Source: Protofrankia sp. CiT1
Lineage (GTDB): Bacteria > Actinomycetota > Actinomycetes > Frankiales > Frankiaceae
Assembly: GCF_917627385.1 (NCBI RefSeq)
Contig: NZ_CAKJTL010000054.1
Span: 1 to 35,736 of the forward strand
Direction of reading: 5' to 3'
Length of the DNA: 35,736 nucleotides
A program made the translations under genes and the position numbers. Shown here one piece after another: positions 1 through 35,736 of the stretch; positions within the stretch are counted from its first letter, which is position 1; each line of letters starts with the position of its first letter. Below the pieces are notes generated by a model. It did not search any database. It was not told where the DNA came from and saw only the letters and a list, made by a program, of their open reading frames with translations.

Positions 1-381
1 GTCCTCGGCGGCCGGCTTGCCGCGCTCGGGGTGGACTGGCTGCTTCTGCAGGAGAGCAGGGCCCAGGAGGTCCTGCTTCCGCTCCGTTCCGTCCTCTGGC
101 TGCGCGGCCTGACCGCGGTGTCCGCCCAGCCCGGCCACGAAGGCCCGTTGGCCGCGCGGCTGGACCTGTCGTACGCGCTGCGCGGCGTGGTGCGGGATCG
201 TTCGGTCTGTTCGGTCGTGCTGCTGGACGGCACCGCCGTGATGGGCACCATCGACCGGGTCGGCGCGGACTTCGTCGAGGTGGCCGAACACGCCGATGAC
301 GAGTTCCGCCGAGCCCGGTCAGTACGTGCGGTGCGGACGATCCCGCTGCCGTCGGTCAGCTTCGTCCGCCGGACAGCCTGA
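1..381 (+). CDS. Conserved hypothetical protein, C-terminal part (5' end outside window)
   Basis: The frame is open from the first base, so this is the C-terminal ~126 residues of a longer protein whose start lies upstream. The second half (around 'VVLLDGTAVMGTIDRVGADF') has the alternation of a small beta-barrel, reminiscent of an Sm-like strand-turn-strand: a hydrophobic strand, a 'DG' turn, 'G-x-I-x-x-V-G-x-D-F-V'. That is a shape impression, not a family match. It stops just before a short tandem ACAGCCTG repeat (372-392) and converges on the HTH gene at 401-649. Its position beside pilus genes suggests no specific role. I do not recognise a function. Confidence 0.75.
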   Translation, partial: VLGGRLAALGVDWLLLQESRAQEVLLPLRSVLWLRGLTAVSAQPGHEGPLAARLDLSYALRGVVRDRSVCSVVLLDGTAVMGTIDRVGADFVEVAEHADDEFRRARSVRAVRTIPLPSVSFVRRTA

Positions 382-400
382 CAGCCTGACAGCGAACTAC

Positions 401-649
401 CTAGTCGGCATACCGGTCGTCGACGAGCGCATCGCCGCGGCCCAGCGGATTCGCGACCACGAACGCGCGAGTCTGCTCGTATGCCCGTTGGATGTAGGCC
501 TCGAGCTCGGTACGTTCCACCCGCCACTGGCCACGCCCACCGATTTTGATCGCCGGGAGCTCACCCGAGCGCACCAGCGCGTAGGTCTGGCTCGACGAGA
601 TGTTGAGAATCTCCGCCACATCGCTGAGCTGAAGGAAGCGCTCGTTCAT
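401..649 (-). CDS. Small helix-turn-helix (excisionase/MerR-type) DNA-binding protein
   Basis: An 82-residue protein made of one winged helix-turn-helix of the excisionase/BldC-like type. 'LQLSDVAEILNISSSQTYALVRSGELPAIKIGG' gives helix 1, turn and recognition helix (about residues 6-38), followed by the wing 'RGQWRVERTELEAYI'. A short helical tail follows. A GGGAG ribosome binding site lies 8 bases before the ATG. It is divergent from the SAF/CpaB gene, with 290 bp between the two starts, so it could act on that shared region. In actinobacteria this family includes developmental regulators and phage excisionases. Here the chromosomal setting beside pilus genes favours a transcription factor, which is inference. 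Confidence 0.85.
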   Translation of the reverse strand: MNERFLQLSDVAEILNISSSQTYALVRSGELPAIKIGGRGQWRVERTELEAYIQRAYEQTRAFVVANPLGRGDALVDDRYAD

Positions 650-939
650 CGGTCTGTCTCCCTGGCGATGGATGGGTCGTGACTCCTGTGTATCAGAGTC
701 TGAGGGCAGGATCGCCTGTGAATGCCTCTACTTGTGGATAACAGCTGTCATTCGCCTGATTGTGTTGGTAGGTCCAGGGCTGTCGTCGCAGACCACGTAC
801 GCTCGGCGACCAGGGAGCCGCGCATGCCCTGACCGCCTGGTCTGTGCCGCGGCGCCTGCTGCCCGCCAATCGACTGTTCCTGACTGGCCAACGACGCCGC
901 TGTCGCGGGCCCCGGGACATGAGCCACATGGAGGTCCGG

Positions 940-1716
940 GTGACCGACCTCACGCCCGCTGTCACTCTTGCGGAGAAACCCGCGGTGGTGCCGTCGCCGC
1001 CGGGGCGACGGCTGACCCGCCCGCGCTGGCGCGATTCCCGGCTGCTGGTCGGCGTCCTGCTGGTGCTGGTTTCCGTTGTGCTGGGCGCACGCCTGTTCGT
1101 CACCGCCGACAAGACCCGCGCCTGGGTCGTGGCGAAGGGGGATCTTCCAGCGGGGCATGTCATGGTGGCTGCCGATCTGGCCACAACCTCGGCGTATCTG
1201 AGCCCGGACGCCGCGAAGCGCTACTATCCCGGTGAGCGTGCTCCGGAGATGGTCGGGGCGGTGCTCGCCCGTCCGGTTTCAGCTGGGGAGCTGGTCAGCG
1301 GCGCTGACTTCATACGAAGTAATGTCGCATCGACACGATTGGTGTCGGTGGTTGTGAAGGACGGTCGGGCACCTTCCCTCGTTCCGGGTGATCATGTGGA
1401 TCTTTTCGCCTACCAGCGATCGAGCGCCGTGATCCCAAGCGCGGCACCGCAGGCTGGCCAGTCCGCTCAGGCAGCCCAACCGGCGGCGGGAGGCGCCGGT
1501 ACGGAGGTGCTGGTGCTGCATGACGTCGAGTTCATCTCGCGGGAAGCTCTCACCGGTGGTGCTCATTCGTTGACCTTGCGAGTTCCGGTCGATTTTGCGA
1601 TCAACGCTGTGGCGGCATCGCAGGGTGAACGCGTCGACGTCGTCAAGCTCGAGCGCGGCGCCCGCGGTGAGGTTGGCGGAGCGGGCCCGAGCGCTGTTCC
1701 GGGCTACGGACAATGA
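940..1716 (+). CDS. SAF-domain protein, CpaB/RcpC-like Flp pilus assembly factor
   Basis: About 258 residues. A basic cytoplasmic N-terminus is followed by one membrane helix ('LLVGVLLVLVSVVLGARLFV') and then a SAF domain starting 'TRAWVVAKGDLPAGHVMVAADL', the hallmark of CpaB/RcpC and pilus-associated SAF proteins. The linker around 'AAPQAGQSAQAAQPAAGG' is low-complexity. RcpC/CpaB proteins act at the cell envelope in assembly of Flp/Tad pili. I chose GTG at 940 because GGAGG lies 5 bases upstream; in-frame ATGs at 919 and 928 are alternatives without a good ribosome binding site. The stop overlaps the next start by 4 bases (ATGA), so it is translationally coupled to the CpaE-like ATPase. 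Confidence 0.85.
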   Translation: MTDLTPAVTLAEKPAVVPSPPGRRLTRPRWRDSRLLVGVLLVLVSVVLGARLFVTADKTRAWVVAKGDLPAGHVMVAADLATTSAYLSPDAAKRYYPGERAPEMVGAVLARPVSAGELVSGADFIRSNVASTRLVSVVVKDGRAPSLVPGDHVDLFAYQRSSAVIPSAAPQAGQSAQAAQPAAGGAGTEVLVLHDVEFISREALTGGAHSLTLRVPVDFAINAVAASQGERVDVVKLERGARGEVGGAGPSAVPGYGQ

Positions 1717-3026
1717 GCCTGCCGATCCTCACCGCGGTGACCAACTCGGTGGTCGAGTCGGGGCTGGTGACCGCGTTCGGCCGCCGTGACCTCGGGGTGA
1801 CGGTCGTCCGGCGGTGTGTGGACCTGCCCGACCTGCTGGCCGCCGCCACGACGGGCGCCGCGCGGGCCGCGTTGTTGTCGGCGGACCTGCGCCGGTTGGA
1901 CCGGGAGGCGTTGACGCGCCTGGCAGTCGCCGGGGTCGCGGCCATCGGGCTGATCGTGCCAGGCGACGAGGAGGGCGAGCGGAGGCTGCGCCAGCTCGGC
2001 GTCGCGGCGGTGATCGCGACTGACTCAACCGCGGAGGTGGTGGCGGCCGCGGTGGTGGAAGCGGCCCGGGCGCTTTCCGACCGTGGCCAGGCGGCATTGC
2101 CCAGCGGCGCCTACGGCGAGCCGATGGCGAGTTTCGCCGCCGTGGCACCGGTGGTGCCGATGCCCGAGGCCGCGGATCTGCCCGAGCTCGGCGCGGGGCG
2201 AGTGATCGCGGTTTGGGGTCCCACCGGCGCGCCGGGCCGTACCACGGTGGCGTTGTGCCTGGCCGCCGAGCTCGCCGGCATGGGACTGCCCACGCTGCTC
2301 ATCGACGCTGATGTCTACGGTGGATCGATCGGTCAGCTGCTGGGGCTGCTGGAAGAGGCGCCGGGGCTTGCCGCCGCCACTCGGTCGGCGAATCAGGGCA
2401 CTCTGGACGTGCCCCGGCTCGCGGTGCTGTGCCGGGACCTCGGTGGGGGGCTGCGGGTCCTGCCCGGGATCGCCCGTCCGTCGAGGTGGCCGGAGCTTCG
2501 CCCGGCGTCCGTCGAGGTTGTGCTGGCACTGGCGCGAAGGCTGGCAAGTTTTGTCGTGGTCGACTGCGGGTTCTGCCTGGAGATGGACGAGGAACTGTCG
2601 TTCGACACGGCCGCGCCCCGCCGCAACGGGGCGACCCAGGCGGTGCTCGGCTCCGCCGACACCATTCTGGCGGTGGCATCGGCGGAGCCGGTGGGACTGG
2701 TCCGCTTCGTCCGTGGCCTGTCCGATCTGCGGGAGGTCATACCGGGGACGGATCCGTGGATCGTGGTGAACCGGCTGCGCGGCGCGGCCGTGGGGGGAGA
2801 CGCCCGGCGGGAGGTGTCCCGCGCGATGGTGCGCCATGTCGGCTCGGAGCCTGTCGCTCTGGTGCCGCTGGACATGGCTGGGATGGACGCCGCGCAGGCC
2901 GCCGGCCAGCTGCTGCGTGATGTCGCTCCACAGTCCCCGGCCAGGCTCGCGATCGGCGAGCTCGCCGCGAGGGTGGCGGGCCGCCCGGTGCGCGGGCGCC
3001 GCCGGCGCTCCACGGCCCGTCACTGA
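1713..3026 (+). CDS. CpaE/TadZ-like MinD-family ATPase of Flp pilus system
   Basis: A 437-residue protein with an N-terminal receiver-like alpha/beta domain (1-125), as in CpaE/TadZ, and a ParA/MinD-type P-loop domain from about 163. TadZ proteins mark the cell pole or site where Tad pili are built. The P-loop reads 'GPTGAPGRTT' (169-178): Arg replaces the invariant Walker A Lys, and the deviant-Walker signature Lys of 'KGG' is missing. The downstream 'LLIDADVYGGS' (195-205) is kept. Loss of the P-loop lysine suggests altered or absent ATP hydrolysis, as known for some TadZ proteins (inference). It overlaps the SAF gene by ATGA. The C-terminus is basic. Confidence 0.88.
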   Translation: MSLPILTAVTNSVVESGLVTAFGRRDLGVTVVRRCVDLPDLLAAATTGAARAALLSADLRRLDREALTRLAVAGVAAIGLIVPGDEEGERRLRQLGVAAVIATDSTAEVVAAAVVEAARALSDRGQAALPSGAYGEPMASFAAVAPVVPMPEAADLPELGAGRVIAVWGPTGAPGRTTVALCLAAELAGMGLPTLLIDADVYGGSIGQLLGLLEEAPGLAAATRSANQGTLDVPRLAVLCRDLGGGLRVLPGIARPSRWPELRPASVEVVLALARRLASFVVVDCGFCLEMDEELSFDTAAPRRNGATQAVLGSADTILAVASAEPVGLVRFVRGLSDLREVIPGTDPWIVVNRLRGAAVGGDARREVSRAMVRHVGSEPVALVPLDMAGMDAAQAAGQLLRDVAPQSPARLAIGELAARVAGRPVRGRRRRSTARH

Positions 3027-3592
3027 GTGGTCGGCGCTGGACGTTCATCCAGGGGCTGCCGGCGCCAGCCGGCGCCTCGCGTCGCTGTCGTCAGCCCAGG
3101 TAGGGCACTGCTACCGGGGCCTTCTCCGCCTCGCGATGCACGCACCCCAGCCCCGCTCTTTGATCCATACCCCTATTGCCGGGCGCTCTGAGCCCGCCGA
3201 CACAACGCGTCACCAACGACGGTGAGCAGCCCGAGCCGCGAATGTCATTTTTTGCCGTGAATGTCCTTTTAATCCTCGCGTCGCGCGGTTACTGACCGCG
3301 CTTCCGGGGCAGTCTGTCTGGGTGACTGATCGTACCGAAAGACGAGCGCTCGGCAGCTGGTTTGTGCCTTGGGTCGGCGTGTCGGCGTCATCGTGGGCGT
3401 TTTGGGCGGACAAATAGACCGATCATTGCCGGGAGGCAACAATTGTGGCAAGGGGGTCACGTTTTGCATATTTAAGAGGCGAGTAACAATCTTTCATAAC
3501 ATTAAGTTAGGGTGAGCACCTGCGTCACCGCAGTAGGCGGGAGCAGAAAATGATCACCAAGTGCTCTATCAAGGCGGCGGGGGGTGTATCGG
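3027..3592. other. Long intergenic region before the bldD-like gene
   Basis: No convincing gene. GC-rich near the cpaE stop, with a GCCGGCGCC-rich inverted repeat around 3058-3078 that could terminate transcription. It then becomes markedly more AT-rich from 3240 to 3510, as expected for a promoter region. A palindrome at 3511-3529 is listed separately. I could not fix a single -35/-10 pair with confidence. Confidence 0.5.
3511..3529. promoter_or_regulatory. Palindrome GGTGA-N9-TCACC, candidate BldD-type operator
   Basis: Perfect 5-bp arms separated by 9 bases, 64 bp before the GTG of the bldD-like gene. The right half (CTGCGTCA) fits the published BldD half-site pattern C-W-G-N-G-T-N-A; the left half fits poorly. 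BldD in Streptomyces binds its own promoter, so an autoregulatory operator is the natural guess. Confidence 0.45.
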
Positions 3593-4087
3593 GTGAGCCG
3601 GGAGTACGCCAAGGCGGTGGGAACCCGTCTTCGGGCCATACGGATCCAGCAGGGAATGTCGTTGCAGGGGGTGGAACAGAAGTCACGCGGGCGGTGGAAG
3701 ACCGCCGCGGTCGGCTCGTACGAGCGGGGCGATCGGATGATCAGCGTCCATCAGCTGTCCGAACTGGCGGCGTTCTACGGTGTTCCGGTGTCGGCGCTTT
3801 TGCCGGACGAGGAGGCGTTGCCGCCGCGCGAGCACCGGCCCCGTACGGTTCTTAATCTGAAGAAGCTCACGGAGGCGCCACCGGACTCGTCCGGGCTCGT
3901 ACGGCGTTGGGTCGCACAGATTCAGCGCCAGCGCGACGACTATGCCGGGCAGGTCCTGTCCATCCGGGATGGCGATTTGAGGGCGTTGGCGCTGCTGCAC
4001 GACACCACACCGCAGGAGTTCGCCGAACGGCTGCGGGCGTGGGGCGTGCTTGAGACCAGTTTCGGTGAGGAGGAGGCCGCCGAGTAG
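3593..4087 (+). CDS. BldD-family transcriptional regulator with c-di-GMP signature
   Basis: 164 residues from the chosen GTG. The N-terminal XRE-type HTH (about 5-70) is very close to BldD: 'REYAKAVGTRLRAIR', 'GVEQKSRGRWK', 'GSYERGDR'. The C-terminal domain keeps the cyclic-di-GMP signature RxD-x8-RxxD: R114-D-D116 and R125-D-G-D128, with the same residue numbers as Streptomyces BldD (R114-G-D / R125-Q-D-D). BldD dimerises on tetrameric c-di-GMP to repress sporulation genes, so this paralogue probably links c-di-GMP to transcription. I chose GTG 3593 because BldD proteins start M-S-S-E-Y-A-K; GTG 3584 is the alternative. It is monocistronic, between pilus genes and a lipase gene. Confidence 0.9.
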   Translation: MSREYAKAVGTRLRAIRIQQGMSLQGVEQKSRGRWKTAAVGSYERGDRMISVHQLSELAAFYGVPVSALLPDEEALPPREHRPRTVLNLKKLTEAPPDSSGLVRRWVAQIQRQRDDYAGQVLSIRDGDLRALALLHDTTPQEFAERLRAWGVLETSFGEEEAAE

Positions 4088-4195
4088 GGCTGTTGCCGAG
4101 CCGGGCGCGTTGACGTCATTGTTGTCAGCCATGCGCGGTGGTCGGCGGCGGGATAGCGCGCAGCCGAGATCGCGACGTACTACGGGAGGTGGCTG

Positions 4196-5173
4196 ATGGC
4201 TGACAGACGGGCGCCCCGTCGTGGCCTGGTCCTGGGTGCTGGGGGTGTGCTCGGATCGGCATGGATGATCGGTGCGCTCAGCGCATATGAGGACGCGACC
4301 GGAACCGATGTCCGCACCATGGACATGGTCGTCGGGACATCGGCCGGAGCGGTGCTCGCCGCTCTGATCGGGACCGGCACCGGGGTCGGGACAATGGTCA
4401 ACTCCGAGTACGGGCGGCCGCTGTTCGGGGATCCGGTCCTGGACTACACCCGGCTCGGCTCGGCACTGCCGCCGAGGCCGCGCATGCGGATCGGCTCCCG
4501 TCGGCTGTTGGCCGTCTCGGCACGCCACCCGCGCAGTGTCACTCCATTGGTAGCCCTGGCCTCCCTGCTCCCGCAGGGGCGCGGGACACTCGCCGCGCTT
4601 GGCGAGCTCGTGTCCACGGCGGGTAGTACCACCGCGACCTGGCCATCCTCGGCGAAACCGTGGATCGTCGCCATGGACTACGACACCGGGACCCGGGTCG
4701 TGTTCGGCTCGCCGGGAGCGCCCCGGGCCTCGCTCGCCGAGGCTGTGATGGCTTCCTGCGCGATTCCGTCCTGGTACGCGCCGGTCATGATTGACAGCCG
4801 GCCCTACATCGATGGCGGGACGAGATCGCCGGCATCGGTGGACGTACTCGCCGGCCTGGGGCTTGACGAGGTGCTGGTGTTTGCTCCTGCCTGCTCCCTG
4901 GTCCTGGACCAGCCTCGGGGCGCGCTGGCCCGGGTCGAACGCCAGCTCCGGCGGTTGGCGACCCGGGTGGTGGTGCGCGAGGCCGAGCTGCTGCGGTCCG
5001 CGGGAACGAAGGTCACGCTCATCTGCCCAGGACCGCAGGACCTGGCGGTCATCGGCGCCAACGTCATGGACCTCAGCCGGCGGCGTGAGGTTTTCGAGAC
5101 CTCGCTACGGACCAGCGCGGCGGCGCTGGCGCTGCCCGACGCCGCGGGCGGGCCGCTCGCGGCTGCCGGCTGA
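4196..5173 (+). CDS. Patatin-like phospholipase/acylhydrolase
   Basis: A 325-residue patatin-fold serine hydrolase. The oxyanion loop is 'GAGGVLGSAW' (14-23), the nucleophile elbow G-T-S-A-G (47-51, Ser49), and the catalytic dyad Asp lies in D-G-G (206-208, 'YIDGGTRSPASV'). Patatins cleave acyl esters of membrane lipids. No signal peptide or membrane helix is seen, so it is likely cytoplasmic or peripheral. GGGAGG lies 7 bases upstream of the ATG, supporting the start. The C-terminus ends in an Ala/Gly-rich tail. It stands alone, followed by a GC-rich repetitive spacer. The substrate is unknown. Confidence 0.9.
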   Translation: MADRRAPRRGLVLGAGGVLGSAWMIGALSAYEDATGTDVRTMDMVVGTSAGAVLAALIGTGTGVGTMVNSEYGRPLFGDPVLDYTRLGSALPPRPRMRIGSRRLLAVSARHPRSVTPLVALASLLPQGRGTLAALGELVSTAGSTTATWPSSAKPWIVAMDYDTGTRVVFGSPGAPRASLAEAVMASCAIPSWYAPVMIDSRPYIDGGTRSPASVDVLAGLGLDEVLVFAPACSLVLDQPRGALARVERQLRRLATRVVVREAELLRSAGTKVTLICPGPQDLAVIGANVMDLSRRREVFETSLRTSAAALALPDAAGGPLAAAG

Positions 5174-5177
5174 GCCT

Positions 5178-5201
5178 GCTGGTTCAACCGCTGGTTCAAC
5201 C
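5178..5201. repeat. 12-bp tandem duplication GCTGGTTCAACC x2
   Basis: Two exact adjacent copies just after the patatin stop, followed by a run of CCGGG/GGCCG units to about 5275. Probably replication slippage in a spacer. Confidence 0.7.
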
Positions 5202-5304
5202 GGCGGGCGAGGGGATCAGCCGCCGGGCCGGGCCGGGCCGAGCCAGGCCGGTCCGCCTTCCTGCCGCCGGCCGGGCGCCGGATAGCGCACGGCACACTGG
5301 CGTC

Positions 5305-5787
5305 GTGCGCGTTTATCTACCGTCAACCCTGTCGGCCGCGCGGGGCGTCCTCGTGGACCGCCTGGTTCCCGCCGGGCTCGGTTTTGCCGTCACCGGGGCC
5401 GTTCGGGAGTGGTATGCCGGGTCGGATACGGACGAGATGGAGTACGCCTTGCTTCTCGAGGCCGCCAGGGGCAGTCTCAGGCTGCTCGATGACGACCCGA
5501 CGGCACCCCGGCGCCGGGTTGTGTTTGCCGTGGATGTCGACGATCATCAGGTGCGCATCCGTGATGATCTCGATCGGGGGGTGGTCGAAGTCGCGGTACC
5601 TGTGCCGATAGCCGCGGTTCGGGCCGTTCATGTGGATGATGCTGATGCGCAGGCTGTCGTTGCCGTGGCCGCCGCGGCCGTGGTCGAGGCCGACCTCGGT
5701 GGCGAGGACGCGGCTTTCCTGGTGGACGAGGCTGATGGGTATGAACTGCTCTGGTATGCCACGCAGGAGCTGGCGGATCTTCTGTAG
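5305..5787 (+). CDS. DUF6912-type conserved actinobacterial protein
   Basis: 160 residues. Features I associate with the actinobacterial DUF6912 family are an N-terminal 'MRVYLPSTL', 'AVTGAVREWYAG', a central 'PRRRVVFAVDVDD', 'AVRAVHVDDADA' and a C-terminal 'ADGYELLWYATQELADLL'. Function is unknown. It is acidic, with no membrane helix and no catalytic motif that I can name. The GTG start gives the expected N-terminus for the family. It precedes pruA by about 100 bp and may share its transcript. Confidence 0.8.
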   Translation: MRVYLPSTLSAARGVLVDRLVPAGLGFAVTGAVREWYAGSDTDEMEYALLLEAARGSLRLLDDDPTAPRRRVVFAVDVDDHQVRIRDDLDRGVVEVAVPVPIAAVRAVHVDDADAQAVVAVAAAAVVEADLGGEDAAFLVDEADGYELLWYATQELADLL

Positions 5788-5886
5788 GCGTTCGTGGACG
5801 GATCGTGTTCAGGTGTTCGGTCGCATGGATCCGGTCGCGTGGATCCGGGCGGGCTGGTTCTCCCGTATGGGCAAGGGGTGACACAG

Positions 5887-7533
5887 GTGGACGCTGTCAC
5901 GATCGTCCCGGAGCCGGTGAATGAGCCGGTCCGCGACTACCCCGCGGGAAGCGCGGAGCATGCCAGCCTGCGGGCTGAGCTTGCGCGGATGGCGGGTGAA
6001 CGCGTCGAGCTCCCGTTGGTGATCGCGGGCGAATCCCGGCCGGGTACCGGAGAGCCATTCGAGGTGGTGGCCCCGCACAGGCATGCGCTGGTGCTGGGGA
6101 TGGGCCGGGCGGCGGCGCCGCGGGACGTCGCGGAGGCCGTCGACGCGGCGCTGGCGGCCGGGCCGGCCTGGCGGGCGTTCAGCCAGGACGACCGCGTGGC
6201 TGTGTTCCTGCGCGCCGCCGAGCTGCTCGCGGGGCGGTGGCGGGACATCCTCAACGCCGCGACCATGTTGGGGCAGAGCAAGAGCTGTTACCAGGCGGAG
6301 ATCGACGCGGCCTGCGAACTGATCGACTTTTGGCGTTTCAACGCCGCGTTCGCCCGTGAGATCGTCGCCCGGCAACCGGTCTCGGCTCCGGGGACGTGGA
6401 ACCGTATGGACTACCGGCCGCTGGAGGGCTTCGTCCTCGCGGTAACCCCGTTCAACTTCACCTCGGTCGCGGCGAACCTGCCGACCGCTCCAGCGATCAT
6501 GGGTAACACCGTGGTCTGGAAGCCCGCCCCGGCCCAGCAGCTCGCTGCCCACCACACCATGTCGTTGCTGGCGGCCGCGGGTCTTCCCCCGGGCGTGATC
6601 AATATGGTCACCGGGGATGGCGCGGCTGTCTCCGCCGTCGCGTTGCGCCACCGCGCTCTCGCTGGCGTGCACTTCACCGGGTCAACCGCCACCTTCCGCG
6701 CGATGTGGCGGACGGTCGCGGACGGGATCGAGGGGTACCGCGACTACCCGCGGCTGGTCGGTGAGACCGGCGGCAAGGACTTCGTGGTGGCCCATGCCAG
6801 CGCCGACCCGGATGCCGTGGCGGTTGCCCTCGTCCGCGGCGCGTTCGAATACCAGGGGCAGAAGTGCTCGGCGGCCTCCCGCGCCTATCTCCCCGCCTCG
6901 ATGTGGCGGGCCGGCCTGCGGGACCGGCTGGTGGCCGAGACCGCGGCGTTGACCTACGGTGACGTGTCGGACCTGGGCCTGTTCGGCGGCGCGGTGATCG
7001 ATCGACGGGCGTTCGGCCGGTTGGCGGCTCTGCTCGCGCGGCTGCGCGCGGATCCGGCCGTGTCGGTTCTCGTCGGTGGCGGTACCGACGACCGGGTCGG
7101 GTACTTTGTGGAACCGACCGTCGTGGTATGCGCCGACCCCACACACGAGGTCTTCACGTCGGAGTACTTCGGGCCGGTCCTTGCCGTGCATGTGTATGAT
7201 GATCGTCCGCAGACCGGTACGGATGCGTTTTCTTCGATCTTGGCCGATGTCGCCGATGTCGCCCCTTACGCGTTGACCGGTGCCGTATTCGGTCGCGACC
7301 GGGCCGCACTCGCCACGGCTGCCCAGACATTGCGTTACAGCGCGGGAAACCTCTATCTCAACGACAAACCGACGGGTGCGGTGGTCGGTCAGCAGCCGTT
7401 TGGCGGATCGCGTGCCAGCGGTACCAATGACAAGGCGGGTTCCGCGCTGAACCTGCTGCGGTGGGTTTCGCCGCGGACACTCAAGGAGACCTTCGACCCG
7501 CCGCGGACAGTGTTCTATCCACATATGGCTTGA
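5887..7533 (+). CDS. pruA: L-glutamate gamma-semialdehyde (1-pyrroline-5-carboxylate) dehydrogenase
   Basis: Oxidises glutamate-5-semialdehyde (in equilibrium with P5C) to glutamate with NAD, the second step of proline catabolism. 548 residues from the chosen GTG, the usual size for the monofunctional ALDH4A1-like form. ALDH landmarks: 'TPFNFTSVAANLP' and 'GNTVVWKPAP' (nucleotide-binding region), 'GVHFTGSTATF', the general-base Glu in 'GETGGKDF' (E293) and the catalytic Cys in 'GQKCSAASR' (C327), then 'QPFGGSRASGTNDKAG' near the end. I chose GTG 5887 because AAGGGG lies about 9 bases upstream; GTG 5878 is possible. Proline dehydrogenase, often adjacent, is not in this window. Confidence 0.95.
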   Translation: MDAVTIVPEPVNEPVRDYPAGSAEHASLRAELARMAGERVELPLVIAGESRPGTGEPFEVVAPHRHALVLGMGRAAAPRDVAEAVDAALAAGPAWRAFSQDDRVAVFLRAAELLAGRWRDILNAATMLGQSKSCYQAEIDAACELIDFWRFNAAFAREIVARQPVSAPGTWNRMDYRPLEGFVLAVTPFNFTSVAANLPTAPAIMGNTVVWKPAPAQQLAAHHTMSLLAAAGLPPGVINMVTGDGAAVSAVALRHRALAGVHFTGSTATFRAMWRTVADGIEGYRDYPRLVGETGGKDFVVAHASADPDAVAVALVRGAFEYQGQKCSAASRAYLPASMWRAGLRDRLVAETAALTYGDVSDLGLFGGAVIDRRAFGRLAALLARLRADPAVSVLVGGGTDDRVGYFVEPTVVVCADPTHEVFTSEYFGPVLAVHVYDDRPQTGTDAFSSILADVADVAPYALTGAVFGRDRAALATAAQTLRYSAGNLYLNDKPTGAVVGQQPFGGSRASGTNDKAGSALNLLRWVSPRTLKETFDPPRTVFYPHMA

Positions 7534-7894
7534 AGATTCGTGATGTGTGCGGCCGCGGCTCGCGGGCGATATCACGAGGAGAGCCGTGCCGGCGGCGGAC
7601 ACCTGGACCACATCCGTTGCCGGCTGGTTGTCCGGTAGGAACTGGACGTCTGAAACATGGCTGTGCAATCGTTGGCCACCAGGTGCGGCAAGCACGATGT
7701 CCTACCTTTCCCGTCAGCCGTGCGGCGGTCGACGGGACCTGTCCGGCCAAAGAGCGATCGATGATCGAATATGCCGGCTGGATCTCACGGCGAGATACTC
7801 CGTTGCCGGGTGTTACGATCGCTTTCGTCCTTCGCGATACTTTGTGAAGGATTGCGGGTGTGCCCGGCGCACCCGGGAAGGAGACTGATCGCTC
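7534..7894. other. Intergenic region, no gene seen
   Basis: 361 bp without a credible coding frame. A weak TTACGA-17-GATACT pair near 7812-7840 could be the promoter of the following gene. A clear GGGAAGGAGA ribosome binding site sits at its right end. Confidence 0.4.
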
Positions 7895-9379
7895 GTGCTT
7901 TACCTTGCCGGCCAGATCCTGGTGTTTGTCGCGGCGGCACTGGTCATCGGCGTACTGCTGGCCTGGGTGTTCCTCATCGGCCCTATGCGTCGCCAGAGCG
8001 AGGAGGCACGGCGTGCCCTGGCCGCCGTGTGCGTGGAGCCGGCGGCGGCCCGTCCAGCGGCGGCCCGTCCAGCGGTGGCGAACGGCCGGGTCGACGGGGG
8101 CGCGTCGAAAGCGGGCCGGGCCGCGGCGGGCGGTGTCGCCGCGGATGGGGACGCGGGCGCCGAGGGCCTGACGGACCACATGGCGGTCGATTCGGCGGTG
8201 CTCGTCGCAGAGATGAGAGCACGGCTCAGCCGTCAGGACGACGAGTGGGCGCTGGAGAAAGCGGCGCTCACGGCGCGTCTGACCGCGGCCGAACAGCGGG
8301 CGGCCGAGTCCGAGCAGCGGGTCACGGCGGTGGAGCGCCAGGTCCTCGCCGCGGGCCGCAGGGTGCGGACGATCGAGGGAGCCTTGGCGGAGGCCGAGGC
8401 TCATGAGCGGGTCAACCGGCAGACCAGCGTGCCTGTCCAGGCCGCGCCGGTCACCCGGGCGGCGCTCCAGGCGGCTGGTTCGCCGAATGGTTCGTCGGCG
8501 GCCGTCGACACCAGCGGGGGATCCGACCTGGTAGCCACCAGGTCGGGCCAAACCCACGCGCGGGGGGATGCGGAGGCTGTCCAGACGCTTGCCGCCGAGG
8601 CGGCGCGGCTGCGGGTGCAGCTCTCCGAGGCGGAGGGGCGGGCAGCGAAGTTCTCGTCCCGGTTGGCGATGGCCCGTACCGAGGCAGAGGACGCGCAGCG
8701 TCAGGTTGCGACGATGACGACCAAACTTGATCGTCATCAGGCTGAGTGGGCGGCGGAAAAGGTCCGGCTGCTGGCCCGGATCGAGCGGGACGAGCGGAGC
8801 GGCCACAGCGGGCGGAGCGAGGAGGCCGCCGGCCCCGGGCACGCGCCGGGTGAGCGGGTGGATACCCCGGTCAGCCGGGATGATGCCGGGCCCGTACTGG
8901 CGCACGACGCCGACGGCAATAGCGACGCCGATGGGTGGAGCACCGCTGACAGTGAGTGGGCCGGCGATTTCCCCTTCGACGGAAGGGACCCGGCGCTCGT
9001 CGATGTGGTCCCGGTGCAGACCGCGCGCCCGGTACCGGGCGCGCCGCCCGGACAGCCCCAGGCTGTCCTGCCCGGCTCGGTCGCGCTCGCCTCGCTGACG
9101 GCTGCCGGCGGCGCTGGCGCCTTCTCGGTCGCGATACCGGCGGAGGTAACGGGAACTCGGCGGGACAATCTCAAGGAGATCGTGGGGATCGGCCCGGTTG
9201 TGGAGGCGCGTCTCTACGCGCTTGGCATCGCGAGCTTCCGGCAGCTTGCGGAGCTCGACGGTGATCAGATCGATGGCCTCGTCCAGGTACTCGACGGGTT
9301 CGGTGACCGGCTTTTCTCAGATGACTGGGTGGGGCAGGCACGCTCGCTGTATGAGCGCCACCACGGGAACGTGGCCTGA
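7895..9379 (+). CDS. Membrane-anchored coiled-coil protein with C-terminal helix-hairpin-helix domain
   Basis: 494 residues. One N-terminal membrane helix ('ILVFVAAALVIGVLLAWVFLIG', about 8-29) leads into an Ala/Glu/Arg-rich cytoplasmic region. Two coiled-coil stretches (about 105-170 and 230-305) contain 'LTAAEQRAAESEQRVTAVER' and similar heptads. An acidic low-complexity linker follows, and then a helix-hairpin-helix module (about 422-490: 'NLKEIVGIGPVVEARLYALG', 'FRQLAELD', 'DDWVGQARSLYERH'). The HhH module is the kind that contacts DNA non-specifically. A membrane-tethered HhH could link nucleoid and membrane (inference). A 15-bp tandem duplication near 8042-8075 encodes an 'AAARP' repeat. 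The start has a good GGAAGGAGA site upstream. Confidence 0.8.
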   Translation: MLYLAGQILVFVAAALVIGVLLAWVFLIGPMRRQSEEARRALAAVCVEPAAARPAAARPAVANGRVDGGASKAGRAAAGGVAADGDAGAEGLTDHMAVDSAVLVAEMRARLSRQDDEWALEKAALTARLTAAEQRAAESEQRVTAVERQVLAAGRRVRTIEGALAEAEAHERVNRQTSVPVQAAPVTRAALQAAGSPNGSSAAVDTSGGSDLVATRSGQTHARGDAEAVQTLAAEAARLRVQLSEAEGRAAKFSSRLAMARTEAEDAQRQVATMTTKLDRHQAEWAAEKVRLLARIERDERSGHSGRSEEAAGPGHAPGERVDTPVSRDDAGPVLAHDADGNSDADGWSTADSEWAGDFPFDGRDPALVDVVPVQTARPVPGAPPGQPQAVLPGSVALASLTAAGGAGAFSVAIPAEVTGTRRDNLKEIVGIGPVVEARLYALGIASFRQLAELDGDQIDGLVQVLDGFGDRLFSDDWVGQARSLYERHHGNVA

Positions 9380-10017
9380 TCCGCTGGCTGGCCCGCCGGT
9401 CGGGGCCGCGTGGGCAGGCCGGTCGTTGACAACCTTGCTGAGCTGGGAGCTGGTGACCGCTGGTTCGGCCGCCACCGTGAGTATGATCGCGAAAATTTTG
9501 TCGGCGTGCGCGATTTCCGGCCGGATAGCTGTGCCCGAGAACAAACCCGCGTCGATCTTCTGACCGCTCCGCGTTCGCCGGCCGGTCGCCACCGTTGCGT
9601 GCCGGATTGTTTCGGCCGCGAGGCGCCGGCCGTTTCCCCGGCTTCTGAAAGCGTTGTCTCGCGCCACGGTCACGGCCGCTTTGATCGGCACGCAAAGTAA
9701 TGAGTCATTGACCGACTTCATGATCCTGTTTGTTCCGTGTGGGGCTGTTCGCGGGCCGGCACGGGCTGGATGCGATAGTTGTGAGAATGGTGATGTCATG
9801 GGGGTTGTTTGGCCAAAAGTGGCGTGATCATGGTTTTGTGCCGCCGGCGGCGGTCTCGGGCGGCCGGCGGTCCATGCGGTGGCGGTGGGGCGAGGAAGCC
9901 GGGCCAGGCGGAAATCAGGGCTGGGTACTTGATTGCCTGTGACCTTTTTTCTACGCTTCGCGAGGATTCCCGGGAGCGGGTCGGTCCGAAGGGGCAACCA
10001 GGAAGATCGGGTTTTCG
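9380..10017. other. Intergenic region upstream of the tad operon
   Basis: 638 bp with no coding frame I can support; frames here lack family motifs and cohere poorly. It must carry the promoter for the tad operon, but I cannot place it. A TATGAT-like -10 at about 9481 and an isolated TTGACA at 9426 are not correctly spaced partners. Confidence 0.45.
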
Positions 10018-11346
10018 GTGACAACACGCAGCAGCTGGCTGGACGCCACTTCGCTCATTGAGACTGAAGTGCGTGAACTGGTCCGGCGTCGATCCCTCGA
10101 CCCGGTTCGCGAGCCCACGCGGATCCGTGAGCTTGTCGAGGACGTCCTTGCTGAATACGAGGAACGCACACTCACCAGTGATCTCCCGGCGATTGTCGAC
10201 CGCGCCACGACCGCGCGGCTTGTCCACGACGCGGTCGCCGGATTCGGCCCCCTGCAACGCCATCTGGACGACCCGGCCGTGGAAGAAATCTGGATCAACG
10301 AACCTGGGCGCGTTTTCGTCGCGCGAAACGGGCGCAGCGAGCTGACCACGACGATCCTGAGCGCCGATCAGGTCCAGGACCTGGTCGAACGGATGCTGAA
10401 GAGCTCTGGGCGCAGAGTGGATCTATCCACTCCGTTCGTGGACGCCATGCTGCCGGACGGGTCGCGTCTGCATGTCGTCATCCCCGACGTCACCCGCGTC
10501 CACTGGTCGGTCAATATCCGCAAGTTCGTTCTGTCCGCGGCCAGTATGGACGAGCTGATCGACCTGGCGACGATCACCGCGGCGGCGGCGGCCTTCCTGG
10601 AGGCCGCTGTCGCCTCTGGCCTGAACATCATCGTGGCCGGCGGGACGCAGGCGGGAAAGACCACCATGCTCAACTGCCTCGGCTCGGCCATCCCCGGGCG
10701 GGAACGGGTCATCACCTGCGAGGAGGTGTTCGAGCTCAAGCTGCGGTCCCCGGACTGGGTGGCCATGCAGACCCGGCAGGCCAACCTGGAGGGCACCGGC
10801 GAGATCCGGCTCCGTCGTCTGATCAAGGAGGCCCTCCGGATGCGCCCCGACCGCATTATCGTCGGTGAGGTCCGGCAGGAAGAGGCGCTCGACCTGCTGA
10901 TCGCTCTTAACTCGGGCCTGCCCGGCATGTGCAGCCTGCACGCGAACTCGGCCCGAGAAGCGGTCACCAAGCTGTGCACCCTGCCGCTGCTCGCGGGGGA
11001 GAACGTCAGCCATGCTTTTGTGGTGCCGACGGTCGCCGCCAGCATCGATCTTGTTGTGCATCTCGCCAAGGACGCGCACGGGCGGCGGCGTGTCACCGAG
11101 ATCGTCTCGCTGTCGGGGCGCACGGAGGGGGACGTCGTCGAGACCGCGCAGATCTACCGATCACGTAACGACGCCCTGGTGCGGGCTGACGGCTACCCGC
11201 CACATGCCGACCGGTTCGCCCGAGCCGGCTATGATTTGCCAACTCTGCTTGCCATGACCGATCGTGACCGGATGGATCGGGTGACCGAGCTGGACCGGGC
11301 GCCGTTTGCCGACCGTTCGTGGGCCGAGATCGCGGTCGAGCACTGA
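10018..11346 (+). CDS. tadA: Tad pilus secretion ATPase (TadA/CpaF)
   Basis: The 442-residue hexameric motor of the Tad/Flp pilus; it hydrolyses ATP at the inner face of the membrane to drive pilin assembly. N-terminal helical domain (to about 130), then the type II/IV secretion ATPase core. Walker A 'GGTQAGKTT' is at about 208-216, an Asp/Glu box 'ITCEEVFEL', Walker B region 'RMRPDRIIVGEVRQEEALDLL', and a His box 'SLHANSAREAV'. The stop overlaps the next start by one base (TGATG). GTG start. It heads the run tadA-tadB-tadC-pilin-tadE-tadE-tadG. Confidence 0.95.
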   Translation: MTTRSSWLDATSLIETEVRELVRRRSLDPVREPTRIRELVEDVLAEYEERTLTSDLPAIVDRATTARLVHDAVAGFGPLQRHLDDPAVEEIWINEPGRVFVARNGRSELTTTILSADQVQDLVERMLKSSGRRVDLSTPFVDAMLPDGSRLHVVIPDVTRVHWSVNIRKFVLSAASMDELIDLATITAAAAAFLEAAVASGLNIIVAGGTQAGKTTMLNCLGSAIPGRERVITCEEVFELKLRSPDWVAMQTRQANLEGTGEIRLRRLIKEALRMRPDRIIVGEVRQEEALDLLIALNSGLPGMCSLHANSAREAVTKLCTLPLLAGENVSHAFVVPTVAASIDLVVHLAKDAHGRRRVTEIVSLSGRTEGDVVETAQIYRSRNDALVRADGYPPHADRFARAGYDLPTLLAMTDRDRMDRVTELDRAPFADRSWAEIAVEH

Positions 11347-12206
11347 TGGGCATCTTCATCGGGCTGCTGTTCGGCCTCGGCCTGTTCCTCATCGTCTCCA
11401 GCGGGCGGACCCGTGCCCCGCGTGGTCCCGTCGCCGTGAAATGGCGGGGCCGGACCCGGGAGCTGCTTGTTCAGGCGGGTATCCCGGGAGTCAGCCCCGA
11501 CCAGTTTTTTGTGATCAGTATCGGGGCCGGGCTGCTGGTGGGCCTGATCGTGCTGGCCTTCACCGCCACCTGGTCGCTTGGCGGAGCCTTCTTCATCTTC
11601 GCCGCGCTGCTGCCGCGCGCGATGGTGCTGCGCCGGCGCCGAGCGCGTATGCACGACCTTCGGGAGCTGTGGCCGGATGTCGTCGACAACCTGGCCAGCG
11701 CGGTACGAGCGGGAATGCCGCTGTCGGAGGGGCTCGCGTCGGTGGGGGTGCGCGGCCCGCTGCCGCTTCGCCCCGCTTTCACCCGTTTCGGCGAGGAGTA
11801 CCGGGCGACCGGATCCTTCTCGGCGAGCTTGGACCGACTTTCTGATGATCTTGCTGATCCGATCGCGGACCGGATCATCGAGTCGTTGCGTACCGCTCGG
11901 GAGGTAGGTGGGACCGACCTCGGCCGGCTGCTCCGGACGTTGTCGACGTTCCTGCGAGAGGACGCTCGGACCCGCGCGGAGCTTGAGACCCGACAGAGCT
12001 GGACGATCAACGCCGCGCGGCTCGCGCTTGCCGCACCGTGGGTTGTTCTGCTGCTGCTGGCAACCCGGGGGGAGACGGTACGCGCCTATGACAGCCCCAC
12101 CGGCGTGATCGTACTGGCGGTCGGTGGCGGGGTGTCGGTGGTGGCATACCTGCTCATGAAGAAGATCGGCCGACTTCCCGAAGAAGGCCGGGTACTGCGT
12201 CCATGA
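11346..12206 (+). CDS. tadB: Tad pilus inner-membrane platform protein TadB
   Basis: 286 residues, type II secretion F-family platform. Membrane helices at the N-terminus ('GIFIGLLFGLGLFLIV'), around 55-95 ('FVISIGAGLLVGLIVLAF', 'GGAFFIFAALLPRAMVL') and near the C-terminus ('VIVLAVGGGVSVVAYLLMKK'). The cytoplasmic T2SSF helical domain lies between: 'ELWPDVVDNLASAVRAGMPL', 'DPIADRIIESLRTAREVGGTDLG'. It pairs with TadC to anchor the TadA motor. The ATG at 11346 shares a base with the tadA stop; I prefer it over the upstream in-frame start at 11319. The TGA overlaps the start of a short ORF (12203). Confidence 0.93.
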   Translation: MGIFIGLLFGLGLFLIVSSGRTRAPRGPVAVKWRGRTRELLVQAGIPGVSPDQFFVISIGAGLLVGLIVLAFTATWSLGGAFFIFAALLPRAMVLRRRRARMHDLRELWPDVVDNLASAVRAGMPLSEGLASVGVRGPLPLRPAFTRFGEEYRATGSFSASLDRLSDDLADPIADRIIESLRTAREVGGTDLGRLLRTLSTFLREDARTRAELETRQSWTINAARLALAAPWVVLLLLATRGETVRAYDSPTGVIVLAVGGGVSVVAYLLMKKIGRLPEEGRVLRP

Positions 12207-12274
12207 TGAGCTGGCTGATGCGGAGCGGGCCGATGCCGATGCCGATGCCGACGGCGGCGGTGCGGCCCAGATGA
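12203..12274 (+). CDS. 23-residue ORF bridging tadB and tadC
   Basis: Too short for routine gene calling. Its ATG overlaps the tadB stop (ATGA at 12203-12206) and its TGA overlaps the tadC ATG (ATGA at 12271-12274), so ribosomes could pass tadB-ORF-tadC without a gap. The peptide begins MMSWLMRSG and holds three M-P repeats encoded by a GATGCC hexamer repeat (12231-12250). It has no recognisable domain. It may serve only as a translational coupler, or it may be chance filler. Confidence 0.4.
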   Translation: MMSWLMRSGPMPMPMPTAAVRPR

Positions 12275-13215
12275 GCCCAGTCGCGACAGGTGCGCTGATC
12301 GGGCTGTTGGCCGGTGTCGGCCTGGCCATTGTCGTGCTGCGGTCGCCGGTGGTCCGGCGGATCCGGCTCGCGGACCGGATCGACCCCTACCTGCGGGATA
12401 CTCCGGCGCAGTCCAGGCTGCTCGCGGATCGCGCCCGGCCTGCCGCCTCGCGCAGCGGCCTGGAGGAACTGCTCCGGCCGTTCATCGCCGACGCGGCTCA
12501 CCGGCTCGACCGTTTCCTCGGTGGGCGTGCCGCGTTGCAGCGCCGCCTGACGCAGGCCGGCGGGCGGACCTCCATCGAGGATTTCCGGGTTCAGCAGGTG
12601 GTCTGCTCGGCCGCCGGGGCGCTGTTCGGCGCTTTTCTGCTGCTGCTGCGTGCGCTGCTGGGCTTCGGGCCGCCGCCGATCGTCAGCGTTGCGCTGGTCG
12701 TTGCCGGTGTCGCGGGCGGGGTCGTCGCCCGGGACTGGTGGCTGACCCGAGCGATACGAGAACGTGAGGAACGCATTCTCATCGAGTTCCCGACTGTTGC
12801 CGAGCTGCTCGCGTTGGCTGTTACCGCAGGTGAGAGCCCGATAGGAGCGTTGGAACGGGTAAGCCGGCTGTCGCACGGGGAGCTCGGCCGCGAACTGCGG
12901 CTGGCTCTCGCGGACGCGCGTGCCGGCGCCACCCTCGTCCAGGCGCTGGAGGGTATGGCCACCCGGACGACGGTCGCCTCGCTCAGCCGGTTCGTCGACG
13001 GCATGGCGGTGGCGATAGAGCGCGGCACGCCGCTGGCGGAGGTGCTGCGGGCACAGGCGGTCGACGTCCGGGAGGCGGGCAAGCGACAGCTGCTGGAAGC
13101 CGGTGGCCGCAAGGAGATCGCGATGATGGTGCCGGTCGTCTTCTTTGTCCTGCCGACTACTGTGATCTTTGCTTTCTATCCAGCGGTCGTGAGCTTGACG
13201 TTCAATGCGCAGTGA
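12271..13215 (+). CDS. tadC: Tad pilus inner-membrane platform protein TadC
   Basis: 314 residues, second T2SSF-family platform protein. N-terminal membrane helix ('ATGALIGLLAGVGLAIVVL'), a pair of helices around 110-150 ('VVCSAAGALFGAFLLLL', 'PIVSVALVVAGVAGGVV'), a cytoplasmic T2SSF domain with 'IEFPTVAELLALAVTAGESPIGALERV' style helices, and a final helix 'IAMMVPVVFFVLPTTVIFAF'. The 'KEIAMMVPVVFFVLP' ending is typical of TadC. It is coupled to the upstream short ORF by an ATGA overlap. TGATG repeats (13217-13236) separate it from the pilin gene. Confidence 0.93.
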   Translation: MSPVATGALIGLLAGVGLAIVVLRSPVVRRIRLADRIDPYLRDTPAQSRLLADRARPAASRSGLEELLRPFIADAAHRLDRFLGGRAALQRRLTQAGGRTSIEDFRVQQVVCSAAGALFGAFLLLLRALLGFGPPPIVSVALVVAGVAGGVVARDWWLTRAIREREERILIEFPTVAELLALAVTAGESPIGALERVSRLSHGELGRELRLALADARAGATLVQALEGMATRTTVASLSRFVDGMAVAIERGTPLAEVLRAQAVDVREAGKRQLLEAGGRKEIAMMVPVVFFVLPTTVIFAFYPAVVSLTFNAQ

Positions 13216-13249
13216 TCATGATGTGATGTGATGTGAGGAGTTGTCGACT

Positions 13250-13480
13250 GTGCGGATATTCGTGAAGCTGCTGGGCCGATGGGCACCGGCGCGGCTGGAG
13301 GTCTTTCGCGATGTGCCGGACAACCGGTTTCGGGATCGCGGCGATCGCGGTGACGTGCCCGGCTGGGTGATGGTCACGGTAATGACGGCGGCGCTGGTGG
13401 TGGCACTGATGGCGGTCGCCGTGCCCCAGCTGCGGGACGTGTTCACCAACGCGATCGACTCCGTGGTCGGCAACGGCTGA
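13250..13480 (+). CDS. Small Flp/TadE-type pilin candidate
   Basis: 76 residues. A basic N-terminal region of about 40 residues ends in 'RGDRGDVPGW', followed by one hydrophobic segment ('VMVTVMTAALVVALMAVAVP') and a short soluble tail 'QLRDVFTNAIDSVVGNG'. Order and size match the major pilin position of actinobacterial tad operons. It lacks the classic G/xxxxEY Flp processing motif, so the cleavage site is uncertain. I chose GTG 13250 because GGAG lies 9 bases upstream; the TTG at 13241 abuts that site. No prepilin peptidase gene is seen in the window. Confidence 0.75.
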   Translation: MRIFVKLLGRWAPARLEVFRDVPDNRFRDRGDRGDVPGWVMVTVMTAALVVALMAVAVPQLRDVFTNAIDSVVGNG

Positions 13481-13487
13481 CCGGCCG

Positions 13488-13880
13488 GTGTCGGTCCGCC
13501 TGGCTGCTGAGCGGGGCTCGGCTGTCGTCGAGTTCGTGCTGGTCGGAATGCTGTTGTTACTGTTGTTTCTCGGCGTTATCCAGGTTGGCCTCGTCCTGCA
13601 TGTCCGCAATACCCTCGCCGCGGACGCGGCTGAGGGCGCGCGGCACGCGGCGAACCTGGGCATGACCGATGATTCCGGCGGTCCGTACGCCGAGCGGCTG
13701 ATCGTTTCGTCTGTTCCCGGGCGGGCCGACACCCGTTGCACGAGTGGAGCGGTGGTTGATCCGTCCGGTGTGCCACTGGTTGAGGTGCGGTGCGAGGTTG
13801 TGGTGCCGTTGGCCGTTATGCCGTTCGGAGCGAATACGACGATCAAAGTGGTCGGGCACGCGGTCAAGGAGACGCCGTGA
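13488..13880 (+). CDS. tadE: TadE-like pseudopilin
   Basis: 130 residues with the TadE signature: short N-terminus, 'ERGSAVVEFVLVGMLLLLLFLGVIQVGLVLHVRN' (class III leader-like region, with Glu five residues after the Gly, then a membrane helix), then 'TLAADAAEGARHAANLG' and a small beta-rich exported domain with two Cys. TadE proteins are minor pilins processed by the prepilin peptidase. GTG start, 7 bp after the pilin stop. The TGA overlaps the next GTG (GTGA). Confidence 0.88.
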   Translation: MSVRLAAERGSAVVEFVLVGMLLLLLFLGVIQVGLVLHVRNTLAADAAEGARHAANLGMTDDSGGPYAERLIVSSVPGRADTRCTSGAVVDPSGVPLVEVRCEVVVPLAVMPFGANTTIKVVGHAVKETP

Positions 13881-14464
13881 GACCGCTGGGCCGGTCGCCG
13901 CTTGTGCGGGCCTGGTCGCCCGCACGGCGGGCGCTGGACCGCGGCGGGCGGTGCCCGCGGTTGCGCGCGTGTTTGTGGCCGCGTCCGTACGGGTGCCTTC
14001 GCGGGCCTGATGACAGTGGTACCGCGTTGATCGAGTTCGTTGGGCTGTCGGTTCTGTTGTTGATCCCGTTTGTCTACTTCTTCCTCAGCGTGTTCTCGGT
14101 CCAGCGGTCGGCTTTCGCGGTCACCCAGGCTGCTCGGGCGGCCGGCCGGGCCTACGCGACCGCGGACAGCGAGGATCAGGCCGTCCAGCGCGCGCGGGTG
14201 GCCGCTCGGCTGGCCTTCGCGGACCAGGGTATTGACGGCGCGCCCGAGGTGCGGTTCGCCCCGGAGGGCGCGGACTGCGGTGCGGGGGACCCAGGCGACG
14301 GAGCCGCGTCGCTGGCTCCGGGCGCGCGGTTCGTTGTGTGCGTCCGTTCGGTCGCGGCGTTGCCCGGAACCGCACGGCTGTTCACCGGATTGGCGGATAT
14401 CACGGTGAACGGGAAATTCATCGTCGTCGTGGACGCCTACCGGCGCGACCGGACAGTCGCATGA
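13877..14464 (+). CDS. TadE-like pseudopilin, second copy
   Basis: 195 residues. A long Arg/Pro-rich N-terminal extension of about 45 residues precedes 'DSGTALIEFVGLSVLLLIPFVYFFLSVFSVQRSAFAVTQAARAAGRAYATA', the TadE-type leader, membrane helix and following helix. The soluble domain contains paired Cys ('GADCGAG', 'FVVCVRS') likely to form a disulfide outside. The GTG overlaps the previous stop (GTGA), and the stop overlaps the next ATG (ATGA). The long basic leader is unusual and may be partly removed at the prepilin site. Confidence 0.85.
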   Translation: MRPLGRSPLVRAWSPARRALDRGGRCPRLRACLWPRPYGCLRGPDDSGTALIEFVGLSVLLLIPFVYFFLSVFSVQRSAFAVTQAARAAGRAYATADSEDQAVQRARVAARLAFADQGIDGAPEVRFAPEGADCGAGDPGDGAASLAPGARFVVCVRSVAALPGTARLFTGLADITVNGKFIVVVDAYRRDRTVA

Positions 14465-14958
14465 GCCGATTGTGGCAGGGCACAGCCAGGCCTGGGCGGG
14501 CGTCTCGCGCGGGATCGTGCCAGCAGCCGCGAACTGGCGCGGACGCCGGTACGATCCTGATACTCACTCTCGGCTATGTCATGATTGCGCTGATGCTGGC
14601 GCTTGTGGTGACCGATGCCTCCGCGGTGTATCTGGCCAGACGTTCCGTGGCCTCGGCGGCCGACGGTGCCGCGCTCGCCGCCGCGCAGCATGTCGACGAT
14701 GCCGCCATCTACACAGCGACCGAGGATTTCCAGCAACTGCCGCTTTCCGAGGTCACCGCCGCTGTCGCCGGATACCAGGCTGACGCTGATCCGTCCGGGC
14801 ATACGGTGCTGACCGCGCAGCTGCTGAATGCGGCCACCGTCCGGGTGACCGGAACCCGGACGGTCGTCCTGCCGGTGGTGGCGCTCCTGGGCATCGGCCC
14901 GGTCACCGTCACGGCCAGCGCGGACGCCCAGTCGTTGGTACGCCCGCCCGGCGCCTGA
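14461..14958 (+). CDS. TadG-like pilus-associated membrane protein
   Basis: 165 residues. After a basic N-terminus, 'DAGTILILTLGYVMIALMLALVVTDASAVYLARRSVASAADGAALAAAQ' is the membrane helix and signature of TadG-like (helicase/secretion neighbourhood) proteins found at the end of actinobacterial tad operons. A compact exported beta domain follows. It is coupled to the previous gene by ATGA. It is the last gene of the tad run, and an oppositely oriented gene follows 59 bp later. Confidence 0.85.
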   Translation: MSRLWQGTARPGRASRAGSCQQPRTGADAGTILILTLGYVMIALMLALVVTDASAVYLARRSVASAADGAALAAAQHVDDAAIYTATEDFQQLPLSEVTAAVAGYQADADPSGHTVLTAQLLNAATVRVTGTRTVVLPVVALLGIGPVTVTASADAQSLVRPPGA

Positions 14959-15017
14959 CGGCGTTCGGGACGCACCGGGGCTACCGGGACGCACCGCGGG
15001 GGAGCGCGGGGGGAGGG

Positions 15018-15953
15018 TCAGAACCAGCCGGCGGTGGCGGCGACGAGCCCGTCGAACTGATGGCCGGTGCGTCTGATGGCGAGCGTGGAGATGTCGCGTA
15101 CCAGCCGGGCAACCCATTGGGCCGGTCGTTGCGCCGCCAGCGCGACCGCGCTGGACACATGCTGTTCCGCCTCGTCGGGGTCGGGGCGGCGGCGTGCCAG
15201 CGCGGTCCGCGCCTGTGCCATCTGGACAGCAATGATCATTCCGGTCTGCCCGCTGTCCGCGATCAGTGCGGCGGCCCGTTCGAGGTGTGGTTCGGCCTCG
15301 TCCGCGACACCGACGGTGGTCAATGCCTCGGCGCTGGCCAGAGCCAGGTCCGCTGGGGAATAGGTGGTGAGTGCGAATCCGGGCCGGCCCTGCGCGGATG
15401 GCTCCAGCTGTTCCATGATTTTCCAGGAGCGGGCGACGGCCTGCCGGACACCAGCGATATCTCCGAGGACCGCGTACGAGCCGGCCGAGACCTTGCCGGT
15501 CACCATGGCGCGGGCCGGGCTTGCGCCGGCGATCCGGTTGGCGGCCCCCGCGATCTGCAGCGCCACCGTCGGGCTGTGCTGGCGCACCACCCGAGCGCGT
15601 ACCGCCAGCGCGCTGCCGGCAAGTGGGCCGTCGCCAGCGGCGCGTGCTACCGCCGCGGCCCGGTCGGCCAGCGAGACCGCGTCGCCGTGGCACCCCTGGT
15701 CGTATGCGGCGTTTGCCATGGTCGCGGTCACGGCGGCATGCAGCCGCATCCAGTCCAGCGCGACCGAGCCCCGCAACCGTCGGGTACGGGGCACTGTCCG
15801 GGTGGTCTTTTCCAGCGGCGTCAGCATTGATACGGTGTCGGCCAGGTTAGCCGTCTCATAGCTGATGAGTGTCTCTGCCAGGGTCCGGATACAGGCGTCA
15901 TGCAGTTCGCCGGTATCGGTCGAGAGGTAGGTGCCGGCTGTTCTGTCGTTCAC
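15018..15953 (-). CDS. Helical-repeat (TPR-like) protein, regulator-type without visible HTH
   Basis: 311 residues, nearly all helical, with repeated Ala-rich helix pairs ('AVSLADRAAAVARAAGDGPLAGSALAVRARV', 'ADLALASAEALTTVGVADEAEPHLERAAAL') resembling the TPR half of actinobacterial XRE-type regulators. No N-terminal HTH is present, and the upstream sequence shows no HTH in another frame. It could be a degenerate regulator, or a partner that senses a ligand. Convergent with the tad operon. The start is a plain ATG; no strong ribosome binding site is visible. Confidence 0.7.
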   Translation of the reverse strand: MNDRTAGTYLSTDTGELHDACIRTLAETLISYETANLADTVSMLTPLEKTTRTVPRTRRLRGSVALDWMRLHAAVTATMANAAYDQGCHGDAVSLADRAAAVARAAGDGPLAGSALAVRARVVRQHSPTVALQIAGAANRIAGASPARAMVTGKVSAGSYAVLGDIAGVRQAVARSWKIMEQLEPSAQGRPGFALTTYSPADLALASAEALTTVGVADEAEPHLERAAALIADSGQTGMIIAVQMAQARTALARRRPDPDEAEQHVSSAVALAAQRPAQWVARLVRDISTLAIRRTGHQFDGLVAATAGWF

Positions 15954-16254
15954 GGCTCACCAGCGCCCAGCAACGCCAAATCCGGCCGAACATGGAATGA
16001 CACCCGCCTGTCACCACTTTCCTGGCCGAAGAGCCTACTGACAGTCAAGATAGTCGTTGGGCCGCGCTGACACCTCGGTAGCGAGGGCGTGCTGGATGTG
16101 CTTTAAGTCTCTCCACGTCAATTCTGGTCGGGTCCGATGTCCTGTTGACCTTGGAGGGATTTCCGGCCTGTAGCAGAGCCGCGCTCGGGTTTCGGGCCGG
16201 CGGGCCGTGTTTCTGCCAGCTGGCCGTCATTCGGCCGCCGTCCGGTTGCCGCAT

Positions 16255-16284
16255 GCCGGTGCCGGTGCCGGTGCCGGTGCCGGC
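16255..16284. repeat. GCCGGT hexamer tandem repeat, about 5 units
   Basis: Four exact GCCGGT units plus a near-identical fifth. A microsatellite-like tract in the prfB upstream region, prone to slippage. Confidence 0.8.
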
Positions 16285-16475
16285 GGCTATGGCTATGACA
16301 GTGGCGGTGGCCGGGCTGCCCGCCGGGGACAATGCCGTCTACGGGCGGGTGAACCTCGAGCGATCGAACCGGGCGGGGGTACCGGTGGGACGACCGCGCG
16401 GCGGCGCGCTGGCGCGGGTGGCAATGTCGCCACGCCAAGATCGGAATCCGGCTGGGGGTGGTGCGTTCCCGCCGG

Positions 16476-16481
16476 TAAGAT
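16476..16481 (+). promoter_or_regulatory. TAAGAT -10 box; prfB probably leaderless
   Basis: The box ends 7 bases before the prfB ATG (16489), which puts the expected transcription start at or next to the A of the start codon. No ribosome binding site lies in between. The -35 region (about 16453-16458, TGGGGG) is weak. Confidence 0.5.
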
Positions 16482-16488
16482 AGGTCTC

Positions 16489-17589
<1,101 letters not shown>

Positions 17590-17689
17590 TCGTCGACGGT
17601 GGCCGATCGGCGCTCTCGCGCGGGGTACGGGGGCACCGGGCTCAGGGCGTCTCTCGCGCGTCCGCGCCTCCCGAGGCAACCTTAGGACC

Positions 17690-18508
17690 ATGGACAGTTC
17701 CGAGACAGGCCTGATGGCCGGCGCCACCGTGTGGGCGGTATCGCCGGATGCCGCCGTGCCCGCGCGGCCCGCCGCGGGTGGCTGGGTGGCGCTGGTCGGC
17801 GGTGGGCCGGGCCGTCCCGATCTGATCACTGTTCGAGGTATGGAGCTGCTGCGCCGGGCCGATGTGGTGGTCGTCGACCGGTTGGCTCCGCGGGCGCTGC
17901 TCGCCGACCTCGGGCCCGGCGTCGAGATCGTGGACGTGGGCAAGGAGGCGCACGGCCACAACATCACCCAGGATCAGATCAACCGCCTGATCGTGGATCG
18001 GGCCGGGCGGGGCCTCGGGGTGGTGCGGCTCAAGGGCGGCGATCCTTTCGTTTTCGGCCGTGGTGGTGAGGAAGCGCTGGCCTGTCGGGCCGCGGGGGTG
18101 CCCTGCGAGGTTGTGCCGGGTGTGACGAGCGCCGTGGCGGTACCGGCGTTGGCTGGTATTCCGGTCACCCACCGTGGGATCACCCAGGATGTCACGATCG
18201 TCTCCGGTCATCTCGACCCGTCCCATCCGGGTTCGACGGTCGACTGGAATGCCGTGGCGACCGGCGCTGGGACGATCGTCGTGTTGATGGGCGTCGGTGC
18301 GCTGGGGCAGATCACCGCGGAGCTGGTGAAGCGGGGCCGCGCGGGATCCACCCCGACGGCTGTGATCCATGGTGGCGGAAGCGCTGGTCAGAAGGTGGTC
18401 ACTGGGCCGCTCGCGGACATCGCCGCGCTGGCCGATGACGCTCGTATCGGGCCGCCGTCCGTCATCGTCATCGGCGACGTGGTCGCGCTGCGGGAGATGC
18501 TGGCCTGA
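17690..18508 (+). CDS. cobA: Uroporphyrinogen-III C-methyltransferase
   Basis: 272 residues. Transfers two methyl groups from S-adenosylmethionine to uroporphyrinogen III, giving precorrin-2 for cobalamin and siroheme. Motifs of the family: '[18 protein letters not shown]' (SAM-binding loop), '[11 protein letters not shown]', '[19 protein letters not shown]', '[19 protein letters not shown]', '[24 protein letters not shown]' and '[18 protein letters not shown]'. It is the stand-alone methyltransferase without CysG oxidase/ferrochelatase domains. A 40-residue N-terminal extension precedes the core. An AGGA sits only 2 bases before the ATG, so translation may be leaderless. Confidence 0.93.
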
Positions 18509-18528
18509 CAGCTGTGGCCTGACAGCTG
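18501..18528. repeat. 14-bp tandem duplication TGGCCTGACAGCTG x2
   Basis: Two exact copies spanning the end and stop codon of cobA; the duplication also copies the TGA. Likely a slippage event. Confidence 0.7.
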
Positions 18529-18578
18529 TGACCTGGCGGGTCGAACGGGGCTCGATACCTGTCCGGGCGCAGCGCAAC

Positions 18579-18761
18579 CTATCCGTGCTGGACGGCGAGC
18601 AGGGTCAGTGCCAGGAGCACGGACACGATGACGATCAGCATCTGAGGTGTGATCGTGGTGGGGGAGTGGTGCATCGAGTCACGGGCCGATCGGCAGGACG
18701 GACACCGTGCCTCGGCGACCGGCCCGGCACATCGGGCGCATACCAGGTCCTCGCAGCACAT
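18579..18761 (-). CDS. 60-residue zinc-ribbon membrane protein, divergent from ftsE
   Basis: A small gene easily missed inside a longer spurious frame. Two CxxC pairs, 'CARCAGPVAEARCPSC' (C8-x2-C11 and C20-x2-C23), form a zinc-ribbon, followed by a linker and one C-terminal membrane helix ('MLIVIVSVLLALTLLAV'). GGGGAGG lies 8 bases before the ATG at 18761, strong support for this start. I associate similar tiny proteins with the ftsE neighbourhood in other actinobacteria (from memory, not checked). A tail-anchored metal-binding protein is the simplest reading; function unknown. Confidence 0.75.
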   Translation of the reverse strand: MCCEDLVCARCAGPVAEARCPSCRSARDSMHHSPTTITPQMLIVIVSVLLALTLLAVQHG

Positions 18762-18984
18762 GCCGTCGACCTCCCCGCGTCCGCTGCCAGCATCATCGCG
18801 CTTGCGCGCTGACCCGCACAATGTCTGACGGTCCAGAAAAGTTCCGCCACCGTTCAGCCGGCCACGCCCTCTGTCTACCCGCTGTTCCCCGCGCCACCCC
18901 TGTCTGCCTCGCGACGCCGCGCTGGCTGTCTGGTGATGCTCCTCGCGGTCGCTGGATGCCCGCGGGGCCGTGACCGCCGCGTTG

Positions 18985-19013
18985 TTGGCTAGCATCCACC
19001 GATGACCTAGAGT
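18985..19013 (+). promoter_or_regulatory. Candidate promoter of ftsE: TTGGCT-17-TAGAGT
   Basis: Sigma-70-like hexamers with 17-base spacing, 29 bases upstream of the ftsE GTG, with a GAGGAG ribosome binding site between. Confidence 0.5.
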
Positions 19014-19041
19014 GTCTATTTGGATGCGAGGAGTGGTAAGC

Positions 19042-19731
19042 GTGATTCGCATGACTTCGGTGACCAAACGGTATCCAGCAGGTGCGCGTCCCGCGCTGGA
19101 TGACGTGACCGTCGAGATCGCCGAGGGGGAGTTCGTCTTCCTGGTCGGTCCGTCGGGGTCGGGGAAGTCCACCTTGCTGCGGCTGCTGCTGCGGGAGGAA
19201 CGGCCCACGGCCGGCGTGGTCGAGGTTGCCGGCCTGGATGTGAACCGGATCCCGGAGCGCCGGGTGCCGTTGCTGCGCCGGCGGGTGGCGTGCGTGTTCC
19301 AGGACTTCCGGTTGCTGCCCGACCGGACGGTCGCCGGCAACGTGGCCTTTGCCCTGGAGGTCACCGGTCGGCCGAGCCCAGTGGTACGCGCTGTCGTCCC
19401 CGCGATCGTCAGCTTGGTGGGGCTGGCTGGTAAAGAGGGTCGTTACCCCGACGAGCTCTCCGGCGGAGAGCAGCAACGGGTCGCGGTTGCCCGGGCCTTT
19501 GCCGGGCGTCCGCGCATCCTGCTGGCTGACGAACCAACCGGCAACCTGGACCCGGTCACGAGTTCCGGGATCATGAAGTTGCTGGATGCGATCAACCAGA
19601 TCGGTACGACCGTTGTCGTGGCCACGCACAACGCCACTCTGGTGGACGCCATGCGTCATCGGGTCATCGAGCTCGAACACGGTGCCCTCGTGCGTGACCA
19701 GCTGCGGGGCGCCTACGGGCTGGCACTGTAA
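19042..19731 (+). CDS. ftsE: Cell division ATP-binding protein FtsE
   Basis: 229 residues, ABC ATPase that works with FtsX at the division septum to activate peptidoglycan hydrolases. Walker A 'GPSGSGKST' (36-44), Q-loop '[13 protein letters not shown]', signature '[14 protein letters not shown]' (139-152), Walker B '[12 protein letters not shown]' (159-170) and H-loop '[12 protein letters not shown]' are all intact. I chose GTG 19042 because GAGGAG lies 8 bases upstream and FtsE usually begins M-I-x-x-x-x-V-T-K-x-Y. It ends in TAA next to ftsX. Confidence 0.96.
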
Positions 19732-19734
19732 GTG

Positions 19735-20619
19735 ATGGCCGTTGGTAGGTGGCTGGGTCAGATGCTCGTGATCGGTGTCAGCGGCTTGCGGCGCAACCTG
19801 TCGATGGCCCTCGGGGTGATCGTCACGGTGACGATCTGCCTCACGTTGCTCGGAGCCGGCCTGTTGCTGAGGGCACAGGCCCGGACCGTCGACAGGTTTT
19901 TCCTCGACCAGATCCAGGTTGTTATCGACCTCAACGACGGAGTCTCCAGCGCCGAACGTGCCGCGCTAGCGGCCGATCTGCGCGCTGACCCCCTGGTGCG
20001 GGCGGTCGTTTACGAGGACAAGGCGCGTGCGTTCGCGCGTTTCACCCGTGACTTCCGTAACTCGCCGGATGTCGTGAGCGGCGTGAGCGCGGCCGACCTG
20101 CCCGCGTCGTTCCGTCTCACGCTTGTTGACCCACGCCGCTCTGGCGAGATCGTTCTGGAGTACACCGGGAGGGGCGGCGTTGACCGGGTACGCGACCAGC
20201 GCGCGCTGGTCGCGCCGCTCTATCGCTTCCTGCGCGCGTTCGCGGTCGGCACCTTCGCGCTTGCCGCCGTTCAGGCTTTTGCCGCGGTGGTGCTGATCTA
20301 TGCGATGATCCGCCTCTCCGCGCACGGGCGACGTAGGGAAACCGCGATCATGCGTCTGGTGGGGGCCACCAACGCGACGATCCGCGCGCCTTTCGTCATG
20401 GAGAGTGCGGTTACGGGCATGCTCGGCGGGATGTTCGCGGTGGTGATACTGATCGTGTGCAAGGTCTATTTTGTTGATCATAAGTTTGCCCGGCAGGCGA
20501 TGTTCCCGCTCTTCGGCTGGGGCGCGGTGTGGGCCGTTGCCGTCGCTGTTCTCCTGATCGGCACCGTGACATCCGCGATCTTGGCTGCGGTCGCGCTGCG
20601 ACGATACCTGCGGGTCTGA
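19735..20619 (+). CDS. ftsX: Cell division membrane protein FtsX
   Basis: 294 residues. N-terminal membrane helix ('LSMALGVIVTVTICLTLLGAGLLL'), an extracellular domain of about 120 residues, then three C-terminal helices ('FALAAVQAFAAVVLIYAMIR', 'GMLGGMFAVVILIVCKVYFV', 'GAVWAVAVAVLLIGTVTSAIL'), the FtsX layout. 'RRETAIMRLVGATNATIRAPFVMESAVTGMLGG' is the conserved cytoplasmic loop that contacts FtsE. It follows the ftsE stop by 3 bases and has no ribosome binding site of its own, so translational coupling is likely. A GTG at 19732 is an equal alternative start. Confidence 0.95.
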   Translation: MAVGRWLGQMLVIGVSGLRRNLSMALGVIVTVTICLTLLGAGLLLRAQARTVDRFFLDQIQVVIDLNDGVSSAERAALAADLRADPLVRAVVYEDKARAFARFTRDFRNSPDVVSGVSAADLPASFRLTLVDPRRSGEIVLEYTGRGGVDRVRDQRALVAPLYRFLRAFAVGTFALAAVQAFAAVVLIYAMIRLSAHGRRRETAIMRLVGATNATIRAPFVMESAVTGMLGGMFAVVILIVCKVYFVDHKFARQAMFPLFGWGAVWAVAVAVLLIGTVTSAILAAVALRRYLRV

Positions 20620-20805
20620 CCCATCCGTTCCGGCCTGCCCGGCGGCCGGCGTAGCCTGGAGAGCCGGCGGCTACGTGACGTTGCCGCGCACGCGTGGCCG
20701 AGGTCCAGGTCCCCGGCCCGTTCGGCGGAATCTGTCTGGGACCTGCCTGGGATCTGCCTGGGACGTGAATGTGTATGGGGCTTGCGAGGAAGAGGGACAC
20801 CAGAA

Positions 20806-21285
20806 GTGCCAAAGGAGACCGGTAGGAAGCTGGTCGCACAGAACCGGCGGGCCCGGCACGACTACACGATTCTCGACACCATCGAGGCTGGGCTGGTGCT
20901 CCAGGGCACCGAGGTGAAGTCGCTGCGGGCGGGCCGTGCGTCACTGGTGGACGCCTTCGCCCAGATCAACGACGGGGAAGCGTGGCTGCACGGTGTGCAC
21001 ATCCCTGAGTACACCGAGGGTACGTGGACGAACCACACCCCGCGCCGGCGCCGTAAGCTCCTGCTGCATCGTGATGAGATCGCTAAACTGGTCGGCAAGA
21101 CGAAGGAGGGCGGCCTGACCATCGTCCCGCTGTCCATCTACTTCAAGGACGGCCGGGCAAAGGTGGAGGTCGCTCTCGCCCGCGGGCGCAAGACCTACGA
21201 CAAGCGGCACGCGCTCGCCGAGCGGGACGCCTCCCGCGAGGTCTCCCGAGCGCTGGGCCGCCGGGCCAAGGGGCGGGAGGATTGA
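20806..21285 (+). CDS. smpB: SsrA-binding protein SmpB
   Basis: 159 residues. Partner of tmRNA in rescuing stalled ribosomes. '[35 protein letters not shown]', '[19 protein letters not shown]', '[52 protein letters not shown]' and the basic tail '[12 protein letters not shown]' are classic SmpB. AGGAAGAGGGA lies 8 bases before the GTG at 20806. It is followed by its RNA partner ssrA 220 bp downstream. Confidence 0.97.
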
Positions 21286-21473
21286 CCCCTGCCGGCGTAG
21301 GCAGCGCACCGCCCATGCTGCGCCGGGCGCCGTCCGTCAGACCGGGTCAGACCCGGGTGGCGGACGACCGGGACTCCATGGGAAGATAGGGCGCGCAGCC
21401 GGTGTTGGGCTGCGTGGGCGGTCGTTCGGGCACTCCTCACGTACGATCGGCAAGCGCTGGAAATGAGCCACAG

Positions 21474-21507
21474 TCAACACCGACAGAACATCAACACCGA
21501 CAGAACG
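21474..21507. repeat. 17-bp tandem repeat touching the 5' end of ssrA
   Basis: TCAACACCGACAGAACA followed directly by the same 17 bases with one change at the end. The second copy stops 1 base before the predicted tmRNA 5' end (21509), so it lies in the precursor leader if transcription starts upstream (a TACGAT box at 21442-21447 would fit). Confidence 0.7.
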
Positions 21508-21508
21508 C

Positions 21509-21879
21509 GGGGGTGACCGGCTTCGACTCCGGACGTCGAGGCAGGGGAAGCGGGCCGAGGATGAGCGGTTATCTCGTTAACGATCCGCTCAAAGAAATAA
21601 CTGCCAACAAGTCGCAGTCTGCTCCATCCCCTTACAGCCTCGCTGCCTAGGGGAATATAAGGAGCCGTCAGCCTGGGAGCTCCTCCGGCTCAGGGCCTGG
21701 CGTCGCTAGGAGGATCACCGTCTGACCCGGTCACGGGGTCGGATGGGACATCTCACAGTGACTGAGCCCACACTGGCATGCCTGTGTGATTGGTGGGGCT
21801 GAGAAACAAGTAGCAGGCTGCGCCCGGAGAAGTCCTGTTGCGGTGCCGGAGGACGCGGGTTCGATTCCCGCCACCTCCA
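21509..21879 (+). ncRNA. ssrA: tmRNA (ssrA), proteolysis tag ANKSQSAPSPYSLAA
   Basis: The 5' part GGGGGTGACCGGCTTCGAC and the 3' part GGTTCGATTCCCGCCACCTCC form the tRNA-like domain; 5' GGGGGTG pairs with 3' CACCTCC (one G-U). The tag reading frame runs 21603-21650: GCC resume codon through TAG, encoding ANKSQSAPSPYSLAA, with the usual hydrophobic LAA ending. The CCA end is not encoded (A-C-A-T follows), so it must be added after transcription. The downstream boundary is the junction with the integrated element, and the element has preserved a full 3' end. Confidence 0.96.
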
Positions 21880-21880
21880 C
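21857..21880. other. Probable attachment site (attL) at the ssrA 3' end
   Basis: The T-arm/acceptor part of ssrA directly abuts a leftward-facing integrase gene 46 bp away, the standard arrangement for elements that integrate into tRNA or tmRNA genes. The exact core cannot be set because the second copy (attR) is not in this window; I found no second GGTTCGATTCCCGCC downstream. Confidence 0.65.
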
Positions 21881-21887
21881 ATGATCG

Positions 21888-21920
21888 TCAGGGGTCTGTC
21901 CGCTCGGAACAGGCCCCTGA
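21888..21920. terminator. 12-bp stem hairpin between ssrA and integrase
   Basis: TCAGGGGTCTGT pairs with ACAGGCCCCTGA (one G-U) around a 9-base loop. It lies between the convergent ssrA and integrase genes, so it can act on both strands. There is no T-run, as common in high-GC actinobacteria. Confidence 0.7.
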
Positions 21921-21925
21921 CCAGG

Positions 21926-23464
21926 CTAAACACCATTGGTCGTTACTGCCCCGCCGGTTTCGCCGCTGCTGGTGCCCGCAGGGTGCCCACGCCGCACCGC
22001 ACGGGGGATCGCTGCGGCGATCATTTCAGCTGCCTGCTGCCCGGTTGACCTGAGCAAATGGGCGTACGTGTTCCCCGTCATTGACGTTGACGAGTGACCG
22101 AGGATCTTCGATACGGTCGTGATGTCGATACCTCCCCCGAGCATGATCGACGCTGACCCATGGCGCAGATCATGGAGGCGTTTGGGAGAGAGCAGCTGCT
22201 CTCCGATCTCGTCCCCTACCGCCAAAGCCACCGGCAACGGCCCAGCCAGGTGCAGCAGCGACCGCGCACCCTGCTGGGTTGCGCCGCTCACCGTCACCTC
22301 CCCGATCGGCTCACGGTCGCGGTAGAGCGTCCAGGCGCCCTGTGCCGGCCGGTAGCGCGTGCCGATGGTGAGCGTGGTCGCCCCGGACGGTGCTGACGCC
22401 CGGACGTTGCCGAGCAGGCCCACACGGCGCGCGATGCGCTGCATCTGCCTGGTCAGGTACTCCGGGGCCAAGTGCCGCCCTGACGGATGAGTGAAGATCA
22501 GTTCGCGGAGCTGGACCGGGACACCATGTTCGTCGGGCAACACTCCGTTGTCCCACCCGTCACCGATCGCGGCACGCTCGTCATCCTGGCGGAGCCGGTG
22601 CGCACCGAGAGACCCGACCGTGACCGCAGCCAGGTCGACCTTCCTCCGGCCCGACTTCGTCTTCGGTGGCCAGACGCCAAGTGCCGCCCCGGACCGGGTG
22701 ATCTGCTGACGGATCGTCAGAACTCCGGCCGCCTCATCCAGCCCGGCCCAGGTCGCCCCACACACCTCACCGCGACGCAGACCGTGAAGGGCGATCAGTT
22801 CATACGCTGCCGACAACCGGTCGCCGGCCGCCTCATCCAAGAACCGTCCCACCTCCGCTGCCTCCCACGGCTCCACCTCAGGCGCCTGATGTGACGGCAG
22901 ATCGACCCCGTCCGCAGGGTTGAACGGGATCATCCGCTGCCGTTTTGCGTCGTTCAACGCGGCCCGCAGCATCTCCAATACATCCCTCGCGGTGGCCGGG
23001 CCGACGGGCCGCCCCGGACGCTCCTGAGCGGCGATCACCGCGCGTTTCAGTGCGGCGTCAATGTGCTCGGCACGCAGACCGGACAGGGGCATTTCCCCGA
23101 GGAACGGATCTAGATGCAGGCGGATGAATTGCTCGTAGCGCGAGCGGGTGGTGGGCCGCAGCGCGTTTTTCCGACTGTGCCAGTCCCACAGATAGGCGCC
23201 GACTGTCAGCGCGCCTATGTGCTGCTGCCCGGTGCGTACCGTCGCCATGGCCTCTTCGGCTGCCTCCTCGGCCGCCTTCTTCGTGACGTAGCCGGAGCTA
23301 CTCAGCTCTGTCTTGCCGACGAGCGCGACCAGCCCCTTTGGGACCCGGAACCGGTAGTTCCATGTCCCGTGCTTGCGCTGATCCAGCTTTGGACACGTGC
23401 CCCGCGGGTATTTCCGGCCGTTCTCGTCACGGCACCCGCAGCGTTTCTCCGTTTTAATTCTCAT
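21926..23464 (-). CDS. int: Tyrosine integrase with an insertion inside the catalytic domain
   Basis: 512 residues. Probably catalyses site-specific integration at ssrA. An N-terminal zinc-like Cys cluster (C9, C11, C24) is followed by an arm-binding/SAM-like domain (about 85-180) and the catalytic domain. Catalytic set: R230 ('ALHGLRRGEVC'), Lys of 'PPKTKSGRRK' (268/270), H431-D-L-R434, H457 ('ILGHSS') and nucleophile Y467 ('GNTYAHLL'). Between 'MQRIARRVGLL' (about 351) and 'RLHDLRHG' there are roughly 75 extra, beta-rich residues (352-427) not normal for this family. Length is about 100 residues above a typical AICE integrase. The gene is last in the leftward transcript, 8 bp after the second recombinase. 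Confidence 0.92.
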   Translation of the reverse strand: MRIKTEKRCGCRDENGRKYPRGTCPKLDQRKHGTWNYRFRVPKGLVALVGKTELSSSGYVTKKAAEEAAEEAMATVRTGQQHIGALTVGAYLWDWHSRKNALRPTTRSRYEQFIRLHLDPFLGEMPLSGLRAEHIDAALKRAVIAAQERPGRPVGPATARDVLEMLRAALNDAKRQRMIPFNPADGVDLPSHQAPEVEPWEAAEVGRFLDEAAGDRLSAAYELIALHGLRRGEVCGATWAGLDEAAGVLTIRQQITRSGAALGVWPPKTKSGRRKVDLAAVTVGSLGAHRLRQDDERAAIGDGWDNGVLPDEHGVPVQLRELIFTHPSGRHLAPEYLTRQMQRIARRVGLLGNVRASAPSGATTLTIGTRYRPAQGAWTLYRDREPIGEVTVSGATQQGARSLLHLAGPLPVALAVGDEIGEQLLSPKRLHDLRHGSASIMLGGGIDITTVSKILGHSSTSMTGNTYAHLLRSTGQQAAEMIAAAIPRAVRRGHPAGTSSGETGGAVTTNGV

Positions 23465-23471
23465 GGGTCGC

Positions 23472-24473
23472 CTACAGTCCTACGCCGGTCATGGCGTTGT
23501 CGGTCCACTGATCCACGGCGCGGATGTAGCCCAGGACGACCGGGCTGGATGGCGACCAGCGGCCATGCCGGGCGATCGTGGATACGGGTGCGCCTGCCCG
23601 GTAGGCGGCTGTGGCTGCACCACTGCGCAGGCTGTGTGCGGTGTACCGGTCGGCGTTGGGCAGGTCGGCACGGATAGCCAGACGTCGAACCGCCTCGTTG
23701 ACCGCCGTGCCCGACAGCCCCGCGTCGTGGATGAACTGATGCTGATCCACTCGGCGCAGGAGCGGTCCTTCCGTGATGTCGTGCTCACTGAGCAGCCGTC
23801 GCCATGCTCGGACGAGGCGGACCGGGTCCGTGTCCGCATGTTGACCAGGCGGGATGGCCACCGTGCGGCCAGCGGCATCCTGATCGGTCTTGGACTGCCG
23901 GATCGTGATGAGGAGGCCATCCTCGGTCTCGACAACGTCATCGAGGCTGAGCGCGGCGATCTCACTACGTCTGCCCATCAGGGCGAACCCGACGACTAGG
24001 AGGACACGGTCGCGCAGACCCGACGCTGTCCCCGGGTCGCAGATCTCGATCATCCTGCGCAGGATGTCCACGGTGATCGGTGGCGCCTGTCTCGCTCCCC
24101 GGCCCGATGCCGAGCGCTCCCGGCGGGCCGTGCGCAGGATCATCTGTGCCGCCGTGGTGTCCGGTTGTCCGGCGTAACCGGCCGCGCGGTGGGCGGTGCG
24201 TATCGCGGCCATGGCCTGTTCGATGGTCGATGGCGACAGGTTGTCGTCAGCCAGCATCGTGACGTATTCGGCCAGCGATTCGGCTGTAGCGGGTAGCGGT
24301 GTCCGTCCGGTCGAGGCGCACCACTGCTCCCACTGCTCCCACTGGCGGGTGTAGGCCCGCCGGGTGTTCGCGGGGACGGAATCGGCGAGACGGGCACGGG
24401 TGCGATCAGACACCACCAAATCCTGCACCGAAATCGCCGTAGTCATACTGTCGCGTAATGCAATATTGACCAT
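23472..24473 (-). CDS. Second tyrosine recombinase, directly upstream of the integrase
   Basis: 333 residues. An N-terminal core-binding domain ('VPANTRRAYTRQWEQWEQWCASTGRTPLP', 'SPSTIEQAMAAIRTAHRAAG') precedes a complete catalytic domain: R168 ('LMGRRSEIAAL'), K195 ('RQSKTDQDA'), H280-S-L-R283, H303 ('RHGRWSPSS') and Y316 ('LGYIRA'). It is intact and clearly not a duplicate of the neighbouring integrase; the two belong to different subfamilies. It probably shares a transcript with int (8 bp gap). A role in excision, resolution of dimers or a separate inserted transposon are all possible. GGAG lies about 5 bases before the ATG at 24473. Confidence 0.92.
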   Translation of the reverse strand: MVNIALRDSMTTAISVQDLVVSDRTRARLADSVPANTRRAYTRQWEQWEQWCASTGRTPLPATAESLAEYVTMLADDNLSPSTIEQAMAAIRTAHRAAGYAGQPDTTAAQMILRTARRERSASGRGARQAPPITVDILRRMIEICDPGTASGLRDRVLLVVGFALMGRRSEIAALSLDDVVETEDGLLITIRQSKTDQDAAGRTVAIPPGQHADTDPVRLVRAWRRLLSEHDITEGPLLRRVDQHQFIHDAGLSGTAVNEAVRRLAIRADLPNADRYTAHSLRSGAATAAYRAGAPVSTIARHGRWSPSSPVVLGYIRAVDQWTDNAMTGVGL

Positions 24474-24497
24474 GGAACTCCCTTACTCCCAACCTGT

Positions 24498-24513
24498 GAT
24501 AAGTCACGTTATC
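24498..24513. promoter_or_regulatory. Inverted repeat GATAA-N6-TTATC upstream of the recombinase pair
   Basis: Lies 25 bp before the start of the second recombinase, in the 130-bp divergent region. An overlapping GTGA-TAAG-TCAC dyad is nested here. Position and symmetry suggest an operator controlling the recombinases. Confidence 0.45.
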
Positions 24514-24574
24514 GCGGGTTAGATGCGGGAGTGAACTCGCACAGGATGAGGGGGAGTGGCTGGTCGCGGAAGAC

Positions 24575-24591
24575 ATCAAGATCGTCTTGAT
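24575..24591. promoter_or_regulatory. Palindrome ATCAAGA-TCG-TCTTGAT before the divergent gene
   Basis: Perfect 7-bp arms with a 3-base centre, ending 12 bases before the ATG at 24604, where it would overlap promoter or ribosome entry. Candidate repressor site. Confidence 0.5.
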
Positions 24592-24603
24592 AGCTTCACC
24601 GTC

Positions 24604-25194
24604 ATGAGCTGGACAGAGATCACCAGTGCCGTTGCCGTCGTCATCTCTGCCGCCAGTTTCGGCGCGACCCGACGCTCCACCCGGAACGCAGCGGTGACCG
24701 CAGACATCAACAGGGAGCGGCGGCACGCCGACATGACGCCGCAGTTCGAGGTCTCCTACTGTCCCAGAGAGGGTGGCCGCGCCGTGATGGAGATCGAACT
24801 GACCGGTCCCGCCGGTTTGGATCACCTTGATGCGGTGACGATCAGCATCCGCGACGACCGAACCCACACAGCAACAAGACCCGGTGGACCCACCGAGGAG
24901 GAAATCAGCCGACAGGTCTGGGGTCCGTACCGCTTCAACCCCAACGTCGACGACGTGGACCCCACCGGCCGCGCCTTCGGCCCGATCACCATGCAGCGCG
25001 GCCACCGGCAGACCTTTCACCATCTGGAGAAAACTCCGCCGCCACCATGGACGGTCGACTCCGCTGGGTGGGAGCAGGACAACTACCTACACCCCACGAT
25101 TCTGCTGACGATCACATGTCGTAGGGATGCTGACGAGTGGACCGTCCGACTCCCAGCCACCCAGTCCGGGACATCGCCCGAGTCGCGTACCTAG
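24604..25194 (+). CDS. Hypothetical protein with N-terminal membrane helix
   Basis: 196 residues; one of few rightward genes in the element. One N-terminal hydrophobic segment ('ITSAVAVVISAASFGA', about 5-20), then a soluble domain with beta-sheet character ('QFEVSYCPREGGRAVMEIELTGPAGLDHLDAVTISIRDD', 'HPTILLTITCRRDADEWTVRLP'). I know similar unnamed proteins from actinobacterial genomes but no function. ATG 24604 is preferred to the in-frame upstream start because the membrane segment then sits at the true N-terminus. No ribosome binding site is visible, so it may be leaderless or controlled through the palindrome at 24575-24591. Confidence 0.65.
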   Translation: MSWTEITSAVAVVISAASFGATRRSTRNAAVTADINRERRHADMTPQFEVSYCPREGGRAVMEIELTGPAGLDHLDAVTISIRDDRTHTATRPGGPTEEEISRQVWGPYRFNPNVDDVDPTGRAFGPITMQRGHRQTFHHLEKTPPPPWTVDSAGWEQDNYLHPTILLTITCRRDADEWTVRLPATQSGTSPESRT

Positions 25195-25349
25195 GGCACT
25201 CCCTAGGTGCATTTGCCTACCTCGTCGCCATGAACGGCGACCCCGCAAACGGAGATCGCCTCCGTGTAGGCCTACTTCGCGATCAAACGCGGGAAGCCGA
25301 GCTGCGGGCCGATGCGTCCAAGGATCCCGGCCGGCTCATGGGTTCATAG
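25137..25349 (+). CDS. Doubtful small ORF overlapping the previous gene
   Basis: 70 codons from GTG, overlapping the previous gene by 58 bases in another frame. Codon third positions are moderately GC-rich and the composition is plausible ('VAMNGDPANGDRLRVGLLRDQTREAELRAD'), but there is no domain and no ribosome binding site. An in-frame ATG near 25230 could give a shorter product. Confidence 0.3.
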   Translation: MDRPTPSHPVRDIARVAYLGHSLGAFAYLVAMNGDPANGDRLRVGLLRDQTREAELRADASKDPGRLMGS

Positions 25350-25372
25350 CTCCGGTGCCCTTCCCGTGGACC

Positions 25373-25579
25373 TCACGACGCCCGTCCCGCGGGTCTGCTG
25401 CGCTGTGAGGGGTGACGACGCTCCCGGGCACGACGGGCGCCGGCCGCGCGCAACTCTGCCCGCCCCTCGTCTCGGCACATCTGCGAGCACCAGGGGAGCA
25501 CCCAGCGGTCTTGCGCTGCCCAGAGGAGCACACGGGGTACCAGGGCGTGGCAACGGCGGCAGTGCAAGGCGGTGGTCAC
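25373..25579 (-). CDS. Small Cys-rich (zinc-finger-like) protein
   Basis: 68 residues. 'LHCRRCHALVP' and 'WCSQMCRDEG' give two CxxC/CxxxC pairs about 20 residues apart, a likely zinc site, followed by a very basic Arg-rich tail. Its GTG overlaps the stop of the upstream gene (GTGA at 25576-25579), which fixes the start. One of several Cys-rich miniproteins in this element. The basic tail would suit nucleic-acid binding (inference). Confidence 0.65.
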   Translation of the reverse strand: MTTALHCRRCHALVPRVLLWAAQDRWVLPWCSQMCRDEGRAELRAAGARRARERRHPSQRSRPAGRAS

Positions 25580-25800
25580 GGGAGGATCTCCGCGTCGTCC
25601 TCCCTCATCGCCCACGCCGTGACAGTGCCGGCATCCGCATAGGTCGGGGACCGTCCGGCCTGGACGGCGTCCCGCACACGGAGCAGGGCCTCGAAGACGG
25701 CCCGTCCGGGGACACGCATCACGAGGGTCTCGCCCGAGGGAAGCGCCGCGGTGACGAAGCTCCCCTCGGCGGGCAGATGGTCGGGCAGTTTAGTGATCAC
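25576..25800 (-). CDS. Small hypothetical protein, first gene after the iteron array
   Basis: 74 residues, beginning 'MITKLPDHLPAEGSFVTAALPSGETLVMRVPGRAVFEALLRVRDAVQAG'. Acidic, one beta-rich half and one helical half, no motif I recognise. AAGGAG lies 5-6 bases before the GTG at 25800, a strong site. Translationally coupled to the Cys-rich gene downstream. It lies between the repeat array and the recombinases, where AICEs often carry control genes. Confidence 0.65.
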   Translation of the reverse strand: MITKLPDHLPAEGSFVTAALPSGETLVMRVPGRAVFEALLRVRDAVQAGRSPTYADAGTVTAWAMREDDAEILP

Positions 25801-25860
25801 GAGATCTCCTTATTTAGTAACTGTGCGTTGCCGAGAGCGGGGTGACGACGGTGGCTGGGC

Positions 25861-26055
25861 AGGGGTGTCACGCAGGGGTGTCACGTTGGAGTGTGTGACA
25901 CCCCTCAGAGTGGGTCGGACCGCGCATGGTGTCACGATCTGTAGATACATTGGCGTTGGTAGCGGCCAAATCATCGACAGTGAGTGACATATTCTTGGAT
26001 CGAGCGCGAGCGCGCGACACCAGGGGTGTCGTGACACCCCTGCCGTGACACCCCT
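25861..26055. repeat. Dyad-symmetric array of 11-bp iterons (AGGGGTGTCAC), candidate replication origin
   Basis: Exact copies at 25861-25871 and 25874-25884 (forward), 25895-25905, 26031-26041 and 26045-26055 (inverted). A forward copy at 26022-26030 merges with the next into the near-perfect palindrome AGGGGTGTCGTGACACCCCT (26022-26041). A partial copy lies at 25928-25935. The order is ++- then +--, so the whole array reads the same on both strands. It fills the noncoding stretch 25801-26138 next to the 3' end of the replication gene. Iteron binding by the element's replication protein is the favoured reading; repressor operators are the alternative. Confidence 0.75.
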
Positions 26056-26138
26056 GTAGGGAGATCATGTAGCACATGCGTACCGTCGCCGCGCCCTCAT
26101 CGCGACAACGGATAGTCACCGATGACCGATGTCGGCGA

Positions 26139-27926
26139 TCACGTGGCACGGCGGTACCACCGTCCTGGCTGTCCCTGGTGTTCGCGTTCCTCCACGATGA
26201 TCAAACGCTGGTCGACCAGCCCCGACAGCGCGTCCTCGACGTGGTCACGGAGTTTGTATGTGACCAGCTTTCTGAGTTCCGAATAGGCAATTCCCGCCGA
26301 ATTCCGGCCCAGGTGGCGCAGGATCGCGGCTGTCGCGCGTTTCAGCCCGTCGCTTTCTTCCCGGTCGGCCCGCACCGCAGCCCGATCTGCCTCCCGATCG
26401 GCTCGTTCCCGGTTTTGCGCGGCGGCGGCCTGGCGTAGCTCGGCCACCACCCCGGCACGAGTCCGATTGGATACCGCCATGACGACCTCGGACAGCTTCC
26501 AGTCCTCATCGGTGATCCCGACATGACCATCAAGGAAGCCAAGTGCGGCAGCCACTTTCTCCCGCAGCAGACCGGCGTGCCCGTCGAGGTCGCTCGTCGC
26601 GGACGGGTCACGCAGGCGTGCGAGGTGTGTCTCGCGGATCTTGCGGGCAACCCAGGTCGGCAACGGCAGCTGATGGAGCACACCCGGCCGGAACTCGGCC
26701 CCGGACGGCCACTCCGGCAGCATCCACTCGGCCGGGTCGGGCGCGTCGGGGATGTCATCGAGGTCGGGTGCATGGGGGTCGTGGGCGGGCAGCCACAGGA
26801 ACCGGCCCGCTGTCCCCCCGGCGATTTCCTCCGCCGACAGCACGGCGGCAGCCCGTTCCGGCTGCACACCGACGACCAGCCCCAGGCGGTACCGGTGGGC
26901 ACCGACCCGCAATCGGCGCTCGACATCGGAGTTTGCCGCGCCCACACGCTTGCCTGTCCAGGCATCACGCAGCGTCGCGGATAGCGTCGCACCCTGCCTG
27001 CTGATCAGAGCCGCGTATTTGTCGATTTCGGCGCATTCCAGGATCGCCGCGGTCTGCATCTGGATGATTGATCCTGGGACAGCGGGCATGCCCGTCTCCG
27101 GATCGAGGTCGCCCTCTTTCGCGGTTCGGACGTAGGTCTTGACGAGCCCCTCGCCAGTCCCCAGCGGCCATACGTCGGTGTTATCGGACGGGTAGGCGTC
27201 GGTGGCGGCACCCATCGCGGAATCTTTGCCCACCCCGGTCGGTGCTACGAGCGCAATGTACAAATTCAGACTGGCGTGGGTGCCGATCAGTGGCGGTAGC
27301 ACATGGCTCGGTGGCACCTGGTCGAGAACTCGGAGCAGTACCATCCCGAGTGTCGCCCAGGGCGACGCCTGCCGTGCCCGCGCCCAATCACGGACGTGCA
27401 GCAGGGATTTGCGAGACGACCAGAACGCCTCCTCGTCAATCTGCTGGCCGTGGCTGGCAGCCCCGCCGTCCATAGTGGCGATCTTGTTCAGTTCGGCGGC
27501 CACCCAGGCCGCGACCGCAGCAGGACTTTTGTTGGCAGCCAGCTCGGCGGCACCGTCTGTGAGCACTGCTGCGCGGCGCCGATCCTTCGCCGCGGCTAGG
27601 ACCTGGCTGGCCCAGTAGTCGACACTGCCGGCCTCCGGCGGCCGGTTGGCCAGCTCGTGCAGGGCTATCAGCTGTACGCCGTACGCCTCGGCCACGCCTT
27701 CGGCCGCGGCCCGCCGGTGCAGCTCCAGCCAGACTGACGGCGCGTCGCTCGCCTCGCCGCGTGTCCGTAGATCGCACAAAACATCGAACATCACGCCGTG
27801 CCACGGCGACCGGAAGTGCTGCGCCGACAGCACGGCGGCGGCTTTCACGTCCTCGATCGGGCCGGACATCATCGCGGCAAGAATTATTTCCTCGGCGGTG
27901 ACACCGTCGACCATCGCGGCGCTCAC
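26139..27926 (-). CDS. Replication protein: DnaB N-terminal domain plus P-loop helicase-like domain
   Basis: 595 residues. The N-terminal 110 residues match the DnaB helicase N-terminal bundle ('AEEIILAAMMSGPIEDVKAAAVLS', 'HFRSPWHGVMFDVLCDLRTRGE'). The middle holds a P-loop 'VAPTGVGKDS' (about 228-236) in a domain resembling DUF3987-type primase/helicase proteins. An Arg/Glu-rich coiled stretch and a C-terminal winged-helix-like segment ('SAGIAYSELRKLVTYKLRDHVEDALSGLVDQRLIIVEE') follow. It is probably the element's replication initiator/helicase. I chose GTG 27926 because it overlaps the upstream stop (GTGA). It differs from the RepSA and prim-pol proteins typical of described AICEs. Confidence 0.8.
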   Translation of the reverse strand: MSAAMVDGVTAEEIILAAMMSGPIEDVKAAAVLSAQHFRSPWHGVMFDVLCDLRTRGEASDAPSVWLELHRRAAAEGVAEAYGVQLIALHELANRPPEAGSVDYWASQVLAAAKDRRRAAVLTDGAAELAANKSPAAVAAWVAAELNKIATMDGGAASHGQQIDEEAFWSSRKSLLHVRDWARARQASPWATLGMVLLRVLDQVPPSHVLPPLIGTHASLNLYIALVAPTGVGKDSAMGAATDAYPSDNTDVWPLGTGEGLVKTYVRTAKEGDLDPETGMPAVPGSIIQMQTAAILECAEIDKYAALISRQGATLSATLRDAWTGKRVGAANSDVERRLRVGAHRYRLGLVVGVQPERAAAVLSAEEIAGGTAGRFLWLPAHDPHAPDLDDIPDAPDPAEWMLPEWPSGAEFRPGVLHQLPLPTWVARKIRETHLARLRDPSATSDLDGHAGLLREKVAAALGFLDGHVGITDEDWKLSEVVMAVSNRTRAGVVAELRQAAAAQNRERADREADRAAVRADREESDGLKRATAAILRHLGRNSAGIAYSELRKLVTYKLRDHVEDALSGLVDQRLIIVEEREHQGQPGRWYRRAT

Positions 27927-28198
27927 TGGCCACCACACACGTGGATCGTGTGGCCGGCAGTCGAATCCCAGGTCGACGTCAGCATCCCGGCCGCGTCGAC
28001 ACGGTGTGCGCCGCCACCCGGTGTGCCGTCGAGCGGGACGTGCCGGGCGGTGTATCCCCGGCGGCCCGAGATCTTGTACGGGACGGAGAGGACACCGGGC
28101 CGCCGTGCCCCACCCTCATCGGTAGTGAGGGTGGCGAGGAAGCTCCGCGCCTGGCCGAGTCGATCGTCAGGTCGCGCGGGCGGGCGTTGTGTCATCAT
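27923..28198 (-). CDS. Small hypothetical protein coupled to the replication gene
   Basis: 91 residues from ATG 28198, beginning MMTQRPPARPDD. A short helix ('RLGQARSFLATLT') is followed by a glycine/arginine-rich beta-like region. No recognised domain. Its stop overlaps the replication GTG, and its 5' part overlaps the HTH gene upstream by 32 bases. GAGG about 10 bases upstream supports the start. It may be a replication accessory protein. Confidence 0.55.
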   Translation of the reverse strand: MMTQRPPARPDDRLGQARSFLATLTTDEGGARRPGVLSVPYKISGRRGYTARHVPLDGTPGGGAHRVDAAGMLTSTWDSTAGHTIHVCGGQ

Positions 28199-28481
28199 CG
28201 GCGTCAGACCTCGTGATGGTGGTCGTAGTAGCAGCGGCCGGTGTCCCCCCACCGGCCGTCTGCATGTCGGGGACCCCCAGTAGTGCGCGCAGCGCCGCGG
28301 TGGGCACGACGTAGCGATCTCCGTGACGGATCACGGGTACGGGGAAATGGCCGCTGGCGGCCAGCGATCGCGACTTGGTCAAGCCCATGTTCAAGATCGA
28401 TCCGGCGGTGGCCAGGTCGACGATCACCGGGAGCGCGCGGAGGTCGTCGGGCGTCCACTGGCCGCGTGCGGGTCGCGTCAT
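28167..28481 (-). CDS. Excisionase/AlpA-like helix-turn-helix protein 1
   Basis: 104 residues. The core 'ALPVIVDLATAGSILNMGLTKSRSLAASGHFPVPVIRHGDRYVVPTAALRALLGV' is a winged HTH of the excisionase type: helix, turn, recognition helix 'TKSRSLAASG', then a wing and final helix. The C-terminal 30 residues are Thr/Asp/Ala-rich and probably disordered. Excisionases bend attachment-site DNA to favour excision; in AICEs Xis is usually encoded beside rep. It is clearly paralogous to the protein at 28687-28914. Confidence 0.8.
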   Translation of the reverse strand: MTRPARGQWTPDDLRALPVIVDLATAGSILNMGLTKSRSLAASGHFPVPVIRHGDRYVVPTAALRALLGVPDMQTAGGGTPAAATTTTITRSDADDDTTPARAT

Positions 28482-28576
28482 CCCGCGTCTCCGGCCTGCT
28501 GCGCCTGGCGGGATTTGGCGAGCGCGACGCGTGACATGTGCGCGCGCAACGTGCGCTGCTGAGGGGTCAGTGGCAT
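28478..28576 (-). CDS. 32-residue basic peptide upstream of HTH protein 1
   Basis: Begins MPLTPQQRTLRAHMSRVALA. Its TGA overlaps the ATG of the HTH gene (ATGA at 28478-28481), a strong sign of translation. GGAGG lies about 11 bases upstream. The start of the peptide resembles small AICE proteins that open with 'LTPEQRTLRAR' (from memory). An in-frame ATG at 28618 would add 14 residues but has no ribosome binding site. Confidence 0.5.
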   Translation of the reverse strand: MPLTPQQRTLRAHMSRVALAKSRQAQQAGDAG

Positions 28577-28686
28577 GGCGGGGGGAGCCTCCAGAGGGAG
28601 ATGAATACGTCCGCTCATCGCGGCGCTATTTCAGGCAGCCGAGGTGCTCTGGCACGTCGCTATTGACGCACCGCGTGAGCAATCGG

Positions 28687-28914
28687 CTAGGAGGCCAAAT
28701 CCAGAATGCGCAACAGGCTCGCGGTCGGCACCTTGTAGTGCGCCCCGTGTCGGATGACCGGAACCGGGAATTGGCCGGCGCGGGCCAGCTGCCGCGATTT
28801 CGTAATTCCGAGATCCAATATGGAGGCGGCAGTGACCAAATCCACGGTCAATGGCAGCCTGCGCACATCCTCGGCGCGCCACTCACCCCGTACGGGGGTT
28901 GGGTCGTCAGGCAT
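28687..28914 (-). CDS. Excisionase/AlpA-like helix-turn-helix protein 2
   Basis: 75 residues. Aligns over its whole length with HTH protein 1: 'RGEWRAEDVRRLPLTVDLVTAASILDLGITKSRQLARAGQFPVPVIRHGAHYKVPTASLLRIL'. The recognition helix differs slightly ('TKSRQLARAG' against 'TKSRSLAASG'), so targets may differ. It lacks the disordered tail. The two genes lie in tandem 200 bp apart, suggesting duplication with divergence. One may be the excisionase and the other a regulator. Confidence 0.8.
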   Translation of the reverse strand: MPDDPTPVRGEWRAEDVRRLPLTVDLVTAASILDLGITKSRQLARAGQFPVPVIRHGAHYKVPTASLLRILDLAS

Positions 28915-29191
28915 GACGGACCTCTCGACATACGTCGTCCGCCACCGGCCATGGCCGGTAGGGCGGGGGCACCACTGGTGGGGTCCGCGTCCACCGCAGC
29001 GCGCGGGGGCCGCTGTACACCGATAGCGCTCCGTGTCCGCGTGTGGCTGTTTGGATGGGGTGTGTTCTGTGTCGGTGCCCCCGCCGGTAGCCGGTCAGGG
29101 GCGCCGCGATGAGGGTCAGTGGGTGTGACGGGTCCCCGCCGTGCATGCGGCACAGCCGGCTACCGGTGTCCTCCAGGTCACGCATCCGCAT
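28907..29191 (-). CDS. Possible 94-residue protein overlapping its neighbours
   Basis: Open frame with GC-rich third positions. GGGAG lies 5 bases before the ATG at 29191 and the stop overlaps the next gene's start region by 8 bases. The product is His/Arg/Pro-rich with no domain. Its first 76 bases overlap the Cys-rich gene at 29116-29346, so only one may be real over that stretch. Confidence 0.4.
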   Translation of the reverse strand: MRMRDLEDTGSRLCRMHGGDPSHPLTLIAAPLTGYRRGHRHRTHPIQTATRGHGALSVYSGPRALRWTRTPPVVPPPYRPWPVADDVCREVRHA

Positions 29192-29346
29192 GCGCACTCC
29201 CTGCCGTGTGGATAGACGCCCGGGTCGGCCGCGAGGGACGCCGCAATGGATGCCAGCGCCGCGATCTCGGGCGTTGTCATCGGACGGCCTTTTCTCGCGA
29301 TGCTCCCCTCAGCCGGTGTAACCGGTCGGCTTTTCTTTTTTCCCAC
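29116..29346 (-). CDS. Small Cys-rich protein
   Basis: 76 residues from GTG 29346. A Lys/Arg-rich N-terminus ('GKKKSRPVTPAEG') is followed by a helix and the motif 'HGRECACGCVTWRTPVAGCAAC', with five Cys in 19 residues, a likely metal site. AAAGGAG lies 11 bases before the GTG; an internal ATG at 29280 is the alternative start with a weaker site. Function unknown. Confidence 0.55.
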   Translation of the reverse strand: MGKKKSRPVTPAEGSIARKGRPMTTPEIAALASIAASLAADPGVYPHGRECACGCVTWRTPVAGCAACTAGTRHTH

Positions 29347-29380
29347 GATCTTCTCTTCTCCTTTGGTCGGTCGCGCCGTG

Positions 29381-29719
29381 TTATCCGGGTAGGCGGTTGG
29401 CGAGGTCGGCGAGAACATCGCCATGGCACTCCAGGGGCGCGCAGTGACACCCCAGCGCCTTGCCGCGCAGGCCGGGCAGCTGGCGAAGCAGGTCTGGACG
29501 GGTCTCCAGGTACGCCCGGTACCGAGCGACCACATCGGCACGCTCGGCATCGGTGCCACCGGCGGGCAGCCGGTAGGGGTTACCCCACCGGGACGGCCGT
29601 CCGATCCGGACGAGTAGCCCCGCGTCCGCCAGTACGCGCAGCTCCGGCGGGTACGGGACGCCACGGGCGGGCAGGCGGACCACCACCGTGTCGCCCGTGG
29701 CGAGCCGGGCGGCGACATC
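29381..29719 (-). CDS. DUF4326-family protein, 5' end lost or uncertain
   Basis: About 112 residues. The DUF4326 core is clear: 'VRIGRPSRWGNPYRLP', 'RYRAYLETRPDLLRQLPGLRGKALGCHCAPLECHGDVLADLANRLPG', with the conserved CxC-x4-CHG cluster. The family is common on phages and plasmids; its biochemical role is not settled to my knowledge. No ATG or GTG with a ribosome binding site precedes the conserved part. GTG 29686 is the only nearby in-frame start and would cut into the domain's lead-in. The conserved sequence ends at about 29719, exactly where an opposite-strand gene remnant begins, so the true start was probably removed by a rearrangement. Confidence 0.65.
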   Translation of the reverse strand, partial: DVAARLATGDTVVVRLPARGVPYPPELRVLADAGLLVRIGRPSRWGNPYRLPAGGTDAERADVVARYRAYLETRPDLLRQLPGLRGKALGCHCAPLECHGDVLADLANRLPG

Positions 29720-30028
29720 CCGAGCAGCACTGCCAGCCGCCGCTCGCTGCTCGCCGACAACACCAACCTGCGCGAGCAGAACCGCCGCCTCGCCCAGCAG
29801 ATCCGGGCCCTCGAAGACCGCCTGGCCGGTCTGCTCGGCGAGGCCGCGTTCCGCCGCAGCGGCCTCGCCGCGCCCACCGACATCGCCGCGCTCCAGTCCC
29901 AGGTCGGTGAACTCGACCAGCAGGTCCTCGACCTGCGCCGGGTCCTGGAGGAGCGCGACGAGGAACTGGACGCTGCCCGCGACGCCAACCGCCGGCTGAT
30001 CGCGGAGATCAACCGCCCTGGAACCTGA
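29720..30028 (+). pseudogene. 3' remnant of a coiled-coil (DUF6262/TnpC-like) gene
   Basis: The forward frame ending at the TGA 30026-30028 reads as a convincing coiled coil: 'RRSLLADNTNLREQNRRLAQQ', 'DIAALQSQVGELDQQVLDLRR' and 'ERDEELDAARDANRRLIAEI'. The leftward frame here is merely its antisense. No start codon or N-terminal domain precedes it; upstream the same bases encode DUF4326 on the other strand. Coiled-coil tails like this belong to proteins encoded beside transposon recombinases (DUF6262/TnpC-like), a tentative match. The gene appears cut at about 29720. Confidence 0.55.
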
Positions 30029-30051
30029 CCCAGGGGCAGCGCGGACCGCGT

Positions 30052-30987
30052 TCACGCGGGCACCGCCGCGCGGCGCCCGATCAGGGGGAACTCTCGGACC
30101 CGCAGGTCAGCAGGCCAGATGTCCGGGTCGGTCGCCTTGCCGCGGACCCCATGGCGACGGCCCCAGACGGAGCCCATCTGCTTGACGAACACGGCGACGG
30201 AAGCGTCCTGGCACTGGCGGACGAGATCGCGCGCCCATTCTTCTTCCATCGGCCGCGCACCGGGACCGGACTCCCCGCCGACGATCAGCCAGTCCAGGCC
30301 ATCGCCGAGCCACGGCCGCAGGTCGGTCTCGCCTAGCAAGGGCTCGGCGCTGACGAACCTGACCATGGCGGGGACGCGCATCAGCTCGGGCATCCGGACC
30401 CTGGCCCAGCGGTCCGTCTCGACCGACGTGCCCAACCAGACGTTGGGCAGCACGGCCGGCATCCACGGCGCCTGCCGCAGGTCGTCGTTGTCGGCCCAGC
30501 CCAGCCCTGCGGCCTCGGTGAGCATCGCGACCCGCTGGTCGCGGTCGCCCCACCGCTCGAGCCAGGCCCGCATCCGCGCTGGCCGCTTGGTCAAGATCTG
30601 ATAGGTATGGACCGGCTTGAGGCTCGCGCCCGGCCAGCCACCGCCCCGCGCCTCCGACGACGTCCAGAACATCGTCGCCCACACCGCAGCGATAAACGCA
30701 TCCGGAACCTGATCACGCCCGATAAACAAGTCGGACATGCTGTTCACGAAAACGCGCCTGGCCTTGCGCCACGTCAACGGCAGCGCGAGGCGCTCCGGCC
30801 ACAGCCGCAGGTCAAAGCCCTGCTCGAACGGATGCCCCGGAACCCCGCGCCACCGCTCGGCGAACGTCGCCGCATAGCAGTGGTCACAGCCCTCGGAGAC
30901 CTTCACGCAGCCGGTCACCGGGTTCCACGTCGCGCCGTCCGCCCCGTCATCCCCACGCGTCCACTCGATCTTCGTCGCCGTGCTCAT
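30052..30987 (-). CDS. DUF5131 / phage Gp37-Gp68 (three-Cys-motif) protein, complete
   Basis: 311 residues. 'TKIEWT...ATWNPVTGCVKVSEGCDHCYA' carries the three conserved Cys C27, C34 and C37 that define the family. Further family landmarks: 'RVFVNSMSDLF', 'TYQILTKRPARM', 'LPNVWLGTSVE', 'RFVSAEPLLG', 'DWLIVGGESGPGARP' and 'VFVKQMGS'. The Cys arrangement recalls a metal or Fe-S site. Proteins of this type are widespread on phages and mobile elements, often with a partner called TcmP; no TcmP gene is seen here. Function is not established. No good ribosome binding site before the ATG. Confidence 0.88.
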   Translation of the reverse strand: MSTATKIEWTRGDDGADGATWNPVTGCVKVSEGCDHCYAATFAERWRGVPGHPFEQGFDLRLWPERLALPLTWRKARRVFVNSMSDLFIGRDQVPDAFIAAVWATMFWTSSEARGGGWPGASLKPVHTYQILTKRPARMRAWLERWGDRDQRVAMLTEAAGLGWADNDDLRQAPWMPAVLPNVWLGTSVETDRWARVRMPELMRVPAMVRFVSAEPLLGETDLRPWLGDGLDWLIVGGESGPGARPMEEEWARDLVRQCQDASVAVFVKQMGSVWGRRHGVRGKATDPDIWPADLRVREFPLIGRRAAVPA

Positions 30988-31052
30988 CGACTCGTCCAGC
31001 GGCGCGACGCAGCCCTTGAGGAACCTGATCCCGAAGCTGCCCGTTCAGGGGA

Positions 31053-31166
31053 CAGGGGCAAAAGCCCCTGGGGCAACAGCAACAGCCCCTCCCGCCCACC
31101 AGCCCGGGCGGCAGCTGCTCCTGCGAGCAGCTGGGTTCGTCTCTCCCAGAGATGGGAGGGGCGAAC
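31053..31166 (+). ncRNA. Row of stem-loops forming a structured leader before a small ORF
   Basis: Three strong hairpins in sequence: CAGGGGC-AAAA-GCCCCTG (31053-31070), CAGCTGCTC-CTGC-GAGCAGCTG (31112-31133), and GTTCG...CTCCCA-GAGA-TGGGAG...CGAAC (31135-31166). GGGGC at 31070-31074 can alternatively pair with GCCCC at 31085-31089, excluding part of the first hairpin, so a switch is possible. The last hairpin ends 2 bases before the ribosome binding site of the 49-residue ORF. Whether it is a separate RNA or a 5' leader cannot be told from sequence. Confidence 0.5.
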
Positions 31167-31183
31167 GCGAGGAGGCGGACAGG

Positions 31184-31333
31184 GTGCACGACGAACTTCT
31201 CTGGCAGGTGCTCTTTGCGATCGCCCGTCCCGCCGGAGCATGGCTGCTCCGGCGCGGCGCCGACGCGATGAGCAGGAAGCGACAGCGTCGGGCGGAACAG
31301 GGAGCCGCACAGCCGGCTTCTTCGGACCGCTAA
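31184..31333 (+). CDS. 49-residue basic protein, isolated plus-strand gene
   Basis: GTG with a GAGGAGG site 8 bases upstream, followed 30 bp after the TAA by an intrinsic terminator, so it is framed like a complete gene. The N-terminal half 'HDELLWQVLFAIARPAGAWLL' is amphipathic to hydrophobic. The rest, 'RRGADAMSRKRQRRAEQG...', is strongly basic, then polar. This could be a short membrane-interacting peptide with a nucleic-acid-binding tail, like small phage or toxin proteins. I recognise no family. It runs against all neighbouring genes. Confidence 0.6.
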   Translation: MHDELLWQVLFAIARPAGAWLLRRGADAMSRKRQRRAEQGAAQPASSDR

Positions 31334-31363
31334 ACCCATCGAGCGCCGGTTCCGGCGCCCGAG

Positions 31364-31398
31364 ACTGGGGCCCCACAACGGGGCCCCAGTTCGCTTTT
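31364..31398 (+). terminator. Intrinsic terminator after the 49-residue ORF
   Basis: Perfect 11-bp stem ACTGGGGCCCC/GGGGCCCCAGT, 5-base loop ACAAC, then TCGCTTTT. A smaller GCGCCGG-TT-CCGGCGC hairpin (31343-31358) precedes it. The T-rich tail lies on the plus strand, so it serves the plus-strand unit. Confidence 0.85.
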
Positions 31399-31532
31399 CC
31401 GCCCAAACACGCAGACGCGCTCGGCCCATGCACTCGCGTCGGAGACAGACCGGTGCCCGACACCTGCCGCGCACAGCCAGAGGCGCGCTGACCAGCGACT
31501 TCACGCCGACCAGGCAAGATCATCCGAAGAGA

Positions 31533-31763
31533 AAGGTCGCTCATGGAGTTCACGAACACGGTCCGTGGCTTCCGCCAGCGGCAGGGCTGGTCCAGCCGTT
31601 CGGGGCGGAGGGTGACCGCGAAGCCGTTCGGGAACGCGGGGGTGCCGCGGAACCGGTTGGCGATGTTCTCGGCGTAGCAGCGATCGCAGCCGGGCGAGAC
31701 CTTGTCGCAGCCGGTGACGGGATTCCAGGTGGCGTCGGTCCACTCGATCGCGGTGGCGTTCAC
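31533..31763 (-). pseudogene. DUF5131 protein, truncated after ~77 residues
   Basis: From GTG 31763 the product reads 'NATAIEWTDATWNPVTGCDKV', 'SPGCDRCYAENIANRF', then 'RTVFVNSMSDL', with the same three Cys (C19, C26, C29) as the complete copy at 30052-30987. Family similarity stops abruptly at 'MSDL' (about 31533); the frame then runs on through unrelated sequence to 30984, beneath the plus-strand unit. The start overlaps the upstream stop by GTGA, so this was once an operon gene. The two copies differ at many positions, so this is not a recent duplication. Confidence 0.75.
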
Positions 31764-31927
31764 AGTGTCACGGCCAGGATGTCGACGGTGAGCAGCGGCG
31801 CGGTCCAGCCTCGGACCGCCCGTGCGGGCAGGGACGTGACGCACCGGGTGCAGATCAGCCCGGAGTACGAGCCGTGTGTCGGGCAGGTGCTGGCGTTGAC
31901 GGGGTTGTGGTCCCCGGCTATGGGCAT
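31760..31927 (-). CDS. 55-residue Cys-rich protein
   Basis: Begins MPIAGDHNPVNAST, with 'CPTHGSYSGLICTRC', a Cys/His arrangement (C-x2-H then C-x2-C) fit for zinc. AGGAG lies 10 bases before the ATG at 31927. Its stop overlaps the truncated DUF5131 start (GTGA at 31760-31763). A member of the set of tiny Cys-rich proteins in this operon. Function unknown. Confidence 0.6.
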   Translation of the reverse strand: MPIAGDHNPVNASTCPTHGSYSGLICTRCVTSLPARAVRGWTAPLLTVDILAVTL

Positions 31928-32017
31928 GATGGGAGCGCTCCTTCTGCTCTCGTGAGGGTTGGTGGAGTGCCCCGGCGCGGCAGCGTGCTTGTCGGCTGTG
32001 TGCCGCGCCGGGTGCGG

Positions 32018-32227
32018 TCACGCCGACGGCGGGAAAGAAACCGAGGTGTCGTGAACGCACCTTGGTTTCGTTGCGAATCCATCCCCCGGTGCCACCGAGA
32101 AGGCGGTTTCCGGCGTGGTGATGTTGCATTTTTGGCAGGTGTACGCGTAGATCTTTACCTCATCCCTGGGCGACGTCCTCCTCGCCGGAGGCGGAGGTGG
32201 AGTCTTCTTCGAGCCGAACAAACCCAT
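32018..32227 (-). CDS. 69-residue zinc-ribbon-like protein
   Basis: Begins 'MGLFGSKKTPPPPPARR', a Gly/Lys/Pro-rich head, then 'IYAYTCQKCNITTPETAF' with CxxC and a further Cys ('KPRCVHD'). GGGAA lies about 5 bases before the ATG. The N-terminal MGLFGSKK head resembles membrane- or particle-associated small proteins, but no homologue can be named. Part of the leftward operon. Confidence 0.6.
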   Translation of the reverse strand: MGLFGSKKTPPPPPARRTSPRDEVKIYAYTCQKCNITTPETAFSVAPGDGFATKPRCVHDTSVSFPPSA

Positions 32228-32295
32228 GTCAGTTCCCTTTCTGGTGTCTGATCTGGTTCCCGGGAGGGCGCGATACGGCCGATGCGCCCTCCAGG

Positions 32296-32736
32296 TCAGA
32301 ATTCGTCATGCGGCCGCCATGGCAGTGCATCGCGGAGAATGTCCTCGTGGTCGAATGCCAATCCCTCGGACAGCGCCGTGTCCACGGGCAGCCATTCGGC
32401 CACGGCCGCGTCATCCCCGGCGGTCGGGGGAACCATCCGGGACAGGCGGGTGGAATAGGCGAAACTCACGTACCGGCCCCGCGGATCCCGGCTCGGATCG
32501 GCATAGACGCCCACCAGAATCGTCTCCCCCGCCTCGATGCCGGTCTCCTCTGCCAGCTCCCGCCGGGCGGCAATTTCTGTTCTCTCCCCGGACTCCACGT
32601 GCCCGCCGGGGAGTACCCACCGGCCGACGTGCGGGTCTTTCGCCCGGCGGATCAGCAGGACGTGGAGGGTGCCGTCGGCGTCATCGGCCAGCGCGACTAC
32701 GTCGGCGGTCAGATAGGCGGTTTCGCGAGTGCTCAT
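32296..32736 (-). CDS. Nudix hydrolase (possible Pif-like immunity factor)
   Basis: 146 residues. The Nudix box is exact: G45-x5-E51-x7-R59-E60-L61-x-E63-E64-x-G66-I67 ('GHVESGERTEIAARRELAEE' then TGI), so it should hydrolyse a nucleoside diphosphate derivative using Mg2+. 'LLIRRAKDPHVGRWVLPGG' and the C-terminal 'AVAEWLPVD' are typical. In the AICE pSAM2 the Nudix protein Pif blocks transfer into cells already holding the element; this gene's place in a conjugative element suggests the same, by inference. Its ATG overlaps the upstream stop (ATGA). AAGGAA precedes it by 6 bases. Confidence 0.88.
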   Translation of the reverse strand: MSTRETAYLTADVVALADDADGTLHVLLIRRAKDPHVGRWVLPGGHVESGERTEIAARRELAEETGIEAGETILVGVYADPSRDPRGRYVSFAYSTRLSRMVPPTAGDDAAVAEWLPVDTALSEGLAFDHEDILRDALPWRPHDEF

Positions 32737-32936
32737 AGCAGATTCCTTCGTCCATGCGCGCGGTCGGTGTGCGCGAAATACTCAGGGGTGCCGAACTCCA
32801 GTGAGGCGCAGATGCATGTGCCTTCACACAGGACGCAGGTCTTCATGTCTCCTGAGATCAAACCGCCCAAAGCCCTGACGACCTGGACAGGGTCCGTGGG
32901 GGCTAGCTCTGACTCGTTGCCACTCATTTCTTTCAT
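32733..32936 (-). CDS. 67-residue Cys-rich protein coupled to the Nudix gene
   Basis: 'MKTCVLCEGTCICASLEFGTPEYFAHTDRAHG' holds a CxxC and a CxC plus two His, a likely metal site, after an acidic head. Either ATG 32936 (GGAG 5 bases upstream) or ATG 32927 (MSGNESELAP) may start it. The stop overlaps the Nudix start (ATGA), so the two are made together. Function unknown. Confidence 0.6.
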   Translation of the reverse strand: MKEMSGNESELAPTDPVQVVRALGGLISGDMKTCVLCEGTCICASLEFGTPEYFAHTDRAHGRRNLL

Positions 32937-32963
32937 TCCTTCTCCTTTCCGGTGGAGGCGTAG

Positions 32964-33359
32964 TCAGTCGCCCAGAGCCCAGATGCCGACGGCGGGCAGC
33001 TCCGCGCCGGGCTGCAACGCCTCGGCATCCTCGAGGTAGACATAGCTGGTAATGACCCTCAGGAACGCCGCGGCCCGGATCTGGTCGGCGATGGCAGGGT
33101 CCGAGGTCTGCTCCAGCGCGTCGACCAGCATGACGACGTACCAAGCCATGGCATCGCCGGCCCGGACGGTCAGTTCCGCGCCCAACCGGAGAAGCTTGTC
33201 GTTCAAGTCCACGGACTCGATGACGAGCGGACCGATCTCCGGATCGTCATCGTCCGCTTCCCTACCGCTGGCCCAAATCTTGATGTTGGCTGCGGTGCAG
33301 GCGAACTCCGCGGCCCAGAACTCGTCCACCAGCTCCGCGCTGGCTGTGGTCGTGGTCAT
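32964..33359 (-). CDS. Hypothetical 131-residue helical protein
   Basis: Starts MTTTTASAELVDEFWAAEFA; AAAGGA lies 5 bases before the ATG at 33359. Acidic and mostly helical ('DLNDKLLRLGAELTVRAGDAMAWYVVMLVDALEQTSDPAIADQIRAAAFLRVITS'), no membrane helix, no motif that I know. In many AICEs this operon position holds transfer or spread (Spd) proteins, but nothing here identifies it as such. Confidence 0.65.
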   Translation of the reverse strand: MTTTTASAELVDEFWAAEFACTAANIKIWASGREADDDDPEIGPLVIESVDLNDKLLRLGAELTVRAGDAMAWYVVMLVDALEQTSDPAIADQIRAAAFLRVITSYVYLEDAEALQPGAELPAVGIWALGD

Positions 33360-33382
33360 GGCATTCCTTTCGTGTCGGGGGG

Positions 33383-33814
33383 TCAGAGGGTGACGGTGGC
33401 GAGCGCCGCGGCCCACAGACAGAAGGTGTGGAGGGCCTGATCGGTGAGGTACATGCCGTTGAGGCCGCGGTCGGCGAGCTGGGCGAACTGCCGTCCGCCG
33501 GTGTGCTCCAGCAGCCAGCGGACCGGGGTCCGCCGATCCCACAGGGCATGTGTCGCCGCGGAGATGACGAGGCCAACGGCAACCCCGGCCGGGCTGACCG
33601 GCAGGCCGAACACCGCGACGACGGCGCCGCACATGGCGGTCAGGATCAGGTGGTAGGCGCCGACATGACGGGCAAGCGCGGCCCAGCCCGCGCGGCCGGC
33701 GGTGGCCTTGAGCGCGGCCTGTCGGTCGGTTTGGCCGCCGACGTGGTCGGCCAGGGTGTGCGCGGCGTAGGCCGTGGCCGCAAGGGTGGCGAAGGTGGCC
33801 GGGTCGGGGCTCAC
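33383..33814 (-). CDS. DUF3307-like integral membrane protein
   Basis: 143 residues with about three membrane segments ('AYHLILTAMCGAVVAVFGL', 'PAGVAVGLVISAATHALW', 'ALHTFCLWAAALATVTL'). The N-terminal 'AYAAHTLADHVGGQTDRQAALKA' (helix with H-x3-DH...Q-x-D-x-Q-A-x-x-K) and 'HVGAYHLIL' resemble DUF3307. Possibly a spread-type membrane protein used for intra-mycelial transfer (inference from context). The GTG at 33814 overlaps the upstream stop (GTGA). Confidence 0.7.
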   Translation of the reverse strand: MSPDPATFATLAATAYAAHTLADHVGGQTDRQAALKATAGRAGWAALARHVGAYHLILTAMCGAVVAVFGLPVSPAGVAVGLVISAATHALWDRRTPVRWLLEHTGGRQFAQLADRGLNGMYLTDQALHTFCLWAAALATVTL

Positions 33815-33984
33815 CGGTCAACCTCCGCCCTGGCCTGGCAGGTGGCGCAGAGCGCGTTCGGCGCGTCAGCCTTCCGCCCGCACCCCAGCAGGCACTCGCC
33901 GCCGTTGAACAGCCGGTCCAGGGGACTGCCGGGACGAACGGTGCCCACGGCGGTGATGGTGACGTCGGTCGTGCGTCGGGGCAT
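33811..33984 (-). CDS. 57-residue zinc-ribbon protein
   Basis: Begins MPRRTTDVTITAVG; 'GECLLGCGRKADAPNALCATCQARAEVDR' carries CxxxC and CxxC pairs 10 residues apart, a compact zinc ribbon. AGGAG lies 6 bases before the ATG at 33984; the longer in-frame version starting at 34098 has no such site. Coupled to the DUF3307-like gene. Function unknown. Confidence 0.65.
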   Translation of the reverse strand: MPRRTTDVTITAVGTVRPGSPLDRLFNGGECLLGCGRKADAPNALCATCQARAEVDR

Positions 33985-33995
33985 GGAGGTCTCCT

Positions 33996-34322
33996 TCAGG
34001 TTGTTGGTGTGCGGTCGGCAGGCGTGGCGCATCCGCGCAGGCAGACCGCCCCGCGGCTCGTGACTTTCAGCGGTCCGGTGGCGCCACAGGAATCGCACGT
34101 CGGCAGGGAGACAGCCGCGGCCTTCCTCGGAGCGGCCTTCTTCCTCGGCTTGCGTCGCTTCGTGGTGGCGGTGGTCGTGCCGGTCAGCCGGTCGCGGAGC
34201 CGCTGGCCGGCACCGACGATCCGGTCCCCCAGGGCGGTCGCGTTACACGCCTGACACGGGCCGCGGTTCGTGCCCCGGCCGGTCATCCCACGGCCGTTGC
34301 AGCGCGGGCATGGTGCGGGCAT
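33996..34322 (-). CDS. Small protein with two zinc-finger pairs flanking a basic linker
   Basis: 108 residues from ATG 34322 (GGAGG 5 bases upstream). The N-terminal part 'CPRCNGRGMTGRG...CQAC' is a DnaJ-type CxxCxGxG repeat pair. A Lys/Arg-rich linker ('KRRKPRKKAAPRKAAA') follows, and then a second ribbon 'CDSCGATGPLKVTSRGAVCLRGC'. This layout would suit nucleic-acid binding. First gene after the translocase and the octamer cluster. Function unknown. Confidence 0.65.
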   Translation of the reverse strand: MPAPCPRCNGRGMTGRGTNRGPCQACNATALGDRIVGAGQRLRDRLTGTTTATTKRRKPRKKAAPRKAAAVSLPTCDSCGATGPLKVTSRGAVCLRGCATPADRTPTT

Positions 34323-34387
34323 CTGATCCTCCAGTGGTAACGATGAGTGATGGATGGTCGGGTGTGTGGCGGGACGGGGAGGGAGCC

Positions 34388-34562
34388 AGGGAGGCTGCAA
34401 ACGGGCTCTGACGAGGGCATCCACACGGCGTGGCCGGGTGCCTCCCAACCTCCCTGGGATCATCGTTTTGCCTGTACTGCAAAGGTTTTCGCGTGGGAGC
34501 TGGCGTGGGAGGCCGGCTGGGAAAACTCCCAGCCTCCCTGACGCCTCCCTACTCGCCTCCCT
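34388..34562. repeat. Cluster of GCCTCCCT octamers with a central dyad, candidate conjugal transfer site (clt/TRS)
   Basis: Exact GCCTCCCT at 34532-34539, 34543-34550 and 34555-34562, and its exact inverse AGGGAGGC at 34388-34395. One-mismatch copies lie at 34440 and 34448, and an inverted one at 34507. A perfect GGCTGGGA-AAAC-TCCCAGCC hairpin (34515-34534) sits in the middle. The cluster occupies the 226-bp gap between the translocase and the next gene, with the last copies inside the translocase 3' end. Streptomyces TraB proteins bind short repeated 8-bp sequences of this kind close to their gene. Binding here is inference. Confidence 0.6.
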
Positions 34563-35736
34563 CCGATTTTTCGTCACGTACCGTGATGGCCGCGCGGATG
34601 TCGTCGGCACGGACGTACATCACCGACGACTTGTAGGTGTCCGACCCGTGCTCCGTCAGAGCGGACCGGATCTTCTCTGTGGACCAGTCGCCGTAGACCC
34701 GCTCGTCCAGGTCGATGAGCTTGCCGAGCATGACCGCGGTCCGCATCCGCTCGGCCGCGCCCAGGACGGTGAGCATGTCGGCCAGCGGGTCACGGTCGGG
34801 CTCCTGCTCGGCAACCGCGGCGTTGGTCGACGTGCCGGCCCGTCGGGATCGGGCAACATCGGCCAACATCGCCGCGTCATCGTCATTGATGTAGTGGGTC
34901 CGCAACGTCAGGCTGGACGCACCCGGGGGCAGTGGAACCCCGTCCCCGGCCACGACGACCGTGCCCTTATCGATACCCAACCGGAGACGATGCGGCGCCG
35001 CGCCACCGTTGAACGCCTTGTCTCCCAACGCCATTTTCGCCTGCGCGGGGGTTCCCAGGACCAACGCGACCCGGATGTGTGCACCCTCGCGAATCCGTTT
35101 CGGCAGGTTCTGGTCGGTCGGGTCCTGTGTGCCCTGGTGCAGCAGAACGTCCACCGCGCGGCCCTGGTCGTGAATCCGTTTCGCGGCCATGAAATAGCGA
35201 CTCTTCGCTTTCGTCCCGCCATACGGGTTCTTGTCGTCGTCCTGCGCGGTGCAGCCGAACGCGACCTGTGCCTCATCCACGATGCAGATCAGCGGCTGGA
35301 ATTTTCCACCGGACCGCTTCACCTCAATCCGCCGGTTCATCTCGGCGACGGCTTCTTCCAGAATCTCGGTAGCCGCGATGACGTGCTCGTCCGTGGGTCC
35401 CTGGATGAGCCGGGTGGCGATGCCCTCGAACATCGCCCAGTCGCCAACACCCTTGAGGTCAGCGATCCAGAACTCGACGGTGGGGTCGAGCGCCAGCCAC
35501 AGCTCCAATGCCCGCAACGCGGCCGTTTTCCCTTGATTGGAGACACCGGTGATGAGCAGGTGCCGCTGGTAGAGGCTCAATCCCGTCGCGTCCCCGCGGA
35601 GATCCTGTCCCCAGGGTGCCCGGCCCGACCGGTAGGACGCGGTCATGTCCGGGTCTGCGACCAGCGGGGACGGTCCGATCGGCTCATCCAACGCCCCGGA
35701 GTTCGCGGCCCACAGCCGGACGGTGCGGGCTTGGGC
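34549..35736 (-). CDS. FtsK/SpoIIIE-type conjugative DNA translocase (TraB/TraSA-like), 5' end outside window
   Basis: Frame open to the window edge; at least 395 residues are present. The motor domain contains 'WGQDLRGDATGLSLYQRHLLITGVSNQGKTAALRALELWLALDPTVEFWIADLKG' (Walker A GVSNQGKTA), Walker B 'LICIVDEAQVAF', and 'LLHQGTQDPTDQNLPKRIREG', the arrangement of actinomycete Tra proteins. The C-terminal 70 residues ('DERVYGDWSTEKIRSALTEHGSD') look like the winged helix that reads transfer-site repeats. These proteins pump double-stranded DNA between mycelia as hexamers. Starts such as TTG 35691 are internal, since homology-like sequence continues upstream. Confidence 0.9.
   Translation of the reverse strand, partial: AQARTVRLWAANSGALDEPIGPSPLVADPDMTASYRSGRAPWGQDLRGDATGLSLYQRHLLITGVSNQGKTAALRALELWLALDPTVEFWIADLKGVGDWAMFEGIATRLIQGPTDEHVIAATEILEEAVAEMNRRIEVKRSGGKFQPLICIVDEAQVAFGCTAQDDDKNPYGGTKAKSRYFMAAKRIHDQGRAVDVLLHQGTQDPTDQNLPKRIREGAHIRVALVLGTPAQAKMALGDKAFNGGAAPHRLRLGIDKGTVVVAGDGVPLPPGASSLTLRTHYINDDDAAMLADVARSRRAGTSTNAAVAEQEPDRDPLADMLTVLGAAERMRTAVMLGKLIDLDERVYGDWSTEKIRSALTEHGSDTYKSSVMYVRADDIRAAITVRDEKSEGGE

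Follow-up and report, generated by a model that had tools for sequence, protein, structure and literature searches.

A 195-bp array of 11-bp iterons, lying directly 3' of the rep gene of a mobile element in Protofrankia sp. CiT1, is very probably the replication origin of that element, judging from its recurrence beside homologous genes. The window (the whole stretch of DNA analysed, 35,736 nucleotides) holds chromosomal genes as far as the tmRNA gene, at whose 3' end an AICE-like element begins (Table 1). The assembly does not contain the middle of this element in one piece, and its other end lies on a second contig, C104, of the same genome (G000).

Table 1 Features of the iteron array and of the element that carries it (window coordinates).
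Feature	Position	Strand	Basis or remark
Attachment site = 25-bp tmRNA 3' end	21856..21880	+	repeated at G000:C104:12187-12211 (other end)
Tyrosine integrase	21926..23464	-	family search
74-aa ORF, far side of array, no family	25576..25800	-	ORF + family search
Iteron, exact AGGGGTGTCAC	25861..25871	+	sequence
Iteron, exact AGGGGTGTCAC	25874..25884	+	sequence
Iteron, exact AGGGGTGTCAC	25895..25905	-	sequence
Central spacer, 116 bp	25906..26021	.	AT 0.43 vs 0.32 for window
Partial copy GGTGTCACG	25928..25936	+	overlaps CAGATCG on - strand
Iteron, 9/11 match to AGGGGTGTCAC	26022..26032	+	overlaps next iteron
Iteron, exact AGGGGTGTCAC	26031..26041	-	sequence
Iteron, exact AGGGGTGTCAC	26045..26055	-	sequence
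rep, 599 aa	26139..27938	-	domain searches + predicted model
FtsK/SpoIIIE-type translocase (Tra-like)	34549..35691	-	family search

The array extends from 84 to 278 bp 3' of the rep stop codon and consists of five exact copies of AGGGGTGTCAC plus one copy matching at 9 of 11 positions, in the sign order ++-|+--. Where the imperfect copy overlaps the adjoining minus-strand iteron, the two form a 20-bp palindrome, AGGGGTGTC-GT-GACACCCCT. The original prediction had described these copies and their order, and locating each copy, shuffling the window and counting across the genome all bear it out. Within 200 bp there are six copies of the best 9-mer, AGGGGTGTC, whereas no 9-mer exceeds three in 100 whole-window shuffles; all four occurrences of the 12-mer AGGGGTGTCACG in the 5.02-Mb genome fall inside the array, and its reversed control has none in the same genome. 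Since a loose count of AGGGGTGTCAC allowing two mismatches shows no excess over the whole window (16 vs 14.3 by chance), the signal resides in the clustering of the copies. A chance origin of the array is excluded, and it is a real, functionally constrained feature. The self-symmetry also claimed for it holds for the sign order and fails for the start-to-start distances, which are 13 and 21 bp in the left cluster and 9 and 14 bp in the right one. A lone iteron-like site with one mismatch (TGGGGTGTCAC, 29444-29454) lies in the element away from the array and may be due to chance.

The same genome carries a paralogous array on contig C104 (G000:C104:12471-12790, locus L112), an orphan that is accompanied by the broken 3' end of a rep gene and adjoins the second copy of the tmRNA-end attachment site. 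The two array regions are 68% identical overall and all five exact copies on C104 read GGGGTGTAC, a joint change that is expected for sites read by one protein. Their spacers share the conserved stretch TCACTCACTGTCGAT...ATCTACAGATYGTGACAC (rep orientation). The partial copy GGTGTCACG, which had been counted with the iterons, is indeed present in the window but, because the corresponding stretch on C104 stays TGTGACAC when the iterons there have changed, it is probably a conserved spacer element and not an iteron. At about 13900-14453, L112 also contains CRISPR-like repeats (GTTTCAATCCCTCCAGGGATGATCAGTGA on one strand), near which are ORFs resembling a RelE/Phd-type toxin-antitoxin pair.

The adjacent gene encodes a protein predicted to consist of a DnaB N-terminal domain (NTD), an MCM-like AAA+ motor (DUF3987 family) and, at the C terminus, a winged helix. 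The sole Pfam match in the window Rep is the DnaB NTD (PF00772, E 1.8e-7). In the predicted model (mean pLDDT 88.6), residues 1-162 superpose on the DnaB NTD of M. tuberculosis (2r5u_D; Z 14.7, 2.1 Å), and the predicted fold of residues 174-500 resembles the MCM AAA+ tier (Z about 15.6, rmsd 4.1-4.6 Å over about 266-270 residues). The winged helix takes up the last 60 residues of the model (about 540-599), and the C terminus of the family profile matches the RPA32 and MCM winged helices. Although Pfam sees the DnaB NTD alone in the window Rep, the motor can be assigned to DUF3987 because this domain is found in homologues (29 of 42 family members); DUF927 and D5/Primase_Cterm have no Pfam match among the same 42. 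Past the N-terminal region, neither Pfam nor NCBIfam matches a RecA-type DnaB_C motor (PF03796) in the window Rep, and there is no Pfam match to the MCM sequence family (PF00493), the DnaB NTD standing where the MCM N-tier would be. The earlier description of the protein as DnaB-like is thus apt for residues 1-162 and not for the motor, which is predicted to be MCM-like AAA+ instead of RecA-type. Phage relatives of Rep carry the annotation primase/polymerase.

Homologues of Rep were collected from related genomes, GTDB contigs, IMG/VR, phages and plasmids, giving 71 in total and 58 below 80% identity (AICEs, prophages, phages and a plasmid). The genome-scan profile used six closer Reps, as 13 distant ones gave no block conserved enough; one weak DNA match (L114, G010) was inspected and has no array. 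By script, a two-cluster array directly 3' of rep, its start about 0-100 bp from the stop codon, was found in 32 of the 58 non-redundant homologues. Exact 8-mer counting overlooks degenerate arrays, of which four more (L035, L082, L086, L091) were recognised by eye alone. The rep 3' region is the strictly best repeat cluster of the entire locus in 30 of 56 loci. Arrays are present in phages of Gordonia (BetterKatz, Hibiscus, TinyDot) and Tsukamurella (TPA4), in Dulem virus 32, in prophage prophiGD05-1, in a Nonomuraea plasmid and in loci of Frankia, Micromonospora, Nocardioides and Rhodococcus. Each element has its own motif (GGGGTGGAC, TGGGGTAC, CGTGGCCA, TTTGCTGG, AGCGATGA and others) and keeps the layout, and the exact order ++-|+-- recurs with differing motifs in the window, L046, L062, L069, L092 and L097. 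With + set by G-richness alone, the outermost left site is + in 26 of the 32 and the outermost right site - in 29, and in most scripted arrays the G-rich strands point towards the centre on either side. Spacers (median 117 bp) exceed their locus in AT content in 31 of 32 arrays, the window spacer being just moderately AT-rich. Five loci show no complete array by these tests: Mycobacterium phage Catdawg (L052), a Tsukamurella plasmid (L056), L065, L079 (cut off) and L094. At the level of sequence comparison, a mirror-image array at the rep 3' end is an unusually clear family-wide rule. The same layout, at the same end of rep, with element-specific motifs and in dozens of homologues, lends strong support to the original prediction that the window array is a replication origin.

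In about 17 mycobacterial prophage-like and related Reps, a compact mirror-symmetric array is embedded in the gene itself, at the 3' end of the coding sequence, where 6-mers were required to find it. All six half-sites are present in about ten cases, nearly always as -+-|+-+ and with a mirror spacing such as 8-11-31-11-8 or 10-9-33-9-10; the geometry is constant and the motifs vary (GTGGAC, GTGACC, CTGAAC, TGACCA and others). Loci with an array within the rep 3' codons, fixed mirror spacing and a changing motif include L040, L041, L042, L072, L073, L075, L081, L083, L087 and L100. The element CAG[GT]TCA is frequent at the centre of in-gene arrays (12 of 26 3'-coding ends vs 1.8 expected), and CAGGTCA occurs in 6 of 32 spacers of relatives vs 0.24 expected. 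CAGGTCA or CAGTTCA, which might conceivably be a priming or melting site, is seen at the putative origin centre in the spacers of L040, L042, L047, L053, L055, L063, L069, L073, L092 and others. Exact CAGGTCA is absent from the window spacer and, since only CAGATCG is present there, the enrichment is no evidence for the window array.

The window locus has sequence features of an iteron-type theta origin, namely clustered specific repeats, an adjacent putative initiator gene and an AT-richer region (0.43 vs 0.32). We infer that the C-terminal winged helix of Rep, encoded just upstream, would bind the inward-facing iterons of each cluster and that one ring of this MCM-like AAA+ helicase would be seeded per cluster; the AT-richer spacer between the clusters would be melted and the two facing rings would depart in opposite directions, giving two forks. 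Bidirectional loading, which had been raised as a possibility, would fit the mirror layout. We hold this reading in full, a theta-type origin of an AICE-like element with Rep winged helices on the iterons, two rings, a melted spacer and opposite forks, with high confidence.

The location of the array between rep and the 74-aa ORF, and the frequent binding of initiators to the regions that control them, could instead suggest an operator or autoregulatory site through which Rep or a repressor controls rep or the small far-side gene, without any origin function. However, the array lies 3' of rep, away from the rep promoter, and a scan for sigma-70-like promoters (that one promoter type) and terminators around it found nothing. 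Moreover, the in-gene version falls within coding sequence, and the sequences beyond the array vary between relatives, making an operator improbable. It is more improbable still that the array is a clt, a cis-acting transfer locus read by the FtsK-like Tra of the element: such a protein is encoded and binding to a clt is described for the Tra proteins of AICEs (PMC3218068), but arrays follow rep and not tra, which in the window is >8 kb away, their motifs track the Rep winged helix, and the tailed phages BetterKatz, TPA4, Hibiscus and TinyDot have the same kind of array beside a primase-helicase gene.

That one layout recurs where the same gene ends, with a motif of its own in each element, suggests that the array is read by the rep product. 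Motif distance correlates with winged-helix distance, if modestly and with phylogeny ignored (Mantel r=0.244, p=0.0005), and shows no clear correlation with ATPase distance in the same kind of test, also ignoring phylogeny (r=0.123, p=0.10). The motifs of the two elements of Frankia torreyi CpI1 (G018), L035/L061 and L039/L067, are unrelated, an observation that speaks against reading by a host factor. A host protein, either DnaA or a nucleoid protein, as the primary binder of the iterons, with Rep arriving secondarily, is very unlikely, since motifs differ within one genome (G018 L035 vs L039, G000 C54 vs C104) and many of them (AGGGGTGTCAC, TTTGCTGG, AGCGATGA, GACGCAA) are no DnaA boxes, even if some relatives' motifs (TGTGGACA) resemble actinobacterial DnaA boxes.

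If Rep does act at the array as an origin-reading helicase, the DnaB NTD of the window Rep would probably recruit the host primase DnaG, related Reps carrying or neighbouring a primase-polymerase of their own. This proposal comes from the distribution of the two modules: Rep has a DnaB NTD in four Frankiaceae elements, the window's included, and Prim-Pol (PF09250) was found neither in the whole genome of the window nor on the contigs that hold the remaining three elements, whereas a relative without the DnaB domain (G032) has a Prim-Pol beside rep. A DnaB domain in place of Prim-Pol is no general rule, as the PF09250 search was also blank for several mycobacterial genomes with the in-gene array. 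Considered jointly, the observations give an even balance for and against a broader reading, in which DUF3987 proteins of actinobacterial mobile elements would be replicative helicases that read their origin and load themselves, as bacterial counterparts to the double hexamer of MCM; their origin would be a mirror array of iterons at the 3' end of their own gene (in one lineage, within its codons), and the N-terminal module, DnaB domain or primase-polymerase, would set whose primase serves. A testable origin is thereby predicted for a widespread helicase family whose role has so far been predicted alone, and with it for a large number of actinobacterial phages, prophages and AICEs. The dozens of natural motif/winged-helix pairs could be used in specificity tests, and such origins might become shuttle-vector parts for genera that are hard to transform.

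By analogy, the best reading is a Rep/ori logic like that of SaPI and pWTY27, in a helicase family different from that of SaPI. According to PMC7581432, SaPI Rep/SaPI ori and SCCmec Cch2 of Staphylococcus have a short-iteron origin directly downstream of the initiator-helicase gene; the SaPI ori is read by the helicase C-terminal domain and thought to bind two hexamers, and each Rep binds its cognate origin. The window array is likewise directly downstream of a predicted helicase gene, whose product has a predicted C-terminal winged helix. The SaPI and SCCmec helicases of that account are DUF927 or D5/Primase_Cterm proteins, in contrast to the DUF3987 family here, with an MCM-like motor and a DnaB NTD, in actinobacteria; relative to the same account, the mirror layout ++-|+-- and the in-gene version are found here. 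Next to its primase-polymerase gene and second rep gene, the Streptomyces plasmid pWTY27 (GU226194) has a 300-bp iteron region in which the repeat GTGGGAAC/TTCCCAC occurs in both orientations; its RepA (522 aa) binds the adjacent iterons in gel shifts and footprints, and replication is bidirectional (PMC3583192). At the level of locus layout, an iteron region in two orientations adjoining rep is common to both. Unlike pWTY27, the window element and its whole genome have no PrimPol, and Streptomyces plasmids gave no clear match to the window Rep.

For DUF3987 helicases, we found no earlier description of such an origin in an open-access collection with few of the subscription journals. In the accessible part of their paper, Kazlauskas et al. 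2018 propose a helicase function from sequence, suggest the winged helix that comes after the DUF3987 ATPase as a possible origin reader, and describe no origin (PMC5862659). Compared with the PrimPol-DUF3987 proteins covered there, the window Rep has DnaB_N where they have the primase.

The element itself has the parts by which AICEs are recognised, namely a tyrosine integrase, a Rep, an FtsK-like Tra and site-specific attachment, here at tmRNA. The survey of AICEs distinguishes the replication modules RepSA, RepAM and RepPP (SCO4618-like), gives RepSA and RepAM as (predicted) rolling-circle initiators and leaves iterons unmentioned (PMC3218068). The window Rep, in contrast, has no Pfam match to DUF3631 (PF12307), the domain of RepAM, or to any rolling-circle family. 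Elsewhere in the element, a second tyrosine recombinase gene adjoins that of the integrase (23472-24473), and the segment 30052-32129 contains an intact DUF5131 gene and a neighbouring ORF that seems to hold the start of a second, cut-off copy.
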